Assembly: GCF_002019635.1 (NCBI RefSeq)
Contig: NZ_KV917371.1
Location: 558,001 to 622,000, forward strand
Direction: 5' to 3'
Source of the DNA: Metabacillus halosaccharovorans
GTDB taxonomy: Bacteria; Bacillota; Bacilli; Bacillales; Bacillaceae
DNA: 64,000 nt
Both the position numbers and the translations under genes were made by a program. Each line of letters starts with the position of its first letter. Position 1 is the stretch's first letter. Below are positions 1 through 64,000 of the stretch, one piece after another. Under the pieces are notes generated by a model. That model did no database searches. It was not told the origin of the DNA and saw nothing but the letters and a program-made list of their open reading frames with translations.

Positions 1-936
1 GTCCTTTTCTTGTTCCGCAATTAAATCTTTCACAGCGTTCACAACGTCTACTGTGTTTGCCTGTTGTCCTTTTGTTATTTGGACAGAAATGGCTTCTTCC
101 CCATTTGTACGCGAAATAGATTGTACCTTACCAACTGTTTCTATCTTTGCAATATTACCTAGTTTTACAAATGGATTTGGATTTTTCTCTGATGGTGTAA
201 CAGGTATTAGCAGCTCTTTTAATTGCTCAACAGTTTTAATATCACCGTCAATAGAAAGAGCTTGTTCACCTTCTTTATATTCCTGCAGGCCTAGAGATAA
301 GGCCATATCACTTGCTTGGACCATTTGCTTAACAGTATCCTCAGTTAAGCCTAACTCTTCCATTTTTGCATGGTCGTAAGTGAATTGTACTTCCTCAAGA
401 TGTTGACCGGTAATCGTTGTAGATCCAACTCCATCTATTTTTTCTATTTCCGGGAGGATTGTTTCTTCAACGGTTGTAGATAAGTCAACAATATCACCCT
501 CTGTGCTGCTGATAGATAACGCAACAACCGGCATCATATTCATACTAAGAGCCATTATTGTTGGTTCTTCAGCATCCTCGGGCAATGAAATATTATCAAT
601 TGCTGCTTCAAGTTCACGTTTTTTCTCATCCATATCTACGCCATATTCATACTCGATCTGGACTTGAGCCACGTTTGCTGAAGAATTTGAATAAACAGCC
701 GCAACATCTTCAAGGCCCTCTATATTCTGCTCCATTGGCATCGATATTTCATCCATTACTTGCTCAGCCGTTGCCCCTGGATAAACCCCCATCACAATTA
801 AATACGGTATGGATACATCCGGAATACTTTCCATTTTCATTTTTGTCCCGGAATATAAACCTGCAACAGTTATAATAATCGTTAATAACCATACAGCAAG
901 TTTATTTTTCAGGACGAAGTTGACTAAACTTTTCAA
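1..936 (-). CDS. RND efflux pump, AcrB/SwrC-like permease (N-terminal part)
   Basis: This is the first 312 codons of a resistance-nodulation-division pump; the rest lies beyond the left edge of the window. I read the reverse strand: it starts at a TTG (936) behind AGGAAGGTG. The protein begins with a short basic stretch and one membrane helix (about residues 12-30). An extracytoplasmic porter-domain region follows, with the family phrases PGATAEQV, EYEYGVDMD and TGQHLEEV. The usual family length is over 1,000 residues. Proton-driven export of amphipathic compounds or lipopeptides (as B. subtilis SwrC) is known for the family; the substrate here is inferred only. It diverges from a TetR gene, with two operator-like palindromes between them, so TetR repression is likely. 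Confidence 0.88.
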   Translation of the reverse strand, partial: MKSLVNFVLKNKLAVWLLTIIITVAGLYSGTKMKMESIPDVSIPYLIVMGVYPGATAEQVMDEISMPMEQNIEGLEDVAAVYSNSSANVAQVQIEYEYGVDMDEKKRELEAAIDNISLPEDAEEPTIMALSMNMMPVVALSISSTEGDIVDLSTTVEETILPEIEKIDGVGSTTITGQHLEEVQFTYDHAKMEELGLTEDTVKQMVQASDMALSLGLQEYKEGEQALSIDGDIKTVEQLKELLIPVTPSEKNPNPFVKLGNIAKIETVGKVQSISRTNGEEAISVQITKGQQANTVDVVNAVKDLIAEQEKD

Positions 937-998
937 AAATGACACCTTCCTCTTCCTTTTGATTAAGGTTGATTACTCTGATATAATGTAAATGTTAA

Positions 999-1044
999 TG
1001 ACCAGTTAGTCACAATAAACTTAATATAACTGACCAACCAGTCA
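999..1044. promoter_or_regulatory. Two TetR-type operator palindromes
   Basis: Two 14-bp inverted repeats share the form TGACYRRYYRGTCA: TGACCAGTTAGTCA at 999-1012 and TGACCAACCAGTCA at 1031-1044. They are 32 bp apart centre to centre, about three helical turns. They lie between the divergent pump and TetR genes, which fits repression by the neighbouring TetR protein. Binding is inferred. Confidence 0.7.
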
Positions 1045-1101
1045 TACGTCAATTTTTTTGTTAGGCCATTTGTCATTATTTACGGCTATGATTAACAAAA
1101 G

Positions 1102-1130
1102 TTTCACATTTATTCCGTATTCGTTATAAT
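1102..1130 (+). promoter_or_regulatory. Probable sigma-A promoter of the TetR gene
   Basis: The -35 TTTCAC (1102-1107), a 17-bp spacer and a consensus -10 TATAAT (1125-1130) precede the TetR start. A perfect 12-bp palindrome AAGTTCGAACTT (1133-1144) covers the expected transcription start and could be a further operator. Confidence 0.55.
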
Positions 1131-1164
1131 ATAAGTTCGAACTTGGGATCCGGGGGTTATTTTT

Positions 1165-2016
1165 ATGAAAGCGAAAGATATGCAAATTATAGAAGTTGGG
1201 ATGAGACTTTTTGCGAGTAAGGGATTTTCTGCAACCTCCGTTCAAGAGATTGCTTCAGAAAGTGGCATTTCCAAAGGTGCTTTTTACTTACACTTTAAAT
1301 CAAAAGATGATCTATTGTTAGCCATACTACAACATCATTTTGATATGATTCATAAAGCATTTTCCGAAGTAACAAAAGACATTCAAAATCCTCGCGATAA
1401 GTTAATCCGGGAACAAATGGCTCTGTATTCTCATTTTATTACCCATCGGGAACTTCTCGTCATGCTGGCTAAAGAGCAGGCTATCCCAAGAAATGACACG
1501 ATTAAACAGCTTCTATTTGAAAAGCAAATGGAATCACATCAGCATTATCGAAAAAGAATCATTGAGATTTACGGACCGGAAGTTGAGCCGTTCTCATGGG
1601 ATATTACCATTATCCTTGAAGGAATAGTTAAATCGTATATGGGTGTTCTATTGTTTTCAACACATGATTTTGATTTGAAAAGCCTGACCGAATTTTTGCA
1701 TAATAGGCTGGACAGTATCGTAAAAGACATTCATAAAGACAAACCCTTCTTAACAAAGGATAAAGCAGAATCCATTTTGGCTAATTTTTTATTCTCTGAT
1801 CATCCATCCATGTCAAATGTACTGAAGAATCTTGAAGAAGAAATAGAAAAACTAGGGTCAGATGAATTAGTCATTACTTTTCAAGTATTAAAAGAGGAAA
1901 TTGGAAAGGAAAAACCTAGATTACCAGTTATTCATGGTATGTTATCAAATTTCGATGGTTATCCAACTCTTGATTCATATCGATCTTTTATTTCAGAATA
2001 TTACTCAACTAAATAA
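1165..2016 (+). CDS. TetR/AcrR family regulator, long form (YerO-like)
   Basis: A TetR-type repressor of 283 residues. The N-terminal helix-turn-helix (about residues 8-55) carries the typical phrases GFSATSVQEIA and GISKGAFYLHFKSKDDLL. The ligand-binding part is about 80 residues longer than the usual 190-210-residue TetR protein, as in B. subtilis YerO, which neighbours swrC. The start is ATG 1165 behind a modest G-rich site. It diverges from the RND pump and two matched palindromes lie between them. I infer that it represses the pump and itself until a toxic ligand binds. Confidence 0.85.
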   Translation: MKAKDMQIIEVGMRLFASKGFSATSVQEIASESGISKGAFYLHFKSKDDLLLAILQHHFDMIHKAFSEVTKDIQNPRDKLIREQMALYSHFITHRELLVMLAKEQAIPRNDTIKQLLFEKQMESHQHYRKRIIEIYGPEVEPFSWDITIILEGIVKSYMGVLLFSTHDFDLKSLTEFLHNRLDSIVKDIHKDKPFLTKDKAESILANFLFSDHPSMSNVLKNLEEEIEKLGSDELVITFQVLKEEIGKEKPRLPVIHGMLSNFDGYPTLDSYRSFISEYYSTK

Positions 2017-2383
2017 ACTTACTAGCCTTCGTTTGACTGTACTGGTCACGGTGATCTCGTTCACTATGTACTAAGTTACGGTCTATTTTTATTGGAATCA
2101 CCTCTATGGAAATACAGATTTCATTGATCCCCTATCCCCTCTCGTTAAATCCTTCAAATAAGACCGTCCTGATAAGAGTTCCTTTGTATTAAGGAACCAG
2201 CACATCAAATCTCTTCTAGTTGTATGGATACTTTTTAAGAAATTTACACTAGAAGATTAATAAATCCTTGCACATTTCTTAATAAAAACTTAAAAATGAT
2301 TGACTATACTGTAAGCATTCCAGAACGTAATAAATTCTGCTCACATATAGATTTTAAAAAAATTAAAATTTGGAGGAAAAATA
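2017..2383. other. Intergenic region, no gene seen
   Basis: I see no convincing reading frame, hairpin terminator or RNA motif in this AT-rich stretch. The promoter of the next gene should lie near its right end, but no -35/-10 pair is convincing. Confidence 0.4.
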
Positions 2384-2950
2384 GTGGAAAATTCAATTAT
2401 GTTTACAATTCATTCGTGGTATGTCCTTGTCCCAATTTTTATTGGTATCTTACTATTTATGATGGTTGAAACGTTTCTTAGAAAGAAAAACAGCTTGGGG
2501 CAATTTCTCCTATTAACATCCTTTTTTCTTTATTTTTTATGTATGGTACATTTAGTTTTCTTCCCTATAGATGTAAATATAGGAAAATACGCAAATGTAA
2601 CTCCATGGTATATGACTATTAATTTTATTCCACTAGTAACAATTGATCTCAAAACATTTCTACTAAATATCATCATGATGGTCCCGTTTGGCATGTACCT
2701 GCCCTTACTTAATAAAAAATATCATTCATTGAAAAAGGTTGCCTATCATGGATTATTGATTAGCTTGTCTTTTGAAGTGATTCAAGCAGTCGTTAAAGCA
2801 ACACTAGGAAATGGTAGAAGTTCCGATATTAATGACCTTATTGCAAATACACTGGGTGCTGCGGTAGGTTACTTATTATTAAAAAAAGTAACGAAGGTAG
2901 CTGCGCTAAAGGGTTTAGTTAATAAGGTAAGTCTAGTTAAGGAAGCTTAA
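2384..2950 (+). CDS. VanZ-like membrane protein
   Basis: A 188-residue integral membrane protein of the VanZ family. It has about five hydrophobic segments. Family landmarks are the NFIPL segment after the second helix, the NIIMMVPFGMYLPLL helix and SFEVIQAV, followed by SSDINDLIANTLGAAVGYLL near the C-terminus. The start is GTG 2384, seven bases after GGAGG. VanZ gives low-level teicoplanin resistance in enterococci, but most VanZ-like proteins have no known role. The gene stands alone between the TetR gene and the convergent uidA. Confidence 0.85.
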   Translation: MENSIMFTIHSWYVLVPIFIGILLFMMVETFLRKKNSLGQFLLLTSFFLYFLCMVHLVFFPIDVNIGKYANVTPWYMTINFIPLVTIDLKTFLLNIIMMVPFGMYLPLLNKKYHSLKKVAYHGLLISLSFEVIQAVVKATLGNGRSSDINDLIANTLGAAVGYLLLKKVTKVAALKGLVNKVSLVKEA

Positions 2951-2963
2951 AAGAGGAACATAT

Positions 2964-2993
2964 AAAAACCACACATCTTTCAGAGATGTGTGG
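2964..2993 (-). terminator. Rho-independent terminator of uidA
   Basis: A 10-bp stem (CCACACATCT, 2969-2978, with AGATGTGTGG, 2984-2993) is followed on the minus strand by a run of five T. It lies just past the uidA stop codon. Confidence 0.8.
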
Positions 2994-3013
2994 CGACTTT
3001 CAAATTTACAAAA

Positions 3014-4822
3014 TTAGATCTGCTGTTCTTTAACTTTTTTATATCCAAATTCAGGTATACTTTTCCAACGCTTACGTAAATCATGTGCGACAGCCTTCGG
3101 TTTACGTTCACGGGTGAAGATGCCTTTTTTGTTCCCCTGTACACGCATAATTCCTTGGCTTGTCGCAAAGTCAGCGAAGTTCCACACTTGTTCACCAATG
3201 AATTCATCATATTCATCAAAGATTTCATGGTTTACACGATAATATTCCACCTGGAACTCTTCTGTGAACATGACAGGATCTACGTCATGCATGCCGGCTA
3301 CTGTGTCTGCCCCATATTCAGTGAACATGATCGGTTTGCCTGGACAGCGTTTTTTCCAGCCGTCAAATTCCTTACGGATATTCTGACGAACCATCTCCCA
3401 ATCCCCGCTATCAACATACCAGCCATAATAACGGTTCAGTGCGAGTACATCAATAAGTTCAGCGATTTTGTCTGTTTCCGGATTCGACCATTGATGTGTA
3501 ACAATTGTTACCGGACGCTTTTGTGGATCAAGCTCTTTTGTCAGCTTCACTAATGGTTCAAAGTATTCGCGTGCACCTTCTTCTTCTGAAGCCGGTTCGT
3601 TCGCTACTGACCACATAACAACACATGGGTGATTTTTATCTCGTTCTACAAGCTCTCGAATCACTTGTTCATGTGCTTCTCTCGTGCCAATATGTTCCCA
3701 TGTATTACGCTTTTCTCTTTCACCAAACAATGTAGCTGCGAAGTTTAAATGAACTCCGACCGCAGGGGTTTCATCAATGACGACAATTCCTTCTCTGTCT
3801 GCAAGGCGCATTATTTCTTCTGAATACGGATAATGTGCAGTGCGGAACGAATTGGCGCCAATCCATTTTATTAAGTTAAAATCGAGCACATTTGCTGCTT
3901 CATTAAAGCCTCGTCCATGAATAGGTGTGTCTTCATGCTTACCAAATCCTTTAAAGTAAAACGGCTTTTCATTTATTAAAAATTGACCGTCTCTTACCGC
4001 AACAGTACGAACTCCAATTGACTGGTCATATATATCTATGGCTTCACCATTTTGTAAAAGTTCCACACGCAATGTATATAAGTAAGCATTTAACGGTTCC
4101 CAGTGTCTAACATCCGGAATTGTAACAGCGCCTTCCAAATCAACTGCTTCAGCCACAATCTGACCGTCTTCATCCAGGACATTTACTCTTACTTCAGCTT
4201 CACCCTCTGCCTCAACTTTATACTGAATTGTACCATCAAGTTCAGTTATAACTGTAATATCTTTTACATAGATTTTGGGTGTTGTATAAATTTTTACCGG
4301 GCGATGAATGCCGGCGTAGTTAAAGAAGTCAAAGTTTGGATTGTTTTTCGCCCTTTTTCCGATGACGTCAACTTCTACTTCTGAGTAAAAACCAACTGGC
4401 AGGGTTGATTCATCGACAATATTATTCACAGCAACTGTCAGACGGTTTTGTCCTTTTTGCAAAAAACGATTAATTTCTGCCTCAAACGGTGTAAAACCAC
4501 CTGTATGCTCTACAGCAAGTTCTCCATTTACATAAACTTTCGCTTTATGTGTTGCAGAACCAAATCGGAGTACAATGCGCTCAGAAGTTAAAATAGCGGG
4601 AACAGTAACCTCTCTCTCATACCAGACCCAGCCGACATGGTTTCGGATATCTGCTGTAAGTCCTGTATCATTAAAAGATGATGGAACAGACATGCTCATT
4701 GTATTAGTCAATGGTTTAGAATACCAATTTTCGTCAAAGCCATTCCCTTTATCAAGCTTAAAATTCCAGATTCCATTTAATTCAATCACTGTACGTGTAT
4801 CTGTTAAAATCGGATATAACAT
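3014..4822 (-). CDS. uidA: Beta-glucuronidase, glycoside hydrolase family 2
   Basis: A 602-residue cytoplasmic enzyme that splits beta-D-glucuronides. It has the GH2 order: sugar-binding beta-sandwich (about 1-180), immunoglobulin-like domain (180-275) and TIM barrel (275-600). The acid/base glutamate is E409 in SVANEP and the nucleophile is E502 in FTEYGAD. The NxK motif that reads the glucuronate carboxylate is visible as N564-K-K566. That separates it from beta-galactosidase. The start ATG has AGAGGTG upstream. It diverges from the AraC gene and shares a promoter element with the GPH symporter, so the three form one glucuronide-use module. Confidence 0.95.
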
Positions 4823-4840
4823 TTAAGTGCACCTCTCTTT

Positions 4841-4854
4841 TGTAAGTGTTTACA
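4841..4854 (-). promoter_or_regulatory. cre-like box at uidA/araC
   Basis: On the minus strand this reads TGTAAACACTTACA, 13 of 14 matches to the cre consensus TGWAANCGNTNWCA and nearly a perfect palindrome. It lies 6 bp downstream of the uidA -10 and overlaps the -35 of the divergent AraC gene, so one bound CcpA (or another LacI-family protein) could hold both genes off. Confidence 0.6.
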
Positions 4855-4877
4855 GATAATATTATAAGGCGTATAAT
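4849..4877 (+). promoter_or_regulatory. Promoter of the AraC regulator gene
   Basis: TTTACA (4849-4854), a 17-bp spacer and TATAAT (4872-4877) form a good sigma-A promoter. The -35 overlaps the cre-like box. Confidence 0.6.
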
Positions 4878-4903
4878 TAAGTGGAAAAATAACTATTCTT
4901 GCA
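4861..4903 (-). promoter_or_regulatory. uidA promoter with probable AraC operator
   Basis: The minus strand has a consensus -10 TATAAT (4866-4861) but no good -35. Overlapping the -35 region is TGCAAGAATAGTTATTTTT (4903-4885), which matches 17 of 19 bases in front of the GPH symporter at nearly the same distance from the -10 (18 versus 17 bp). I infer the binding site of the AraC activator. Confidence 0.6.
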
Positions 4904-4936
4904 CTTATTGAACATTTTTAACCAGGAGATGATAAA

Positions 4937-6100
4937 ATGGGTGATTCTTTTCAATTATCTTCGTCCATTATGTCCTTTTTTCAACTAACACATATGAATG
5001 TATACGCTTTTGAAGCTTCTGGTTCAATGATTACCCTTCATGCTCCACATTCCATTCCAGATCATCTGAACAAAGCAGCATTCAATGCTCTTATTGGAGT
5101 TGTCCATCAGCAGCCTACTATTTGTCATTTCTGGCATCACGATCAGATCGTATATATGGGAGGTGCATATGATTCGGACACAGCAGTTATTGCCGGACCT
5201 TTCTTAACACAGCTTCCACATGAACAAACAGGCTCACTGAATGAACATACATTGCGAAACCTGCCAATTTTAAACCAAGCTGCCCAACACAGTGCTGCAA
5301 GTCTGCTCATGCATCTAAAACAAATGGAAGCCGTTTCGATTTCGTCAATTGAAGCAACAGAGTCCTCTTCTTCCCATTCAAAAACTCGTGAAGAAGAAGC
5401 TGACCATTCGATTATTAATCTGCGGTATAAGATTAATAATGATATGATTCATGCAATTGAAACAGGAGATGCTGAGTCACTTGAAATGCTGATTAAAAAA
5501 ACCGGAAATTTATTTGATTTTTCATCCCGTTTTCCCAATAAACCGCTCCGGGCCATTAAAAACAGCTTAATTATTTTAAATACGACCTTCAGGCTGGCAG
5601 CGGAACGCGGTGGAGTTCCACCTATACTGCTGCATTATCTATCTGAAAAATTCGCAATCTCTGTTGAGAGAATAAACAGCGTTCATTCTCTCAACAAGCT
5701 ACAGGAAACAATGGGAATCGAATATTGTCACCTTGTACGTCAAAATCAATTAAATGGCTACTCCATGCTGATTAAAGAAGCTGTTCGCTATTTTCATAGC
5801 CATTTTACGGAACCATTTGATGCCGTGGAACTTGCTGACGAACTTGGCGTTCATCCTTCACATCTTGCACGCCAATTTAAAAAAGAAACCGGGTATACAA
5901 TGAGTCAATTTGTCCATCAGCTCCGCATTCAAAAAGCAAAGCGGCTATTGAAGAAAGACAATGCTTCTATTGAACACATCACCGGTAAATGCGGATTTGA
6001 AGACGCTGCTTATTTTATCCGTGTGTTCAAAAAATTCACCGGCATGCCTCCAGGGAAATGGCGGTCGTATGGAAGTGACAAAACAGAGATGTCTCAATGA
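4937..6100 (+). CDS. AraC-family regulator of glucuronide use
   Basis: A 387-residue regulator. The C-terminal ~100 residues form the AraC double helix-turn-helix, with VELADELGVHPSHLARQFKKE and the second motif KCGFEDAAYFIRVFKKFTGMPPG. The N-terminal ~270 residues are the sensor part and match no domain I can name. The start ATG follows CCAGGAG. It diverges from uidA and converges on the symporter. Together with the repeated element before both, this makes it the likely glucuronide-responsive activator. The inducer is inferred. Confidence 0.85.
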   Translation: MGDSFQLSSSIMSFFQLTHMNVYAFEASGSMITLHAPHSIPDHLNKAAFNALIGVVHQQPTICHFWHHDQIVYMGGAYDSDTAVIAGPFLTQLPHEQTGSLNEHTLRNLPILNQAAQHSAASLLMHLKQMEAVSISSIEATESSSSHSKTREEEADHSIINLRYKINNDMIHAIETGDAESLEMLIKKTGNLFDFSSRFPNKPLRAIKNSLIILNTTFRLAAERGGVPPILLHYLSEKFAISVERINSVHSLNKLQETMGIEYCHLVRQNQLNGYSMLIKEAVRYFHSHFTEPFDAVELADELGVHPSHLARQFKKETGYTMSQFVHQLRIQKAKRLLKKDNASIEHITGKCGFEDAAYFIRVFKKFTGMPPGKWRSYGSDKTEMSQ

Positions 6101-6115
6101 GAGACACCTCTGTTT
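6081..6115. terminator. Bidirectional terminator, araC/symporter
   Basis: A 15-bp stem with one mismatch (arms 6081-6095 and 6101-6115) and a 5-base loop. The araC stop codon lies inside the loop, and the symporter stop starts three bases beyond the other arm. Confidence 0.75.
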
Positions 6116-6117
6116 GA

Positions 6118-7530
6118 TTAATCTTGTTTTTTTCGTTTTTCAGCCAAATCAACTGCCAGCTGATTTGTTTTTTGTTTATTCAGAGGATACAAGAAAACAA
6201 GAATAAGGAAAATCAACCCGTAAATGATAGATGGCACGAGCGTGGCGAGTGAGTGAATCCCATTTAACGCTTCCTGTGTCTGGGCAGCACGCGCTGCATC
6301 GTACCCGACTGCTGCAACAGCAAAGCCTCCTACACCGCCTGCGATTGCCTGACCAATTTTCCGTGCCATAGAATAGACGGAGTAAACGGTTGCATCTTCT
6401 CGTAAACCGGTTACATATTCATGATAATCAATGACGTCTGTCACAAACGCCCAAATAACAAGGTTGAAAAAGGCAAAACCAAACATTCCGACTGCTGAGA
6501 AAGCCACAAATTCAATCGCAGATAAATCTTTCAAGTAGTACAAGACAAAATATACAACTGCAGCAAGTCCCATTCCGATCGCTGCTGTTTCTTTTTTACC
6601 TAGTTTCTTAACCATCGGTTTTACAAGTGGAATCGCAATGAAAACTGCTCCAGTCTGAACCAGTCCAATCATACTCAACGCTGTGGCATTGCCGAAATAA
6701 TCCTTAAATAAATACACATTTACTGCATTAATCAGCATTGTGTTTACCATAAAAATCAAGGAAGCAATTAAAATCCAGATTAGCGGCTTATTCTTAAGCA
6801 TCCCTTTCATTGTTACTTTCATACTGCCCTTTTGCTGATTCGGATCCTGTGCAACAAGGCGCTCTGTTGACAACTTGTAACATCCAAAGTAGCAAGTAAT
6901 AGCAAGTATGCCAAACAACACTGCGACCATCAACATACGGTCTGCGTTGATCTCGTTATCCACGAATACAACTAGTGGACCAAGTACATTAATAACCAAG
7001 GCAGCCAACATTGCCCCCATTGTTCTCCACGTTGAAAGAGTGGTCCGTTCAACCGGATTGTCTGTAATAACAGATGCCATCGATCCATACGGAATGTTCA
7101 CTGTACTGTAAAGCGTACCCCACACAATATAGGTGACAAAAGCCCACGCCAGATAAAATCCGTCAGACATACCCGGAATTTGAACAAACATAAGCACACC
7201 TGTTAATACAAGTGGAAATGACATTCGCAAAATCCACGGTCTGAATTTCCCCTGTGCTGTTGGTTTTCTTGTGTCAATAAAACGACCCCAGGCAAAATCA
7301 GCGACCGCATCCCATAAGCGAGCTACCAGAAATAACATTCCTACAAGTGCTGCACTAATATGAAAGATATCTGTATAAAAAACCATTAAAAAAGCACTTA
7401 CAAGCATAAAGAAGAAATCATTTCCAAGATCCCCAAGCAAATAGCCAATCTTATCCTTCACACCAAAAGGAGCGTTTTCATTTTTTTCTCCGCTTGGAAG
7501 CGGGGTGTATTCCTGCTTTGCTTCTTCCAT
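6118..7530 (-). CDS. GPH-family glucuronide/sugar:cation symporter (UidB-like)
   Basis: A membrane carrier of about 470 residues with twelve predicted helices from the glycoside-pentoside-hexuronide family. The family phrases KIGYLLGDLGNDF, RLWDAVADFAWGRFIDTRKPTAQGKFRPWIL and GPL-type helices are present. Two in-frame ATGs occur. I chose the inner one (7530) because GGGGGTC sits eight bases before it, while the outer (7545) has no ribosome site. Position beside uidA and the shared 19-bp promoter element point to glucuronide uptake; the exact substrate is inferred. Confidence 0.88.
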   Translation of the reverse strand: MEEAKQEYTPLPSGEKNENAPFGVKDKIGYLLGDLGNDFFFMLVSAFLMVFYTDIFHISAALVGMLFLVARLWDAVADFAWGRFIDTRKPTAQGKFRPWILRMSFPLVLTGVLMFVQIPGMSDGFYLAWAFVTYIVWGTLYSTVNIPYGSMASVITDNPVERTTLSTWRTMGAMLAALVINVLGPLVVFVDNEINADRMLMVAVLFGILAITCYFGCYKLSTERLVAQDPNQQKGSMKVTMKGMLKNKPLIWILIASLIFMVNTMLINAVNVYLFKDYFGNATALSMIGLVQTGAVFIAIPLVKPMVKKLGKKETAAIGMGLAAVVYFVLYYLKDLSAIEFVAFSAVGMFGFAFFNLVIWAFVTDVIDYHEYVTGLREDATVYSVYSMARKIGQAIAGGVGGFAVAAVGYDAARAAQTQEALNGIHSLATLVPSIIYGLIFLILVFLYPLNKQKTNQLAVDLAEKRKKQD

Positions 7531-7577
7531 ATCTTTGACCCCCATATTCTTGTAGTAACTCTTTCATCACGCGTATA

Positions 7578-7640
7578 TGAAAGTGTTTTCATTCTCTAAT
7601 TATAGGTTTTTAGCAAGAGATAAAAAGAACGATTCTTGCA
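7578..7640 (-). promoter_or_regulatory. Symporter promoter: AraC-type element, -10 and cre-like box
   Basis: In transcription order on the minus strand: TGCAAGAATCGTTCTTTTT (7640-7622), 17 bp, -10 TATAAT (7604-7599), then TGAAAACACTTTCA (7591-7578), 13 of 14 to cre. The arrangement copies the uidA promoter. A poor -35 fits an activator-dependent promoter, with catabolite repression acting as a roadblock. Confidence 0.6.
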
Positions 7641-7681
7641 TTTTTTGTATTAAACTAGCACTCAATAAAAAATTTGAGTAC

Positions 7682-7709
7682 AAAAAAAGGTTTCCTGAAA
7701 GGAAAACCT
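7682..7709 (-). terminator. Terminator of ohr
   Basis: An imperfect stem (arms 7688-7696 and 7700-7709) is followed on the minus strand by seven T residues, about 85 bp past the ohr stop. Confidence 0.7.
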
Positions 7710-7795
7710 CATTTGACTCGAACTCTAGTTTATTTAAATGAGTTTTTATGATTTTGATTTAGTATATTTTATCTCCTACAGAACCAATGATAAAG

Positions 7796-8224
7796 TTAAA
7801 TTGCTTCACATTCTAAACGTACATCGATATTCCCTTTCGTGGCCTTTGAATATGGACAAAAGCCGTGAGCTTTATGAACAAGTTCTTCAAGAGTGGCTTG
7901 TTCAATCCCCGTTCCCTTTACATGAAGTGTCACACCCAGTTTAAACCCTTGGTCAATTTCATCTTTAAGTAAACTAACATGAGCAGTTACTTCAGACTCA
8001 AATGTAATACGTTGTTTACGTGAGATCATTTGTAAAGCACTGTCAAAACAAGCAGCATAGCCTGCAGCAAATAATTGCTCAGGATTGGTTGCTTCCGGAT
8101 TTGACTTCGCACGTGGAGTACCCGGCATAGCCACTTCTAAGTTTAGGTATCCACCTTTAGATTGAACACGTCCTTCTCTTCCGCCTACTGCAGAAACACT
8201 TGAAGTAAATAAAACATTTGACAT
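7796..8224 (-). CDS. ohr: Organic hydroperoxide reductase, Ohr/OsmC family
   Basis: About 142 residues, the normal Ohr length. It reduces organic hydroperoxides through a pair of cysteines, in AACFDSAL and FCPYSKAT; the latter motif marks Ohr rather than OsmC. Other family phrases are GGREGRVQS and NPEQLFAAGYAACF. I chose ATG 8224, eight bases after AGGAG, over the GTG at 8233 that overlaps the ribosome site. OhrR-like boxes flank the promoter. No ohrR gene is in the window, so the regulator would act from elsewhere. Confidence 0.92.
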   Translation of the reverse strand: MSNVLFTSSVSAVGGREGRVQSKGGYLNLEVAMPGTPRAKSNPEATNPEQLFAAGYAACFDSALQMISRKQRITFESEVTAHVSLLKDEIDQGFKLGVTLHVKGTGIEQATLEELVHKAHGFCPYSKATKGNIDVRLECEAI

Positions 8225-8257
8225 ATAAAACACTCCTCTATAAAAATGTATTTTCTA

Positions 8258-8341
8258 AAATTAAATTTTGCACAACTAATTAAATTATAAGTTCATCATA
8301 AACAATCCGAATTATAATGTCAACAATTAAATTGTGCACAA
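8258..8341 (-). promoter_or_regulatory. ohr promoter flanked by OhrR-like boxes
   Basis: The promoter reads -35 TTGACA (8323-8318), 17 bp, -10 TATGAT (8300-8295). An 18-bp sequence occurs twice with two differences: AAATTAAATTTTGCACAA at 8258-8275, in the transcribed leader, and CAATTAAATTGTGCACAA at 8324-8341, just upstream of the -35. CAATTAAATTG resembles the B. subtilis OhrR operator. Confidence 0.6.
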
Positions 8342-8416
8342 TGTAAAATACAGTGGAATCAAATGATGCCACTATACCCTAAAAAAGCTAAATATTGACT
8401 TGTAGAAAGTGAATTT

Positions 8417-8587
8417 TCATCTCTCTTTTTTATTTTTTTCCCTAACCGTTAAAATTTGTGCCTCTGCTCCATATTCAATTCGAATGGTTTTCCTTGCATC
8501 AACGGATGTTCTCGCAGTGACTGCTTCCGTTCGTACTTCTCCTCTTATCTCCATCTCAACTACAAAGCATTTTGAACCGCATCTCAT
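8417..8587 (-). CDS. Small conserved-looking protein, 56 residues
   Basis: This short gene begins MRCGSKCFVVEM and ends KKER. AGGAGG lies five bases before its ATG (8587). It has two cysteines near the start and a charged, soluble composition. No membrane segment is visible. It starts 30 bp after the stop of the XRE-cupin gene, so both are probably on one transcript. I do not recognise the family. Confidence 0.6.
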   Translation of the reverse strand: MRCGSKCFVVEMEIRGEVRTEAVTARTSVDARKTIRIEYGAEAQILTVREKNKKER

Positions 8588-8617
8588 GTGGACCTCCTGA
8601 TTCTATCATTTCATAGT

Positions 8618-9163
8618 TTAAAAAGCTGGTGGGGTTACAGAAAATAAGATAGCTGCTGTTTCATCAAATGGATTCTCCCACTTGTGCTTCATATGTTTTG
8701 GTATTCTGACACTATCTCCCGCTTCTAATAAGTAGTCATCATCATCTAAATAGATTTTAATTTTCCCCTCTAATATAAAGGCAACTTCCTCTCCTTTATG
8801 TTCTAATAGCTCCTCTGAAGAAGATGAATTTGGAGGAAGATTCATTATGGCTGTTGCAAGGGTCCCGGTAAACTCTGGAGAAACAAGCTCATACGTGATA
8901 TTCTCTACAATCATGTTTTTTCTTTGATTAGACCTGACCACTAAATCTGATGTTTTTGTCTCTTCAAGTAAAAAACTAAATGTTGGGACTTCAAGAACTT
9001 TAGCCAATACCTTAAGAGTTTGTATGGAGGGATTGGCTAATCCTCTTTCAATCTGACTTAACATGGAGGGAGTGATTTCAGCTAATTTGGCTAATTCCCG
9101 ACTACTAAGTCCCTTTTCCTTCCTAAATCGTTCAACTTTTTTCCCAATATCAATATTTTCCAT
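8618..9163 (-). CDS. XRE-family regulator with cupin domain
   Basis: A 181-residue regulator. An N-terminal XRE helix-turn-helix (about residues 8-62; SSRELAKLAEITPSMLSQIE, NPSIQTLKVLAKVL) is joined to a C-terminal cupin (about 105-180; HKGEEVAFILEGK, GDSVRIPKHMKHKW). Proteins of this build sense small amino-acid-like molecules and often control transporters. The start ATG follows AGGGGG. It diverges from a LysE-type exporter. Four similar repeats lie between the two, and I infer they are its operators. Confidence 0.88.
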   Translation of the reverse strand: MENIDIGKKVERFRKEKGLSSRELAKLAEITPSMLSQIERGLANPSIQTLKVLAKVLEVPTFSFLLEETKTSDLVVRSNQRKNMIVENITYELVSPEFTGTLATAIMNLPPNSSSSEELLEHKGEEVAFILEGKIKIYLDDDDYLLEAGDSVRIPKHMKHKWENPFDETAAILFSVTPPAF

Positions 9164-9177
9164 GACGCCCCCTGTAA

Positions 9178-9267
9178 TTAAATTACACTTAATTTATTTA
9201 AATTATATTTAACACAATCAATTAAAATATGTTAAACTACACTTAACAATAATTAAATTATATTTTA
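9178..9267. repeat. Array of four 15-bp repeats between XRE-cupin and LysE genes
   Basis: Copies start at 9178, 9198, 9232 and 9253: TTAAATTACACTTAA, TTAAATTATATTTAA, TTAAACTACACTTAA and TTAAATTATATTTTA. Each has TTAAAT/ATTTAA-like arms. They form two pairs with 20-21 bp between starts, so the array is a duplicated ~35-bp unit. It fills the divergent promoter region and is the likely operator of the XRE-cupin protein. Confidence 0.6.
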
Positions 9268-9305
9268 TTGACCATCTTGTATCAAGTGATTAAGGAGTGA
9301 TAGTA

Positions 9306-9926
9306 ATGAATGATTTTCTCACTTTTTTAGTTCTTACATTATTTGTCGTTATGAGCCCTGGTGTTGATACAGCACTCATTACAAAAAGAACCATTGCTGA
9401 CGGACGGAAAAACGGCTACAAAATGGCTTTAGGAATTACATCAGGATCATTGGTTCATACATTTGCCGCTGCATTTGGCCTATCAGCCATACTCTTACAA
9501 TCATCCCTTGCATTTGACATTGTAAAGTATATTGGTGCCATATATTTACTATATCTTGGCATTTCATCTCTTATTAAAAGACAGAATGATCATGATCTCC
9601 AAGTAGCACCAGGTTCTACCCTTAAAAGGAAATCCGCTTTTCACCAAGGATTTTTATCAAACGTTCTAAATCCTAAAGTGGCCATGTTCTTTATCACATT
9701 CCTCCCTCAATTCGTAAATGCAGGTTCCGATGTCACCGTTCAATTTATCACGATGGGTGTCGTTTACACATTGCTTTCAATCACGTGGTTCTTTCTATAT
9801 GTCTTTTTTATCAATTATCTACGTGAATGGCTTCTGACGGAAAAGGTGCAGAAGATCATGGATAAAGCAACTGGTCTTGTTTTAATAGGTTTTGGTTTAA
9901 AGCTGGCATTCGAAAAACAACATTAA
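9306..9926 (+). CDS. LysE/RhtB-family amino-acid exporter
   Basis: A membrane protein of about 206 residues with six predicted helices. It carries the LysE family phrases MSPGVDTALI, ALGITSGSLVHT and GFLSNVLNPKVAMFFITFLPQF. I chose ATG 9306, eight bases after AGGAG, over the GTG at 9297 inside that site. It exports amino acids or similar metabolites; the substrate cannot be read from sequence. It is divergent from the XRE-cupin gene, which probably regulates it. Confidence 0.88.
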   Translation: MNDFLTFLVLTLFVVMSPGVDTALITKRTIADGRKNGYKMALGITSGSLVHTFAAAFGLSAILLQSSLAFDIVKYIGAIYLLYLGISSLIKRQNDHDLQVAPGSTLKRKSAFHQGFLSNVLNPKVAMFFITFLPQFVNAGSDVTVQFITMGVVYTLLSITWFFLYVFFINYLREWLLTEKVQKIMDKATGLVLIGFGLKLAFEKQH

Positions 9927-9936
9927 TTCTCCATAA

Positions 9937-9977
9937 ACAGGCGCTAATCCTTCCTAAGATTAGCGCTTGTTTTATTT
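9937..9977. terminator. Terminator between the two LysE exporters
   Basis: A 14-bp stem (arms 9937-9950 and 9959-9972, one G-T pair) followed by a T run on the plus strand. It serves the 9306 gene and probably the convergent gene too. Confidence 0.8.
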
Positions 9978-9993
9978 AGGTACGTAAGATTTT

Positions 9994-10575
9994 CTATAGA
10001 AAAATACTTACCGCAGAGTAAACCAACAACAAACACATGATGATTCGAAACACCTTGTCATGTCTAACGAACATTTTTTTGAAAATAGAGCCGAATCCCG
10101 CCCAAAGTAGTAATGCTAACCATCCAAGTAATATGGATAATGATAAATAAAACCCAGTGGATTTAATTGTCTGATGAAACGGCAGGATAAACGTACTCAT
10201 TAAAGTTAAAAAAAATAAGATACTTTTTACATTTATAACTTGAAAGATAAAACCTGAAAAAAATGAGGTTTGACCTTCATTCATCTCATTCTTTGCTGAC
10301 TCTTTTGGAAAACCTATTCTCCAAGCCAGATAACAAAGGTAGGCTGCACCAGCTATTTTAAAATAAGGCTCAATAACAGGAATCCATTTGTAAATCCAAG
10401 TAGTAAAAATCCCGCTTATAATCCCCAGAAAGGCAAACCCTGCCAATATACCCGCACTAAATTTCCAGGATCCTGCAAAACCGAACTTTCGTGCTTCATT
10501 CATCATCAGGATATTACTCGGGCCTGGTGTAAGAGATGTGATCATCACATATGAAAAAAACGCTACTATACTCAT
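9994..10575 (-). CDS. LysE-family translocator
   Basis: A 193-residue membrane protein with about six helices and the family start SLTPGPSNILMMNEARKFG. It also has the VINVKSILFF segment that corresponds to NPK in other members. It is clearly different from the LysE gene next door. AAGGTGAG precedes its ATG. It diverges from a LysR regulator, the classical arrangement for LysE control. The exported compound is unknown. Confidence 0.85.
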   Translation of the reverse strand: MSIVAFFSYVMITSLTPGPSNILMMNEARKFGFAGSWKFSAGILAGFAFLGIISGIFTTWIYKWIPVIEPYFKIAGAAYLCYLAWRIGFPKESAKNEMNEGQTSFFSGFIFQVINVKSILFFLTLMSTFILPFHQTIKSTGFYLSLSILLGWLALLLWAGFGSIFKKMFVRHDKVFRIIMCLLLVYSAVSIFL

Positions 10576-10707
10576 AAACTCACCTTCACTTACTCATTTA
10601 CTGTCTGTTAAGTCCTATTGTATGATGTAATTAACTATAAATAAAATTGAAATTAAATTTTTCATTATCATTTTTTTCGATAGATAAAAAAGAGAAGGAG
10701 AAACAAT

Positions 10708-11562
10708 ATGGAAATTAGACACCTTATTACCTTTCAAACGATTGTGGAAATAGGAAGCTATACAGGGGCGGCTGAGAAACTGGGATATACTCAATCCACC
10801 ATAACTTCTCATATACAGGCACTCGAACATGAAATCGGAGGAGAGCTCTTTACCTATGTAAAAAGAAAATTACAGCTTACTCATTTAGGTAGCGAACTAA
10901 TACCTTTGGCTGAGGATCTACTTTCTACCCATAATCAAATTAGGAATATGAAAAGTGTCAACGAGGTAAAGGGAGTGTTAAAGGTGGCTACACCAGAGTC
11001 TTTAACCGTTTCCCGTTTAAGTCCAATCATAAGGGAGTACTCCTTAAAATATCCTCATGTCAAACTCATATTAACAAATGGTACATGTGGTCAAAATCAA
11101 ATTGACTTACTAAGTGGACGTGTAGATGTAGCGTTAATGGTCTATCCTGCAATAAATCCGGACAAATGCATTCACCATCATTTATGCGAGGAAAAAATTG
11201 TCCTTGTAGGTAGTAATGATGGACCAAATCAATTGGAGGAATATCAAAAATACAGCCCCACTAAATTTTTCATTACAAATGAAGAAGGGTGTAGCTACCG
11301 GACTATGTTTGAACGCTATCTTTTAACACATCACATGAATACCTTTCAAACGATGGAATTATGGAGTATTGAAGCTATTAAACAAACGGTGGCAAGTGGT
11401 CTGGGGTTTTCTGTTTTGCCCTATATTACAGTAAAAGAAGAGATTGAAAGTGGAAAACTTAAAATCCTTATCCATTCTGAAAAATTCGAGCCTTCCTACT
11501 CACATATGTTGATTAAGAAGAAAAAATGGCTTCCCCCGCAGTCAAAGCTTTTACTGAACTAG
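10708..11562 (+). CDS. LysR-family regulator
   Basis: A 284-residue LysR-type regulator. The winged helix-turn-helix is in residues 1-60 (IGSYTGAAEKLGYTQSTITSH and EHEIGGELFTYVKR) and the effector domain is about 88-284. AGAAGGAG precedes the ATG. It diverges from the second LysE exporter and I infer that it controls it. The 132-bp AT-rich divergent region has no palindrome that I can pick out with confidence. Confidence 0.85.
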   Translation: MEIRHLITFQTIVEIGSYTGAAEKLGYTQSTITSHIQALEHEIGGELFTYVKRKLQLTHLGSELIPLAEDLLSTHNQIRNMKSVNEVKGVLKVATPESLTVSRLSPIIREYSLKYPHVKLILTNGTCGQNQIDLLSGRVDVALMVYPAINPDKCIHHHLCEEKIVLVGSNDGPNQLEEYQKYSPTKFFITNEEGCSYRTMFERYLLTHHMNTFQTMELWSIEAIKQTVASGLGFSVLPYITVKEEIESGKLKILIHSEKFEPSYSHMLIKKKKWLPPQSKLLLN

Positions 11563-11699
11563 TTATTAGTGCATTTGATAAGCAATAGTTTTCCTATTAT
11601 CTTTCATAAACTTTAAAAGTTAAGTGAAGCATATTGATGTACAAATCAAATCTGTTATTTTATCATAGCCGTATTCTCATGAAGGAGGGAACAAGTTTG

Positions 11700-12842
11700 A
11701 TGAATGAGCAAAATAAATCTTTATTAACTTCCTATACATTACCTAATGGAATTCAATTAAAAAACCGAATTGTCATGGCACCGATGACAAATTTCTCTTC
11801 TAATCCAGATGGTACAGTCACAGATGCTGAGGTGAATTACTATGCAAGACGTTCCAAAGGAGTCAGCATGGTAATTACAGCTTGTACATATGTCACTCCA
11901 AATGGAAAAGGATTTCACGGTGAATTCGGGGCTGACACTGATGAAATGATCTCAAGCTTAAAAAAGTTAGCAAAAAACATTAAAGATCAAGGTGCAAAAG
12001 CAGTACTGCAAATTTTCCATGGTGGAAGAATGTGTCCGCCGGAATTAGTTCCTAATGGTGAAATTGTTAGTGCAAGTGATATTCCTGCTGAAAAAGGCGG
12101 TGTTTCCACAGATGAGCCTGATGTAAAACCAAGACCATTAACAGAGACTGAGGTTGAGGAAATCATCCATGCTTTTGGAGAAACGACCCGTCGTGCGATT
12201 GAAGCAGGATTTGATGGAGTTGAAATTCATGGAGCAAACGGATATTTAATTCAACAATTCTTCTCCCCGCATTCAAATAGACGTGAAGATCGATTTGGTG
12301 GAAGTCTTGAAAAACGAATGACATTTCCATTGGCAGTTGTGGATTCAGTGAAAAAAGCAGTTCAGGAGCATGCAAAAACCCCATTTATTGTTGGGTATCG
12401 TTTTTCTCCGGAGGAACCTGAAACCCCTGGGATTACAATGGATGAAACACTTGTCTTAGTCGATGCTTTATCAGATAAAGGCCTTGATTATTTGCATGTT
12501 TCATTAATGGATTTCTTTTCAACACCAAGAAGAGGTGTTGAGGATTTAACGAAAACTAGAATTGATTATCTCAAGGAAACAATTAATAACAGAGTTCCAC
12601 TTATAGGGGTAGGTTCTATTTATACAGCTGAAGATGCGCGTAACGCATTTGCAAGTGGAATTCCTCTTCTGGCACTAGGTAGAGAGTTAATTATTGATCC
12701 TGATTGGGTTCAAAAAATTGCTGAAGGAAAAGAAGATGAAATTGTTACAAAAATTGATAAAGATAAGCAAGAAGCATTGGTCATTCCTGATCCTCTGTGG
12801 AATGCTATTATCAACACACCTGGTTGGTTTCCAGGGGTTTAA
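11700..12842 (+). CDS. Old-yellow-enzyme NADH:flavin oxidoreductase (YqiG-like)
   Basis: A TIM-barrel FMN enzyme of about 380 residues. Landmarks are NRIVMAPMTNF, the substrate-binding HGAN (EIHGANGYLIQQFFSPHSNRR is the family core), RFGGSLEKR and the C-terminal FMN-phosphate site GSIYTAEDA with ALGREL. It reduces alkenes activated by a carbonyl or nitro group. The frame extends to 11634, but AAGGAGG (11682-11688) supports TTG 11697 or ATG 11700. It follows the LysR gene by about 135 bp and has its own terminator. Confidence 0.9.
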   Translation: MNEQNKSLLTSYTLPNGIQLKNRIVMAPMTNFSSNPDGTVTDAEVNYYARRSKGVSMVITACTYVTPNGKGFHGEFGADTDEMISSLKKLAKNIKDQGAKAVLQIFHGGRMCPPELVPNGEIVSASDIPAEKGGVSTDEPDVKPRPLTETEVEEIIHAFGETTRRAIEAGFDGVEIHGANGYLIQQFFSPHSNRREDRFGGSLEKRMTFPLAVVDSVKKAVQEHAKTPFIVGYRFSPEEPETPGITMDETLVLVDALSDKGLDYLHVSLMDFFSTPRRGVEDLTKTRIDYLKETINNRVPLIGVGSIYTAEDARNAFASGIPLLALGRELIIDPDWVQKIAEGKEDEIVTKIDKDKQEALVIPDPLWNAIINTPGWFPGV

Positions 12843-12855
12843 TTCTTTTGATATC

Positions 12856-12897
12856 AAACCTTCCGCTCGTGAATGTTCATGATCGGAAGGTTTTTCT
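12856..12897 (+). terminator. Terminator of the OYE gene
   Basis: A 10-bp stem (AAACCTTCCG at 12856-12865 with CGGAAGGTTT at 12884-12893) followed by TTTTTCTTTT. Confidence 0.8.
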
Positions 12898-12898
12898 T

Positions 12899-13363
12899 TT
12901 ATACAGAAATTGAGTGATCATCAAGCTGTTCTTCTGAGATTACTCTTATACCGTTTCGTTTTAATAAGACAGTTGTGACTCCATTTCCGGCAATTTTCTC
13001 TCCTGAAAATTTCCCATTGTATATCATCGAACTTCCACAGGATGGACTATATTCCTTAAGGACAACAACTGTTGCCTTTACATTCTTAGCTTGTTGTAAA
13101 GTCGTGTATGCACCTTTTATGTATAATTCAGTTACGTCCCTACCTGATTTCTCGATTACTTTAGCTTTCCCATCCAATACATCTTCTCCATTACCTCCTA
13201 TGATTTCAGCAGGTTCTCTGGGGGTTGAAAAACCGCCAAGTAGTTCAGGACATACAGGGATTGCCTTTTTTTCTTCTATTAGTTTATTAATCTTATAATT
13301 TAAACAATGTGTACCGTTATATCTTACCTCTAAACCAGCTAAACAAGAACTGACTAGTATCAT
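12899..13363 (-). CDS. DUF523 protein (short TudS-like)
   Basis: About 154 residues. Conserved DUF523 cysteines are in VSSCLAG, PVCPELLGG and SPSCGSS. Other landmarks are RYNG and GGFSTPREPAEI. Members of this family include TudS, an iron-sulphur enzyme that removes sulphur from thiouracil; the three cysteines needed for the cluster are present here. I chose ATG 13363, six bases after GAGGTG, over the outer ATG at 13387. No neighbour suggests a pathway. Confidence 0.85.
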   Translation of the reverse strand: MILVSSCLAGLEVRYNGTHCLNYKINKLIEEKKAIPVCPELLGGFSTPREPAEIIGGNGEDVLDGKAKVIEKSGRDVTELYIKGAYTTLQQAKNVKATVVVLKEYSPSCGSSMIYNGKFSGEKIAGNGVTTVLLKRNGIRVISEEQLDDHSISV

Positions 13364-13575
13364 GGGGATCACCTCGTTTGTAATCATAATCTCTCAATTA
13401 ATCAGATTAAAAATTTGGATATTTCTTCCGTTTTTTTAATTATTAGTTTCTTCTTCATACTCTGTTGTTATTTAATGCATTGGGAGATGGAAATTTGTCG
13501 TTCCATTGCGCTCCACTACCGATTTAAAAAATAGTATCCAAATCAACACTCTTGAAAATAGGAAACACATATCTT

Positions 13576-14169
13576 TTATTTAATAGATATCGACCAATTT
13601 AAAAAGTTTTTTTGTTTTACTTCATCCCATTCACTTTCTATTACACTGTAGTATACAGAATTCCGGTATGTTCCATCTTTTCTGATCATGTGATTTCTTA
13701 AGATTCCTTCCTTCATTCCGCCGATTCTCTCGATAGCTTTTTGAGATCTAAAGTTTCGTTCATCTGTTTTGAATTGGACGCGAATAGCTCCAAGCTCCTC
13801 AAAACAATAGCTTAATAAAAGATATTTGCATTCTTCATTTATTTGTGTACCCCATACAGATGGATGTAACCAGGTCCAGCCTATTTCCAGTGATTTATTT
13901 AAAGGGGAGATATCTAGAAAACGTGTGCTTCCAATTATTTTGTTGGTTTCTTTTTGTATAATGACAAAGGGAAATTCCGCACCCTTTTCCTTTTTATATA
14001 GAGCTGATTCCACAAAATCCTTCATATCATCAAAGCTTGCTATCTCTTTAGGTAAGTGAGTCCATATATTGCGATCACACCCTGCTTCGTATAGCCCTTG
14101 CATGTGATGCTTTTGCATAGGCAAAAGTATCACATGTTCACCTTCTAATATTTCGAGTTTAATATCCAT
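13576..14169 (-). CDS. GNAT-family N-acetyltransferase (RimJ/RimL type)
   Basis: A 197-residue acetyltransferase. The RimJ-type order is visible: EGEHVILLPMQ near the start, IIGSTRFLDISP, the EIGWTWLHPSVWGTQINEECK region and the CoA-side segment RNFRSQKAIERIGGMKEGILR. It uses acetyl-CoA to modify a small amine or protein N-terminus; the target is unknown. AGGAGGG precedes the ATG. It stands alone. Confidence 0.85.
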   Translation of the reverse strand: MDIKLEILEGEHVILLPMQKHHMQGLYEAGCDRNIWTHLPKEIASFDDMKDFVESALYKKEKGAEFPFVIIQKETNKIIGSTRFLDISPLNKSLEIGWTWLHPSVWGTQINEECKYLLLSYCFEELGAIRVQFKTDERNFRSQKAIERIGGMKEGILRNHMIRKDGTYRNSVYYSVIESEWDEVKQKNFLNWSISIK

Positions 14170-14394
14170 AAGGAACCCTCCTTTTATTAATCCTTCACTA
14201 CTGTTTCAAATACCTTACAAATACTTAAGATAACAGCTCGATTTCTTAACTATATACGATATGTGGATTCCCTGACAGAGTTTTGGTAAATTTAAAGGTG
14301 ATATCAAATTTTTTTTACAATCTTAATAGACAAAATCATCAACTGGGAAAGGTAACTTTAGGGACAGTTTCCATTTTCAAAAGGGGTTTTTCAC

Positions 14395-16140
14395 ATGTTT
14401 GATTTATTACTCACAATGGTCGAACGCCTTGGTATCATTGTCATGATTGCCTTTATATTAACGCGATTCAAATTCTTCCGTGAAATGATTTATCATGATC
14501 AGCTTAATCGTAAACAGAATGTGACGGCAATCATCTTCTTTGGCTTTTTCGGGATTATAGGTACATATTCAGGCTTGAGCCTTAGTACAGAAACCCTCCA
14601 ATTTAACCGTCTTCCTTCTGATCTTTCCACAGATGAAGCAATTGCCAATTCGCGCGTAATTGGTGTTGTTTTAGGTGGTCTTCTCGGCGGATACAAAGTC
14701 GGGGTTGGTGCAGGTTTAATTGCAGGGCTTCATAGGATCACATTAGGCGGATTTACGGGGATTTCCTGTGGTCTTGCTACCATTCTAGCAGGAGTGATCG
14801 CCGGATTCTTTCATAAAACGAACAAACATGTAAAGTTACGTTCCGCTTTTTTGATTGGAGCATTAGCCGAGACATTGCAAATGATTGTCATTTTGCTTAT
14901 TTCACGCCCATTTGAACAGGCTGTGGCATTAGTCGAAATGATCGGTATCCCTATGATTTTTGCGAACGGAGTCGGATCTGCGCTTTTTCTATTGATTATT
15001 AAAAGCGTATTTAATGAAGAAGAAAAGGCCGGTGCTATGCAGGCCCAGAAAACATTGCGGATTGCTGACCAGACGCTTGCTTATCTGCGCAATGGTCTCA
15101 CCACTGATTCAGCTGGTGCGGTTTGTCACATTATCCATAATGAAATCAAGTCAAGTGCCGTGGCGATTACGAATACTACAGAAATTCTCGCACATGTTGG
15201 TCTTGGCTATGATCATCACCGTGCGGAAAGCCCAATACAGACAAAGATTACGATTGATGCGATCAAGCAGGACAAGATTGTTGTCGCGAATCAACGCTCC
15301 ATTCATTGTCGTGATGAAAGTTGCCCACTCGGTGCGGCTGTAATTGCTCCTTTAAAGTTGCGAAATAAACCAATCGGCACGTTAAAATTTTATTTTCGTT
15401 CTGAAAAAGAAATAACGAATGTTGTGATGGAGTTGATTACCGGACTTAGTTCGATGATCAGTAATCAGCTTGAAATCTCTGAAGCAGATAAGGCTTACCA
15501 GCTTGCAAAAGAAACAGAAATCAGGGCACTGCAAGCACAGATCAGCCCGCACTTTTTATTTAATACACTTAATACAATCGTTTCCCTTGTCCGAATTGAT
15601 CCGGCAAAAGCACGTAAATTGCTTGTTTCTTTGTCACATTTTTTACGTCAAAATCTGACTGTGACAACACATACTAAGATTATGTTGGAGCAGGAATTAC
15701 GACATGTAAAAGCATATCTTGCGATTGAGGAAGCCCGTTTTGTTGATCGTTTGACCATTATCTATGATATAGATGATGGAGCCATTCATCAAAGCATACC
15801 TCCGCTTACACTGCAGCCACTTGTTGAAAATGCAATGAAACATGGATTCAAGGATAAAGAGGAAAACTGTTTGTTGAATATTACAATAAGAAAGAAAAAG
15901 AACATCACTTATATAAGTGTAAAAGACAATGGAAAAGGAATGAGTAGAGAACTAGCCAATCAACTTTCGCAAACTCCGATACAATCCGAGAAAGGAAGCG
16001 GTCTTGCCATTTATAATGTAAATCGAAGGCTGACAATGATGTTCGGAGAAGCTGCAGCACTAATAATTGCAAGCGAACCTGATAAAGGCACAGACATTTC
16101 CTTTTCAATTCCATATGAAGTGGAGGAAAAAAACAAATGA
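14395..16140 (+). CDS. lytS: Sensor histidine kinase LytS type (5TM-GAF-kinase)
   Basis: A 581-residue membrane kinase. Five to six N-terminal helices (about 1-205) carry the GLHRITLGGFTG signature of the 5TM-LYT sensor. A GAF domain follows (about 225-365), then a HisKA_5TM/His_kinase region with phospho-acceptor H386 in ISPHFLFNTLN, and an HATPase part (LVENAMKHGF, DNGKGM, GSGLAIYNV). AAGGGG precedes the ATG. Its stop overlaps the start of lytT by four bases. A CstA-family transporter comes next. In B. subtilis (LytST) and E. coli (BtsSR) this type senses external pyruvate, so I infer pyruvate sensing. Confidence 0.92.
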   Translation: MFDLLLTMVERLGIIVMIAFILTRFKFFREMIYHDQLNRKQNVTAIIFFGFFGIIGTYSGLSLSTETLQFNRLPSDLSTDEAIANSRVIGVVLGGLLGGYKVGVGAGLIAGLHRITLGGFTGISCGLATILAGVIAGFFHKTNKHVKLRSAFLIGALAETLQMIVILLISRPFEQAVALVEMIGIPMIFANGVGSALFLLIIKSVFNEEEKAGAMQAQKTLRIADQTLAYLRNGLTTDSAGAVCHIIHNEIKSSAVAITNTTEILAHVGLGYDHHRAESPIQTKITIDAIKQDKIVVANQRSIHCRDESCPLGAAVIAPLKLRNKPIGTLKFYFRSEKEITNVVMELITGLSSMISNQLEISEADKAYQLAKETEIRALQAQISPHFLFNTLNTIVSLVRIDPAKARKLLVSLSHFLRQNLTVTTHTKIMLEQELRHVKAYLAIEEARFVDRLTIIYDIDDGAIHQSIPPLTLQPLVENAMKHGFKDKEENCLLNITIRKKKNITYISVKDNGKGMSRELANQLSQTPIQSEKGSGLAIYNVNRRLTMMFGEAAALIIASEPDKGTDISFSIPYEVEEKNK

Positions 16141-16868
16141 AATCAACCATAAAGACATTAATTGTTGATGATGAATTATATAGCCGCGATGAGCTAAAAC
16201 ATTTATTACAGGAGTTCCCATCGATCAACATTGTTGGTGAAGCAGAATCTGGCGAAGCAGCCGTTATGAAATCTCTTCAGCTTCAGCCTGATGTTGTTTT
16301 TTTAGATGTAGAAATGCCAAAAATGAATGGAATGGCAGCAGCAAAAGCACTAATGGAATTGAAAAAAGTCCCGCTTATTGTCTTTGCAACAGCGTATCCG
16401 CAATTTGCTGCAGAGGCGTTCCGCTATGATGCAATTGATTATTTATTAAAACCTTATGATGAAGATCAGTTACAGGAAACCATTCAGCGGATTGAAAAAA
16501 AATTAGTAAATAACGATGAAGGTGAGACAGGTAAACGTTCCGGAAAACTTCCAGTTGAAGCAGAGGGTGAGATTTTTTATCTTGAGCCTGCAGACATCCT
16601 GTATATATACAGGGACGAAAAAGTAACGAAGCTGATTACAAAAACTGGAGAATTTGAAACAAAAACACCTCTTAAGGACCTGGAAAGCAGACTTGTTGCT
16701 TTCGATTTTTTCCGAATACATAAGAGCTATCTTGTAAATTTATCCTATGTTTCAAAACTAACCCCTTGGTTTAATGGCGCATATCAGTTGCAAATCGAAG
16801 GGAGAGACGAAATGTTGGCCGTTAGCAGAAATTATGTGAAGTCACTAAGAATACACTTGGAAATTTAA
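16137..16868 (+). CDS. lytT: LytTR-type response regulator
   Basis: A 243-residue regulator. The receiver domain (about 6-120) has phospho-acceptor D57 in VVFLDVEMPKMNG and KPYDEDQL at its end. The LytTR DNA-binding domain (about 140-243) shows EGEIFYLEPADILYI and FFRIHKSYLVNLSYVSKL. The start ATG overlaps the lytS stop (ATGA), so the two are translated together. The likely target is the cstA promoter 100 bp downstream. Confidence 0.92.
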   Translation: MKSTIKTLIVDDELYSRDELKHLLQEFPSINIVGEAESGEAAVMKSLQLQPDVVFLDVEMPKMNGMAAAKALMELKKVPLIVFATAYPQFAAEAFRYDAIDYLLKPYDEDQLQETIQRIEKKLVNNDEGETGKRSGKLPVEAEGEIFYLEPADILYIYRDEKVTKLITKTGEFETKTPLKDLESRLVAFDFFRIHKSYLVNLSYVSKLTPWFNGAYQLQIEGRDEMLAVSRNYVKSLRIHLEI

Positions 16869-16920
16869 TCCCTTTCCTTGCATCTTAATTCTGATTTTCA
16901 ACATGATAACCTCTGTTTTT

Positions 16921-16986
16921 GACCTTTTGGTCTCAAACTCCCCCTTTCATACTGGTATTCTATTATACTAAATGTAAACGCATTCA
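16921..16986 (+). promoter_or_regulatory. cstA promoter region with cre-like box
   Basis: The -10 TATACT (16964-16969) has no good -35, as expected for an activated promoter. TGTAAACGCATTCA (16973-16986) matches cre in 13 of 14 positions and lies just downstream of the -10. A palindrome GACCTTTTGGTC (16921-16932) about 30 bp upstream of the -10 could be part of a LytT site; this is a guess. Confidence 0.5.
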
Positions 16987-17006
16987 TAAAAAAAGGGGGA
17001 GTCATG

Positions 17007-18458
17007 ATGTTTACGTTTTTAGGAGGTATTGCTCTTTTAATTATAGGTTATTTTACGTATGGTAAATTTATTGAAAAAATGTTTGGGGTGAAAGAAAGTC
17101 GTGCAACTCCTGCATATGTGAACAGTGATGGTGTTGACTATGTTCCAATGAGCACATCGAAGAATTCACTCATTCAATTGTTAAATATCGCAGGAACGGG
17201 ACCTATTTTTGGTCCGATTATGGGGGCGCTTTACGGACCGGCTGCCTTTATATGGATCGTTGTCGGCTGTATTTTCGCCGGGGCTGTCCATGACTATTTA
17301 ACAGGGATGATCTCAATCCGTAACCGCGGCGCCCATTTACCTGAGCTTGCTAGTAAATTTCTTGGTAAAGTTATGAGACATGTTGTAAACGCATTCGCAG
17401 TCCTGCTTCTTCTTTTAGTAGGAACCGTGTTTGTCTCAACACCTGCAAGTCTTTTACATGTATTAATGGATGGCAAGATCGCATTAGGCTTAATTATTGG
17501 ATTTATTTTCCTTTATTATATTTTAGCAACGCTTTTACCAGTGGATAAAATTATCGGTCGTTTATATCCGTACTTTGGTGCATTGCTTGTAATCAGTGCA
17601 CTTGGTGTGGGCATTGGGTTAATTGTAACAGGAGCACCAATTCCTGAACTTTCATTCCAAAATTTCCATCCTGATAACGCGCCTATTTTTCCATTGATCT
17701 TTTTCACGATCACTTGTGGTGCTCTTTCAGGCTTCCATGCTACACAAACACCTATCATTTCGCGTACAACGCAAAATGAAAAACAAGGTCGTAAAATTTT
17801 CTACGGTATGATGATTGCTGAAGGGATCATTGCTATGATTTGGGCAGCAGCATCTATGAGCTTGTTTGACGGCTATAACGGTTTAAATGAAGTGCTTGCA
17901 GCAGGTGGTCCTGGTGCGGTTGTAAGTGAAGTTTCAACAACGATGCTCGGCGCCATCGGAGGTACACTTGCCGTACTAGGTGTTGTCGTTTTACCAATTA
18001 CATCTGGTGATACTGCTTTCCGTAGTGCACGTATGATTATTGCTGAATACCTGAACATCGCCCAAAAGAAATTTTCGAGCCGTTTATGGATCGCGGTTCC
18101 GTTATTTGTTATCTCCTTAATTTTGACTCAGATTGACTTTAACATCTTATGGAGATATTTCAGCTGGGCCAACCAAGCAACAGCGGTAATTGCATTATTT
18201 GTTGGAGCCATGTATTTATATATTGCAAAGAAAAACTACTGGGTATCACTTATCCCGGGATCGTTCATGCTCGTTATGGTGATTACCTATATCCTTAATG
18301 CCCAAATCGGCTTCCGTTTATCAATGGATGTTTCATGGTATGGCGGTGTGATCGGAACGGCAATCCTGCTTGTCCTATTCTTCCGTGCTGCTAAAAAGGC
18401 TCGAGCTAAGAATCTGCAGCTTGATGAGGATATTTCAGGCTGGGATAAGGTGGCATAA
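17007..18458 (+). CDS. cstA: CstA-family transporter (carbon starvation/pyruvate)
   Basis: About 483 residues with roughly 13 membrane helices, the short form of the CstA/BtsT family (E. coli members have about 700 residues). Family phrases are LLNIAGTGPIFGPIMGALYGP, DYLTGMISIRNRGAHLPEL, GALSGFHATQTPIISRTT and TSGDTAFRSARMII. E. coli CstA and BtsT take up pyruvate and peptides. Two ATGs are adjacent (17004 and 17007); the second has better spacing to GGGGGAG. It follows lytS-lytT, whose homologues control pyruvate uptake. Confidence 0.9.
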   Translation: MFTFLGGIALLIIGYFTYGKFIEKMFGVKESRATPAYVNSDGVDYVPMSTSKNSLIQLLNIAGTGPIFGPIMGALYGPAAFIWIVVGCIFAGAVHDYLTGMISIRNRGAHLPELASKFLGKVMRHVVNAFAVLLLLLVGTVFVSTPASLLHVLMDGKIALGLIIGFIFLYYILATLLPVDKIIGRLYPYFGALLVISALGVGIGLIVTGAPIPELSFQNFHPDNAPIFPLIFFTITCGALSGFHATQTPIISRTTQNEKQGRKIFYGMMIAEGIIAMIWAAASMSLFDGYNGLNEVLAAGGPGAVVSEVSTTMLGAIGGTLAVLGVVVLPITSGDTAFRSARMIIAEYLNIAQKKFSSRLWIAVPLFVISLILTQIDFNILWRYFSWANQATAVIALFVGAMYLYIAKKNYWVSLIPGSFMLVMVITYILNAQIGFRLSMDVSWYGGVIGTAILLVLFFRAAKKARAKNLQLDEDISGWDKVA

Positions 18459-18482
18459 TTAATTCAATTAAGAAGTTTGTAT

Positions 18483-18536
18483 AGGGATAGTTCTTAGCAC
18501 TTATATATAGTGCAGGACTGTCCCTTATTCTTTATT
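18483..18536 (+). terminator. Probable terminator of cstA
   Basis: A long imperfect hairpin (AGGGATAGTTCT ... AGTCCT-like arm ending TCCCT at 18525) followed by a T-rich tail. Confidence 0.55.
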
Positions 18537-18627
18537 TAAAATGATCAGCCATTAGCTTAGAAACATCGAGATTTTATGCTAATATGAAAGTAAAATATAT
18601 ACTGTTTAGCTTAGGAGGGATGTTACA

Positions 18628-19143
18628 ATGTTAGACCAAACCATCATCTATCTCGTATCTGGTCCAATCGGGGTTGGAAAATCAACAACATCTAAAGAAC
18701 TTGCTCAAAATGTTTCGAACTGTGTTCTTATTCATGGTGACTCGTTTCTGCAAATGTTTGATTATCGTTCAGATACTTCATGGGAACATCGATTAAGACT
18801 AACGTGGGAGAATATCCTTGCCATAACGAAGAACTTTACTCACCATGGCTTTAACATCGTCATTGACTTTGTAGTGGAAGATGAGCTCGAGTGGTTTTGT
18901 CAGCAGATAAACGACCTGCCAGTAACATTGAAATATATTGTCTTAAGGGCAGATAAAGAAAAACTCATCGAACGTATCCATTCGCGTGGAGATCACGAGT
19001 CAATCGACCGCTCTTTATTTTTATTAAAGAAACTGGAATCGCTTCCTTCTAATAAATCATTTTTATATGATACGACTCTAAAACATACAGGAGAAATCGT
19101 AGATACCATCCTAAACGACAATCGTTTTTCTGTTAATATATAG
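18628..19143 (+). CDS. P-loop NTPase, small-molecule kinase-like
   Basis: A 171-residue soluble protein. The Walker A motif GPIGVGKST lies at residues 12-20. A DSFLQMFDY segment and an LRADKEKLIERIHSRGDHE lid-like segment follow, as in shikimate, gluconate or adenylylsulphate kinase-like proteins. It probably transfers phosphate from ATP to a small molecule; the substrate is unknown. AGGAGGG precedes the ATG. It stands alone with its own terminator. Confidence 0.75.
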   Translation: MLDQTIIYLVSGPIGVGKSTTSKELAQNVSNCVLIHGDSFLQMFDYRSDTSWEHRLRLTWENILAITKNFTHHGFNIVIDFVVEDELEWFCQQINDLPVTLKYIVLRADKEKLIERIHSRGDHESIDRSLFLLKKLESLPSNKSFLYDTTLKHTGEIVDTILNDNRFSVNI

Positions 19144-19146
19144 AGA

Positions 19147-19185
19147 AAAAATGGGCTTCCTTCTATATGAAAAAAGCCCATTTTT
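19147..19185. terminator. Terminator, kinase/hypothetical gene
   Basis: A 12-bp stem (AAAAATGGGCTT at 19147-19158 with AAGCCCATTTTT at 19174-19185), T-rich on both strands. It lies between convergent genes. Confidence 0.8.
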
Positions 19186-19190
19186 CATTA

Positions 19191-19535
19191 TTAAATCAGT
19201 TTTATAGGTGTATCCAAATTATCATTGCGATACGATCGATACGAGACGAATTCTTTTCCGTTTAAATAACCATCCATTTGTAAGATACGTTCATTATTGG
19301 TTTCTAAATAGAAATGTTTGTCGTTAGTTTTCAGCCTGAAAAATGTATAAGTATTACCAAGCAAATTTTTCGTGCTTATCTTTGTGTCAGGGTGCATCTG
19401 AATGAACTCAGCCAGCTGCTGTACGGAAGAATAAGGGATTTCAGCCATATCATAAAAGGTTCCCTTCATATTATCTTTCAACCTACTAAATGCTGTTATG
19501 GCTTTTTCTTTTATTTTGTTCCCATCAAACTCCAT
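19191..19535 (-). CDS. Hypothetical protein, 114 residues
   Basis: I do not recognise this protein. It is soluble and begins MEFDGNKIKEKAITAF. It has an alternating beta-like second half (TYTFFRLKTNDKHFYLE, KEFVSYRSYRND). I chose ATG 19535 because AAGGAGAG lies eight bases upstream. A longer frame to 19658 would add a hydrophobic stretch but has no ribosome site and would overlap the pectinase gene. Confidence 0.6.
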   Translation of the reverse strand: MEFDGNKIKEKAITAFSRLKDNMKGTFYDMAEIPYSSVQQLAEFIQMHPDTKISTKNLLGNTYTFFRLKTNDKHFYLETNNERILQMDGYLNGKEFVSYRSYRNDNLDTPIKLI

Positions 19536-19642
19536 AAAATCTCTCCTTGTAAGTAAGACTATTAAGAATAATCCCCAATAACCAATAAAATAAACAGAGA
19601 TTTTATACAACACCATCCAAGCAACTTGATTTTCCCTGCCAA

Positions 19643-22600
19643 TTACTTCGGATTCCACCCATTTAACACATTCTCAACAGTATAAAGTTCAGCCTCTTCA
19701 TCCGTTAATTGAGGGCGTGAAAGATTTGCTCCAGGTCCCTCGTTTTGATACTCATAAAACCTCGCATCTTTTGCACTGAAGCCTGACATATCAGTCCACC
19801 CATTCTGGTGAATATGCGGTCCAAGTTCACTGTTTTTGAAGACCACACTTGCAATCGCATTCGGGTCACCTCCAGGGTGCCAAGGTCTTCCTAAATAAAC
19901 CGTTCCATCTGCGGCTTCGCTTACTAATTTGCTATTGATAAACAGAAAACCATATGGTTTGTTGATGTCCGTACTTGCGGCTGTGATATAGCCATTATTT
20001 GTTTTAGAGCCTCTGTCAACTGAGACAATCTCACACTCTTCAAAAACAGCTCTTGCTCCACCAAAAATAAAATCAACATCACCTTCTATATAGCATTGAC
20101 TAAAGTATTGAGTTCCATCATTTACATAAAGTGTATCCTGATTCCCTATGAAGCGTACATTATGAAACTTCATTCTTTCGCCACGTGTATAAACAGCAAC
20201 CGCTTGAGAGCCACCCTCTACTAACCGTTCATCAAAGGAATTTTCCATTGTCATATTTTTGGCAGTAAAGTCATTTGCGTACAGATATACACTTGCACTG
20301 CCACTTGTGCCATATGTTCCACCTTCAGGCCTTTCCTTTTTTGCGTAGTTATCATACGTTAAAACCGTGTTCTCTGCACTTTCTCCTACTAATGTAATAA
20401 ATGGTTTATTTGCCGGTACTTTTATGACCTCTTTATAAATACCGTTTTTCACAAAGATCTTAACCGGGTCTGTATTATTGGCAGGTACAGCATCAATAGC
20501 TGCTTGGACTGTTTGATAATCTCCGCTCTCATCCTTTGAAACTGTCAATTTGACATGTAGTTTCTTTAATTCCTCTGTCGCATCTTCCACTCTACTTACC
20601 TCCCCTTCAACAAGTTTTCTACCATAGGTATCCTTTAATTCATTAGGTAGAACCTCCACATAAACACGGTTTTCAAAGTATCCTGTTGTTTTTGCTATTT
20701 CTAATAGCCGCTTTGCATAGCTTCCGCCCCACGAATAGCCATCACGACGTTCTTTTTCAATTTCTTGAATGGATCGTTTAATGACACCATCTCTTCCGGA
20801 GAAAATTGGTTCATTCGTTCCAATTTCGTAAAATCGGTACCATGTCACTGCTTCCGGATCTTCAACAAAATAAACTCCATTTGGGTCCCCGCTTACGTAG
20901 CGAATTCCTTCAAGTTTTACTTCTTCAAACCATTGAAGCGCACTTAAAACCGCATGTTGTATCTCGGGAGTTTGATTAGGACGTGACATTAAAAATTTCA
21001 CAATCCCCACCGATTCACTTCCAGATATCGATGGATGTTCATAAACCCTGGCATGCTGTGCTTCATACGTAGTAGGATCATGCTGCGCACACCAGGCCGT
21101 CAGTTTTCCATCTACTTTAATTTGAGATTTTAAAATATAGTCAATCCCTTTATTCATAGATCCTTCAAGCTTACTCCTTAAAGAATCATCTACTATGTTT
21201 TGATCAAAAGGATATTTTTTATTTACTATATCATCCATCAGTTGTAAAACATTAATCATCGCATTATCGTTAAATGTAACATAATTAGAATAATACACAG
21301 AGCTCTCCGGAGAATCGCCTCGCTGTGGATAAACTTGCGGCCAGCCGCCTGTTTCATATTGCATCGTAAGTAAGAAATCAATGCCTTTTAACATACTTTC
21401 TTTCAACATTTCATCATCTGTTTCCCTGTAAACCTCAGCAATATATCGTATTTCCTTTATCGTTGCATTATTGTCAATGGAACCTAATTCTTCACCATTA
21501 GGTCCAAATTGCGTTGAGCGCTTTTCCTGTCCATCCCACGGCCTGCTATACTCTTCATCCATGCTTTTAGTCCATCCGCCATGATCCATCTGCCATGACA
21601 CAAGGTTTTTCGCACGTTTCGTTGCTTCTTCAAGATCTCCAGTAAACTCATTATTTTCTTCTTTCGCAATCTTTCCATCTTTTAATGGCTGCTGAAGTTC
21701 ATATAAAACAACAGTATCACCAAATTTATTTTCCCCAACTGCCGCACGTGTCGGGTATACATTTTCCAAGGAAGGATTTAATCCGTTAAAAGTTCCAGTT
21801 GCGGCTTTTATTGCGAATGCTTTCACATCAAAATTCTCTACTTGTCCATCCAACATCACAACAACTAATTGAGGTGTAACAGACAATGAATTCACAACAT
21901 GAATCTCGTTTGACTGCGGATTTGTTACTTTTTCTATTTTTTCAAAGATTCTCGCTGCCTCACCGATTGTGACATAATCTTTTTTACCGAAACCCGGCTT
22001 CCCTGACATGATCCCTTTGGAAACCACTGCACCTACTGCATTGTTATTGTTTCCTTTTCCAGGTGATAAGTCCAAAATTTCACTTATAATACCTGCAGCT
22101 TCTCGTCTTGTTATCTTCTCTTCTGCCTTTATGTTTTCAACTTGGTCTTGTGTGACATACCCCTCATGTGATGCTGCTTCTAATACATAGCTCCACCACG
22201 TGTTTGTTGAGAAATCTCCCTCAATGTTTTTGTAAGTTTCTTCCTTATAGAAGCCCATAACACGATTGATGGCTGCGAAAAATGCCAGTTTTGACATCTG
22301 ATCGCCTTCCGTATGTGTAGAAGTATCAACCATACCTGCAGCATTTAATTTCTTCAGGGTTACTCCATTCACTAATTCCTGTAATTCTACTTGTTCTACT
22401 TCAATAGGTTTAGGGCTATCATCATCTGGATCTTCAGTAGAATTGTGAATACGCAGATGATCGATATTTGCCCCGCCGCTTGGACCTACCCCTTTTGCTA
22501 CAATGGTATTATCACCAGCATTTAGGTCCACTTTAATTGAAACGGTTTGCCAATTTGTCCACTCCCCAGTTGAGTGAAAAGCCAGTTCCTCACGAACAAT

Positions 22601-22954
22601 TTGGTCATTAACGGTGATTTCAACAGGTCTATTTTCTGCTGAACCATTTGCATAGCGGAAGACGAAAGAATATTCTCCATCGGCCTGAATATCCGGAATG
22701 GTCCATGTGATCGTCCCTCCTGGTGCATTCGGTTTATAATCAACAAAACCTGTACCAGTATAGCCTGGATGTTGGTTGTCAATGATCGCTTCTTTAATCG
22801 TAGCTTCTTCTGCTTCATAGATCGAATCAAATACACTTTCCTCACTCGCGAAAGCCCTTTCATTTTGTGGGATGCCTACTAAAGATGAGACAACCAAGGC
22901 ACATGTCAATAAAATAAAAAATACCCGTCGATAACTCCCTCTCCCCTTCTTCAA
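19643..22954 (-). CDS. Secreted modular pectinase: CBM35-like, SLH-like, PL10 pectate lyase, CE8 pectinesterase
   Basis: A 1,103-residue exported enzyme. Order: signal peptide (1-37, cut after AFA), CBM35-like module (about 45-172; YEAEEA, SFVFRYANG), a SLH-like helical region (about 185-345), a linker, PL10 pectate lyase (about 440-765; WQMDHGGWTKSM, DNNATIKEIRYIAEVY, GGWPQVYPQRG) and a CE8 pectin methylesterase (about 800-1100). CE8 catalytic residues are D940 in GNQDTLY, D961 in DFIFGG and R1023 in GRPW. One chain could therefore remove methyl groups from pectin and then cut the polygalacturonate. Single-enzyme PL10 and CE8 are usual; the fusion is less so. No pectate-uptake genes adjoin it. 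Confidence 0.9.
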   Translation of the reverse strand: MKKGRGSYRRVFFILLTCALVVSSLVGIPQNERAFASEESVFDSIYEAEEATIKEAIIDNQHPGYTGTGFVDYKPNAPGGTITWTIPDIQADGEYSFVFRYANGSAENRPVEITVNDQIVREELAFHSTGEWTNWQTVSIKVDLNAGDNTIVAKGVGPSGGANIDHLRIHNSTEDPDDDSPKPIEVEQVELQELVNGVTLKKLNAAGMVDTSTHTEGDQMSKLAFFAAINRVMGFYKEETYKNIEGDFSTNTWWSYVLEAASHEGYVTQDQVENIKAEEKITRREAAGIISEILDLSPGKGNNNNAVGAVVSKGIMSGKPGFGKKDYVTIGEAARIFEKIEKVTNPQSNEIHVVNSLSVTPQLVVVMLDGQVENFDVKAFAIKAATGTFNGLNPSLENVYPTRAAVGENKFGDTVVLYELQQPLKDGKIAKEENNEFTGDLEEATKRAKNLVSWQMDHGGWTKSMDEEYSRPWDGQEKRSTQFGPNGEELGSIDNNATIKEIRYIAEVYRETDDEMLKESMLKGIDFLLTMQYETGGWPQVYPQRGDSPESSVYYSNYVTFNDNAMINVLQLMDDIVNKKYPFDQNIVDDSLRSKLEGSMNKGIDYILKSQIKVDGKLTAWCAQHDPTTYEAQHARVYEHPSISGSESVGIVKFLMSRPNQTPEIQHAVLSALQWFEEVKLEGIRYVSGDPNGVYFVEDPEAVTWYRFYEIGTNEPIFSGRDGVIKRSIQEIEKERRDGYSWGGSYAKRLLEIAKTTGYFENRVYVEVLPNELKDTYGRKLVEGEVSRVEDATEELKKLHVKLTVSKDESGDYQTVQAAIDAVPANNTDPVKIFVKNGIYKEVIKVPANKPFITLVGESAENTVLTYDNYAKKERPEGGTYGTSGSASVYLYANDFTAKNMTMENSFDERLVEGGSQAVAVYTRGERMKFHNVRFIGNQDTLYVNDGTQYFSQCYIEGDVDFIFGGARAVFEECEIVSVDRGSKTNNGYITAASTDINKPYGFLFINSKLVSEAADGTVYLGRPWHPGGDPNAIASVVFKNSELGPHIHQNGWTDMSGFSAKDARFYEYQNEGPGANLSRPQLTDEEAELYTVENVLNGWNPK

Positions 22955-22991
22955 AAGCTTCCTTCCTTTCTAAAGTAGATTTTGTTGCCCC

Positions 22992-23031
22992 CTGATTATA
23001 GGCCAAGTATTTTATCGATCGATATAATCAG
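22992..23031 (-). promoter_or_regulatory. Pectinase promoter region with nested inverted repeats
   Basis: A perfect 9-bp inverted repeat (CTGATTATA at 22992-23000, TATAATCAG at 23023-23031) encloses a perfect palindrome TATCGATCGATA (23013-23024). The minus-strand -10 TATAAT is at 23000-22995, and the palindrome covers its -35 position. I infer an operator. Confidence 0.5.
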
Positions 23032-23361
23032 TTTCTTAGAGCAGGGTATTTAGACCCTAAAAATAAGAAGAAGTAGAGAAAGTGAGCATAAAAATAAAAA
23101 TGATTATAACTTTTCAGCTATTCTTCTTGTCCTATTCGAAGGTTTTAAAGGTTGTTATAAAATGAAAATAAGCGATCCTTCTGAATGAAGAATCGCCCTC
23201 ATATTAAACATTACTGGATATAATATGTCGCATCTTTGAAAACTAAGATAAAGTAAAACAGTAATAGGTGATCATTGTTTTTCACCCCAAAAGTGGAGGA
23301 TACAGGTATTCTTTCAGCTGCAAACCCCTTCATCAACTCAAAAAAGACCACAAGCAGCTTT
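23032..23361. other. Intergenic region with one hairpin
   Basis: No gene seen. A hairpin with 9 of 10 paired bases (23172-23181 with 23187-23196, loop TGAAT) stands alone and has no T run, so its role is unclear. A smaller AGGGT/ACCCT hairpin lies at 23043-23058. Confidence 0.4.
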
Positions 23362-24492
23362 TCAATTATAAAACCGATCTATCGAAAACTGAGAAATATC
23401 TATTTCATTCTTACCTGAAACAATCAAGTTGCTTAAAGCTTGTCCAACTGCACTGCTAAATTTGAATCCATGTCCTGAGAATCCCGCTGCAATGGCAACG
23501 TTGGAATACTTAGGATGTACATCAATTACAAATTTATCATCTGGAGTAAGTGTATACATACAGGTTTTCCCATACTTCAGCTGGCCAATTTCAGGGAGAT
23601 ATTGATTTAAAAATTGAATCAAATCCTCTCTATCTTCTACTATTTCACCAAACTGCTTCATCACTTCATCTGGATTGATACGTTCTCCTCCATCATGACG
23701 GCCTACCTTCAAACCTGCGCCATCAACACTTGGAAAGCCATAATAAAGTCCTTGCGAAGTCTCAAATGCAAAGGCCGGGAAATCGTTAGAGTTGTAGATT
23801 TTTTCAATAGTATCAAACCAGGCAAATGTCTTTCTTACCGGTGTAAGAGGAAGATCCAAATCCAGCATCGAAAGGAGATGGCCGGACCATGCTCCTGCAG
23901 CAACAACCAATGAATCCGAGTAAAAGGTCTTATCGATAGTCTTAATCGTTACCTTCTCTTCTTGAATATGAATCTCTTTCACTCTGCTATTTGAAAGAAT
24001 CGTAGCACCATTCATTTCAGCAAGCTTTTGATACGCTTTTATACTTTCTTCACATTTTAGAACACCTGAAGTTGGTTCAAAACAGCCAACAAAATCATTT
24101 GGCATTGTGATACCGGACCACCGATTTTGCACTTCTTCCGGATCCATCACTTCTAGTGGCAACGAATACGTAGTAGAGCTTGAGATCGTATTTTGAATAA
24201 AATTAGACTCTTTATTCCCAACACTGAGCACTCCTGTCGGGATAAATAATGGCTTTCCTGTATCTCTTTCTAATTCATTCCATAATTCCTGTGCTTTAAG
24301 GATAAAAGGTACATATTCTTCACCCTCGGCATACGCATATCGAATGATCCGCGTTTCTCCATGATGACTACCTTTGTTGTGAGGTGGATGAAAAGAGTCT
24401 AGCAATAACGTTTTCTTTCCACTTTTTGATAGGTAATAACCTGCTGCCATCCCCATTGAACCCGCACCAATTATAATTACATCATAGTTCAT
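23362..24492 (-). CDS. solA: N-methyl-amino-acid oxidase, SolA/monomeric sarcosine oxidase type
   Basis: A 376-residue flavoprotein. The FAD-binding GAGSMGMAAGYYLSKSG is at the N-terminus, followed by GSHHGETRIIRYAYAEG typical of SolA/MSOX. The cysteine that covalently holds FAD is in YGKTCMYTLTPDD, and GFSGHGFKFS closes the fold. It oxidises N-methyl amino acids (sarcosine, N-methyltryptophan or similar), giving formaldehyde and hydrogen peroxide. AGGAGG-like sequence precedes the ATG. The formaldehyde-responsive adhA/adhR pair lies directly upstream, which is suggestive. Exact substrate not determined. Confidence 0.85.
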   Translation of the reverse strand: MNYDVIIIGAGSMGMAAGYYLSKSGKKTLLLDSFHPPHNKGSHHGETRIIRYAYAEGEEYVPFILKAQELWNELERDTGKPLFIPTGVLSVGNKESNFIQNTISSSTTYSLPLEVMDPEEVQNRWSGITMPNDFVGCFEPTSGVLKCEESIKAYQKLAEMNGATILSNSRVKEIHIQEEKVTIKTIDKTFYSDSLVVAAGAWSGHLLSMLDLDLPLTPVRKTFAWFDTIEKIYNSNDFPAFAFETSQGLYYGFPSVDGAGLKVGRHDGGERINPDEVMKQFGEIVEDREDLIQFLNQYLPEIGQLKYGKTCMYTLTPDDKFVIDVHPKYSNVAIAAGFSGHGFKFSSAVGQALSNLIVSGKNEIDISQFSIDRFYN

Positions 24493-24678
24493 ATCCTTTA
24501 ACCTCCATCTCCATGCATAACGATGTCATAGTTTATTAAAGTATAATGGATATTCAAACCTTGGGAAATGAATTTGTTGATAACTATGGTGAGTCTATAA
24601 GGAGAATAATGCATTACCTGTGAATTGTTTATCTTAAGACTATTTGTGGCCTAAACATCGAAGAAAAATATATACAAA

Positions 24679-24714
24679 AGGATGTCCAAACAACTAACGT
24701 TTAGGACACCCTTA
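24679..24714 (-). terminator. Terminator of adhA
   Basis: A stem-loop with two mismatches (arms 24679-24691 and 24702-24714). It is followed on the minus strand by a T-rich stretch and lies 35 bp past the adhA stop. Confidence 0.65.
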
Positions 24715-24748
24715 ATAAAAAACAGTCAGAATTTATCGTTTATCCAAC

Positions 24749-25789
24749 TTATATTGTACTTGTGTCGATCACAAAACGATATTTAACATCTGAAGTTAAT
24801 ACTCGTTTGTAGGCTTCGTCAATTTCATCAGCTGAAATCACTTCAATCTGAGGTACAATATTATGTTTTCCACAGAAATCCAACATTTCCTGAGTCTCAC
24901 GAATACCGCCAATCATTGAACCTGCAAATGAGCGGCGATGACCGATAAGAGAGAATACATTTACTGCCAATGGCTCTGCAGGAGCACCAACATTTACCAA
25001 CGTACCATCTAATGTTAATAGCGAGAGGTACGCACTAATATCAATACTTGCACTTACTGTATTAATGATTAAGTCAAAAGAACCGGCAAGTTTCGTAAAT
25101 GTCTCAGGATCACTTGTTGCATAGTAGTCACTGGCACCAAATTGCAGGCCATCTTCTTTTTTCTTCAATGATTGAGAAAGAACAGTAACCTCAGCACCCA
25201 TGGCATGTGCAATTTTGACAGCCATATGACCAAGACCACCCAAGCCGACAACCGCTACTTTTTTACCTGGCCCGGCTCCCCAATGGTTTAATGGCGAATA
25301 TGTTGTAATACCCGCACAAAGTAATGGTGCTGCTGCATCAAGTTCAATGTTGTCAGGAATTTTCACAACGAAACCTTCTGTTACAACAATGTGAGTCGAA
25401 TAGCCACCTTGAGTTGGCTCACCATATTTGTCAACACCAGCGTATGTAGGGATATTTCCTTTTAAACAGTATTGTTCTTCACCTTTACGGCAGTTCTCAC
25501 AGTCCCCGCAAGAGTCAACCATACATCCAACTCCTACTCTGTCACCAACCTTGTACTTTGTAACTTCTGGGCCTACATCCGTCACAATACCCGCAATCTC
25601 ATGTCCGGGAACAAGCGGATAATTCACAGGACCCCATTCCCCGTGAGCAGTATGAATATCAGAATGGCATATGCCTGCAAATTTAATTTCAATTAAAACA
25701 TCATGTGAATCAAGGTCACGCCGTTCAATTTCAGCTGCTCTGAATGGTTTGTCAGGACCTTCAACAGCTCTTGCTTTAGCAGTTATCAT
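24749..25789 (-). CDS. adhA: Zinc alcohol/aldehyde dehydrogenase AdhA
   Basis: A 346-residue medium-chain dehydrogenase. Catalytic zinc ligands are in [15 protein letters not shown] and PGHEIAGIV. Structural zinc cysteines are in [15 protein letters not shown], and the cofactor motif is [17 protein letters not shown]. It closely resembles B. subtilis AdhA and the cinnamyl-alcohol dehydrogenase group, which reduce aldehydes with NADPH. It diverges from a MerR gene of the AdhR type, and an AdhR-like box lies between its -35 and -10. Role inferred: removal of toxic aldehydes. Confidence 0.92.
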
Positions 25790-25854
25790 AATAAATGCCT
25801 CCTATAAATTGAATTTCCAAGAGAATGAACGTTTATTTTTTCTCTTGCAAAACA

Positions 25855-25885
25855 ATGGTAAGCCTTATAGTTAACTCTAGGTCAA
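25855..25885 (-). promoter_or_regulatory. adhA promoter with AdhR-type box in a 19-bp spacer
   Basis: The -35 TTGACC (25885-25880) and -10 TACCAT (25860-25855) are 19 bp apart, the long spacer typical of MerR-activated promoters. The spacer contains AGTTAACT with flanks shared with the second box at 25975-25996. Confidence 0.7.
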
Positions 25886-25974
25886 GTAATATATATAATT
25901 CTTTTTGAAAATTTCAACATTCACTTTAAATGGACTTTGACATCCACTAAATCCCGTGATAAACTTCACAAAAT

Positions 25975-25996
25975 ATAAAGTTAACTCGAGGTTCAT
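25975..25996 (+). promoter_or_regulatory. Second AdhR-type box upstream of adhR
   Basis: AAAGTTAACTCGAGGTTCAT (25977-25996) repeats the core AGTTAACTCKAGGTY of the adhA box, about 110 bp away and just before adhR. It suggests autoregulation. Confidence 0.6.
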
Positions 25997-26023
25997 ATCC
26001 TTTAATAATAGGGGAGAGATATG

Positions 26024-26434
26024 ATGAAAACATATTCTATCAGTGAAGTAGCAAAAGAATTAGATCTAACAGTGTATACCTTGCGTTACTATGACAAAGA
26101 GGGGCTTATGCCTTTTGTAGAACGGTCATCAAGCGGAACAAGGATTTTCAAAGACTCTGATATCAGTGCTTTAAAGGTTATTGAATGTCTTAAGTCGACA
26201 GGAATGCCTATTAAGGAAATTAAACATTTCATCGATTGGTGTTCTGACGGGGATTCCACATTACAACAAAGATATGACATGTTTATAGAACGAAAAGCCA
26301 CTGTAGAAGCACAGATGGAGGAACTGAAAAAAACAATGGAGCTGATCGAACATAAATGCACTTATTACAAGACTGCGTTGGATGCCGGGACTGAAGATAT
26401 TCATAAAAAGGGAAAAATAGAGATTACTAATTAA
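26024..26434 (+). CDS. adhR: MerR-family aldehyde regulator AdhR
   Basis: About 136 residues. The MerR helix-turn-helix and wing (ELDLTVYTLRYYDKEGL, SSSGTRIFKDSDIS) are followed by a coiled-coil dimer helix (about 80-115). One cysteine in VIECLK occupies about the position of the aldehyde-sensing Cys52 of B. subtilis AdhR. Two ATGs are adjacent (26021 and 26024); the second has better spacing to GGGGAG. It diverges from adhA, and both promoters carry the same box. Confidence 0.88.
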   Translation: MKTYSISEVAKELDLTVYTLRYYDKEGLMPFVERSSSGTRIFKDSDISALKVIECLKSTGMPIKEIKHFIDWCSDGDSTLQQRYDMFIERKATVEAQMEELKKTMELIEHKCTYYKTALDAGTEDIHKKGKIEITN

Positions 26435-26486
26435 CAGAAAACAAGCTGGATTTCATAGACATTGATGAAACACAGCTTGTTTTCTG
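26435..26486 (+). terminator. Terminator of adhR
   Basis: A perfect 14-bp stem (CAGAAAACAAGCTG at 26435-26448 with CAGCTTGTTTTCTG at 26473-26486) plus an inner TTTCAT/ATGAAA stem. A short T run follows. Confidence 0.75.
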
Positions 26487-26552
26487 CTTTATTGAGCTAC
26501 TATTTTTTGTTATGTTTCAGAAAGACAGTTGGATGAAGAAAAAACAATTTAT

Positions 26553-26885
26553 TTATTTCCCGATAATTCCTTTCCCAACGACCGTTTTCTTGTCCAAATC
26601 AACAAACACCACAAGGCTTTCGGAAGAATTCGTTTGGGAATGATTAAATGATACAGAATAAACTTCGTCCTTTTGATAGTTATCATCAATGAATGGTTCT
26701 ATATCACCCGATACAGTTACTTTCTTTACAATTGAGTCTTTCGGGCTCACTGGGATTAAATCTTGTTCTTCATCTGTAAGGCTATTAAATGCAACCATCT
26801 CAATTGGTACATTTTCTTTTGATTGACAACCAAGTAAAATCATAGATAAAGAAATGAACAGTGGTAGAAGAATGAATTTGTACAA
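26553..26885 (-). CDS. Small predicted lipoprotein
   Basis: A 110-residue protein with a signal peptide and lipobox (MILLGC, cysteine 20), so it should be anchored outside the membrane. The mature part is acidic and contains VVFVDLDKKTVVGKGIIG. The start is TTG 26885, seven bases after GAGGAGG. I do not recognise a family and no neighbour suggests a role. Confidence 0.7.
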   Translation of the reverse strand: MYKFILLPLFISLSMILLGCQSKENVPIEMVAFNSLTDEEQDLIPVSPKDSIVKKVTVSGDIEPFIDDNYQKDEVYSVSFNHSQTNSSESLVVFVDLDKKTVVGKGIIGK

Positions 26886-26988
26886 TGAATACCTCCTCTT
26901 TTTAAAATTTGACGTTGATTCTTTATATTAGTTTCATCTTTCGAATTAATTAATAAATTACCTTTTCCAAGTACCCGAACATTCTCTT

Positions 26989-27837
26989 CTACCACAAAGC
27001 AAGTGGCTGTTTCATACTAGGTTTTGGATAGACTGAGTCTATTTGCCTCAAATCCTGCTGTGTTAAATGAATCTCAGCAGCTTTCACATTATCTATTACA
27101 TGAGCAGTTTTACTAGATTGTGGGATAGCAATTGTTTTTCCATTTCGAATACACCATGCCAATAAAATTTGAAAAATAGTTGCATGATGTTTTTCAGCAA
27201 TTTCCTTTAAAACTTTTTGTTTCGTTAGATTAGTACCCAATCGATCACCACGAGCAACTGGAGCATACGCGATTAATGGCATTTCAAGTTTGCTCATCAT
27301 AGGTACTAAATCGAATTCAATCCCTCGATCTCCTAAATTATAACGGACTTGATTTGATTCACATTTTATTCCATCAGGTAATTTCATTATTTTTTCTAAG
27401 TCATCAACATCTAAATTAGAAACACCCCATGACTTAATTTTACCCTGACTTTTTACTTTCTCCAAGGCTTCAATCGTTTCTTCAATAGGTATAGGTCCCT
27501 TCCAATGGAGTAAGTATTGATCTACATAATCTGTATTTAATCTTTTTAAGCTATTTTCTACACTAACGGGTATTTGCTTTTTTGAGGCATTTGAAGGAAG
27601 AACTTTTGAAATGAGAAATAATTCTTCACGGTTATAAGGCTTAATAGCATGTGCAACTAATCTCTCCGCATTTCCATCTCCATACATTTCAGCAGTATCA
27701 ATAACTTGAACGCCATGATCAAGACCCACTCTTATTGCTTCTACTTCTTGTTCAAATGTATCTGCTTTGTCTCCCATATTATACGTGCCTAAGCCTATGG
27801 GAAAAACTTTTCTTCCTGAAATTTTTACTTTATTCAT
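26989..27837 (-). CDS. Aldo/keto reductase
   Basis: A 282-residue NADPH-dependent reductase of the aldo/keto family. The catalytic tetrad residues are visible: D in VIDTAEMYGDG (with Y), K in LISKVLPSN and H in YLLHWKGP. The cofactor end is AIPQSSKTAHVIDNVKA. It reduces aldehydes or ketones; the substrate is unknown. AAGGAG precedes the ATG. It follows the MFS gene by 13 bp, so both form an operon facing a LysR regulator. Confidence 0.9.
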   Translation of the reverse strand: MNKVKISGRKVFPIGLGTYNMGDKADTFEQEVEAIRVGLDHGVQVIDTAEMYGDGNAERLVAHAIKPYNREELFLISKVLPSNASKKQIPVSVENSLKRLNTDYVDQYLLHWKGPIPIEETIEALEKVKSQGKIKSWGVSNLDVDDLEKIMKLPDGIKCESNQVRYNLGDRGIEFDLVPMMSKLEMPLIAYAPVARGDRLGTNLTKQKVLKEIAEKHHATIFQILLAWCIRNGKTIAIPQSSKTAHVIDNVKAAEIHLTQQDLRQIDSVYPKPSMKQPLALW

Positions 27838-27850
27838 TTTTTCACTCCTT

Positions 27851-29023
27851 CTAATCTCGGACCAGTACAGATTTAGAAACTTGTTTTGAAAGATTAAAAC
27901 TGTAGTTTCTAAGTAAAATAATGACCAAACTTAGAATCAATGATAAGATTCCCACTAATACAACGTATTGTGTACCCATTTCTGATATAAGTAACCCACC
28001 TGCAGCTGCGCCAACTGTTGTACCTACGTTACAGGCAGATATAAATAAACCATTCGCGAAATCAGGAGCTTCTGGAGCTGAAGAAGAGATCAAATATTGA
28101 TTAATATTAGCCATAATCCCTCCAGCCAATATTCCCCAAAGGAACGTGATGATGACCATAAGCACGGCAAACTCTCCAATGAAGAATAAAAGGATGTAAA
28201 CGATACTCAATAATAAAGGAAAAGATAAGATGGACTTAATTGGATGATTAGTAAGCATCTTCCCAGCAACGATGTTTCCAATAATATTTGCCCCACCGAA
28301 TATGAATAATGTTAAACTGATCATATTTGGAGACATTTGGGTAACAATTTCCAAGTACTCGGCAATATAACTATATACCCCAAATACGGAGGCATTTAGT
28401 AAAATGACTGCTGCTATAGAAACCCATATAATAGATTTTTTTAATACAGCAAGTTGTTCACCGTAAGATTGTCTCTCTTCAACTGGCATAGATGGTACAA
28501 AAATCAATGTAGCGACCAATACAAATACATTTACTATAGCAAAGAAGGCCATCGCCATTTCATACGAAACAGCAATATCGATAAAACTTGCAATCGGGAC
28601 GCCTGCTACCATTCCAGCAGATATTCCTATGAATACTTTCGAAACAGCTTTTGGAGCTTCTTCAGGTTTTACTGAGGAAGCGGCTACTGTAAATGCCATG
28701 GAACAGTAAACAGGATGGAAAAGAGCTAGTGCGACCCGGATGATTAATAGAAAGGTAAAGTTCGTTACAAAAACGGATGCGATGTTTCCGACAACAAAAA
28801 CACTTAGTACAAGTAACATGACCTTCTTCCGATTGATCCCGGATAACAATAACGGCATCGTTGGTCCGGATATAGCAATTGCTAAAGCAAAAAGACTTAC
28901 CGTTAATCCTGCTGTTGCTATGCTGACATTGAAGTTGTCAGCAATGGAAGGCAATAATCCAATCACCCCCATCTCTGTATTTAAGATGCCAAAAACACCG
29001 ATGGTTAATATGAAAATCAACAA
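27851..29023 (-). CDS. MFS transporter, DHA1-type
   Basis: A 390-residue transporter with twelve predicted helices. The DHA1 start GVFGILNTEMGVIGLLPSIA and the loop GINRKKVMLL are present. It probably exports a drug, sugar or metabolite. There is no ATG at the expected place; I use TTG 29023 with AAAGG seven bases upstream. In the same frame, codons AAA GGT AAT AAA precede it, so a rare ATA start near 29038 behind AGGAG cannot be excluded. Downstream is the aldo/keto reductase; upstream, a divergent LysR gene. Confidence 0.85.
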   Translation of the reverse strand: MLIFILTIGVFGILNTEMGVIGLLPSIADNFNVSIATAGLTVSLFALAIAISGPTMPLLLSGINRKKVMLLVLSVFVVGNIASVFVTNFTFLLIIRVALALFHPVYCSMAFTVAASSVKPEEAPKAVSKVFIGISAGMVAGVPIASFIDIAVSYEMAMAFFAIVNVFVLVATLIFVPSMPVEERQSYGEQLAVLKKSIIWVSIAAVILLNASVFGVYSYIAEYLEIVTQMSPNMISLTLFIFGGANIIGNIVAGKMLTNHPIKSILSFPLLLSIVYILLFFIGEFAVLMVIITFLWGILAGGIMANINQYLISSSAPEAPDFANGLFISACNVGTTVGAAAGGLLISEMGTQYVVLVGILSLILSLVIILLRNYSFNLSKQVSKSVLVRD

Positions 29024-29217
29024 TTTATTACCTTTTATTAAAAATAACTCCTATCTCAAAATAAAATGCTCCCAAAAAGCATAGAGAGCATTTTATTAAA
29101 ATTTTCTTTTCGAGGAATTACTCAAATATAGTAGATAACATCCTATCTTACTGTTACCTTCACCCTTCATTATTTATTCTAGCTGGGCATATTCCTTATA
29201 GCCAATACCTATATCTT

Positions 29218-29242
29218 ATATCATGATATGCTTGATAAGCAT
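29218..29242. promoter_or_regulatory. LysR-type binding region
   Basis: Two adjoining palindromes lie between the MFS and LysR genes: ATATCATGATAT (29218-29229) and ATGCTTGATAAGCAT (29228-29242). The latter fits the T-N11-A rule of LysR boxes. Confidence 0.55.
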
Positions 29243-29286
29243 TTGTAAAGAATTTATACTAAAACTGATAAAGGAGGAGCGTTTGG

Positions 29287-30186
29287 ATGGAATTTAGAGT
29301 TTTGCGATATTTCCTTACGGTTGCAAGAGAAGGAAGCATTACGGGTGCTGCTGATTTTTTGCATGTTACACAACCAACATTGTCAAGACAATTAAAAGAT
29401 CTTGAACAAGAGTTAGGAAAAAAACTATTTACTCGCAGTAGTCACAGTATCATCCTCACAGATGAGGGAATGCTCCTGCGAAAAAGAGCAGAAGAAATCG
29501 TTAATATGGTCGAAAAATTAGAGGCTGAATTTCATTCCATGGAAGAAACTATAAGTGGTGATGTTTACATAGGTAGTGGGGAAACAAAAGCCATGAAACA
29601 GATTGCACGGGTAGCAAAAGATTTACAAGTACGGTACCCAAATATACGGTATCACCTCTACAGTGGAAATGAAGATGATGTGACGGAACGTCTTGACAAG
29701 GGATTGCTTGATTTTTGTATTCTAATTGAACCAGCTGATTTATCAAAATACAATTATATCAATATTCCCGCCAAAGATGTTTGGGGTGTTGTGATGAGAA
29801 AAGACAGTCCTCTTGCTTCCAAAGATACTATTGGAGTAGCTGATTTATTAAATATTCCGCTAATCTTTTCACGACAGGCTATAAAACAGACCTTATCTAA
29901 GAATGAATTTGTGGATTGGTTTGGTGAAGATTTTGATAGATTAAACGTCGTGACAACATACAACCTTGCCTATAATGCTGCCATTATGGTTGATGAAGGC
30001 ATAGGTTATGCAGTAACCCTTGATAAACTAGTGAATACATCTAGTGACAGTAACCTTTGTTTTAGACCGCTAAAGCCACGACTTGAAGCTGGCTTAAATA
30101 TTGCTTGGAAGAAACATCAGGTTTTTTCTGCAGCAGCAGATATGTTTTTAAAAGAAATTCAGTCGAAATTTACGAATTTCTTATGA
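29287..30186 (+). CDS. LysR-family regulator
   Basis: A 299-residue regulator of the CynR/BenM-like LysR group. The helix-turn-helix is in residues 1-60 (EGSITGAADFLHVTQPTLSRQ, LEQELGKKLFTRSSH) and the effector domain about 90-295. AAGGAGGAG precedes the ATG. It diverges from the MFS/aldo-keto reductase operon, and the palindromes between them support control of that operon and itself. Confidence 0.88.
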   Translation: MEFRVLRYFLTVAREGSITGAADFLHVTQPTLSRQLKDLEQELGKKLFTRSSHSIILTDEGMLLRKRAEEIVNMVEKLEAEFHSMEETISGDVYIGSGETKAMKQIARVAKDLQVRYPNIRYHLYSGNEDDVTERLDKGLLDFCILIEPADLSKYNYINIPAKDVWGVVMRKDSPLASKDTIGVADLLNIPLIFSRQAIKQTLSKNEFVDWFGEDFDRLNVVTTYNLAYNAAIMVDEGIGYAVTLDKLVNTSSDSNLCFRPLKPRLEAGLNIAWKKHQVFSAAADMFLKEIQSKFTNFL

Positions 30187-30205
30187 TGTTTCTTCATGAT
30201 AAAAA

Positions 30206-30243
30206 GACGCCTTATTCCTATACTACCAAGGAATGAAGGCGTC
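30206..30243 (-). terminator. Terminator of lplJ
   Basis: A stem with outer arms GACGCCTT/AAGGCGTC (30206-30213 with 30236-30243), an inner TTCCT/AGGAA stem, and TTTTT on the minus strand. Confidence 0.75.
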
Positions 30244-30257
30244 AATATCACGGTCTA

Positions 30258-31250
30258 TTAATAAAATAAATGAATTAAATCTGCTTTTTCAATATTCCCG
30301 AAATATTTTTTAACATCAATGTTATCAAATACTGCTTTAATCGCTTCTTTTTCATAACGTGCACCAATTAATCTATTTTCCACTTCTTCAACATCAACGG
30401 CACCGAAAAAGTCACCATATATTTTACAATTTTCTATGATTCCCTTTTGTACTTCAAGTCGAATATCAATTTGACCAACTGGAAACCGGTGTGAGTGCTG
30501 ATAGTTAAATTTCGGTGATTTCCCATAATTCCAATCCCAATTTTGATAACGTTCCTCTGAGATTTGATTAATTTTTTTCCAATCATCTTCTGTAAGGTCA
30601 TAAGTTGGAACCGAATCAGTTCCGTCGAATATATAGCGAAGCAAAAGCTCTCTAAATTGTTCAATCGTAATGCGTTCGTTTAAATATTCGCTAATATTTG
30701 CTACTCGACTCCGAATGGATTTAATCCCCTTTGACTCAATTTTATCTTTTTTAACTTTTAACGCAGCAACGACACTATCAATTTCTGAGTCAAATAATAA
30801 TGTACCATGGGAAAACATTCTTCCTTTGGTTGAAAACTGGGCATTCCCGGAAATCTTACGACCATCTCCTGCTATGATATCGTTTCTTCCACTCAACTCT
30901 GCTTTTACACCGAGTTTTCCAAGCGCTTGTACGACAGGTTCAGTAAACTTTTTAAAGTTATGAAAACTGTCTCCATCATCTTTCGTAATAAAACTAAAAT
31001 TCAAATTCCCTTCATCATGGTAAACAGCACCGCCACCTGACAGCCTTCTCACAACATGAATATGATTTTCTTCCACATAAGAAGTATTAATTTCTTCAAT
31101 GGTGTTTTGATTTTTCCCAATAATGATTGAAGGTTCATTTATGTAAAATAATAAATAGGTTTGATTTGGATCTAAATGTTTAACTGCATACTCCTCAATA
31201 GCTAAATTTATTCTTGGGTCTGTGATTCCTTTATTATCTATAAAAAGCAT
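30258..31250 (-). CDS. lplJ: Lipoate-protein ligase LplJ
   Basis: A 330-residue enzyme that adenylates lipoate and attaches it to the E2 subunits of dehydrogenases and GcvH. It closely follows B. subtilis LplJ: NEPSIIIGKNQNTIEEIN, VVRRLSGGGAVYHDEGNLNFSF, SGNAQFSTKGR and the C-terminal accessory domain ending GNIEKADLIHLFY. I chose ATG 31250 (MLFIDNKGIT), where GGAGG lies seven bases upstream and LplJ homologues start. An extra 30 codons upstream are open but have no support. Confidence 0.93.
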   Translation of the reverse strand: MLFIDNKGITDPRINLAIEEYAVKHLDPNQTYLLFYINEPSIIIGKNQNTIEEINTSYVEENHIHVVRRLSGGGAVYHDEGNLNFSFITKDDGDSFHNFKKFTEPVVQALGKLGVKAELSGRNDIIAGDGRKISGNAQFSTKGRMFSHGTLLFDSEIDSVVAALKVKKDKIESKGIKSIRSRVANISEYLNERITIEQFRELLLRYIFDGTDSVPTYDLTEDDWKKINQISEERYQNWDWNYGKSPKFNYQHSHRFPVGQIDIRLEVQKGIIENCKIYGDFFGAVDVEEVENRLIGARYEKEAIKAVFDNIDVKKYFGNIEKADLIHLFY

Positions 31251-31553
31251 CCTATGTCCTCCATCAAGTTTATTCCAATAGTATCGGTGCCTTTGAACAC
31301 AATCTTCCCTTGCTTTCTTAAATTGGTTGGCAGTATTCATATCCGTTCTACTTGTTGCCTCATTTACCGCTCCAACAATTGCACATAAAGAACGTCTTAC
31401 GCAAATCTGTTTCCTTAAGTACCCTTAAGGATTCACCTTAAAGATACTGCATAATTGTACTTGGAGCAAATTTTAGAAACAGACTATTAAGAAAAGATCT
31501 TGGTGGATAAAGGAAAACTGGACGAGGAAAAGCCATTTTGCAAGACGGTAACC
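31251..31553. other. Intergenic region between lplJ and the chemoreceptor
   Basis: No gene seen. There is a spaced inverted repeat TCTGTTTC (31406-31413)/GAAACAGA (31476-31483) and a CCTTAAGG palindrome between them. No clear terminator follows the chemoreceptor gene. Confidence 0.35.
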
Positions 31554-33263
31554 TTAAATTTTAAATCGTCCAACTTGTTTGAATAACGTTTCAGCTGATT
31601 TGGCTAATCGATCAGAACTTGTAGCTACTTGCTCCATTGAGGTACTTGTTTGTTGTACCGATGCAGCCGTTTGCTCAATCCCTGCTGCTGCTCCTTCCGA
31701 AACTGTTGCAATTTCTTCAATCGAATTATTGATTTCATCACTATTGTCCTCTATCGTGCTAAGATTTCCTGAGATAAATTGTACTCCTTTAGTCATTTCC
31801 AATAAGGCCTGATTAATTTTCTCGAATGTCTCGCCAGTAGATTTAATTTGATTTGTTCCCTTTTCCACTTCCCTATAACCGGACTGTAAAGAGTCTGTCA
31901 TAATAGTAGATTCAGATTGAATATTCCTTACAATGAGAGTAATATCCTCCACAGACAAGGAAACTTGTTCTGCAAGTCTTCTCACTTCATTAGCAACTAC
32001 TGAGAATCCCTTACCATGTTCTCCTGCTCTTGCTGCTTCTATTGCGGCATTTAGGGCAAGTAGGTTCGTTTGGTCAGCGATATCCTTAATAACTCCAACA
32101 AGTTTGGTAATTTCTTCTGACTGCTTTTCTAGTGTTTTCACTTTTTCTACTGCATCTTTTACAATAGAATGGATCATGCCCATTTGCTCAATAGAAGCGA
32201 ACATTAATTTACTTCCCGTGTCTGTCAATTCAATTACATGTTGAGAAGATTGAAAAACTTCTTTCCCACTTTGGCTTGCTTCGTTTATCTTACCGGAAAA
32301 AACCTTCATTGCAGACGCTAAATCGCTTGTGGTATTAGCTTGTCCTTCCGATTCTGAAGACAGTACCTGCATAGTTAAGGCAATTTGACTGCTTCCCTCT
32401 TTTACTTCAAATGCAGATTGTGTAAGTTCTTCACTTTGTGCTGATACGGATTCTGAAACGAATTGAATCTCTTGTAACAATCCCTTAATGTTCTCACTCA
32501 TTTGGTTAGTTGCAGCAAATAAACGTCCAATTTCATCGAGGGATTTCGTCTCAATTGGCTTTTGACTTAGATCTCCTTTAGCAAGTAACCCCACTCGATT
32601 TGTAACGGTTTGAATAGGCTTTGAAATAATAGATGACATGAAAAAAGCGATAATAATACCTATAAAAGCAACAACAACAGAAACCGTCAAGCCCATCTTA
32701 ATGTTTGTTTCATTATTAGTAAGTAAGTTGTTCCCAGCCCCTTGGATCATTTTTTCTCGATTATTAATTTGATATCGATAACCATTCATGATTTCATCAG
32801 CAGCTACCCGAACTGCTCCCTCTAAATTCTCCTCCGCTAGCTCTTCTTTTCCACTTTTATAAACAGCAAACACTTCTTCATTAACAAGTTGTTCCCAATC
32901 TAAGCTTTTTGCTACTAATTGTTCAAAATCCTCTGAGTCATTGATTTTTAATGCTGTTTCCTCCACTGCTCGACTTTTTTCTGTATAAATATTAAATTGA
33001 TCAATATACTCTTGTTTTCCTGTTAAAATATATCCTCTTACTAGCCCAATTCTTTCTGACATGTTTTGGCCTAATGTTTCATCAGCAATTAACAAAGGGA
33101 TTTGGTGGTTAATGATATTCTTGGCATCGAAATTAATAGATTTAGATGCCATAAAATTATAGGCTCCAAAAGCAATCGTTAACAAAATGACAAATGAGAA
33201 TCCAATTAGTATCTTTGCTCTTATTGACTTTAACTTAAATCTGTAAAAAGGATTCTTCTTCAT
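31554..33263 (-). CDS. Methyl-accepting chemotaxis protein
   Basis: A 569-residue chemoreceptor. Helix 1 (about 15-33), a four-helix-bundle sensor (35-185), helix 2 (about 188-212), HAMP (212-265) and the signalling domain (270-569) are visible. The signalling tip reads [41 protein letters not shown]. It guides flagellar movement through CheA/CheW. It sits next to the sugar importer, but nothing in the sequence ties its ligand to those sugars. Confidence 0.93.
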
Positions 33264-33289
33264 ACTAACACCTCTTTCCCTATCTATAG

Positions 33290-33323
33290 AAAAACCCCTT
33301 GTCCCTCATGGACAAGGGGTTTT
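33290..33323 (-). terminator. Terminator of the chvE-type ABC operon
   Basis: A perfect 14-bp stem (arms 33291-33304 and 33310-33323, loop CTCAT) followed by T residues on the minus strand. Confidence 0.88.
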
Positions 33324-33340
33324 CCCCAGCATTTATTAAA

Positions 33341-34516
33341 TTAAGCTCTTTGTTTACGTGTCATTACGTCGAAGATTACTGCAAGCGCAAGTACTCCACC
33401 ACGAATCATATATTGAGGTGCGATTCCAACACCTAATAAATTCATACCGTTTGTTAAAGTCGCCATAACGATTGCACCAATAACTGCTCCTGTTACTTTA
33501 CCAACACCACCCGCAGCGGAAACCCCACCAACGAATGCTGCGGCAATCGCATCAAGCTCAAATAATGTACCAGCTGTTGTAGTAGCTGATTGTAAACGTG
33601 CTGTGAATAAAATACCAGATAAAGCCGAAAGCATACCCATTGAACCAAATACTAAAAACGTAATTTTACTTACATTAATACCAGTAAGATGTGCCGCTTC
33701 TGGGTTACTACCTACTGAATAAATATGACGGCCAATTACTGTTTTTGTTGTAATAAAGTGATAGACAAGAACAACCACGAGAATAATAATAACAGTCCAT
33801 GAGAAACCATTATATCCAGCTAGTAGCCAAGTAATATAAGCCATTATTCCTGAAACAAAAAGTAATTGCAAAATAAAAATAGGTTTTGATACAACATCGA
33901 ATTCGTATTTGATTTTATTTTTACGATTTGTTATCGCACTATAGATGTAAAATAAAATTCCAACTAAACCTAGAAGTAGTGATAGTAAATGAAAGCCTCC
34001 CACTTCAGCAATTGAAGGGATATATCCATTACCAATTGCATTAAACGCATCATTATCAACGATAATTGTACCTGATTTTTCTGTTGCTAATAAAATCGCA
34101 CCACGATAAATTAACCAACCAGCTAAGGTAGCAACGAACGCTGGAATTCCAACTTTAGCTACTAAGAAACCTGTAACCGAACCAGCACAAATACCTAGAA
34201 TTAGAATGATTGGGATGACGATAAAGACTGGCATTCCAAACTGCATTAACAAAATAGCGGCTAATGCTCCAAGAAAGCCGGCTAAAAATCCAATCGATAA
34301 GTCAATATGTCGAATAACGATAACGAGCATAACACCGACAGCTAGAACAGCAATATATCCTGCTGAATCTAGTAAATTACTAATATTTCGAGAGGACATG
34401 AAAAGTCCATTTGTAAGTATTTGAAACGTGATCATAATGACAATTAATGCGATATACATCCCATAATCACGAATATTATGCTTTACTAATCCCTTTAGCT
34501 CATTAATATATTTCAT
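33341..34516 (-). CDS. Sugar ABC transporter permease (GguB/XylH-like)
   Basis: A 391-residue permease of the branched-chain/ribose type with about ten helices. Family landmarks are HIDLSIGFLAGFLGA, KVGIPAFVATLAGWLIYRG, GRHIYSVGSNPEAAHLTGI and LDAIAAAFVGGVSAAGGVGK. AGGAGG precedes the ATG. It is the third gene of the chvE-type operon and starts 12 bp after the ATPase stop. It should form the membrane channel for a monosaccharide such as xylose, arabinose or galactose. Confidence 0.92.
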   Translation of the reverse strand: MKYINELKGLVKHNIRDYGMYIALIVIMITFQILTNGLFMSSRNISNLLDSAGYIAVLAVGVMLVIVIRHIDLSIGFLAGFLGALAAILLMQFGMPVFIVIPIILILGICAGSVTGFLVAKVGIPAFVATLAGWLIYRGAILLATEKSGTIIVDNDAFNAIGNGYIPSIAEVGGFHLLSLLLGLVGILFYIYSAITNRKNKIKYEFDVVSKPIFILQLLFVSGIMAYITWLLAGYNGFSWTVIIILVVVLVYHFITTKTVIGRHIYSVGSNPEAAHLTGINVSKITFLVFGSMGMLSALSGILFTARLQSATTTAGTLFELDAIAAAFVGGVSAAGGVGKVTGAVIGAIVMATLTNGMNLLGVGIAPQYMIRGGVLALAVIFDVMTRKQRA

Positions 34517-34528
34517 ATCTTTTGCCTC

Positions 34529-36049
34529 CTATTGCGTCGCAAGTTCCATGATCTTTTCTTGGCTGGCTTCCTCTGAAGATAATTCACCTTTAATTTCACC
34601 TTCAGCCATTACATAAACGCGATCGCTCATACCAAGGACTTCACCAAGCTCTGATGAAATCATAATGATACTCATACCCTTATTAATCAGTTCATTCATA
34701 ACTGTATAAATTTCAAATTTAGCACCAACATCAATTCCTCGTGTTGGCTCATCTAAGATTAGTAATTTTGGACCTACAAATAACCATTTTCCTAATGACA
34801 CCTTCTGTTGGTTACCACCACTTAAGTTACCAACTAGCTGTAGTAAAGAAGGTGTTTTAATCCCTAGGGATTCTCTATATTCTTGTGCAATCACATTTTC
34901 TTCGTTTTCATTAACGACTCCATTTGAGGAGATCTCTTTCAAGTTTCCGATTGAAATGTTGCTTTTGATATCCTGTTGTAAAAACAGTCCGTCACCTTTT
35001 CGATCTTCGGTAACATAAGCAATTCCTGCTTTTATAGCTTCACTTGGATGTTTAAATTTTCCAGGTTGCCCTTCTATAAATAAATCACCTTGAATTTTAT
35101 ATTTTGCTGCATTTCCAAAAATACTTAATGCAAGTTCTGTTCTCCCTGAGCCCATTAGTCCAGCAATACCAACGATTTCCCCTTGCTTTACATGCATATT
35201 CACATTGTTGGCAACGTTTCGTCCAAGCTTTGAATCATAGGCCGTCCAGTTCGATAATTCAAGAACCTTTTCACCTAGAACTTTCTTTGGCCGTTTTGGA
35301 TAAATATCTTCAATTTCACGCCCAACCATGTTTTTGATAATGGCTTCTTCGGTAATTTCTCCTTTTGATCTTTCTAACGTACAGATGGTTTGCCCATCAC
35401 GTAAGACAGTTGCCTTATCCGCGATCGCGGTAACTTCTTTCAACTTGTGAGAAATCATGATGGATGTGATTCCTTGTTTTTTTAATTCTAGTAATAATTG
35501 CAGAAGGTTTTCACTATCATCTTCATTTAGTGCTGCTGTTGGTTCATCTAGAATCAATAATTTAACTTTCTTACTTAACGCTTTCGCAATTTCCACTAAT
35601 TGCTGTTTCCCTACACCTAAATCTTTAATTAAGGTTTCCGGATTTACTTTCAAGCCTACTTTATCTAACATTTTCTTTGCTTCAACGATGGCTTTATTCC
35701 AATTTAAAACGCCACCTTTTTGAATCTCATTACCAGCAAATATATTTTCGTAAACAGAAAGATCAGGGAATAGCGCCAATTCTTGATAAATAATAACAAT
35801 TCCCACATCTACGCTATCACTTATTTTGTTAAACTTTTGGACTTCATTATTAAAAACGATATCTCCAGAGTAGGTTCCATATGGATAAACACCACTAAGC
35901 ACCTTCATAAGAGTAGACTTACCAGCTCCATTTTCTCCTACTAAAAAGTGGATTTCTCCTCTTTCCACTTTAAAATTGACATTAGAGAGCGCCTTCACAC
36001 CTGTAAATTCTTTTGATATCTGGTTCATCTCTAAAATATAATCGCTCAT
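34529..36049 (-). CDS. Sugar ABC transporter ATPase, two ABC domains (GguA/XylG-like)
   Basis: A 506-residue protein with two fused ATPase domains. The first has Walker A GENGAGKST, signature-like GVGKQQLVEIAKAL and Walker B LLILDEPTAAL. The second has the degenerate Walker A GLMGSGRTEL, signature LSGGNQQKVSLGKWL and Walker B LLILDEPTRGIDVG. This is normal for monosaccharide importers. AAGGAGG precedes the ATG. It lies between the binding protein and permease genes. Confidence 0.93.
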   Translation of the reverse strand: MSDYILEMNQISKEFTGVKALSNVNFKVERGEIHFLVGENGAGKSTLMKVLSGVYPYGTYSGDIVFNNEVQKFNKISDSVDVGIVIIYQELALFPDLSVYENIFAGNEIQKGGVLNWNKAIVEAKKMLDKVGLKVNPETLIKDLGVGKQQLVEIAKALSKKVKLLILDEPTAALNEDDSENLLQLLLELKKQGITSIMISHKLKEVTAIADKATVLRDGQTICTLERSKGEITEEAIIKNMVGREIEDIYPKRPKKVLGEKVLELSNWTAYDSKLGRNVANNVNMHVKQGEIVGIAGLMGSGRTELALSIFGNAAKYKIQGDLFIEGQPGKFKHPSEAIKAGIAYVTEDRKGDGLFLQQDIKSNISIGNLKEISSNGVVNENEENVIAQEYRESLGIKTPSLLQLVGNLSGGNQQKVSLGKWLFVGPKLLILDEPTRGIDVGAKFEIYTVMNELINKGMSIIMISSELGEVLGMSDRVYVMAEGEIKGELSSEEASQEKIMELATQ

Positions 36050-36133
36050 CTTTCTGCCTCCTTAACCAGACAACTTTACAAATGAGTGTTAGACATAAGT
36101 CTAACACTCATTTCTTAAACATCTATTTTTCTA

Positions 36134-37252
36134 TTATTCTAGTCCAGTGAATTCACTAGCATCATAGTAACTTGAATCAATTAATTCCGCTTTCACGTTT
36201 TCTTTGTTAACGACGATAACGTCTGTTTGTTTTGCATTTACATCAACACTACCGTTGTTGTAAGTACCAGTCGTTTCTGGAGTTTTTCCATCAAGAATGT
36301 CTACAGCCATACCCATAGCATCTTCAACAAGTGTACGAACATCTTTAAACACCGTCATAGATTGTTTTTCATCAATGATGTATTGGATTGAGGCTTTTTC
36401 AGCATCCTGACCAGTTATGACATAGCTAGATACAGCACTGTCTGATGCAAATACGTCAGCGATTGAACGAGAAGTACCATCGTTTGGAGCTAGAACTGCT
36501 ACGTCACCTTTTAAGTCAGCACCTGCAGCTGTTAAGTTTGTTTGCGCTTTATTTTTAGCTTCGTTTGGATCCCAGTTTGTTGTAACCTGACCTAAAATTT
36601 TCCCTAATTCATCACGACTAAGAGTTGCTTTATCTTTTAAAGCTTCTGCTTCACTAGAGTTAGCGATTACAAAAGTACCATCAGCAATTTTGGGTTGAAG
36701 AACTTTCCAAGCACCTTCGAAGAATAGGAATGCATTGTTATCAGACGCTGCACCAGCAAATAAGTAAAGCGGAACACCAGTACCTTCTACATTGTCAACT
36801 AAATATTGACCCTGTGCTTCACCTACAGCAATACTGTCAAATGTTACATAATAGTCAACTGCATCTGTATCAGTAATTAAACGATCATAAGAAATAACTT
36901 TTATTCCTTCTTTTTTTGCTGCTTCTACTGCTGAACCAGCTGCTGGTCCATCATGAGGTGCGATGATTAGAACATCGATTCCTTTACTAATTAACGTTTC
37001 TACGTTTTCTTTCTCTTTTGCAGAAGAACCTTGGCTAAACAAGATTTCAGTTGTATATTCAGAGTCTGCTAGAGCTGCTTTAAATCTTTCTTCATCTTGA
37101 ACCCATCTTGGCTCATCCTTTGTTGGTAATACGATCCCAACACTTACTTCACTACTTCCACCGCCTCCAGTGCTATCACTGCTACAAGCTGCTACGAAAG
37201 TAAATAAAATACCTACTAATAAGGCCGAAACTAACTTAAAACCTTTTTTCAT
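36134..37252 (-). CDS. chvE: Monosaccharide-binding lipoprotein, ChvE type
   Basis: A 372-residue binding protein with signal peptide and lipobox (FVAACSS). It follows ChvE closely: PTKDEPRW, VISYDRLI, SDNNAFLFFEGA, TNWDPNEA, GQDAEKASIQ and TVFKDVRTLVED. ChvE-type proteins bind several aldoses (glucose, galactose, arabinose, xylose). It leads the ABC operon. Its promoter carries AraC-type direct repeats and cre-like boxes. The upstream neighbours are a sugar sensor operon, which probably switches it on. Confidence 0.92.
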   Translation of the reverse strand: MKKGFKLVSALLVGILFTFVAACSSDSTGGGGSSEVSVGIVLPTKDEPRWVQDEERFKAALADSEYTTEILFSQGSSAKEKENVETLISKGIDVLIIAPHDGPAAGSAVEAAKKEGIKVISYDRLITDTDAVDYYVTFDSIAVGEAQGQYLVDNVEGTGVPLYLFAGAASDNNAFLFFEGAWKVLQPKIADGTFVIANSSEAEALKDKATLSRDELGKILGQVTTNWDPNEAKNKAQTNLTAAGADLKGDVAVLAPNDGTSRSIADVFASDSAVSSYVITGQDAEKASIQYIIDEKQSMTVFKDVRTLVEDAMGMAVDILDGKTPETTGTYNNGSVDVNAKQTDVIVVNKENVKAELIDSSYYDASEFTGLE

Positions 37253-37276
37253 ACTTTTTCCCCCTCACATCTCTTT

Positions 37277-37332
37277 TGATAGTGCTTACATACAAAAGAT
37301 ACCATTCGTAATTAATCATGAAAACACTTACT
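37277..37332 (-). promoter_or_regulatory. chvE operon promoter with two cre-like boxes
   Basis: The minus strand shows weak -35 TTTTCA (37324-37319), 17 bp, and -10 TATCTT (37301-37296). TGTAAGCACTATCA (37290-37277, minus strand, 13 of 14 to cre) lies six bases past the -10. TGAAAACACTTACT (37319-37332, plus strand) overlaps the -35. Confidence 0.5.
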
Positions 37333-37336
37333 TATA

Positions 37337-37368
37337 GTACTTTTTTAGTATCCATCTGTACTTTTTTA
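37337..37368 (-). repeat. Direct repeats, probable YesN-type activator site
   Basis: GTACTTTTTTA occurs at 37337-37347 and again at 37358-37368, exactly 21 bp apart (two helical turns). The pair lies 12 bp upstream of the putative chvE -35. This is the geometry of an AraC-family activator, and the neighbouring YesN-type regulator is the candidate. Confidence 0.6.
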
Positions 37369-37591
37369 ACATGACAAATAGGTAGATTATCACCTCAAAC
37401 CAAAGAGGCAAGCACTTTAGTCATCCTTGATCACCATCTAACTCTTAAAAAGAGCTGGTAATCACTTTATCTTCGATTTTAGATAGTTCATCTTCGACTA
37501 TTAAAATTTTTCTACGATTATTGCCTTTCAATCAACATTTCTACAAATTACTACATAATTCGCCCCCAATGTCTATATACTTAACGTACAA
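37369..37591. other. Intergenic region upstream of the chvE promoter
   Basis: Apart from the promoter elements to its left and the terminator to its right I see no gene or structured element here. Confidence 0.4.
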
Positions 37592-37620
37592 AAATAGAGC
37601 TTGGAAAACACTCCAAGCTC
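37592..37620 (-). terminator. Terminator of the sensor operon
   Basis: A perfect 9-bp stem (GAGCTTGGA at 37597-37605 with TCCAAGCTC at 37612-37620) and a T-rich tail on the minus strand, 35 bp past the stop of the last sensor gene. Confidence 0.8.
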
Positions 37621-37654
37621 CTACTCTTTCAAACTATTTTTTTATCATCTAATT

Positions 37655-38728
37655 TTACTTATCCTTATTCAAGTAAACATCTTCTTTCATATGAAAACCA
37701 TCCGCAATGATTGTTTCATCAACATTTGAATGATTAACAACAGTGGGGGATAAAAGAATTGAAGGTACCTCCATTTTACCGTTGTTTACTTTTACGATCT
37801 CTCCAAGCTCCCCAATCTCCTCATCCTTTGCTAGCTTTATTGCAAGTTCTGCAGCTAGCTCGGTTAACTCATTAATCGGTTTATAAATGGTCATCGCCTG
37901 TTTTCCCTCAATGATACGTTGAATGGCTGCTAGATCTGCATCTTGGCCAGCAACTGGAACTTTCCCTGCAAGTCCTTGCTCCTCCAGCGCTTCTATTACT
38001 GCACCAGCCGTTGCATCATTCGCCGCAATTACTGCATCAATATCCTGGTGATTAGCATTTAAGGCAATTTCCATATTTTCTTTTGCATTTGATGGCACCC
38101 AGTCTTTTGTCCACTGATCAAAAACAACTGTTATATCTCCCTTATCAATAAGAGGCTGGAGCACTTCAAATACCCCTTTTTTAAACATATGTGCATTATT
38201 ATCCGTTTCTGCTCCACCAATATAGACATACTTTCCTTTTGGAACAAGCTTTGTAATTGCCTGTGCTTGAAGTACTCCAACCCGCTCATTATCATAGGAA
38301 ACATACATTTCAACTTCTGCATTTTTCACCAGGCGATCATATGATAATACTTTAATACCAGCAGAGTGAGCTTTTTCAACAATAGCTGCAGTCGATTCAG
38401 CGTTATGTGGAACAATGACAAGCAAATCAATTCCATTGCTAATCATCGTTTCCGCTTGCCAAATTTGCAAGGCATCATCACCATGTGAAGCCATCACCTC
38501 CACCTCTGCCCCTAATGCTTCAACCGATTGTTTGAAATGATCTCTATCTTTCACCCACCGTTCCTCCGTTAATGTATCCATAGCAAATCCAATTTTGATT
38601 GGCTCATCTAAAACCTGTTTATCATTTGAGTTATAGCTGCTCGTCTTTGATTGTGCTATTGAGTCGCTGTTTCGTATCTGCGGTTCTTCACAACCAAGGA
38701 GAAATATGAATAATACGAGCATCAACAA
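37655..38728 (-). CDS. XylF-like sugar-binding lipoprotein of the sensor operon
   Basis: About 357 residues, with a lipobox in FIFLLGC and a sugar-binding fold (Peripla_BP_4). It shares ChvE/XylF landmarks: VKVLSYDRLV-like segment, ETDNNAHMFKKGVFEVLQP, GQDADLAAIQRIIEGKQAMTIYKP. It closes a sensor operon instead of a transporter operon, like XylFII of Clostridium beijerinckii, which hands the sugar signal to a LytS kinase. The start is odd: only TTG 38728 and ATG 38722 with a poor ribosome site. The frame stays open back to the response regulator stop codon and is in phase with it. Confidence 0.85.
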   Translation of the reverse strand: MLMLVLFIFLLGCEEPQIRNSDSIAQSKTSSYNSNDKQVLDEPIKIGFAMDTLTEERWVKDRDHFKQSVEALGAEVEVMASHGDDALQIWQAETMISNGIDLLVIVPHNAESTAAIVEKAHSAGIKVLSYDRLVKNAEVEMYVSYDNERVGVLQAQAITKLVPKGKYVYIGGAETDNNAHMFKKGVFEVLQPLIDKGDITVVFDQWTKDWVPSNAKENMEIALNANHQDIDAVIAANDATAGAVIEALEEQGLAGKVPVAGQDADLAAIQRIIEGKQAMTIYKPINELTELAAELAIKLAKDEEIGELGEIVKVNNGKMEVPSILLSPTVVNHSNVDETIIADGFHMKEDVYLNKDK

Positions 38729-38785
38729 GCCTAAGTTAGTATTAGTAAATAACTGTCTGATTTTAATCGCTCCAATACAATTGTA

Positions 38786-40327
38786 TTATTCTACTTTTGA
38801 TAACAACTTTTTACGGTACTCTTTTGGAGAAGAATGACAGATTTTTTTGAATACCTTGCTAAAATAATTCGGATCATGGTAACCAACTTCGAATGTGATT
38901 TCTTTTAAGCTTTTTAATGGATCTCTCATTAGTCTCTTCGCTTTCTCAATGCGACACTCTGTTAAAAAATTTATATAATTAATTCCTAGCTGCTCTTTAA
39001 ATATTTTACTAATATATATAGGACTCAAGCCTACTTGTTGACCAACCGCTTCCAATGAGATATCCTCATGTGCATGGTCAATGATGTATTGTTTCATTTG
39101 TTGAATGGTATCCACTTCCATGTTAGCAAGATGCTTCTCATATGACTCTTGCATTCGATCTAACAGGTGCCGTGCTTCGGCTCGCAGTTGTCTATAATCG
39201 GTCGATTTGAAGGAGTACAACGGTACATCTGATTCTACTCCCATCTCGCTTAATATACGGGTGGCAATCCAAAACAGCTCCATTACTCTTTGTTGCGTTT
39301 GCTTCACCATTGTTCCTTCTTGTTCTAAACGATCGATAATATGTGCAATTCGTTGAAAAATCTCATCCCATTCTCCATTACGGATATGATCAAAATATTG
39401 CTGTTCACTTTGTTTTGTTGTTTCCTCATCAATTCCTGAAACAAGCGCGGGCAACTCTTCATAAAATTGGAATTTTCGTGGAATTGATGTATCTCTCGTC
39501 GCAATTAGTGATTCTTGATATGACTGTCTAATTTGACTCAAAGATTTGTATACGGTTCCAATTCCAACAAACCAGCCAGTAGCTTCACCGGCTGTGTTTA
39601 AGGACAAAATCTCTTTAGCCAACATGATAGCTTGAGAACGGAACGATTGATCTTGCTTTCGAAAGACAATGATAGGAAGTTGCCTGCCATATAACGCACC
39701 TACCAAACCACTACCTGTTTGATTCAACTTTTCTCTAACCTTGGAATAAGAGGCTTCAAAACCATCAGGCACAATGAGGCTAATCACAAATTTTTCTTCC
39801 GTGGCCTGTATGTCTAACATTTCTAGTAGCTTTTCCAAATGAACTTCATGAACATGGTCAAATAATAGTTGTGTTACAACATCGGTCTCAAATAAGGACA
39901 TGGCTATTTGCAAAGTATTTTCCTGCTGCTTCATAGCCTCAACTCTTTGTTGTTCTCCCTTTATCTGGTTAAGCACTTTCTCAACAGTTTCCACGATCTC
40001 CTTAATTCGACTTGGTTTTACCAAATAATCGACAACACCCAGCCTCATGGCTTCCTTAGCGTAATCAAAAGTTGCGTATGCAGTTACTAATATAAATTTC
40101 ATACGAGGATAATAGGACTTCATTTTTTCAATTACTTCAATACCAGTCATACCTGGCATTTGAATATCCATGAACACTAAGTCTGGTTGAAAATCTGAGG
40201 CTATCTCTATTGCCAGCCTCCCATTTTTCGCTTGTTGAATGACAATATCCGTAAAGTTCTTCTTAAGAATCATTTCTAACCCATCACGTTCGACCTCTTC
40301 ATCATCTACAATAAGTATGTTAGTCAT
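38786..40327 (-). CDS. YesN-type response regulator (receiver plus AraC)
   Basis: A 513-residue regulator. The receiver (1-120) has phospho-acceptor D54 in DLVFMDIQMPGMTG and the KPSRIKEI end. A middle region (about 130-395) resembles the GGDEF-like linker of YesN proteins. The AraC helix-turn-helix (about 410-510) shows ISLEAVGQQVGLSPIYISKIFK and VGYHDPNYFSKVFKK. It overlaps the kinase gene by eight bases. Direct repeats at the chvE promoter are its likely target. Confidence 0.92.
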   Translation of the reverse strand: MTNILIVDDEEVERDGLEMILKKNFTDIVIQQAKNGRLAIEIASDFQPDLVFMDIQMPGMTGIEVIEKMKSYYPRMKFILVTAYATFDYAKEAMRLGVVDYLVKPSRIKEIVETVEKVLNQIKGEQQRVEAMKQQENTLQIAMSLFETDVVTQLLFDHVHEVHLEKLLEMLDIQATEEKFVISLIVPDGFEASYSKVREKLNQTGSGLVGALYGRQLPIIVFRKQDQSFRSQAIMLAKEILSLNTAGEATGWFVGIGTVYKSLSQIRQSYQESLIATRDTSIPRKFQFYEELPALVSGIDEETTKQSEQQYFDHIRNGEWDEIFQRIAHIIDRLEQEGTMVKQTQQRVMELFWIATRILSEMGVESDVPLYSFKSTDYRQLRAEARHLLDRMQESYEKHLANMEVDTIQQMKQYIIDHAHEDISLEAVGQQVGLSPIYISKIFKEQLGINYINFLTECRIEKAKRLMRDPLKSLKEITFEVGYHDPNYFSKVFKKICHSSPKEYRKKLLSKVE

Positions 40328-41768
40328 TTGTCTCGAGTCTCCTTTCCTTCAAAAGCTTTATCATCACTTTCGTACCACTTCCTTGGCTACTTTCAATCTT
40401 CATCACATCTTCCATCCCATTGAAAAGTCGAAGACGCTTCATCACATTACTTAAACCAATACCTGAGGAGTGTCCATTTGCCGTGTTTACCTTCTCTTCA
40501 TATATTTCTTGAATTTTTTCTTCTGTCATACCAGGACCATTGTCTTCCACTTCTATCATGACTAGGTCTCCCTCATCTTTGATTCGAAACCAAATAATAC
40601 CACCTTCTTCATGTGGCTCAACCGCATATATGACGGCATTTTCCACGAGCGGCTGCAAGGTTAGGCCAGGGATCGGGATAGGAAGACAAGATTCATCTAT
40701 CTCCATTAGAAAGGTAAGTCTGTCTGTGTATCTTGTTTTTTGAATATCAATATATTGTTTCATTACATTTACTTCATCATTAAGTGTCATAGGCTTATCT
40801 AAATGTTTTAGGTTATAGCGTAATAAGCCTGCGATGCTAACTAGCAAATCACTCGTTTCTTCTGATCCTTCCATATAGGCTTTTTTAGAAAGTGTATTTA
40901 GCGTGTTAAATAAAAAATGTGGATTTATTTGACTCTGTAGATTACGCAATTGACTTTCCTTTAATAGAAGCCTATTTTGCTGTAATTCATTTTCCAGCTG
41001 TGCTTGATGATGTATTTCTGATATTAATTTATTTATATTCACACGCATTCGATCAAACATCTTTGCCAGAAATGCAATTTCATCACTCGAATTCACTTCA
41101 ACTTTTAAATCAAACCGCCCTTTGGAAAGCTCATTTGCTGCATGTGTCAATTTTTCAACTGGTTTCGTAATCCGTTGAGAAAACCAATAAGTAAAGAGTA
41201 AGAGACCTACCGTAATTAAAAGGAGCAACCAAATTCCAAGCTGCTTTAGCTCTTCTGACTGACTAATCATATCTCGATAAAACATATCATATGTTTGAAG
41301 CTCTAAATCTATTAATGTCAAAGCCATTTCCGAGATATAGTTAGAAATATGAGTCGCTTCATTAAATGCTGTCATTGAGTACTCTGTTTCATCCTCAGAC
41401 TGAAAAGAAATTGATAAATCAACTGACTCTACAAAACTATCAACTAAGTTCACATAATTTGTTAATGCTAATTCATTCTCCACATTTTTATATGTAGCTA
41501 CTTCATTTTTCATCTTTTGAATGTCTTTCTTATTCTGAGTAATTGCTTTAAAGTTATCTTCAGATGGAAGGAGTAAATAGTTATTTAATGCTGTTACTGT
41601 ATTTTCACTTTTTATCGTTATTTCATTCAATATTAAGTATCGTTCAAGGATGTTGTTATACTGATCTAACATTTTTTGATTATAGTAAGTAAGCGAAAAC
41701 CAAGTTGCTGCCATTATCAAGAGAGCCACTAACACAAGGCCCCAAATTTTCTTCTGTATACTGTTCAT
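40320..41768 (-). CDS. Sensor histidine kinase, YesM/LytS type
   Basis: A 482-residue membrane kinase. Two helices (about 8-27 and 178-197) enclose a 150-residue extracellular, largely helical sensor; HAMP follows (198-250). Phospho-acceptor H284 is in QINPHFLFNTLN. ATP-binding motifs are LVENAVIYAVEPHEEGG, DNGPGM and GIGLSNVMKRL. It overlaps the binding-protein gene upstream by four bases and the regulator downstream by eight, so the parts are made together. The ligand is probably presented by one or both binding proteins. Confidence 0.92.
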   Translation of the reverse strand: MNSIQKKIWGLVLVALLIMAATWFSLTYYNQKMLDQYNNILERYLILNEITIKSENTVTALNNYLLLPSEDNFKAITQNKKDIQKMKNEVATYKNVENELALTNYVNLVDSFVESVDLSISFQSEDETEYSMTAFNEATHISNYISEMALTLIDLELQTYDMFYRDMISQSEELKQLGIWLLLLITVGLLLFTYWFSQRITKPVEKLTHAANELSKGRFDLKVEVNSSDEIAFLAKMFDRMRVNINKLISEIHHQAQLENELQQNRLLLKESQLRNLQSQINPHFLFNTLNTLSKKAYMEGSEETSDLLVSIAGLLRYNLKHLDKPMTLNDEVNVMKQYIDIQKTRYTDRLTFLMEIDESCLPIPIPGLTLQPLVENAVIYAVEPHEEGGIIWFRIKDEGDLVMIEVEDNGPGMTEEKIQEIYEEKVNTANGHSSGIGLSNVMKRLRLFNGMEDVMKIESSQGSGTKVMIKLLKERRLETND

Positions 41769-42742
41769 TCGTCGTCCACCTGTTTCACCATTTGAATGTC
41801 AGTAAGATAGCCATCTAAATTAAGTGGTAATACCTCTCTGTTCAGCCAGTTCATCATTAATTCCACACTAAGCTCCCCCATCATTGATGGAGACTGCTCG
41901 ATCATTCCATCTATTTTTCCTTCCTCCAATAAAGATAATGAACTAGGGTCATCGTCAAAAGAATAGATATAAAACGCTTCAACATTCGAGCGTCTATCAA
42001 TTTCCTCTACCAAATCATCTGCAAATTTTGCATTTAGTGTAATAAAAGCATCAACGTCAGGTATCCGGTTTAATAAATCCTTTGTGGTGGCAATAACCTG
42101 CTCTCGTGTATCTTCCGTCTCTGCTTCAATCAGCTTAATTTCTGGATAATTGGAGAGGTATTCTTGAATTCCTTTTAATCTCTGTGCTTGATAGAATTCC
42201 TGTGTACGGTCAATCACTAAAACAACCTCGCCAGATTCTCCCATATCCTCTACCAATTGTTCCGCAATCATTCTACCAGCCAAAATCTGATCGGACCCTA
42301 CATACGTCCTACGAAGGCTTTCTGCCATCGGAACATCATTGGCCACCGTGATAACTGGCACTCCATATGAAGAAGCTTTTACTTTTGTCAGCTCCTTAAA
42401 TTCCTCTGTATCCACTCCCTGAACGATAATACCATCTACTTTTGAATAAATCGCTATTTCTATTTGTTTTAAGAAATCCTCTTGATTGTTGCCATAACTT
42501 CCCAATATCTCAAGCCTTGCACCAGCCTGTTCTGCCTGTTGCTTCGCTCCTGCACTAACTGAATCCCAAAATGGAGTCTCCAACTCATGAGTAATCAAGA
42601 CGATTCTCTTGTCAGTAAGCTTTTCCTTTAACTCCTCTGGCAACTTCCAATTTGTATTAAATACTTTCACAGCAGAATCTAATGTAAAATAAAAAAGAAT
42701 AATACATGTGATAACGCTTACAAACTTAACAATCTTTCCCAT
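41765..42742 (-). CDS. RbsB-like binding protein with membrane anchor (sensor)
   Basis: A 325-residue sugar-binding-fold protein (Peripla_BP_4), with the phrases ITHELETPFWDSVSAGAKQ, KVDGIIVQGVD and SLLEEGKIDGMIEQSP. It has an uncleaved-looking N-terminal helix (about 6-24) and no lipobox, so it is probably anchored next to the kinase. AAAGGAG precedes the ATG. It begins the operon binding protein, kinase, regulator, second binding protein. It is not followed by any permease, so a sensing role is more likely than transport. Confidence 0.88.
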   Translation of the reverse strand: MGKIVKFVSVITCIILFYFTLDSAVKVFNTNWKLPEELKEKLTDKRIVLITHELETPFWDSVSAGAKQQAEQAGARLEILGSYGNNQEDFLKQIEIAIYSKVDGIIVQGVDTEEFKELTKVKASSYGVPVITVANDVPMAESLRRTYVGSDQILAGRMIAEQLVEDMGESGEVVLVIDRTQEFYQAQRLKGIQEYLSNYPEIKLIEAETEDTREQVIATTKDLLNRIPDVDAFITLNAKFADDLVEEIDRRSNVEAFYIYSFDDDPSSLSLLEEGKIDGMIEQSPSMMGELSVELMMNWLNREVLPLNLDGYLTDIQMVKQVDDE

Positions 42743-42776
42743 GAAGCTAACTCCTTTAAAGTAATAAACTAGTCTT

Positions 42777-42785
42777 ATTATAGCA
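42777..42785 (-). promoter_or_regulatory. Extended -10 promoter of the sensor operon
   Basis: TGCTATAAT on the minus strand (42785-42777) is an extended -10; the -35 position (ATTATC) is poor. It lies 35 bp before the first start codon of the operon. Confidence 0.5.
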
Positions 42786-42851
42786 GACTATTAATTAATG
42801 ATAATATCTTTAATACACATATTACTCCTTAGCTGTTGGTTACTACTTCCT

Positions 42852-43244
42852 TTAAAGAAACCAGTAAATGAGCGGGTTTCTCAAAAACCAAGAATATTTA
42901 CAACCCCTTTTTTGCAAAAATGTATAGAGATCATTTTTAACAAATGGATTAGAAATATATTAACCTTGTAGTTCATCTGAGCATTTATCCATAATATATT
43001 GAAGTTCCTCTTCTGTTTCAACTCCCTCACAGACGACTTTTATATTGAGGTCGTGTGCATTAATCATAGCTGAGGTAATAGGTACATTTTCTATAGCATT
43101 AGGTACTCCCGTTACAAAAGAACGATCAATTTTGATAATAACTACTTCCAATTGTTTTAGTTAGGTAATGGATGAATTCCTTGTTCCAAAGTCGTCAATA
43201 CCAAGTTTGATACAGGAAATTAATATCATCGCCGAGGCAGTAGC
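42852..43244 (-). pseudogene. EAL-domain phosphodiesterase remnant
   Basis: Reading one minus-strand frame through two stops gives a clear EAL segment: KLGIDDFGTRNSSIT, stop, LKQLEVVIIKIDRSFVTG, IKVVCEGVETEEELQYI, DELQG, stop, YISNPFVKNDLYTFLQ. Intact EAL proteins have tyrosine at both stop positions (SSLSYL and QGYYF), so both are tyrosine-to-TAA changes. N-terminal EVL region and the rest of the protein are missing. It once degraded cyclic di-GMP; now it is a decayed fragment. Confidence 0.8.
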
Positions 43245-43486
43245 TTACGCTTACGTAAATATTAAAGCATTAGGTTCTGATATGCAGAAGCATTAAAAGA
43301 TAATTACCAAAGTTCCAAAACTTAATTCACTGATGTTTAGATCTGTATCACCAGGTTACCGATTATTTAGCTTCTCCACCATCCCGTTATGTAACCTTAT
43401 CGTTTTTGGTTGCGGTTTTGTTATATATTTTCTTATATCGGAATATAACAGGTTTTCGGGTATGGCATATGGCCGCATTTGTGTAA

Positions 43487-43525
43487 AAAGAAAAAGGATG
43501 ACCGCCATGGTCATCCTTTTTCTTT
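43487..43525 (-). terminator. Terminator of the monooxygenase operon
   Basis: A long perfect stem (AAAGAAAAAGGATGACC, 43487-43503, with its complement 43509-43525; loop GCCAT), T-rich on both strands, touching the stop of the monooxygenase gene. Confidence 0.85.
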
Positions 43526-43817
43526 AATTTAATTTCTCAGCTTGATAAACATCCGCTTCCAATGGAGCACCTAGCATCGCCTTAGCAGCTGCGCTGAATT
43601 TTTGGAAGTGACTGCTTGCATTATGGGCCTGGACAGCCTCCATGTCCTTCCAACTTTCAACCATAACAAAGCTGTTAGCATCTTTTGGATCCTGGAATAG
43701 GTCGTAGCTGTTATTACCAGCTTCTGCACGGCTCCCCTCCATAACTGCTTCAATTTCTTGAAGGAATTCTTCCTTTTTCTCTGGTTTAACTGACATTCTA
43801 GCATGGATGATAATCAT
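43524..43817 (-). CDS. Antibiotic biosynthesis monooxygenase-type (ABM) protein
   Basis: A 97-residue ferredoxin-like ABM-domain protein: MIIIHARMSVKPEKKEEFL, SRAEAGNNSYDLFQDP, FVMVESWKDMEAVQAHNASSHF. Relatives include YgiN-type quinol monooxygenases and proteins acting on reactive quinones. AAGGAGAG precedes the ATG. It follows the nitroreductase gene by 13 bp, so with MarR it forms a three-gene operon. Such MarR/nitroreductase/ABM sets often respond to quinones or electrophiles; this is inferred. Confidence 0.88.
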   Translation of the reverse strand: MIIIHARMSVKPEKKEEFLQEIEAVMEGSRAEAGNNSYDLFQDPKDANSFVMVESWKDMEAVQAHNASSHFQKFSAAAKAMLGAPLEADVYQAEKLN

Positions 43818-43830
43818 AGTTTCTCTCTCC

Positions 43831-44475
43831 TTATTTCCATTCTGTAATTTGTTCTACCGGCATACGATAGGACTTGTAGCCTGTATCTACTGCTTTACCT
43901 ATAGAAAGCAGCATGACTGGAACATAACGGCCCTTATCCAAATCAAATGCTTCTGCGATTTTATCTTTCTCATATCCGCCAATCGGACATGTATCGTAAC
44001 CATATGCCTTTGCAGTCAGCATTAGCTGCATCGATACTAAACCACTATCAATTAAAATTGTTTCCCTATTTGCCTGTTCCGTAATAGATGAAAGCAGGTT
44101 ACGGATAGAGGGTACTTGCTGATCTTTTACTTCTTGGGGCATTAGACCATGCTCTACCGCTTTACCATAAATTTCTTCCAAGTAGTCAAGGTTATTCATA
44201 TCAGCAAAAACAGCTATTACTGCTGACGAGGTTTTCACTTGCTGCTGATTGAACTTGGCAAGCGGTGCAAGCTTTGCTTTTGCTTCAGGGCTTTCAATAA
44301 CAACAAAACGCCAAGGCTGTAAATTGACTGATGATGGCGCCTTAGTTGCTGCTGTAAGTATTTCAGACATTTCTTCCTGACTAATTTTTACGTTTTCATC
44401 ATACGTACGGATGGCACGGCGATCCTGTACGATTTGTAAAAAAGCTTCTTTATTATATATAGGTGTTTGATTCAT
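43831..44475 (-). CDS. Nitroreductase-family flavoprotein
   Basis: A 214-residue FMN-dependent NAD(P)H oxidoreductase. Landmarks are DRRAIRTYDENVKI, APSSVNLQPWRFVVI and the C-terminal YGYDTCPIGGYEKDKIAEAF. It reduces nitro-compounds, quinones or similar. AGGAGG precedes the ATG. It overlaps the MarR gene by four bases, so the regulator and enzyme are co-expressed. Confidence 0.9.
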   Translation of the reverse strand: MNQTPIYNKEAFLQIVQDRRAIRTYDENVKISQEEMSEILTAATKAPSSVNLQPWRFVVIESPEAKAKLAPLAKFNQQQVKTSSAVIAVFADMNNLDYLEEIYGKAVEHGLMPQEVKDQQVPSIRNLLSSITEQANRETILIDSGLVSMQLMLTAKAYGYDTCPIGGYEKDKIAEAFDLDKGRYVPVMLLSIGKAVDTGYKSYRMPVEQITEWK

Positions 44476-44927
44476 TTGGTTTCTCCTCCTAGTTGATTCT
44501 TTGTGACACTGGACACATTTACCCTAACTTTATTCAGCATCTTCAAAAATTGTTCTAGCTCTGCTTCTGAAAAGTCAGCAAGAGTCTCATTCACGAACTG
44601 ACTTTTTTCCTGATATGATTGCTCGATGTGACGCTTCGCTTCTTCCTCCAGCTTCACCCATGTAGCTCGTTGATCATCTGACTTCTTATAACGCACAATC
44701 GTACCGGCAGCTTCAAGTTGCTTTAAATGTCTGGTAACAGCTGCGGCATCTATATTGACTTCCCCTTGCAATGCTGATTGGGTAACTTCCTCATGCTGCA
44801 ATAAATAATGAAGAATCTCCACACGAGAAGGGCTGGCTCCTAAGCATGACTCGAACTTTGAGCAGAGCTCCTTATTCACAGCCTGCAACTCCAAGAAAAT
44901 CTGCAAACGGACGGAACAATTAGCCAT
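44472..44927 (-). CDS. MarR-family repressor
   Basis: About 151 residues. The winged helix-turn-helix is at about 40-105 (VTQSALQGEVNIDAAAVTRHLKQLEAAGTIVRYKKSDDQR is the typical region). Three cysteines (C4, C22, C28) in the N-terminal third could make it redox-sensitive. I chose ATG 44927, eight bases after GAGG, over ATG 44933. Three tandem palindromes lie directly upstream, so it most likely represses its own operon until quinones or oxidants act. Confidence 0.88.
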   Translation of the reverse strand: MANCSVRLQIFLELQAVNKELCSKFESCLGASPSRVEILHYLLQHEEVTQSALQGEVNIDAAAVTRHLKQLEAAGTIVRYKKSDDQRATWVKLEEEAKRHIEQSYQEKSQFVNETLADFSEAELEQFLKMLNKVRVNVSSVTKNQLGGETK

Positions 44928-44949
44928 CGGCATAACCTCTTTCTATATA

Positions 44950-44993
44950 GTTGATACCTCAATAATTGATAGATCAATGTTTGATAGGTCAAT
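44950..44993 (-). repeat. Three tandem palindromic MarR boxes
   Basis: Copies of a 14-bp palindrome start at 44950, 44965 and 44980: GTTGATACCTCAAT, ATTGATAGATCAAT (perfect) and TTTGATAGGTCAAT. The period is exactly 15 bp. They cover the promoter of the MarR operon. Confidence 0.7.
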
Positions 44994-45050
44994 AATACAT
45001 CTGAGCAATAAGTATGTCAATTCTATTGCTTCATAATATATTTCTTCACC

Positions 45051-45749
45051 TCATAATTCTTGAAGCTCGTCCACAGTCACAAATTTATACCCTTCGTTCG
45101 TAAGCTCCCTTAAAATATCTTCAATCGCTTGCATTTCCTCACCTGTTTGATCGTACATTGGATGCAGCAAGATTATCGATCCTGGTTTAATGTTCTCCAC
45201 CACATACTTTACTTTTTCATCAGCACTTGTGTAATATGTATCCGGTTCTAAAGACCACATAATAGTTTCTTTGTTGTGCTTATTTAAATAATAAGGTAAT
45301 CCCACAAATTTTTTCCCATAGGGAGGTCGAAAGTCAATTTCGCTCTTATATCCAGACTTTCTAATCAACTCATCGGTTTTTTCAATTTCTTCTTTAATAA
45401 AAGCGGGAGATTTTAAAACCATTCTTTTGTGTGAATAGGTGTGATTTCCAATTTGATGCCCTGCTTCTACCAATTTTTTTGCTTCTTCAGGGTATTTTTC
45501 AATATCATTTCCAATAAGAAAAAAAGTAGCCTTTGCCTCGTATTTATCTAATAAAGGCAGAATCTGATCCACTTTCTTTGTCGGACCGTCGTCAAATGTT
45601 AAAGCTAGAACCTTGTTTTCCGTTTCAACTTGGTATGTTAGCCCTCCAAAAAATTGAAAGGTTCTTAATTTTGTAACTTTAAAAGTTCCTGCGAATAAAA
45701 GAGCTATTAACAATAATCCAATTCCAAAAAATAATAATTTCTTTTTCAT
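45051..45749 (-). CDS. Polysaccharide deacetylase, NodB domain
   Basis: A 232-residue membrane-anchored deacetylase. An N-terminal helix (about 4-22) is followed by the NodB domain. Motifs are TFDDGP (D53, D54), HTYSH (H103, H107 for the metal), RPPYG (R141) and ILLHPMYD near the end. It removes acetyl groups from peptidoglycan, chitin or a similar polymer outside the cell. AGGAAGG precedes the ATG. It stands alone. Confidence 0.9.
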   Translation of the reverse strand: MKKKLLFFGIGLLLIALLFAGTFKVTKLRTFQFFGGLTYQVETENKVLALTFDDGPTKKVDQILPLLDKYEAKATFFLIGNDIEKYPEEAKKLVEAGHQIGNHTYSHKRMVLKSPAFIKEEIEKTDELIRKSGYKSEIDFRPPYGKKFVGLPYYLNKHNKETIMWSLEPDTYYTSADEKVKYVVENIKPGSIILLHPMYDQTGEEMQAIEDILRELTNEGYKFVTVDELQEL

Positions 45750-45923
45750 CTGTGTTTCCTTCCTTTCGAAGCCTATTATATAACGCTTGGTATTTTAACA
45801 TATGCAAAATAGTTGCAGATCCATACTCCAGAAATGCACCCGATTATGAGAGATTATATATCTATCTTATTTAAGATAAGCACCTGTTAATTCAAGAAGC
45901 ACCTACAAGGAAAATTAGTCATG

Positions 45924-46055
45924 TTATTTTTGAAGATTCTCAAAAAAGACGATCCTATTTCCGAATCGGTCTCCAATGCAAACTTCCCGAGAGTTCCAAG
46001 GAATTGTTTCGATGTCAGGACGCGCAAATTTGTATTTCTTAAATAAAATTTGAAA
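45924..46055 (-). pseudogene. Glyoxalase/VOC-family C-terminal remnant
   Basis: A 43-codon frame with no start reads KYKFARPDIETIPWNSREVC and DRFGNRIVFFENLQK, the typical last strand region of VOC (glyoxalase/bleomycin-resistance) proteins. A stop precedes it and no N-terminal half is visible nearby, so it is a leftover fragment. Confidence 0.65.
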
Positions 46056-46182
46056 TTATGTCGCTCTTTTGTTCAAGGTCACCTTGCTAATGCACAGTAT
46101 ATTTGTACTCCGCATTAAAATCAGTAGTAAAATAATTTTTTTCGGAAAAAATATCCTTATCTTTAATTTGGGAGGTGGTAAA

Positions 46183-46338
46183 TTGAATAGCAAAACTAAA
46201 TCTTTGTATGACATTTCGATCTTTGGAGTGCTTTTAACTACTATTTACACTGCAATACTCGCATCACAACTTATGGCCACTAAGCATAAGGTTGATTACC
46301 TATATTTCAAAGATAAATTCTCTGGAAATAAGTACTAA
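46183..46338 (+). CDS. Small membrane protein, 51 residues
   Basis: The start is TTG 46183 behind GGGAGGTGG. The product begins LNSKTKSLYDISIFG and has one membrane helix (about 12-32), then a charged tail ending KFSGNKY. A strong terminator follows immediately, which supports a real gene. I do not recognise the family. Confidence 0.55.
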   Translation: MNSKTKSLYDISIFGVLLTTIYTAILASQLMATKHKVDYLYFKDKFSGNKY

Positions 46339-46344
46339 TCTGAT

Positions 46345-46374
46345 AAGACGATGTATTTTCATCGTCTTTTTTTT
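46345..46374 (+). terminator. Terminator of the small membrane protein gene
   Basis: A 9-bp stem (AAGACGATG at 46345-46353 with CATCGTCTT at 46360-46368) followed by eight T. Confidence 0.85.
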
Positions 46375-46523
46375 AAGCAAAATTCACTTCCTTTATCTCG
46401 TTTTTTAGCGAACTACGACATAACAGACCTCAACTAATTTGTATTTTATTGGAATTTTTGATCTTTTCAATCGTAAAAGTTAACGAATACAATTGTTAGG
46501 AGTTGGTATCCATTAACACGCAA

Positions 46524-46700
46524 ATGATATGTAAGACCTGCGGTAATCAAAGTTTCTCTGAAGGATAATTAGGTAATGGTTATTCAAATTTGAACCCCAC
46601 AGATAATCCCTTTTCTATTGGCTCACCTCTAATAATTACATTTTGTAAAAACTGTGGTGAAGTAGCTTCTATAAAAGTCAAAAAACCGAACAAATTTTGA
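46524..46700 (+). pseudogene. Broken small zinc-ribbon protein
   Basis: The plus strand reads MICKTCGNQSFSEG, a TAA stop, then LGNGYSNLNPTDNPF and FCKNCGEVASIKVKKPNKF. The two CxxC pairs (CKTC and CKNC) are the normal layout of a small zinc ribbon. AGGAG lies upstream, but the best-spaced codon there is ATT (46512). Either a stop mutation has broken the gene or the frame is misread. A minus-strand frame over the same bases has no ribosome site and looks like a shadow. Confidence 0.5.
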
Positions 46701-46780
46701 TCTTGTATTTTTACAGGTTTTTTTATTACTTCGCAATATCCATCTACTACGTAATAAAGAGTTACTCCACAATCTGGTCC

Positions 46781-46821
46781 AAAACTAAAATAAGCACTTT
46801 TCCTTGTTCCAGAAAAGCGCT
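46781..46821. repeat. Hairpin repeat, copy 1
   Basis: A 41-bp sequence identical to 48068-48108 in 40 positions. Its core AAGCACTTTTC...GAAAAGCGCTT can fold into an 11-bp hairpin with one G-T pair. Confidence 0.7.
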
Positions 46822-46913
46822 TCGTAAAAGAACACAATTAATTACTATTAGCTGGTTTTGTTGAAGATTGAACTTAAACTATAGCTCTCCGTTAACTAAA
46901 GAAGCAGTAAATA

Positions 46914-47372
46914 TTAAGCATTATTTTTAATAAGGATTTGGTTGTTAATATGATGTTCCATATGTTTAAGATAATCTTTTACAAGCCATTCTAATGTTTT
47001 CTGTTGATTATTTCCTATATCACAAAGATTTGATAATCTCTCTTTTGGAATATTCGATATAATATTTATGATTTGCTTATTTAATGCTAAAAAAAGGTCT
47101 AATATCTCATCAAGTGGTCTTTCCTGATAATTCTGAAGTATGACCCATTGGTTTTGATTATATGATTGGATAACAAATGGTTGTTCTTCGTACTGAATCT
47201 TTATAAACCTATTAATATTATTTATTGCTGAGTCGCATAAATGGCCTAAAATCTCTTTTTTGGACCATTTATTTGGTAATGGACGATTTGATATTTCTGT
47301 TTTTGACAGTGAGTTATATACCTTTGGTAATGTTTGTATCCAGTGGTTTATTCCATTAATTATATCCTCCAC
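46914..47372 (-). CDS. DinB-superfamily protein
   Basis: A 152-residue four-helix protein of the DinB/YfiT type. The helix phrases KWSKKEILGHLCDSAINNINRF and LVKDYLKHMEHHINNQI carry the usual metal-binding histidines (H45 and the C-terminal HMEHH). Members are often thiol-dependent detoxifying transferases or of unknown role. The start is GTG 47372 behind AGGGGTG. Its codons are unusually AT-rich. It stands between repeats in an accessory stretch. Confidence 0.8.
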   Translation of the reverse strand: MEDIINGINHWIQTLPKVYNSLSKTEISNRPLPNKWSKKEILGHLCDSAINNINRFIKIQYEEQPFVIQSYNQNQWVILQNYQERPLDEILDLFLALNKQIINIISNIPKERLSNLCDIGNNQQKTLEWLVKDYLKHMEHHINNQILIKNNA

Positions 47373-47436
47373 AAGCCTTCACCCCTTCAATATATATCTA
47401 AAAAACACTATTCGTCTAAGGCATTAATATCCCTTC

Positions 47437-47463
47437 TTAAGGTGATAGATTCTATCACCTTAA
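47437..47463. terminator. Perfect inverted repeat between DinB and RidA genes
   Basis: Arms TTAAGGTGATAGA (47437-47449) and TCTATCACCTTAA (47451-47463) with one base between. It has no T run, so it may be a terminator of the RidA gene or an operator of the DinB gene. Confidence 0.45.
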
Positions 47464-47474
47464 CCTTATAAATC

Positions 47475-47933
47475 CTATTCCTCTATTTCAAAAATGGAAT
47501 CAATGATAATCGGTAGATTGTCTCTTACAGAAACTGCACCTAAAACCGAACGAGCATGATTTCCTTTTTCTCCGAATACTTGTAACATTAATTCAGAGCA
47601 ACCATTTAAAACTTTATGATGCTCTTCGAACTCAGGCGTTGCATTAACAAATCCTTGAATTTTTACTACTCTTTTAATTTTATCTAAAGAACCTAATGCC
47701 TGTTTTAATACAGCAAGGATTTCAATTCCAGTCTCACGTGCATATTCATATCCTTCCACTGTTGTAAAATCCTTACCTAACTTTCCCTTTGGATTACCCG
47801 TAGGCCCTTTTCCAGACACAAACATTAATCCATTTACTATAACAAAGTTAGAATATTTTGCTTTAGGGTTACTAGCCTCAGGCAAATTAATACCCAAGCT
47901 CTCTAGTGTTTTTGAAGCAGTCATTTCTGTCAT
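47475..47933 (-). CDS. RidA/YjgF-family protein
   Basis: About 152 residues, longer than RidA itself (about 126). The Rid fold is visible in NFVIVNGLMFVSGKGP, TGIEILAVLKQALGSLDKI and GNHARSVLGAVSV, where the arginine matches the conserved Rid arginine. RidA removes reactive enamines made by PLP enzymes; this longer group is less well known. I chose ATG 47933, six bases after AAGGAGG, over 47951. Confidence 0.85.
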   Translation of the reverse strand: MTEMTASKTLESLGINLPEASNPKAKYSNFVIVNGLMFVSGKGPTGNPKGKLGKDFTTVEGYEYARETGIEILAVLKQALGSLDKIKRVVKIQGFVNATPEFEEHHKVLNGCSELMLQVFGEKGNHARSVLGAVSVRDNLPIIIDSIFEIEE

Positions 47934-48067
47934 AAAACCCCTCCTTGTCATTGGTATTAATATCCAATTTATATAGTGAATTTTAACATATATTCACAAA
48001 GATATATCTCATTTTTTGAATTTTATTAACTAATTATGCTGATCTCGATCTTTTTCAATCTTGCCCT

Positions 48068-48108
48068 AAAACTGAAATAAGCACTTTTCCTTGTTCCAGA
48101 AAAGCGCT
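48068..48108. repeat. Hairpin repeat, copy 2
   Basis: Second copy of the 41-bp element at 46781-46821, on the same strand and 1,287 bp away. The related but more degraded text around 45824-45905 may be a third, broken copy. Confidence 0.7.
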
Positions 48109-48201
48109 CGATTGCTGAAGATGGTTATTTAATTAACGAACCCTTTTCTTGATAAATTAAAATAAATAAAGGTATGAATTTATGGATGACGATTATCTTA
48201 G

Positions 48202-48885
48202 TTATTTTAACCCTAACTTTGCACATAATCGATACAAAAAATATAACCCATGTAACTGTTCTTGATTACGTTTATTTAAATGCTGTTGGCACTCCTCGAC
48301 AATGCTTTTTGCCCCTTGAATATCGTATTCCTCCAAATTTCTAATAAATTTTTTTAATTGAATAACTTCGAGAGAATACACAGCGTTTTGCGTAAGCTTC
48401 ATGAGCAAAATTTTAATATACTGATACGAATTAAAGTAGCGATAATTATTTTCACCTCTCTTTGAATGAACATATCCTTCCTTCTCCCAATATCGAAGAG
48501 TTGATGTAGGTATATTTGTCTGAAGTGATACTTCTCCTGTAGTCATAAAATGTTCATGAGTCAATCTTTCCAGGTGTTTATACACTTGTTCAATAATCAT
48601 TTTGTCTTCATAATTAGCTACTTGCGCTTTATTTATTATCCAAAGAGCAGCATCTAGTTCTTTTCGTTGCAACTTTTTTAAAGCAGCTGATGTTATGTCC
48701 ATTCCAAACCCAGGAGACATAGCTACAATACACTCAAAATAGGCTATATGTTCCTCTGTATATATTCTATACCCAGTAGATGACCGTTTAGGTTTCGGTA
48801 CAATTCCTCTTTCTTCATAGCTTCTTAAAGTGCTTGTACTAATATTTAATTTTTTAGCAATATCGATAGGTCTTATTTTTTTCAA
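48202..48885 (-). CDS. Regulator with two MerR DNA-binding domains
   Basis: About 227 residues with two separate MerR helix-turn-helix units. The first is at the N-terminus (NISTSTLRSYEERGIVPKPK, TGYRIYTEEHIAYF) and the second starts near residue 110 (NIPTSTLRYWEKEGYVHSKR, NNYRYFNSYQYIKI). Ordinary MerR proteins have one per chain and dimerise through a C-terminal helix. The start is TTG 48885, eight bases after AGGAG. It diverges from the hypothetical gene at 49036, which may be its target. Confidence 0.8.
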   Translation of the reverse strand: MKKIRPIDIAKKLNISTSTLRSYEERGIVPKPKRSSTGYRIYTEEHIAYFECIVAMSPGFGMDITSAALKKLQRKELDAALWIINKAQVANYEDKMIIEQVYKHLERLTHEHFMTTGEVSLQTNIPTSTLRYWEKEGYVHSKRGENNYRYFNSYQYIKILLMKLTQNAVYSLEVIQLKKFIRNLEEYDIQGAKSIVEECQQHLNKRNQEQLHGLYFLYRLCAKLGLK

Positions 48886-49035
48886 TGAGCACACTCCTAT
48901 CTTTGATATCTGCACCTTCATGTAAAGTTTATCATATTAAACACTGTGAAATTCAGACATCTTTTCTAAAAACTTTAGAATTAGCTTTAATGTTGTAAGC
49001 TTAATTTGTACGATGAAAAATATGGAGGGATTCAT

Positions 49036-49533
49036 ATGACAACAGTAAATATTCATCCTCAGATGACCATCTATGAGTTAGGAGAAGTACTTTCCACTTA
49101 TATAAAAGGTCACTGGAAGGACCTATTGAACAAGAATATCAAAGAGCTTGAACAGTTATTTCCGGAATATGAAGATGCAACATATGGCATGTATTTAGAT
49201 AAACTTCTTCCGCCAATTTGGAAACTAATAAAAGAAAATGGGTTTCGATCTACAGAAAAAACGAAAGAGGATGACTTTGTTATTGGAGAGTGTCTACATT
49301 TTAGAAATTCAATGGAAAAGGCTAAATGTGGCACACCTCATCATGAAAAACGCGTGTTTTGGATTGTGATTGAAAATCAACATAAAGATAAGATAGGAAC
49401 TTTACTGTTTGAGCTATCTCATTCACATATTGAGTTTAACTTGCCAGCGCCGCCAAGGTTTCTTCCTTTAGAGGAAATTAATCGAGAAGAAATCATTAAA
49501 AAAATTATTCAATTAGAAGTGAACTTGTCATGA
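49036..49533 (+). CDS. Hypothetical protein, 165 residues
   Basis: I do not recognise this soluble protein. It begins MTTVNIHPQMTIYELGEVLS and contains CGTPHHEKRVFWIVIENQHKD and LLFELSHSHIEFNLPAPPRF, which look like a beta-rich second half. I chose ATG 49036, six bases after GGAGGG, over 49006. It faces the two-MerR regulator across a short AT-rich region. Confidence 0.65.
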   Translation: MTTVNIHPQMTIYELGEVLSTYIKGHWKDLLNKNIKELEQLFPEYEDATYGMYLDKLLPPIWKLIKENGFRSTEKTKEDDFVIGECLHFRNSMEKAKCGTPHHEKRVFWIVIENQHKDKIGTLLFELSHSHIEFNLPAPPRFLPLEEINREEIIKKIIQLEVNLS

Positions 49534-49538
49534 TCAAA

Positions 49539-49570
49539 TAGACCACTTAACTAATTAGTTAAGTGGTCTA
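49539..49570 (+). terminator. Perfect 32-bp palindrome after the hypothetical gene
   Basis: TAGACCACTTAACTAA and its exact complement form a 32-bp palindrome just after the stop. It is probably a terminator, although the T run is weak. Confidence 0.6.
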
Positions 49571-49639
49571 TATAAAAAACTTCCAATTATTCTCTATCGA
49601 ATGACTAAAACATTTTCTATAAAGAAAAGGAGGAGTTAC

Positions 49640-49855
49640 GTGATTATAAAAATCGAAGAATACGAACTTCTTGACATAGATTCAGGCCCTTATGGAATAA
49701 CCACAGGAAATGATGGTGCACTATGGTTTACACAGCATAAAGCCAATCAAATTGGACGAATGACGGTTAACGGCGAAGTCACTACTTTTGTTGTTCCTAC
49801 ACCCGATGCAGGTGTGCTGTCTATCGTCTCCACAGCCCAGGGGGCTTACCGCTAA
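49640..49855 (+). pseudogene. Truncated virginiamycin B lyase (vgb-like)
   Basis: A GTG start behind AAAGGAGG opens a frame like the first propeller blade of Vgb: DSGPYGITTGNDGALWFTQ, HKANQIGRMTVNGEVTTF, VPTPDAGV. After about 62 codons the similarity ends abruptly near 49820 and a stop follows. The normal length is about 290 residues. The rest is missing and the metT gene follows in the opposite direction, so a deletion or insertion has joined them. Confidence 0.7.
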
Positions 49856-49892
49856 CTGGGGTCTTGCCCCCGTTGCCTTAAAGTGCTGAAGT

Positions 49893-51173
49893 TCATGCTT
49901 TCCTTTTTGCTGGGTATCCGATTAGGATAGCAATGATTCCGCAGATTCCAATGAGGATTGGATAGAATGAGTATTGCAGGATGCTCACCGGCGATATTCC
50001 GGCGACGCTTGCGGCTGCCAGAAGTTGGGCTCCGTATGGCAGAAGGCCTTGAATCGCACAGGAGAAAATATCTAATATACTTGCGGACTTTCGCGGCTCA
50101 ATCCCATACTTTTCAGCAATATTTTTTGCAAGCGGGCCGGCAATCAAAATAGCAATTGTATTATTGGCCGTGGATAAACCAGTTAGGCCCACAAGACCGG
50201 CAATCCCAAATTCCGCACCCTTTTTCGATTTAATCCTTCGTGTCGCAAGATGAAGCAGAAAGTCAACTCCTCCGTTAAATTTAATAACCTCCACCATTCC
50301 AGCTATTAATATTGCAAGAAAGGCGATTTCATACATGCCTGCCATTCCTTCGCCAACCTTTTGCAAAAGGCTCATTAAATGATAGCTGCCATCCGCTAAG
50401 CCAACAACCCCGGCGAGAACAATCCCTAATGCCAGAACAAGGAAAACATTCATTCCAGCTAACGCAAAAATAATGACCAAAATATAGGGAACAATTTTTA
50501 CCCAACTATAGCCTAAATGCTCCACCTGTGCCGTTTCACCCATTGTGATGACACCTAAAATAATGCCTGTTACAACAGCTGCAGGCAACACAATCCAAAA
50601 ATTCACCTTAAATTTATCCTTCATTTGTACACCTTGTGAACGAACAGCTGTAATGGTTGTATCTGAAATAAAGGATAAATTATCGCCAAACATCGAACCG
50701 CCAATAATCGCCGCCATTACTAAAGCAATTGAAAGATCGGTATGCCCGCTTATCCCAACTCCAATTGGAGCCAATGCCACAATCGTTCCCATCGAAGTAC
50801 CCATTGATAGGGAGATAAAGCAGGCAATAATGAACAAGCCAACAACAAGCAAGTTCTGTGGAACAACCGATAAAGCAAAGTTAACAGTGGAGTCTACTGC
50901 CCCCATGCCTTTTGCTGTTTCTGAAAAAGCCCCAGCCAAGAGAAAAATAACAACCATCAACATGACATTTAAATTACCTGCGCCTTGGCAAAAAATATCA
51001 ACCTTTCGCTCAAACGATTCTTTTCGATTCATCGCCAGAGCAACAGCACCCGAAATGGCAATAGCTACAACAACAGGAAAGGCATAAAAATCACCTGTAA
51101 TAACTCCTGAACCAATAAATAAAATTAAAAAAACAACAAATGGGATTAACGCCCATGGATTTCCTTTTTTCAT
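49893..51173 (-). CDS. NhaC-family transporter, probable methionine transporter MetT
   Basis: A 426-residue carrier with about eleven helices. NhaC landmarks are SLSMGTSMGTIVALAPIG, GGSMFGDNLSFISDTTI and GLTGLSTANNTIAILIAGPL. I chose ATG 51173 behind GGAGG; the frame runs further up but enters the riboswitch. NhaC itself is a sodium/proton antiporter. A SAM-I riboswitch lies in its leader, and SAM-controlled NhaC-like genes in Firmicutes have been predicted to be methionine transporters (MetT). Methionine uptake is therefore the likeliest role. Confidence 0.85.
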   Translation of the reverse strand: MKKGNPWALIPFVVFLILFIGSGVITGDFYAFPVVVAIAISGAVALAMNRKESFERKVDIFCQGAGNLNVMLMVVIFLLAGAFSETAKGMGAVDSTVNFALSVVPQNLLVVGLFIIACFISLSMGTSMGTIVALAPIGVGISGHTDLSIALVMAAIIGGSMFGDNLSFISDTTITAVRSQGVQMKDKFKVNFWIVLPAAVVTGIILGVITMGETAQVEHLGYSWVKIVPYILVIIFALAGMNVFLVLALGIVLAGVVGLADGSYHLMSLLQKVGEGMAGMYEIAFLAILIAGMVEVIKFNGGVDFLLHLATRRIKSKKGAEFGIAGLVGLTGLSTANNTIAILIAGPLAKNIAEKYGIEPRKSASILDIFSCAIQGLLPYGAQLLAAASVAGISPVSILQYSFYPILIGICGIIAILIGYPAKRKA

Positions 51174-51226
51174 TGTTCCACCTCCAAAAAAATAAATGGG
51201 ACAGGTATGTAGACCATTCTTTGCCC

Positions 51227-51393
51227 CCAAAAAAGGCCTCATCTTATAACAACAAGAAGAGGCCTTATATCTATAAAACACTCTTCTCATCTATCAAGCC
51301 ACTGCTTGCTGGAATTGGCACAGCAACTTAATCACTAAGTTCCGCTGCCGAGATCTCATCGGGCCAGTCCCTCCATCTCTCATAATAAGAAGA
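51227..51393 (-). promoter_or_regulatory. SAM-I (S-box) riboswitch with terminator
   Basis: The minus strand carries the S-box core GAGGGACTGGCCC (about 51374-51362) followed by GATGAGATCTCGGCAGC. P1 pairs about 51385-51393 with 51282-51290. A terminator stem (AAGGCCTC arms, 51259-51266 and 51233-51240) with TTTTTT lies before the gene. The 3' strand of P1 (GAGAAGAG) can instead pair with CTCTTCTT of the terminator. So SAM should favour termination. Confidence 0.88.
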
Positions 51394-51421
51394 AAAATCT
51401 ATTTTTTTGTCACAGTATAAA

Positions 51422-51450
51422 AGATTACATGATTTTTATTACTATATCAA
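51422..51450 (-). promoter_or_regulatory. Probable promoter of the SAM riboswitch transcript
   Basis: TTGATA (51450-51445), 17 bp, TAATCT (51427-51422) on the minus strand, about 30 bp before the aptamer. TATACT closer to it is an alternative -10. Confidence 0.45.
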
Positions 51451-51777
51451 CAAAATTTTTATGGATATTTTCAGCGTCAGATAAAAACCACCCATGATGT
51501 GGTGACCCCCTAAAAGTTAGAGTTTTATATTAAGCAGCTATTTGGCTGGTATGGATACGTTTGAAAAGAAAATAAGGTTTATCTCACTTTTATTTCCCTT
51601 ATTAACTCAATACGGTTAGATGAATCACATCTTATCCTATATACTCTTTATTATAGTAATCTCAATCGATACAATAAAAAGTAAGTTCGTTGCTTTAATT
51701 TACTATTGTCATATTTTCTCACATCATCATTGAAAGGATAATAGGTTACCATTTATAGTCAAATTGGAGGTTTTTTT
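51451..51777. other. Intergenic region, no gene seen
   Basis: A small ACCAC/GTGGT hairpin (about 51487-51503) is the only visible structure. No convincing frame or RNA motif. The promoter of the GNAT gene should lie near the right end. Confidence 0.35.
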
Positions 51778-52236
51778 ATGGAGATTAAAAAAGATGATTT
51801 AACTGGAGTTAAAGTAGCCGAATTAATAAGGGAGCATCTTCATGGTATGACGTTGAACTCTCCCCCTGAAAGCATTCATGCTTTAAACATAGAAAAGCTA
51901 AGACAACCAAATATTACATTTTGGACGGCATGGGATGGTTCTGAATTAGCCGGAATGGGAGCATTAAAAGAACTCGACAGCTCTCATGGTGAGATTAAAT
52001 CAATGAGAACTTCATCCACATATCTGCGAAAGGGTGTTGCCAGAAAATTGCTCCAGCATATCCTTGACGAAGCCAAAAATCGAGGGTATACACAACTGAG
52101 TTTAGAGACAGGATCAATGGCTGCATTTGAACCGGCAAGAAAACTATATGCAGATTTCGGATTTAAAGATTGTGAACCCTTTTCAGACTACAAGGAAGAC
52201 CCGAATAGCATTTATATGACAAAGAAACTTGGGTAA
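51778..52236 (+). CDS. GNAT-family N-acetyltransferase
   Basis: A 152-residue acetyltransferase. The CoA-binding motif A is SMRTSSTYLRKGVARKLLQHIL, with YTQLSLETGS and ARKLYADFGFKDCEPF after it. This resembles the YsnE-type GNAT group of Bacillus. GGAGG precedes the ATG. The substrate is unknown; no operon partner. Confidence 0.88.
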   Translation: MEIKKDDLTGVKVAELIREHLHGMTLNSPPESIHALNIEKLRQPNITFWTAWDGSELAGMGALKELDSSHGEIKSMRTSSTYLRKGVARKLLQHILDEAKNRGYTQLSLETGSMAAFEPARKLYADFGFKDCEPFSDYKEDPNSIYMTKKLG

Positions 52237-52326
52237 GTTCTGTTATGGAATTTACCTTTTTTTCATGCGAGCAACTACTAGATCTTCCACCCCCTCTCTC
52301 TCAATTTTTCAAGAACATACAATTGG

Positions 52327-52485
52327 TCAATTCTTTTTAGAAAGGTTCTCTTTTATTTCATCTAACTTCTTTTCTATCATATTTAACCTATTTTTCGTAT
52401 CGTTAAAGAAGTGAGCAACTCTTGAGATCAAATAAACAACAAGAACGAAAAAGAAAATAGTAAAAATAGCTCCAACAGCATCCAT
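52327..52485 (-). CDS. Small membrane protein with coiled coil, 52 residues
   Basis: The frame reads MDAVGAIFTIFFFVLVVYLI, then SRVAHFFNDTKNRL and a charged helix ending ENLSKKN. It has one membrane helix followed by a likely coiled coil. AAAGGAGAG lies six bases before the ATG (52485). It is a typical small Bacillus membrane protein of unknown function. Confidence 0.6.
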   Translation of the reverse strand: MDAVGAIFTIFFFVLVVYLISRVAHFFNDTKNRLNMIEKKLDEIKENLSKKN

Positions 52486-52624
52486 AGTTTCTCTCCTTTA
52501 TTTTTCTAAATAACAATTCTCTCTTCAAGCACAATGTCCTCCAAAAATTCATTTTCATCAATCTATCTAAAAAGGAAAAGTGTTCTCTTTGTTAAAAGCA
52601 ACACACATCTTAATGGCATTAAAA

Positions 52625-52649
52625 GTTTAAATAGAAAAAAAACGGGAAA
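52625..52649 (+). promoter_or_regulatory. SigB-type promoter of the YtxH gene
   Basis: GTTTAA (52625-52630), a 13-bp spacer and GGGAAA (52644-52649) match the B. subtilis SigB consensus GTTTAA-N12-14-GGGWAW. It suggests induction by general stress. Confidence 0.65.
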
Positions 52650-52702
52650 GAAAAAACTAATACCATATATCAAATTCAAATTAGTATAGGGAGATGATTT
52701 TT

Positions 52703-53266
52703 ATGACACAAGCAGTTTCTTATAAAAATACGAATGTCTCATTAAACGAAGAAGAAAAGAACGGAAAGCTAGTAAAAGGAATGGTTTTGGGAGCAGTAAT
52801 TGGTGGAGCGCTAGCCATGCTTGACTCAAACACCAGACAAAAAGTCGCTTCCAATACGAAGAGTATGAAAGACTCCACAATGGAAATGGTTGGACAAGTG
52901 AAAAATGATCCATCCGGCGTTAAAAACGACTTGCAAGATCGAATGAAATCAGCTGTAACTATTTTAAAGGAAGCTATCAACGATGCTCAAAACTTATATG
53001 AAAAGGTAAATGACGATATTGTCGGCCAGGTCAACCAAGTCAAAGAGGGGTCAACTGAAATTCTTTCTTCTGCCAAAGAAGCTACTTCTGACCTTAAAGA
53101 CATCGGCGGAAAGGTAAAGGAAGCTGGTGAAGAAGTTATGGATGAAAACAATAACCAATCAAGTGGCAACATGAATAGCGATTCTACTTCAAATAATAGT
53201 ACTCGCTTTAACAGCTCTTCATCAGAAAGGAACGACAGCAAAATACCAGGGCAACTTGGATCATAA
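52703..53266 (+). CDS. YtxH-domain general stress protein
   Basis: About 187 residues. A glycine-rich hydrophobic segment GMVLGAVIGGALAMLDSNTRQK (YtxH domain, about 25-50) is followed by a long charged coiled-coil part and a Ser/Asn-rich tail. YtxH-type proteins are SigB-dependent stress or desiccation proteins in Bacillus; the molecular role is unknown. I chose ATG 52703, as the outer ATG at 52694 sits on the ribosome site GGGAG. A SigB-type promoter lies 55 bp upstream. Confidence 0.8.
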   Translation: MTQAVSYKNTNVSLNEEEKNGKLVKGMVLGAVIGGALAMLDSNTRQKVASNTKSMKDSTMEMVGQVKNDPSGVKNDLQDRMKSAVTILKEAINDAQNLYEKVNDDIVGQVNQVKEGSTEILSSAKEATSDLKDIGGKVKEAGEEVMDENNNQSSGNMNSDSTSNNSTRFNSSSSERNDSKIPGQLGS

Positions 53267-53306
53267 AACCGACCATTATTACCGGTTTCATTTGAAAAAT
53301 AGAGGA

Positions 53307-53359
53307 AATACAAAAAGCCTAATTTCAATCAAATGCAAAGAAATTAGGCTTTTTGTATT
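53307..53359. terminator. Strong bidirectional terminator, ytxH/tatA
   Basis: A perfect 20-bp stem (53307-53326 with 53340-53359), T-rich on both strands, between the convergent YtxH and phoD-tatA units. Confidence 0.9.
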
Positions 53360-53448
53360 TTTCTCTTATTAAGCATCCTCTTGTTGAATTACATACAATT
53401 CCTTCAATGCCCCGCTTTAACTGTCTGTTTTCATTTGTATGTTAAGAA

Positions 53449-53649
53449 CTAAAGTGCCTTTTTCTTTACCTGAACTGCATCTTCTTTGCTTGGCTCCTCA
53501 TCGGAAACCAAGTCCCTCGTGGATTTTTTAAATTCTTTTAATGTAGAACCAACAGCACGACCTAATTCCGGCAGTTTTGCTGGACCGAAAATAATTAATG
53601 CTAAAACAAGGACAAGGATTAATCCGGGAATGCCTATATTTGAAAGCAT
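53449..53649 (-). CDS. tatA: Twin-arginine translocase subunit TatA (TatAd-like)
   Basis: A 66-residue TatA protein. One membrane helix (about 6-22) is followed by the [14 protein letters not shown] hinge and an amphipathic helix ([16 protein letters not shown]), then a charged tail. It forms the pore for folded proteins. AAAGGAG precedes the ATG. It starts 25 bp after phoD, as in the phoD-tatAd-tatCd operon of B. subtilis. Here no tatC follows, so TatC must be encoded elsewhere. Confidence 0.92.
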
Positions 53650-53674
53650 TTATACAGCTCCTTTAATTTGGGAA

Positions 53675-55426
53675 TTAATTAGTGACTTTTTGTTTTTTCT
53701 TTTGTTTCTGTTTCTCATGTGCACGGTTATGTGCCCGGGTTCTGTCTTCTTCCACTTCATTCGTCTTTTGGACCCCTTCAGACACTAGTGCAGAAGAAAC
53801 CTTCTTAAGGCCTGATTGATCTTTATCATAAACAAATGAAGCTCTTGTTGATATGTCTGCTCCTGGCTCGGTTACAAATGGAACAACACGGTAATCCGTC
53901 CTCCATTGCTCCGGTGTTACTGTACATCTCACATAGCCACGGTAATCATTAAAGAATTTAATGTGAGGATTCTGAGCTAAGATTTTATCAGTATCCGCAC
54001 GCTTATCAGCTCCATTGCCTCCAGATGTTATGGAAGTACCGACAAATTCGACACCCACAGTTTTGGAATTAGGGTCTGAATAATCCTCTTTTAAGTTTGA
54101 TGCCCAGCTTGCATGAACATCTCCTGTTAGGACAACCAAGTTTGTTATGTCATTGGAGTTTACCACTTCCATTACCCTTTCACGTGCTGCCGGATAACCG
54201 TCCCACGAATCCATACTATAGCGCGGTTCAGTTGGTGTTCCATAGTTTCTTTCAGCAAAAAAGATTTGCTGTGGTAGAACATTCCACTTAGAATTTGAAT
54301 TTGACAATCCATCAACAAGCCAGTTTTCCTGTTCTGCACCGAGGAGAGTCCTGCTAGGATCCAATGATTCCTCTGTCTGCGGAGAACTTGTATCTCCGTT
54401 TGCCTGGTCATCGCGATATTGGCGGGAATCTAATACAAAGAAATTAGCAAGATCTCCATATGAGAAGCTTCGATAAAGCCTCATATCAGCCCCTTCAGGA
54501 AGTGAAGATTTCCGGAGCGGCATATGTTCATAATAAGCCTGATAAGCTGCTGCCCTGCGTTTTACAAATGCTTCAACAGATTGTCCTTTTTCCGGTATCA
54601 GATTGGCATAATTATTTTCCACCTCATGATCATCCCAGGTTACTACCCAAGGGAAAGCAGCATGGGCAGCGCGCAGGTGGACATCCGAGCGGTATTGAGC
54701 ATATCTGTTTCGATAGTCTTCAATACTCATAATCTCTGGCCCACTGTGAACCCGAACATTGCCAGTCGATGAAATATATTCATTTGGTCCGTACTCATAT
54801 ATGTAATCGCCTAGGTGAAAGACGATATCAAGATCTTCCTTTGCCATATGCTTGTAAGCCGTAAAATAACCATGTTCAAATTGCTGGCAGGATGCAAAAG
54901 CAAATGTGAGATTCTTTACACTCGAACCCTCTGCCGGCAATGTTTTTGTTTTACCAGTCTGGCTGACCTCTCCTCCGCATATAAAACGATAGTAATAGAC
55001 TTGATTTGGTTTCAAACCATCCACTTCTACATGAACACTATGTCCGAGTTCAGGTACTGCCGCCACTTTTCCTTTCTGAACCATTTTGCGGAAATTCTCA
55101 TCCTTAGCCACTTCCCATTTCACTTTTACCGCTTCATTTGGCATGCCGCCACCATTTAGCGGATCTGGAGCAAGCCTTGTCCATAAAACGACACTGTCGG
55201 ATAACGGATCACCAGATGCTACACCAAGAGAAAAAGGGTAATCATTGAATTTCGGAGCAGCATTAATAACCTCAAGGCCTGTTACGGATTGGGTAAGAGC
55301 AAGTCCAAGTGATAAACCGGCAAGCTTGCTGGCACCCGAGATAAAGTTCTTGCGGTCCATATTCTTCTCTAAAGCTGTCTCACTCCACCTTTTTATTAAC
55401 TCATCAAAAGATCCTTCATTTGTCAT
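53675..55426 (-). CDS. phoD: Alkaline phosphatase/phosphodiesterase PhoD
   Basis: A 583-residue secreted enzyme that closely follows B. subtilis PhoD: YPFTLGVASGDP-like start of the mature part, FHLGDYIYEYGPNEYISS, WDDHEVENNYAN, LTGDVHASWASNL and NDYRGYVRCTVTP. It releases phosphate from phosphodiesters such as teichoic acid. Its export signal is unusual: the expected twin arginine in DRRKF is D24-R-K-N-F here. The rest of the signal (SGASKLAGLSLGLALTQ) is normal. tatA follows. Pho boxes precede the gene. Confidence 0.95.
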   Translation of the reverse strand: MTNEGSFDELIKRWSETALEKNMDRKNFISGASKLAGLSLGLALTQSVTGLEVINAAPKFNDYPFSLGVASGDPLSDSVVLWTRLAPDPLNGGGMPNEAVKVKWEVAKDENFRKMVQKGKVAAVPELGHSVHVEVDGLKPNQVYYYRFICGGEVSQTGKTKTLPAEGSSVKNLTFAFASCQQFEHGYFTAYKHMAKEDLDIVFHLGDYIYEYGPNEYISSTGNVRVHSGPEIMSIEDYRNRYAQYRSDVHLRAAHAAFPWVVTWDDHEVENNYANLIPEKGQSVEAFVKRRAAAYQAYYEHMPLRKSSLPEGADMRLYRSFSYGDLANFFVLDSRQYRDDQANGDTSSPQTEESLDPSRTLLGAEQENWLVDGLSNSNSKWNVLPQQIFFAERNYGTPTEPRYSMDSWDGYPAARERVMEVVNSNDITNLVVLTGDVHASWASNLKEDYSDPNSKTVGVEFVGTSITSGGNGADKRADTDKILAQNPHIKFFNDYRGYVRCTVTPEQWRTDYRVVPFVTEPGADISTRASFVYDKDQSGLKKVSSALVSEGVQKTNEVEEDRTRAHNRAHEKQKQKKKQKVTN

Positions 55427-55458
55427 TGATATCCCTCCACAAATTGAGTTACAGGGAA

Positions 55459-55500
55459 ATTATAAAAAAAATATTTGAAGGTAGTGTTAAGAAATGTAAA
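55459..55500 (-). promoter_or_regulatory. Pho-box region of phoD
   Basis: On the minus strand TTTACA (55500-55495), TTAACA (55490-55485) and TTCAAA (55479-55474) are spaced 10-11 bp, then -10 TATAAT (55464-55459). This resembles PhoP boxes (TTAACA repeats), so induction by phosphate starvation is likely. Confidence 0.6.
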
Positions 55501-55847
55501 GATGCAAATTCCGTTTCAGGTAAATTTATCCGGACCTATTGTAATGGTTAAATATAGATCAAAAGAAATTTAATAAATTGTAAGAGAAAATGGTTCAGTC
55601 AAACTATTTTAAATCCCGACATTTTCCCCAGAAAAAGTAATAGTAAAGTAAACAAATGTTTACATTTCAGATTTTACGTTTATTTTCACAACCTGTGTTT
55701 TGCCTTTACTTTTGAACTTTGGCGTATACTGTGGAATTAGAAATGCCTTAAGTCTATTTCGGCCAAGAGTAATAGGGAGTTTCCTCCCTCTCTTCAAAAC
55801 TGTTCATTATTATATCCAACTGGAAAAGCATTAAAATACGAAATATA
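55501..55847. other. Gene-free region with palindrome and folded element
   Basis: No gene seen. It holds a 16-bp palindrome GTAAACAAATGTTTAC (55648-55663) that looks like an operator, and a hairpin at 55765-55794 (AGGGAG/CTCCCT stem, GAAA loop on the minus strand, extended by AAGAG/CTCTT across a 4-base bulge). Neither is tied to a gene in this window. Confidence 0.4.
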
Positions 55848-55879
55848 AAAAGAATCCATTAATAAAAATGGATTCTTTT
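55848..55879 (-). terminator. Terminator of the rbs-like operon
   Basis: A perfect 13-bp stem (55848-55860 with 55867-55879, loop AATAAA) and a T run on the minus strand, about 85 bp past the permease stop. Confidence 0.8.
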
Positions 55880-55965
55880 CCTTTTTGAACCGGCTATTAT
55901 ACTATCGCGCTTGAATAGCTAGTTTAAAAGCTTCAATGAACTATCAAGTGTTTCCTGGATGCGTA

Positions 55966-56952
55966 TTAAGCAGCACTATCTCCACGTAAGCGATCTAGTA
56001 ATACAGCTGCAATAATAACTCCCCCTTTTACAACTAATTGCCAATAATAATTAACATCCATTAGTGTAAGTCCGTTACTAATCACTCCCATAATTAAAAC
56101 CCCAATAATAGTTCCTTGAATCTTACCTCTTCCACCTACTAAACTTGTCCCTCCGAGAATAACAGCTGCAATCGCATCAAGCTCATACATTTGTCCAGCA
56201 GTCGGCTGACCAGAATATAATCTTCCAGCTAAGACAACCCCACCTAAGCCTGCTAATAATCCGCTAATTGAATAAACATTAATTAAAGATTTTTCTACTT
56301 TTATACCTGTTAATCGAGCTGCCTCTTCATTGCCACCAATTGCATAAATATGACGACCAAACATTGTATACTTCAGTATAAAAAACATCACAACATAAAC
56401 TAAAAGCATAATATAGATTGGAGTTGGGATACCTATAATTGAGCCTCCTCCAATAAACTTAAACGTCTCATTTTCCAAAACAATTGGGTATCCACCACTA
56501 ATAACATAAGCCAGACCACGTACATATGTGAAACTTCCAAGTGTTACAATGAAAGCTGGCAGTTTTGTCTTAGCTGTAAAAAATCCATTAATTAATCCTA
56601 CTGCATAACCTACTGCTGCTCCCGATAACATGGCAATATAAGGGTTAACACCTGCAGAGGAAACCATAACTGAAATAACTCCAGATAAAGCCACTGTCGA
56701 CCCTACCGATAAGTCAATACCGCCTGTTAAAATAACAATTGTCATCCCAGCAGCTAAAATAGCGATAATAGATACTTGTTTTAATACATTTAATAGATTT
56801 GCAGTATCTAAAAAGTTTGGAGCTGTGAAAGAAAGCACGATACATAATAATAATAAAATCATAATCATTCCTAAACGATTCCATAATGCATGAATAATAT
56901 TCCCTATGTTTAGACCTTGAGATTGATTAGCTGTTTGAACATTTGCTTTCAT
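55966..56952 (-). CDS. Sugar ABC transporter permease (RbsC-like)
   Basis: A 328-residue permease of the ribose type with about ten helices: VILTGGIDLSVGSTVALSGV, GLINGFFTAKTKLPAFIVTLGSF, GRHIYAIGGNEEAARLTGI and LDAIAAVILGGTSLVGGRGK. I chose ATG 56952 behind GGGGAG; it starts four bases after the ATPase stop. A longer frame to 57021 would overlap the ATPase. It is the last gene of the operon binding protein, ATPase, permease. Confidence 0.92.
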   Translation of the reverse strand: MKANVQTANQSQGLNIGNIIHALWNRLGMIMILLLLCIVLSFTAPNFLDTANLLNVLKQVSIIAILAAGMTIVILTGGIDLSVGSTVALSGVISVMVSSAGVNPYIAMLSGAAVGYAVGLINGFFTAKTKLPAFIVTLGSFTYVRGLAYVISGGYPIVLENETFKFIGGGSIIGIPTPIYIMLLVYVVMFFILKYTMFGRHIYAIGGNEEAARLTGIKVEKSLINVYSISGLLAGLGGVVLAGRLYSGQPTAGQMYELDAIAAVILGGTSLVGGRGKIQGTIIGVLIMGVISNGLTLMDVNYYWQLVVKGGVIIAAVLLDRLRGDSAA

Positions 56953-56956
56953 TTTG

Positions 56957-58507
56957 TTACTCCCCTTTTGTAGCAAAGTACATGATTTTTTCTTGTGTAG
57001 CTTCTTTTCTTGATAGTTCACCAGTTAATCTTCCTTCACTCATCACAAGAATTCTATCACTTATTCCTAGCACCTCTGGTAATTCTGAAGAAATCATTAA
57101 AACGGCTAAACCTTCGTCAGCTAACTTAGAAATAATCTTATGAATCTCTGTCTTAGCACCAATATCAACTCCTCTAGTTGGTTCATCTAGTAGGAGTACT
57201 TTTGGTGAAATAGACAGCCACCGTGCAATTACTGCTTTTTGCTGATTTCCTCCACTCAGATTGGAAACAGGCTGTTCAGGAGAAGCAATTTTAATACTTA
57301 ATTCCTTGATATAACGATCTGCAGTAGCATTAACGTCTTTCCAACGAACTACTCCAGATTTTGAGTGCTTCTTAAGTTCTGCCATTAAGATATTCTCTTT
57401 TACAGACATAGATAAAAATAACCCTTGTTCTTTTCTACTTTCTGGTACATGTGCAATACCATTGGATATTGCATCAATTGGTGAGTTGATTTTCACTAAT
57501 TTATCATCTACATAGATTTCTCCGCTTGTTAGATTGGATGCACCGAATATGGCCCTCACTAATTCTGTTCTTCCTGCACCTACAAGTCCTGCAAGACCAA
57601 CAATTTCACCTGGGTAAACCTTAAATGACACATTTTTAACTACCTTTTTATCAGATATATTTCTGAGTTCTAATACGGGTATATCCTTCTTTCGATAAGG
57701 ATTAAATGCCTTGGTACGATTAAATAAATCTTTAAGGTCACGTCCAACCATAAGTTTGACAAGATGATCTGGATCAGTTTCTTCTATAGGACCACTCGCG
57801 ATCCATTCACCATCTCGTAATACTGTATATCGGTTTGATATCTTAAAAATTTCTTCCATTCTGTGAGAGATATAGACAATGGCTACCCCTTGTTTTTTTA
57901 AATCATGAATAATGTCAAATAGTTTTATAATTTCTTTAACTGTTAATGAAGCTGTCGGTTCATCCATAATAAGAACCTCTGCCTTAAAGGATAGGGCACG
58001 AGCAATTTCAACCATCTGTTGCTGGGCAACACTAAGAGTTGATACTAATTGGCGTGGGTTAAGACTGGATCCCATTGAATCCAGAACCCTTTGAGCACGT
58101 TCATGAACTTCATCCCACTTTACCATTCCTAAACTATTTCTAGGAAACTTTGTACCCATTAAAATATTTTCACTGATCGTTAGGTTCGGAGAAAGATTTA
58201 ATTCCTGATGAATGACACTTATTCCTTTATTTCTCGCATCGATAGGATCCTTCCACAAGACAGGTTGGCCTTTATAATAGATTTCCCCTCCATTTTGATC
58301 CGGTTGATGAATCCCTGCTAAAATCTTCATGAATGTAGATTTTCCGGCACCATTCTCTCCCATTAGTGCATGGACTTCGCCTGGATATAACTCAATTTTC
58401 ACATTCTTTAATACAGTGACTCTTGAGAAGGTTTTACTTATTCCCTGCATATTCAAAACAGGGTGTTTTAGGTTAGATCGCTGCTTTACTTCTTCTTTGA
58501 CAACCAT
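56957..58507 (-). CDS. Sugar ABC transporter ATPase, two ABC domains (RbsA-like)
   Basis: A 516-residue fused double ATPase. The first half has Walker A GENGAGKST, signature-like LSVAQQQMVEIARAL and Walker B LIMDEPTASL. The second has GLVGAGRTELV, signature LSGGNQQKAVIARWL and LLLDEPTRGVDIG. It powers the permease downstream. The ATG at 58507 is about 12 bases from GAAGGG. Its sugar may be ribose or another monosaccharide. Confidence 0.93.
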   Translation of the reverse strand: MVVKEEVKQRSNLKHPVLNMQGISKTFSRVTVLKNVKIELYPGEVHALMGENGAGKSTFMKILAGIHQPDQNGGEIYYKGQPVLWKDPIDARNKGISVIHQELNLSPNLTISENILMGTKFPRNSLGMVKWDEVHERAQRVLDSMGSSLNPRQLVSTLSVAQQQMVEIARALSFKAEVLIMDEPTASLTVKEIIKLFDIIHDLKKQGVAIVYISHRMEEIFKISNRYTVLRDGEWIASGPIEETDPDHLVKLMVGRDLKDLFNRTKAFNPYRKKDIPVLELRNISDKKVVKNVSFKVYPGEIVGLAGLVGAGRTELVRAIFGASNLTSGEIYVDDKLVKINSPIDAISNGIAHVPESRKEQGLFLSMSVKENILMAELKKHSKSGVVRWKDVNATADRYIKELSIKIASPEQPVSNLSGGNQQKAVIARWLSISPKVLLLDEPTRGVDIGAKTEIHKIISKLADEGLAVLMISSELPEVLGISDRILVMSEGRLTGELSRKEATQEKIMYFATKGE

Positions 58508-58586
58508 AGCTTATATCATCCCTTCTATATTTGAAGAAGACTGATGAAGGAATAAAATCCTTATCAGCCTATATAAGTTTGGAGGT

Positions 58587-59582
58587 TTACCATCCTTTGT
58601 AAGAATCTAAAGTCTCTTGAGTTACTAGCTCAACTGGAACTTTGATTAAATCTTCTACTTCTTCTCCATTTTTCACTTTCATACCAATTTCTGCTGCTTT
58701 TTTCACCATTTCACTAGGTGATTGTGCTGAGGTTGCATAAATAGAACTGTCTTCTTTTGCCATTGCTTCTGTTGCTTCAGGGGCTCCATCTACACCTACA
58801 ATGAAGAATTCATCCTTGCGTCCTGCTTGTTCTTGAGCAATTTCTACCCCGATTGCTTCTGGATCGTTAATAGCAAATACGGCATTAATTGTTCCAGATG
58901 GATTAGCTTGTAAGATGCCCTCCATAACCGTTAATGCTTTTTCACGACTTCCTTCACCATTTTGTTTTGCTACCACTTTAATATCAGATCCTTTGATTGC
59001 GTCCTCAAATCCCTTAATACGGTCTGCTACAGCAGAAACAGGAGGTCCATCGATAATAGCAATATTGCCCTTTCCACCTAATTGTTCGATTACATACTCA
59101 CCAGCTAGTTGACCTGCCTGATAGTTATCTGAAGTAACGGTTGCATCCACACCTCCATCTGCATTTACATCAACTGCAATAACAGGAATTCCCGCTTCTT
59201 TTGCCTGCAGAACAGCTGCAGCTATACCTTTTGTATCAACGGCATTAAGTAAAATGACATCTACCTTTTGGGTAATAAAGTTTTCGATTTGTGATGTTTG
59301 CTTCGCCAAGTCATATTCTGCACTTTCAACAATAACTTCTGCTCCCAACTCTTTCCCTGCTTCCTCTGCACCTTTTCCCATCGCAACAAAGAAAGGATTT
59401 GCAAGTGTACCCACTGATAAAGCTATAGTTAGTTTTTCATCCTCTTTAGATTCACTACTATCACTAGAACCACTGTTTGAGCTACCGCTGCTTGTTGATT
59501 TACTTGCTCCACTACATGCTGTCATCAAAGCTAGTATTAACATCAAAACAAATACCATGAATCTCTTTGAATTACTTTTCAT
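58587..59582 (-). CDS. Sugar-binding lipoprotein (RbsB-like)
   Basis: A 331-residue binding protein with signal peptide and lipobox (LMTACSG), then a Ser/Gly linker and the RbsB fold: LANPFFVAMGKGAEEAGKEL, VDVILLNAVDTKGIAAAVLQA, NPSGTINAVFAINDPEAIGVE, EFFIVGVDGAPEA. GGGGG precedes the ATG. It leads the second ABC operon. No regulator, kinase or catabolic gene adjoins it, so the sugar is open. A perfect cre lies upstream. Confidence 0.92.
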   Translation of the reverse strand: MKSNSKRFMVFVLMLILALMTACSGASKSTSSGSSNSGSSDSSESKEDEKLTIALSVGTLANPFFVAMGKGAEEAGKELGAEVIVESAEYDLAKQTSQIENFITQKVDVILLNAVDTKGIAAAVLQAKEAGIPVIAVDVNADGGVDATVTSDNYQAGQLAGEYVIEQLGGKGNIAIIDGPPVSAVADRIKGFEDAIKGSDIKVVAKQNGEGSREKALTVMEGILQANPSGTINAVFAINDPEAIGVEIAQEQAGRKDEFFIVGVDGAPEATEAMAKEDSSIYATSAQSPSEMVKKAAEIGMKVKNGEEVEDLIKVPVELVTQETLDSYKGW

Positions 59583-59650
59583 TATGATCCCCCTAAAACA
59601 ATTTGGTTTTTTCCAAGCACAAATTAACCACTTGTAAGATTCACCAGCCG

Positions 59651-59743
59651 TGAAAACGCTAACATATTTGTATTTATATCACCACCTTAAAGATAGATTT
59701 CTATTAAATTATCAGTCTCAAAAAGTTAGTGGTAACGCTGTCA
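59651..59743 (+). promoter_or_regulatory. cre sites upstream of the rbs-like operon
   Basis: TGAAAACGCTAACA (59651-59664) matches the cre consensus at all 14 positions. TGGTAACGCTGTCA (59730-59743) matches at 12. They lie about 70 and 150 bp before the first start codon and predict CcpA repression in good carbon sources. Confidence 0.65.
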
Positions 59744-60083
59744 TTTCAGATAAATAAAAATGCTGATGAAATACACTGATCATTAGTGGGAGTTTTTTTA
59801 AATTAAATATGATTATTATTGATCACTTTTGATTGATTTTGATTATATTATGTTGGGTTTATTTTGTCAATTAAACCAAAATTTGTAATTTATTATTTTA
59901 ATAATCTTAAAATTTATCTAATATCTTGGAAAAATCTTAATTTATTAACATTAATAAGTATTGTTTTCTATAAGCATGTTATATCAGCACACTAATCAAA
60001 AAAATCACAAAAAATTTTTTTGAAAAAGTTCACCTCATCTTTTGATGTAAGTTACGTTTAAATTCATTAGTATGATGCTAAAA
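59744..60083. other. AT-rich gene-free region with TTTTGATT repeats
   Basis: No gene seen. TTTTGATTG (59827-59835) and TTTTGATTA (59837-59845) repeat with a 10-bp period next to TTGATCA (about 59818-59824). ATCAAAA repeats are common in operators of DeoR-family sugar repressors, so this may serve the rbs-like operon. No DeoR gene is in the window. Confidence 0.4.
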
Positions 60084-60105
60084 AACCCCATTTTTCAATG
60101 GGGTT
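60084..60105 (-). terminator. Terminator of the MMPL/hydrolase operon
   Basis: A 9-bp stem (AACCCCATT at 60084-60092 with AATGGGGTT at 60097-60105) followed by TTTTTT on the minus strand. Confidence 0.85.
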
Positions 60106-60120
60106 GGATGCTGGCTGCTA

Positions 60121-60849
60121 TTATTTAATTTCTTTTATCCATTCAGAAGTAACACTCACCATTTCATCTTGTTGTATCTTGATAGATATACCTGCCTCAT
60201 TGTCTCCTTTCTGTTTACCGTAAACACCGAATTGAGCATGATTGCCACCTTTTATTTCATGCACTGTAGCATTTTTGGACAAAAACTTCTTAGTTTCGTT
60301 AATTTTTTCTACTGTGGTTAGGCCGTCCATTTCTGCATAGATTGATAGCATCGGAGTCTTCATTTTTGAGAAATCATTCACTTCACTAGGATAGGAACCT
60401 AATAGAAAAACTCCATCTACTTTTTTAGGATGATCATAAGCAAATTTCGCCGCTGCAACTCCTCCTAATGAATGTCCACCTATTATCCACTTTTCAACTG
60501 ATGGGTAGTTCTCTATTATCTTAGTAGCTTTGTTGGAATCAAATAGTGCAAAATTAAAATGAACTTTAGGTATGGCAACCAAATACCCTTTGTTTGCTAA
60601 CTGTTTTCCATAGTAGCTGTATGCTTCAGGCTCTACTTTTGCACCAGGGTATAACACAATCCCTAATTTACTTGAGTGCTGATTGAAAATGATCCAATCT
60701 TCCTCATATTGAATTTCACTTTTATCTAATAGTGTATCAAGCTCTGAAGAGGGTTTATAGGTTAGTTGTGACCATGTGAAAAAACCAAGAAATAACACGA
60801 CCAGTAATAAAAAAAAGCTGAGTAGAATGTATTTCAATTTTCTATTCAT
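60121..60849 (-). CDS. Membrane-anchored alpha/beta hydrolase
   Basis: About 242 residues. One N-terminal helix (about 8-28) anchors an alpha/beta hydrolase domain. The nucleophile elbow is GGHSLGG, the acid is in YAEMDGLT and the histidine is in GGNHAQFG. The substrate is unknown (ester, peptide or lipid). I chose ATG 60849 (MNRKLKY) behind AAGGAAGTGA rather than 60903. It follows the MMPL transporter by about 65 bp and probably shares its transcript. Confidence 0.85.
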   Translation of the reverse strand: MNRKLKYILLSFFLLLVVLFLGFFTWSQLTYKPSSELDTLLDKSEIQYEEDWIIFNQHSSKLGIVLYPGAKVEPEAYSYYGKQLANKGYLVAIPKVHFNFALFDSNKATKIIENYPSVEKWIIGGHSLGGVAAAKFAYDHPKKVDGVFLLGSYPSEVNDFSKMKTPMLSIYAEMDGLTTVEKINETKKFLSKNATVHEIKGGNHAQFGVYGKQKGDNEAGISIKIQQDEMVSVTSEWIKEIK

Positions 60850-60914
60850 CCGTGGATTCACTTCCTTTATGAAATGATAAAGGATGTGCAAAAATTCAGG
60901 CATATCCTTTTTGT

Positions 60915-63137
60915 TTAATTCTCTTTTTCTTGTACCCTTTTCAATTTACCTGGCCAAAAAGCAAATTTTCCTAACACGGTCGTAATCGCAGGTACAAGGA
61001 ATGGACGAACAATAAATGTATCTAAAAGAACACCTAACGCAGTGATAATTCCAAACTGCACTAGAACTTGAATTGGTAATGTTGCTAAAACCGCGAAGGT
61101 AGCCGCTAGAATGATACCAGCCGAAGTGATAACACCACTTGTTTCACTTACCCCTTCTTTAATCGCTTGTTTCAACGGCATATACTTTCTTTTCTTCCAA
61201 ATGCTTGAGATCATGAAGATATTATAATCTTCTCCAAGAGCTACTAGAAAAACAAACGCATATAAAGGAATGGCTCCTTGTATAGCATCCACACCCATTA
61301 CATTGTGGATAATAAACCATCCTAACCCTAAAGCTGCACTATAAGATAAAACAACTGTTCCAACCAAATACAGCATGGCTACAATGGAACGTAAGTAAGC
61401 TAAGAGCAGAATCGATATGAAGACAATAATTAATGGAACAATAAGATCAGTGTCTTCATTACTGGTGATCATGGTGTCATATTGTGTTGCCGTTTGACCT
61501 CCGATCCATACTTTTGACTCTGCAGAAGAAATATCTGATTGTGTTAATGCCTGTTCCGCTGCATCTCTGAACTCCGGAATAGCTTCCATCGCCTCTGCGC
61601 TATATGGATTCACATTAAACGTAACATCATATACCTTTAAATTTTCATGATCAACACCATTTTGCGGAGCTGATACTGTATCAACAAGATTATGTTTCTG
61701 TAACTCTTTTACTACGTCTACTTCTTTTCCTTCCGTATCAATAACGACTTGAACCGGCGCTAATTCACCAGGGGAATAAGCATCAGAAATAACCTGAAAA
61801 CCTTCCCTTGATGGCATATCTTCAGGGAAAGAAGATAATAAATCATAGGTATACTTGATTTGACTGGAATACATGGAGAAAGCCCCAAAGAAAACGAGAC
61901 AAGCAATAATAATTATCCACGGTTTCGTTGTAACAATCGTTCCAACCCAATTTCCAAAACGACTTTTTTCTTTACGTATACGTACCGGCTTCCCTTTCTT
62001 TTTAGCCATCTCTTCCTCCATTTCAGGAGTACGGGGAATGAACGGATAAAAAGAAGCTCTTCCCATAACAGATAATAAAGCCGGAATAAGCGTTAAACTT
62101 GCTATTCCCATAACAAAAATAGATAAGCTAAATGGGATCGCAAAACGATGGTAAGCTCCATATTTCGCTACGATTAAAACAAGCAGAGCAATCACAACAG
62201 TCAACCCGCTCATCGCGATTGCACCTGAAGCTTCTTTAAATGCGTGAATAAGTGCTTTTCTTTTATCTTTTACTTTTCGAAGTTCATCGCGGTATTGAGA
62301 AATTAAAAACAAGCAGTAATCTGTTCCAGCTCCAAATAATAATACGGTCATAATGGCTATAGCTTGCGAGTCAACCGTAATCCACCCTTTATCCGCTAAA
62401 AGACCCAGAATCGGACTAAGAACCATATAGGCAAAACCTACACCAATTAAAGGAATAATCGCTAAAATTGGGGAACGGTAAATGACAAGAAGGAGAATTA
62501 ATACTAATAAAACTGTTGCAATTAGTAATGTTACATCTGCTCCTTCAAAAAGGCTTGTAGCATCTACTTGTATCCCTACTGGACCTGTCACTCGAGTGCT
62601 TAATTTATCTGGATCATCGATATCTGTAGCAAAAGAATCGTAAGAAACCTTCTCTTCTACTTGCTCTTTGATCTTCTCTAAATTTTTTTCCAAGACACCA
62701 GTCTCAATGTTTTCTTCAAAGAAGATTGGTTGTACGAGTGTGGTGCCATCTTCAGAAATCATCTCTTGCAAGGCAGGTATTGGCATTTTATGCAAAGGCG
62801 GTGTAGATGATTGTCCTTCTAACGGTTTATTAGATAAATCCTCTGACAATTCTTGGACAGCTTTTAAATTTTCTTCGTTTAAACCTGCTTCATTATGCCA
62901 TGTAAGCAACGCCGGCACTCCTGAAGAATTAGGGAATTCTTCTTTAATTAGATTTTCTGCCTCTACAGAAGGTGAATCTTCACTTAAGTTCGGGGCATTA
63001 TTAACCTCAGTTTCGCTAACAGGCGGCCAGGCAATGGTTAATACCACAGTTACTATAATCCAGGCGGCAATAACAATCCAGCGACTTACTTTCCCTGTCA
63101 TATACTGGCTGAATGTTGTTAAAGGCGATTTCTTCAC
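60915..63137 (-). CDS. MMPL/RND-family transporter (YdfJ-like)
   Basis: A 740-residue protein with twelve predicted helices in two similar halves, each with a large outer loop. MMPL landmarks are FGAGTDYCLFLISQYRDEL with KAFKEASGAIAMSGLTVV-like follow-up, and ALGEDYNIFMISSIWKKRK with GVITSAGIILAATF. It exports lipids or drugs. The start is GTG 63137 behind GAGGGAG. It diverges from a TetR gene, with an inverted repeat between them. Confidence 0.92.
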   Translation of the reverse strand: MKKSPLTTFSQYMTGKVSRWIVIAAWIIVTVVLTIAWPPVSETEVNNAPNLSEDSPSVEAENLIKEEFPNSSGVPALLTWHNEAGLNEENLKAVQELSEDLSNKPLEGQSSTPPLHKMPIPALQEMISEDGTTLVQPIFFEENIETGVLEKNLEKIKEQVEEKVSYDSFATDIDDPDKLSTRVTGPVGIQVDATSLFEGADVTLLIATVLLVLILLLVIYRSPILAIIPLIGVGFAYMVLSPILGLLADKGWITVDSQAIAIMTVLLFGAGTDYCLFLISQYRDELRKVKDKRKALIHAFKEASGAIAMSGLTVVIALLVLIVAKYGAYHRFAIPFSLSIFVMGIASLTLIPALLSVMGRASFYPFIPRTPEMEEEMAKKKGKPVRIRKEKSRFGNWVGTIVTTKPWIIIIACLVFFGAFSMYSSQIKYTYDLLSSFPEDMPSREGFQVISDAYSPGELAPVQVVIDTEGKEVDVVKELQKHNLVDTVSAPQNGVDHENLKVYDVTFNVNPYSAEAMEAIPEFRDAAEQALTQSDISSAESKVWIGGQTATQYDTMITSNEDTDLIVPLIIVFISILLLAYLRSIVAMLYLVGTVVLSYSAALGLGWFIIHNVMGVDAIQGAIPLYAFVFLVALGEDYNIFMISSIWKKRKYMPLKQAIKEGVSETSGVITSAGIILAATFAVLATLPIQVLVQFGIITALGVLLDTFIVRPFLVPAITTVLGKFAFWPGKLKRVQEKEN

Positions 63138-63227
63138 ATAAACTCCCTCATTTCAATGTTTGTTTGTTTTTATAATTTACATTAAAATTAATATAGAACT
63201 AAGGATAATTATATATACCGGAAGGTT

Positions 63228-63248
63228 AATTAATCAACTAGATTAATT
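63228..63248. promoter_or_regulatory. Probable TetR operator
   Basis: A perfect inverted repeat AATTAATC-AACTA-GATTAATT lies between the divergent MMPL and TetR genes, 36 bp before the TetR start. Confidence 0.55.
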
Positions 63249-63283
63249 GTGGCAATTTCTTGAACTAAGGAGGAACATCATGC

Positions 63284-63892
63284 ATGACGAATAAGAGAAC
63301 ACCTGGCAGACCAAAAGTTAAAACTGAAATGAATATAACTAGGGAGCGAATTTCTACAACAGCCGCTCACCTATTTTTGACATATGGATACGAGAGTGTT
63401 TCAATGCAACAAGTTGCTGAAGCCAGCAATGTAACAAAAGCAAGTGTTTATTACTACTTTAAAGACAAAGCAACACTATTCACTAAAGCTGTGTCAAGCA
63501 TGTTTCAGCGTATTACAGAACGTGTCGAGGAACTATTACAAAGTACAAAAGGATTAGAGAGCAGATTATATGAAGTTACGTTAGAACATCTAAAGAGACC
63601 TCATATTGATTTTGAAACATTATTACAGGAAGCTGGTTCTTCCCTCTCAAAAGATCATATCCGTGAAATTCGCGAATCAGAACAAGACATCCATAAAGCA
63701 TTGGAAAATATATTTAAACAAGCAATGGAAAATGGAGAGATCGTTACAACAAGCCCATTGTTGCTTGCACATGCGTTTTCTACCGTAACAATGATTCGAA
63801 ATAAAACTGAATTAATAACCGAATTAGGAGGATATGAAAAAACAGCTCGATCTTTAGTAGATCTTTTTTGGACAGGAATAGCACCTAAATAA
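63284..63892 (+). CDS. TetR/AcrR-family regulator
   Basis: A 202-residue repressor. The helix-turn-helix (about 20-66) reads AHLFLTYGYESVSMQQVAEA and NVTKASVYYYFKDKATLF. The C-terminal part binds the ligand. AGGAGG lies ten bases before ATG 63284; an ATG at 63280 is out of frame and stops at once. It diverges from the MMPL/hydrolase operon, and I infer that it represses that operon. Confidence 0.9.
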   Translation: MTNKRTPGRPKVKTEMNITRERISTTAAHLFLTYGYESVSMQQVAEASNVTKASVYYYFKDKATLFTKAVSSMFQRITERVEELLQSTKGLESRLYEVTLEHLKRPHIDFETLLQEAGSSLSKDHIREIRESEQDIHKALENIFKQAMENGEIVTTSPLLLAHAFSTVTMIRNKTELITELGGYEKTARSLVDLFWTGIAPK

Positions 63893-63898
63893 AGCAGT

Positions 63899-63939
63899 GA
63901 AGGCTCCATCCCTTTTCTACAAAAGGATTGGAGCCTTCA
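63899..63939. terminator. Terminator after the TetR gene
   Basis: An 11-bp outer stem (GAAGGCTCCA/TTGGAGCCTTC with one slip) plus an inner TTTT/AAAA stem, just past the TetR stop. It may also serve the gene at the right edge. Confidence 0.7.
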
Positions 63940-63961
63940 ACTTTTATGTTCTGAGACGAAT

Positions 63962-64000
63962 TTAGCCTCTCGTCTTCTCAACGACAGATTCTTCATTATG
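63962..64000 (-). CDS. Possible C-terminal end of a gene cut by the window edge
   Basis: The minus strand stays open from the edge for 12 codons (HNEESVVEKTRG) and then stops at a TAA, 23 bp before a terminator. This is too short to identify. Confidence 0.25.
   Translation of the reverse strand, partial: HNEESVVEKTRG

Follow-up and report, generated by a model that had tools for sequence, protein, structure and literature searches.

A putative four-component sugar sensor with two binding proteins beside a ChvE-like importer in Metabacillus halosaccharovorans

In Clostridium beijerinckii, a sugar-binding protein, a histidine kinase and a response regulator are encoded in the order XylFII-LytS-YesN, and in Geobacillus stearothermophilus, AraPST serves in sugar sensing beside the importer AraEGH. 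We know of no second binding protein in AraPST or in the GanP/GanS system. The XylFII-LytS pair was described by Li et al. (2017; as cited in PMC6321045 and PMC9769921) and is represented by the structures 5xsj, 5xsd and 5xss in the PDB; AraPST and AraEGH are named in PMC4194401. LevQRST of Streptococcus mutans (PMC3043104) combines a two-component system with a pair of binding proteins and is, as such, a tested precedent for an arrangement of this kind. PMC10384115 describes CuaDSR of Ruminiclostridium cellulolyticum, in which the extracellular domain of the kinase is bound by a sensory binding protein and not by CuaA of the transporter.

Here, we describe a related locus in a window of 64,000 nucleotides from Metabacillus halosaccharovorans (Table 1). 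The sequence-only reading had proposed an operon of an anchored RbsB-like protein, a kinase, a regulator and an XylF-like lipoprotein, closed by a terminator and devoid of a permease. All four genes and the hairpin (37621-37596) are indeed found in this arrangement: the RbsB-like binding protein P, putatively anchored by a modelled N-terminal helix, precedes the LytS/YesM-type kinase S and the YesN-type regulator T, no permease is encoded between P and X, and the importer genes E-G-H form a separate unit 3' of P-S-T-X. P and S overlap by 4 nucleotides, S and T by 8, and both P and X fall into the family Peripla_BP_4. The terminator-like hairpin is a consensus match only; the whole region holds six such matches against a shuffle mean of 5.0, i.e. 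not above chance; promoter-like sites show no excess in the region either (37 against a shuffle mean of 39.4). In the open-access literature that we searched, a scope outside which most subscription papers lie, we found no description of the four-gene unit.

Table 1. Features of the sensor and importer units, in window coordinates
Feature	Position	Strand	Description
P	41765..42742	-	RbsB/XylFII-like sugar-binding protein; N-terminal helix in model (residues 2-30)
S	40320..41768	-	YesM/LytS-type histidine kinase; HAMP, His_kinase, HATPase_c; helical extracytoplasmic part in model
T	38786..40327	-	YesN-type response regulator; Response_reg and AraC-type HTH
X	37655..38728 from listed TTG; possible start ATC 38761 / ATT 38767	-	XylF-like lipoprotein
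Terminator-like hairpin and T-run, 3' of X	37596..37621	-	Consensus match only
Direct repeat TTAAAAAAGTACAG-N7-CTAAAAAAGTACTA, period 21	37335..37369	-	Proposed T site, importer promoter
Two cre-like sites	37319-37332 (2 mismatches), 37277-37290 (1 mismatch)	-	Within 37277..37332
E	36134..37252	-	ChvE-like importer binding protein; closest solved relative 4rxu
G	34529..36049	-	GguA-like importer ATPase
H	33341..34516	-	GguB-like importer permease

We consider it somewhat probable (about 0.56) that P-S-T-X is a four-component sugar sensor, with X as a co-receptor, P coupling to the kinase and T switching on E-G-H. This model draws on the gene order, the co-occurrence of the genes, a repeat specific to E, the intact pocket of X and the altered one of P, and the loss of conserved columns in X. 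In it, P would dock, like XylFII on LytS, onto the helical portion of S outside the cytoplasm, and X would supply the P-S complex with a ligand of the aldopentose type, xylose or a related sugar. With its altered pocket, P would mainly couple to the kinase, tuning or gating the response. S would then phosphorylate T, which would bind the direct repeat 5' of E and turn on E-G-H, while CcpA, via the cre-like sites, would damp its expression.

The arrangement is no accident, since the order P-S-T-X is kept in all 60 fetched kinase-selected loci and in 79 of 80 P-selected loci, the contig ending in the remaining one; X belongs with the sensor operon, as had been claimed. The two sets overlap in part, so that their counts are not additive. 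Of 86 foreign kinase matches with an E-value of 1.1e-108 or better, 60 were fetched (55 of the 78 with at least 48 % identity and 5 of the 8 with 41-44 %), and other kinases at 42-44 % (e.g. in G179, G252 and G356) lay outside the fetched set. The order holds with the importer on either side: of 50 complete loci, 31 have E-G-H upstream of the sensor genes and 19 downstream. In nine of the 80 P-selected loci, E was not seen in the flank, which extends for 10 kb or to the contig end. Median gaps are 16-24 nucleotides between T and X and 242 between X and E.

Across the 397 genomes of the taxonomic order, with sets read off the search results by eye, orthologues of S (at least 48 % identity) occur in 79, and these same 79 genomes hold both X and a close E, which answers the suggestion to look for the four-gene order together with ChvE-type importers. 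X and XylF were separated manually, by context, at 58-63 % identity; the XylFs in this range from 13 xylFGH-type genomes were likewise excluded from X by hand. Two genomes have a close E without S or X; in one of them, G344, T stays beside E-G-H with none of P, S and X present. X looks damaged in two of the 79 genomes (G102 and G105). Among the other layouts, PST is followed by xylFGH (10 loci examined) or accompanied by E-G-H without X (four loci, all of one family). We also rejected the idea of a fixed catabolic partner gene, having recognised no sugar-catabolic family among the 14 that recurred most often as neighbours (738 frames, 80 loci). The commonest neighbour family at the P-selected loci is an ABC ATPase (13 loci).

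In 50 of 56 loci (L042, L044, L045, L048, L050 and L057 were omitted for a gene missing in the stretch or for odd lengths), the distances of X correlate with those of P, S and T at 0.85-0.88 and with those of E, G and H at 0.73, 0.81 and 0.67. Neither these correlations nor a hypergeometric value of 4.6e-5 take account of common ancestry or site tolerance. Partial correlations (P-X 0.24, S-X 0.29, T-X 0.15, X-E 0.13, X-G 0.21, X-H -0.07) set the sensor and importer modules apart only weakly.

We refer to the importer as 'ChvE-like' because E, G and H score below the curated cut-offs of their best-matching families NF040907 (264.7 against 460), NF040905 (754.4 against 810) and NF040906 (397.2 against 450). 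After dereplication of 123 stretches upstream of E to 87, the direct repeat was found in 84 of them, usually accompanied by a cre-like site. The claim rests on a hold-out test (43/44 and 41/43), because a first, simple repeat score was weak, being reached by 84 of the 87 real but also by 20 of the 87 shuffled stretches. At other gene starts, the repeat was seen in 0/81 cases before P, 1/80 before X and 0/68 before G, and its exact form has a single site in the M. halosaccharovorans genome. It is kept, at 36.7 bits, in G344, where T remains with E-G-H, and is missing in G312 (score -16.5), where E-G-H occurs and no T was seen. Just two of the ten loci with PST and xylFGH, L094 and L095, clear the threshold set for the repeat; similar words in L096-L098 score below it, and L128-L132 fall far short. 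A shared motif 5' of P was discarded, since the words enriched there, e.g. TCTTTGATGTCATGAC, read as the final stretch of the coding sequence of H. As all 79 S-bearing genomes also contain a close E, E-G-H is the likely target of the P-S-T-X system, in line with the earlier proposal for the importer next door.

The best sequence matches of P are 5xsd, 5xsj and 5xss, all C. beijerinckii XylFII; P therefore corresponds to XylFII, which leaves X as the additional component. The sequence-only reading had placed XylFII beside the XylF-type protein, a comparison that was in part wrongly assigned. Where XylFII has Asp103, P has Ala134, with Ala, Gly and Val in 76, 3 and 1 of the 80 P-selected loci, and the Asp equivalent is missing in all 56 kinase-selected loci as well; the title of PDB entry 5xsd names a D103A mutant of the XylFII-LytSN complex. 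The loss is not tied to the role change of X, because P also lacks this Asp in five of the ten PST-xylFGH loci. Otherwise, the pocket of P is conserved, with T56, F58, W59, Q108, A134, N135, R188, D263 and Q283 all present in 76 or more of the 80 loci, and an Asp two residues further on, D136, is found in 80/80. Judging from these strongly conserved residues, P would not clearly be blind to ligands.

This pattern bears on the strongest competing explanation, which overlaps with our preferred one and to which we give appreciable weight, if well short of even odds: P and X may bind different ligands, either a pair of sugars or one sugar plus an anti-signal, which S would integrate. A pocket that differs from those of XylFII, GanP and RbsB and is nevertheless conserved would be expected for another ligand, the pocket of X is XylF-like, and both LevQ and LevT affect sugar selectivity (PMC3043104). 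The conserved residues of P, however, could instead serve closure or contact. Slightly less probable, and to be taken as a tentative proposal, is a split receptor in which P, as nature's equivalent of the D103A mutant, would be a largely sugar-blind adaptor, with recognition handed over to a captured X; the kinase would read its sugar via two stacked binding proteins, and chemoreceptors would have captured the same XylF lineage separately. The locus offers a natural test of whether an XylFII-type protein needs a ligand of its own for signalling.

The sensor of LytS is a helical bundle. The model of S has helices at 2-66, 70-91, 99-124 and 128-215 (mean pLDDT 74.5, pTM 0.39). A fold search with this model returned no LytS chain among the 50 matches listed, and a profile comparison of the sensor part with chemoreceptor sensors gave a probability of 28.7.

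Upstream of its listed TTG, X has no in-frame ATG, GTG or TTG. An in-frame extension from the ATC or ATT codon of Table 1, after GGAG, yields a basic start as in relatives, and translation may begin there; a lipobox-like LLGC was identified by reading. Scores against XylF profiles are below the curated cut-offs (TIGR02634, 374.1 against 389.55 bits; PRK10355, 385.3 against 504). The residues R16, D90, R91, N137, W169, N196, D222 and K242, which we take to be xylose pocket residues, occur in 56/56 and 79/79 sequences. That a binding protein of this locus might be the regular donor for a permease elsewhere was followed up for X: no xylG or xylH was found beside it, the best XylH-like permease in its own genome is 47 % identical, and just three of the 79 genomes contain a XylH of at least 53 % identity. 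On these grounds, X as a donor for XylGH was rejected.

In a tree of 38 X, 9/10 xylFGH-type, 15 transport and 11 chemoreceptor-linked rows, X forms its own clade (support 96/100 in a bootstrap that had not settled). The latter two groups derive from about 38 XylF-like matches outside the two main types, of which 27 were fetched: 15 come with xylG/xylH, 11 lie behind a chemoreceptor-like gene, and one, a second XylF in L142, belongs to neither class. Thus, all 11 classified XylF paralogues without xylG/xylH have a chemoreceptor-like gene directly 5'. Among 118 columns conserved in transport XylFs, 10 are lost in both X and the chemoreceptor-linked XylFs. In our best reading, X would be a captured transport protein that now acts as a sensory co-receptor; less firmly, given that two of the ten PST-xylFGH loci pass the repeat threshold, it may have left a regulated unit.

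It is improbable, in our view, that X is instead a second transport binding protein of E-G-H, a constitutive scout broadening the range of the importer and taking no part in signalling. Importers with two binding proteins exist, X has a complete sugar pocket and is lipoprotein-like, as is E, and all 79 genomes with X have a close E. However, X stays with T whichever side E-G-H occupies, the repeat is missing 5' of X in 79/80 loci, and two genomes keep E-G-H without X, with P and S missing as well in G344. Moreover, N180, T183, Q205 and Q210, near invariant in transport XylFs and in E, vary in X (109 X and 126 E rows, duplicates included), nor does X converge on E. Least probable is that P alone is the sensor, like XylFII, with X either left over from an ancestral xylFGH operon or passively buffering sugar: the layouts of PST with xylFGH and of PST with E-G-H but no X would fit, but a leftover should decay, whereas the eight pocket residues are invariant and S and X share the same 79 genomes, X being damaged in two; X as debris was therefore rejected.

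If the co-receptor reading is true, the locus shows how a transport protein becomes a sensor. The steps are testable, because several layouts live on in relatives: PST-xylFGH, PST with an importer and no X, PSTX with an importer, and XylF behind a chemoreceptor.

Of the known systems, P-S-T-X would, in our best reading, work like XylFII-LytS and be laid out like LevQRST. With XylFII-LytS-YesN it shares an RbsB-like binding protein, a LytS-type kinase, a YesN regulator and, as the likely target here, a monosaccharide ABC importer; it differs in the XylF-like lipoprotein added to the sensor operon and in the ChvE-GguAB-like importer in place of xylFGH. In the G. stearothermophilus systems, sugar sensing beside an importer is likewise the common feature, with P matching GanP and S the kinase domain of GanS (PDB 6gq0, 6swk and 6sw4), although GanP keeps the pocket Asp that P lacks. 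CuaDSR resembles the locus in its sensory binding protein beside a two-component system, but it has a single such protein and serves cellobiose (PMC10384115). Finally, the likeness to LevQRST (PMC3043104) is one of layout: two ABC-type sugar-binding proteins flank the kinase-regulator pair, no importer of its own is encoded, and an adjoining sugar uptake operon is the target, or likely target here. There, this target is a PTS, whereas here it would be the ABC importer E-G-H; predictions give LevS as many as five membrane helices, against two for S by reading, one N-terminal and one before HAMP; and LevQ and LevT are reported to be membrane-associated, whereas X is of the XylF type and lipoprotein-like.

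The predicted four-component sensor is real and widely conserved beside its importer. It comprises an anchored RbsB/XylFII-like binding protein (P), a YesM-type kinase (S), a YesN-type regulator (T) and a XylF-like lipoprotein (X), while the adjoining importer is formed by a ChvE-like binding protein (E), a GguA-like ATPase (G) and a GguB-like permease (H). As the sequence-only reading had described, P-S-T-X lie in this order and are followed by a terminator-like hairpin; E-G-H come next, all on the minus strand. This reading proposed looking for the four-gene order in other genomes, where it is indeed kept: in all 60 loci selected by kinase (fetched from 86 foreign matches of that strength; 55 share the window's type, 5 belong to a related one), and in 79 of 80 named P-selected loci. 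These 80 are the top-ranked of 291 and stem from Bacillus-like genera, Planococcus, Planomicrobium, Cohnella and Paenibacillus. T of one locus (L210) was matched in two pieces, and in the remaining named locus (L213) the contig stops short of the place expected for X. About 1 kb separates T from X in L094 and L095. Of 50 seven-gene loci, 31 carry the importer upstream and 19 carry it downstream; no E was seen in the flank of 9 of the 80 named loci (best 80 of 291), and in one species present in both sets (L050/L171) E is about 12 kb away.

The expected co-occurrence with a ChvE-type importer was likewise borne out. Across 397 genomes of the order, S (at least 48 %) occurs in 79, X in 79 and E (at least 74 %) in 81, with all three together in the same 79 genomes; for this count, XylFs at 58-63 % identity, present in 13 genomes with xylGH, were manually kept apart from X. 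The two genomes with E but without S and X show E-G-H plus T (G344) and E-G-H (G312), and 11 further genomes have E at 66-68 % without X. In two of the 79 genomes, G102 and G105, X looks damaged.

Among sequences with solved structures, P is closest to XylFII of the Clostridium beijerinckii XylFII-LytS sensor, followed by Geobacillus GanP, which is its top match by fold comparison. GanS matches the kinase domain of S, XylF matches X, and the ChvE-like protein 4rxu matches E. Since XylFII proteins are the best sequence relatives of P among solved structures and X matches XylF, P is, judged by sequence, the XylFII counterpart and X an added component; the earlier description of XylFII as a XylF-type protein must be revised accordingly. 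Among the named relatives listed, Bacillus sp. J37 comes first, with a P that is 97 % identical, and Metabacillus next. The model of P shows an N-terminal helix (2-30) and then a two-lobed binding protein (mean pLDDT 86.2, pTM 0.78); S is modelled with long extracytoplasmic helices (mean pLDDT 74.5, pTM 0.39). A rough lipobox pattern is found in 69/79 X and 12/80 P sequences, in the latter probably by chance. In four X sequences compared, the start position after GGAG reads ATC in the window and in Bacillus sp. J37, and ATT in two Metabacillus.

Positions of individual features in the window and at two compared loci
Feature	Position	Strand	Observation
Chemoreceptor gene	31554-33263	minus	Starts 77 nt past H
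Start region of X	38722-38767	minus	No ATG, GTG or TTG where relatives start, ahead of the basic stretch
TTG or ATG codons further into X	38728, 38722	minus	Give a start without basic residues
Separate RbsB-like binding protein, ATPase and permease frames	55966-59582	minus	About 16 kb off; ribose-type importer by reading
Second XylF-like lipoprotein gene	L143:7544-10373 (genome holding the window, C1, about 388 kb)		25 nt behind a chemoreceptor gene
Frames behind X in one Cohnella locus	L198:15943-19797		Resemble inositol-catabolic genes

E is preceded by a direct repeat of period 20-21, which in most loci is followed by a cre-like site, a match to the CcpA target (at most one mismatch in 70/87 real and 3/87 shuffled sequences). 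With a matrix built from one half of the loci and scored on the other, the repeat passes the 99 % level of dinucleotide shuffles before E in 43/44 and 41/43; with the all-loci matrix, this threshold is passed upstream of P in 0/81, X in 1/80 and G in 0/68. In the genome holding the window, the exact pattern occurs once, before E, next to six other matches with 3 mismatches (reversed control, 10). The repeat is kept in G344, where T is present, and absent from G312, where T was not seen. We infer that T would act on the importer promoter and, with less confidence, that X may have left a regulated unit.

Three layouts can be distinguished. In type A (10 examined loci), xylFGH comes after PST. 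Type B, represented by 4 loci from a single family, has PST-E-G-H but no X; a fifth locus of that family, L136, showed E-G-H only. Type C is the layout of the window. Before xylF of type A, the repeat exceeds the threshold in L094 and L095, similar words fall below it in L096-L098, and L128-L132 fail; among the five loci of the type B family, only L136 passes. In a tree of 75 rows with unsettled bootstrap, type C X forms one clade (96/100), separate from XylFs beside xylGH (100/100) and from those behind chemoreceptors (98/100), while type A rows fall at two spots.

X reads as a putative sensor component. The median T-X gap is 16 and 24 nt in two layouts, and that between X and E 242; pairwise distances of X correlate at 0.85-0.88 with those of P, S and T, against 0.73 for E, 0.81 for G and 0.67 for H. 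Eight residues of the xylose pocket are kept in 56/56 and 79/79 X proteins. Among the 118 columns that are conserved across 25 transport-type XylFs, X has lost 16 and the chemoreceptor-linked XylFs 23, with 10 lost from both (hypergeometric 4.6e-5, ancestry ignored). N180, T183, Q205 and Q210 (E. coli numbering) are variable in X and near invariant in E. These losses would fit a release from permease docking.

P, by contrast with XylFII, has Ala, Gly or Val at the position of Asp103 (56/56 and 80/80), the residue changed in 5xsd, which the PDB titles as XylFII-LytSN complex mutant D103A and whose aligned residue is not the one in 5xsj. The remaining pocket is conserved (D136 in 80/80); an Asp103 equivalent is absent from 5/10 type A and present in 4/4 type B P proteins. 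P reads as altered relative to XylFII and may bind another ligand rather than none. That P and X bind different ligands, with S integrating both, is a tentative idea that we judge less likely than not.

XylF paralogs without xylG/xylH lie directly behind a chemoreceptor gene in 11/11 classified cases (receptor matched to Pfam in one) and form one clade, pointing to a family of co-receptors for sugar chemotaxis. Of 135 loci with H, seven (L041, L084, L148-L152, some representing the same species) carry a near full-length relative of the window's chemoreceptor after H, which points to a possible link between importer and chemotaxis within this clade. The flank of the Cohnella locus L198 showed no E-G-H.

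Among known systems, LevQRST of Streptococcus mutans is a tested four-component system; as far as its description in PMC3043104 goes, activity needs LevQ, and sugar selectivity depends in part on LevT. For Parageobacillus, a YesM-YesN pair is reported together with a ChvE-like lipoprotein and another binding protein (PMC13068155); to the extent described there, this is the layout without X.
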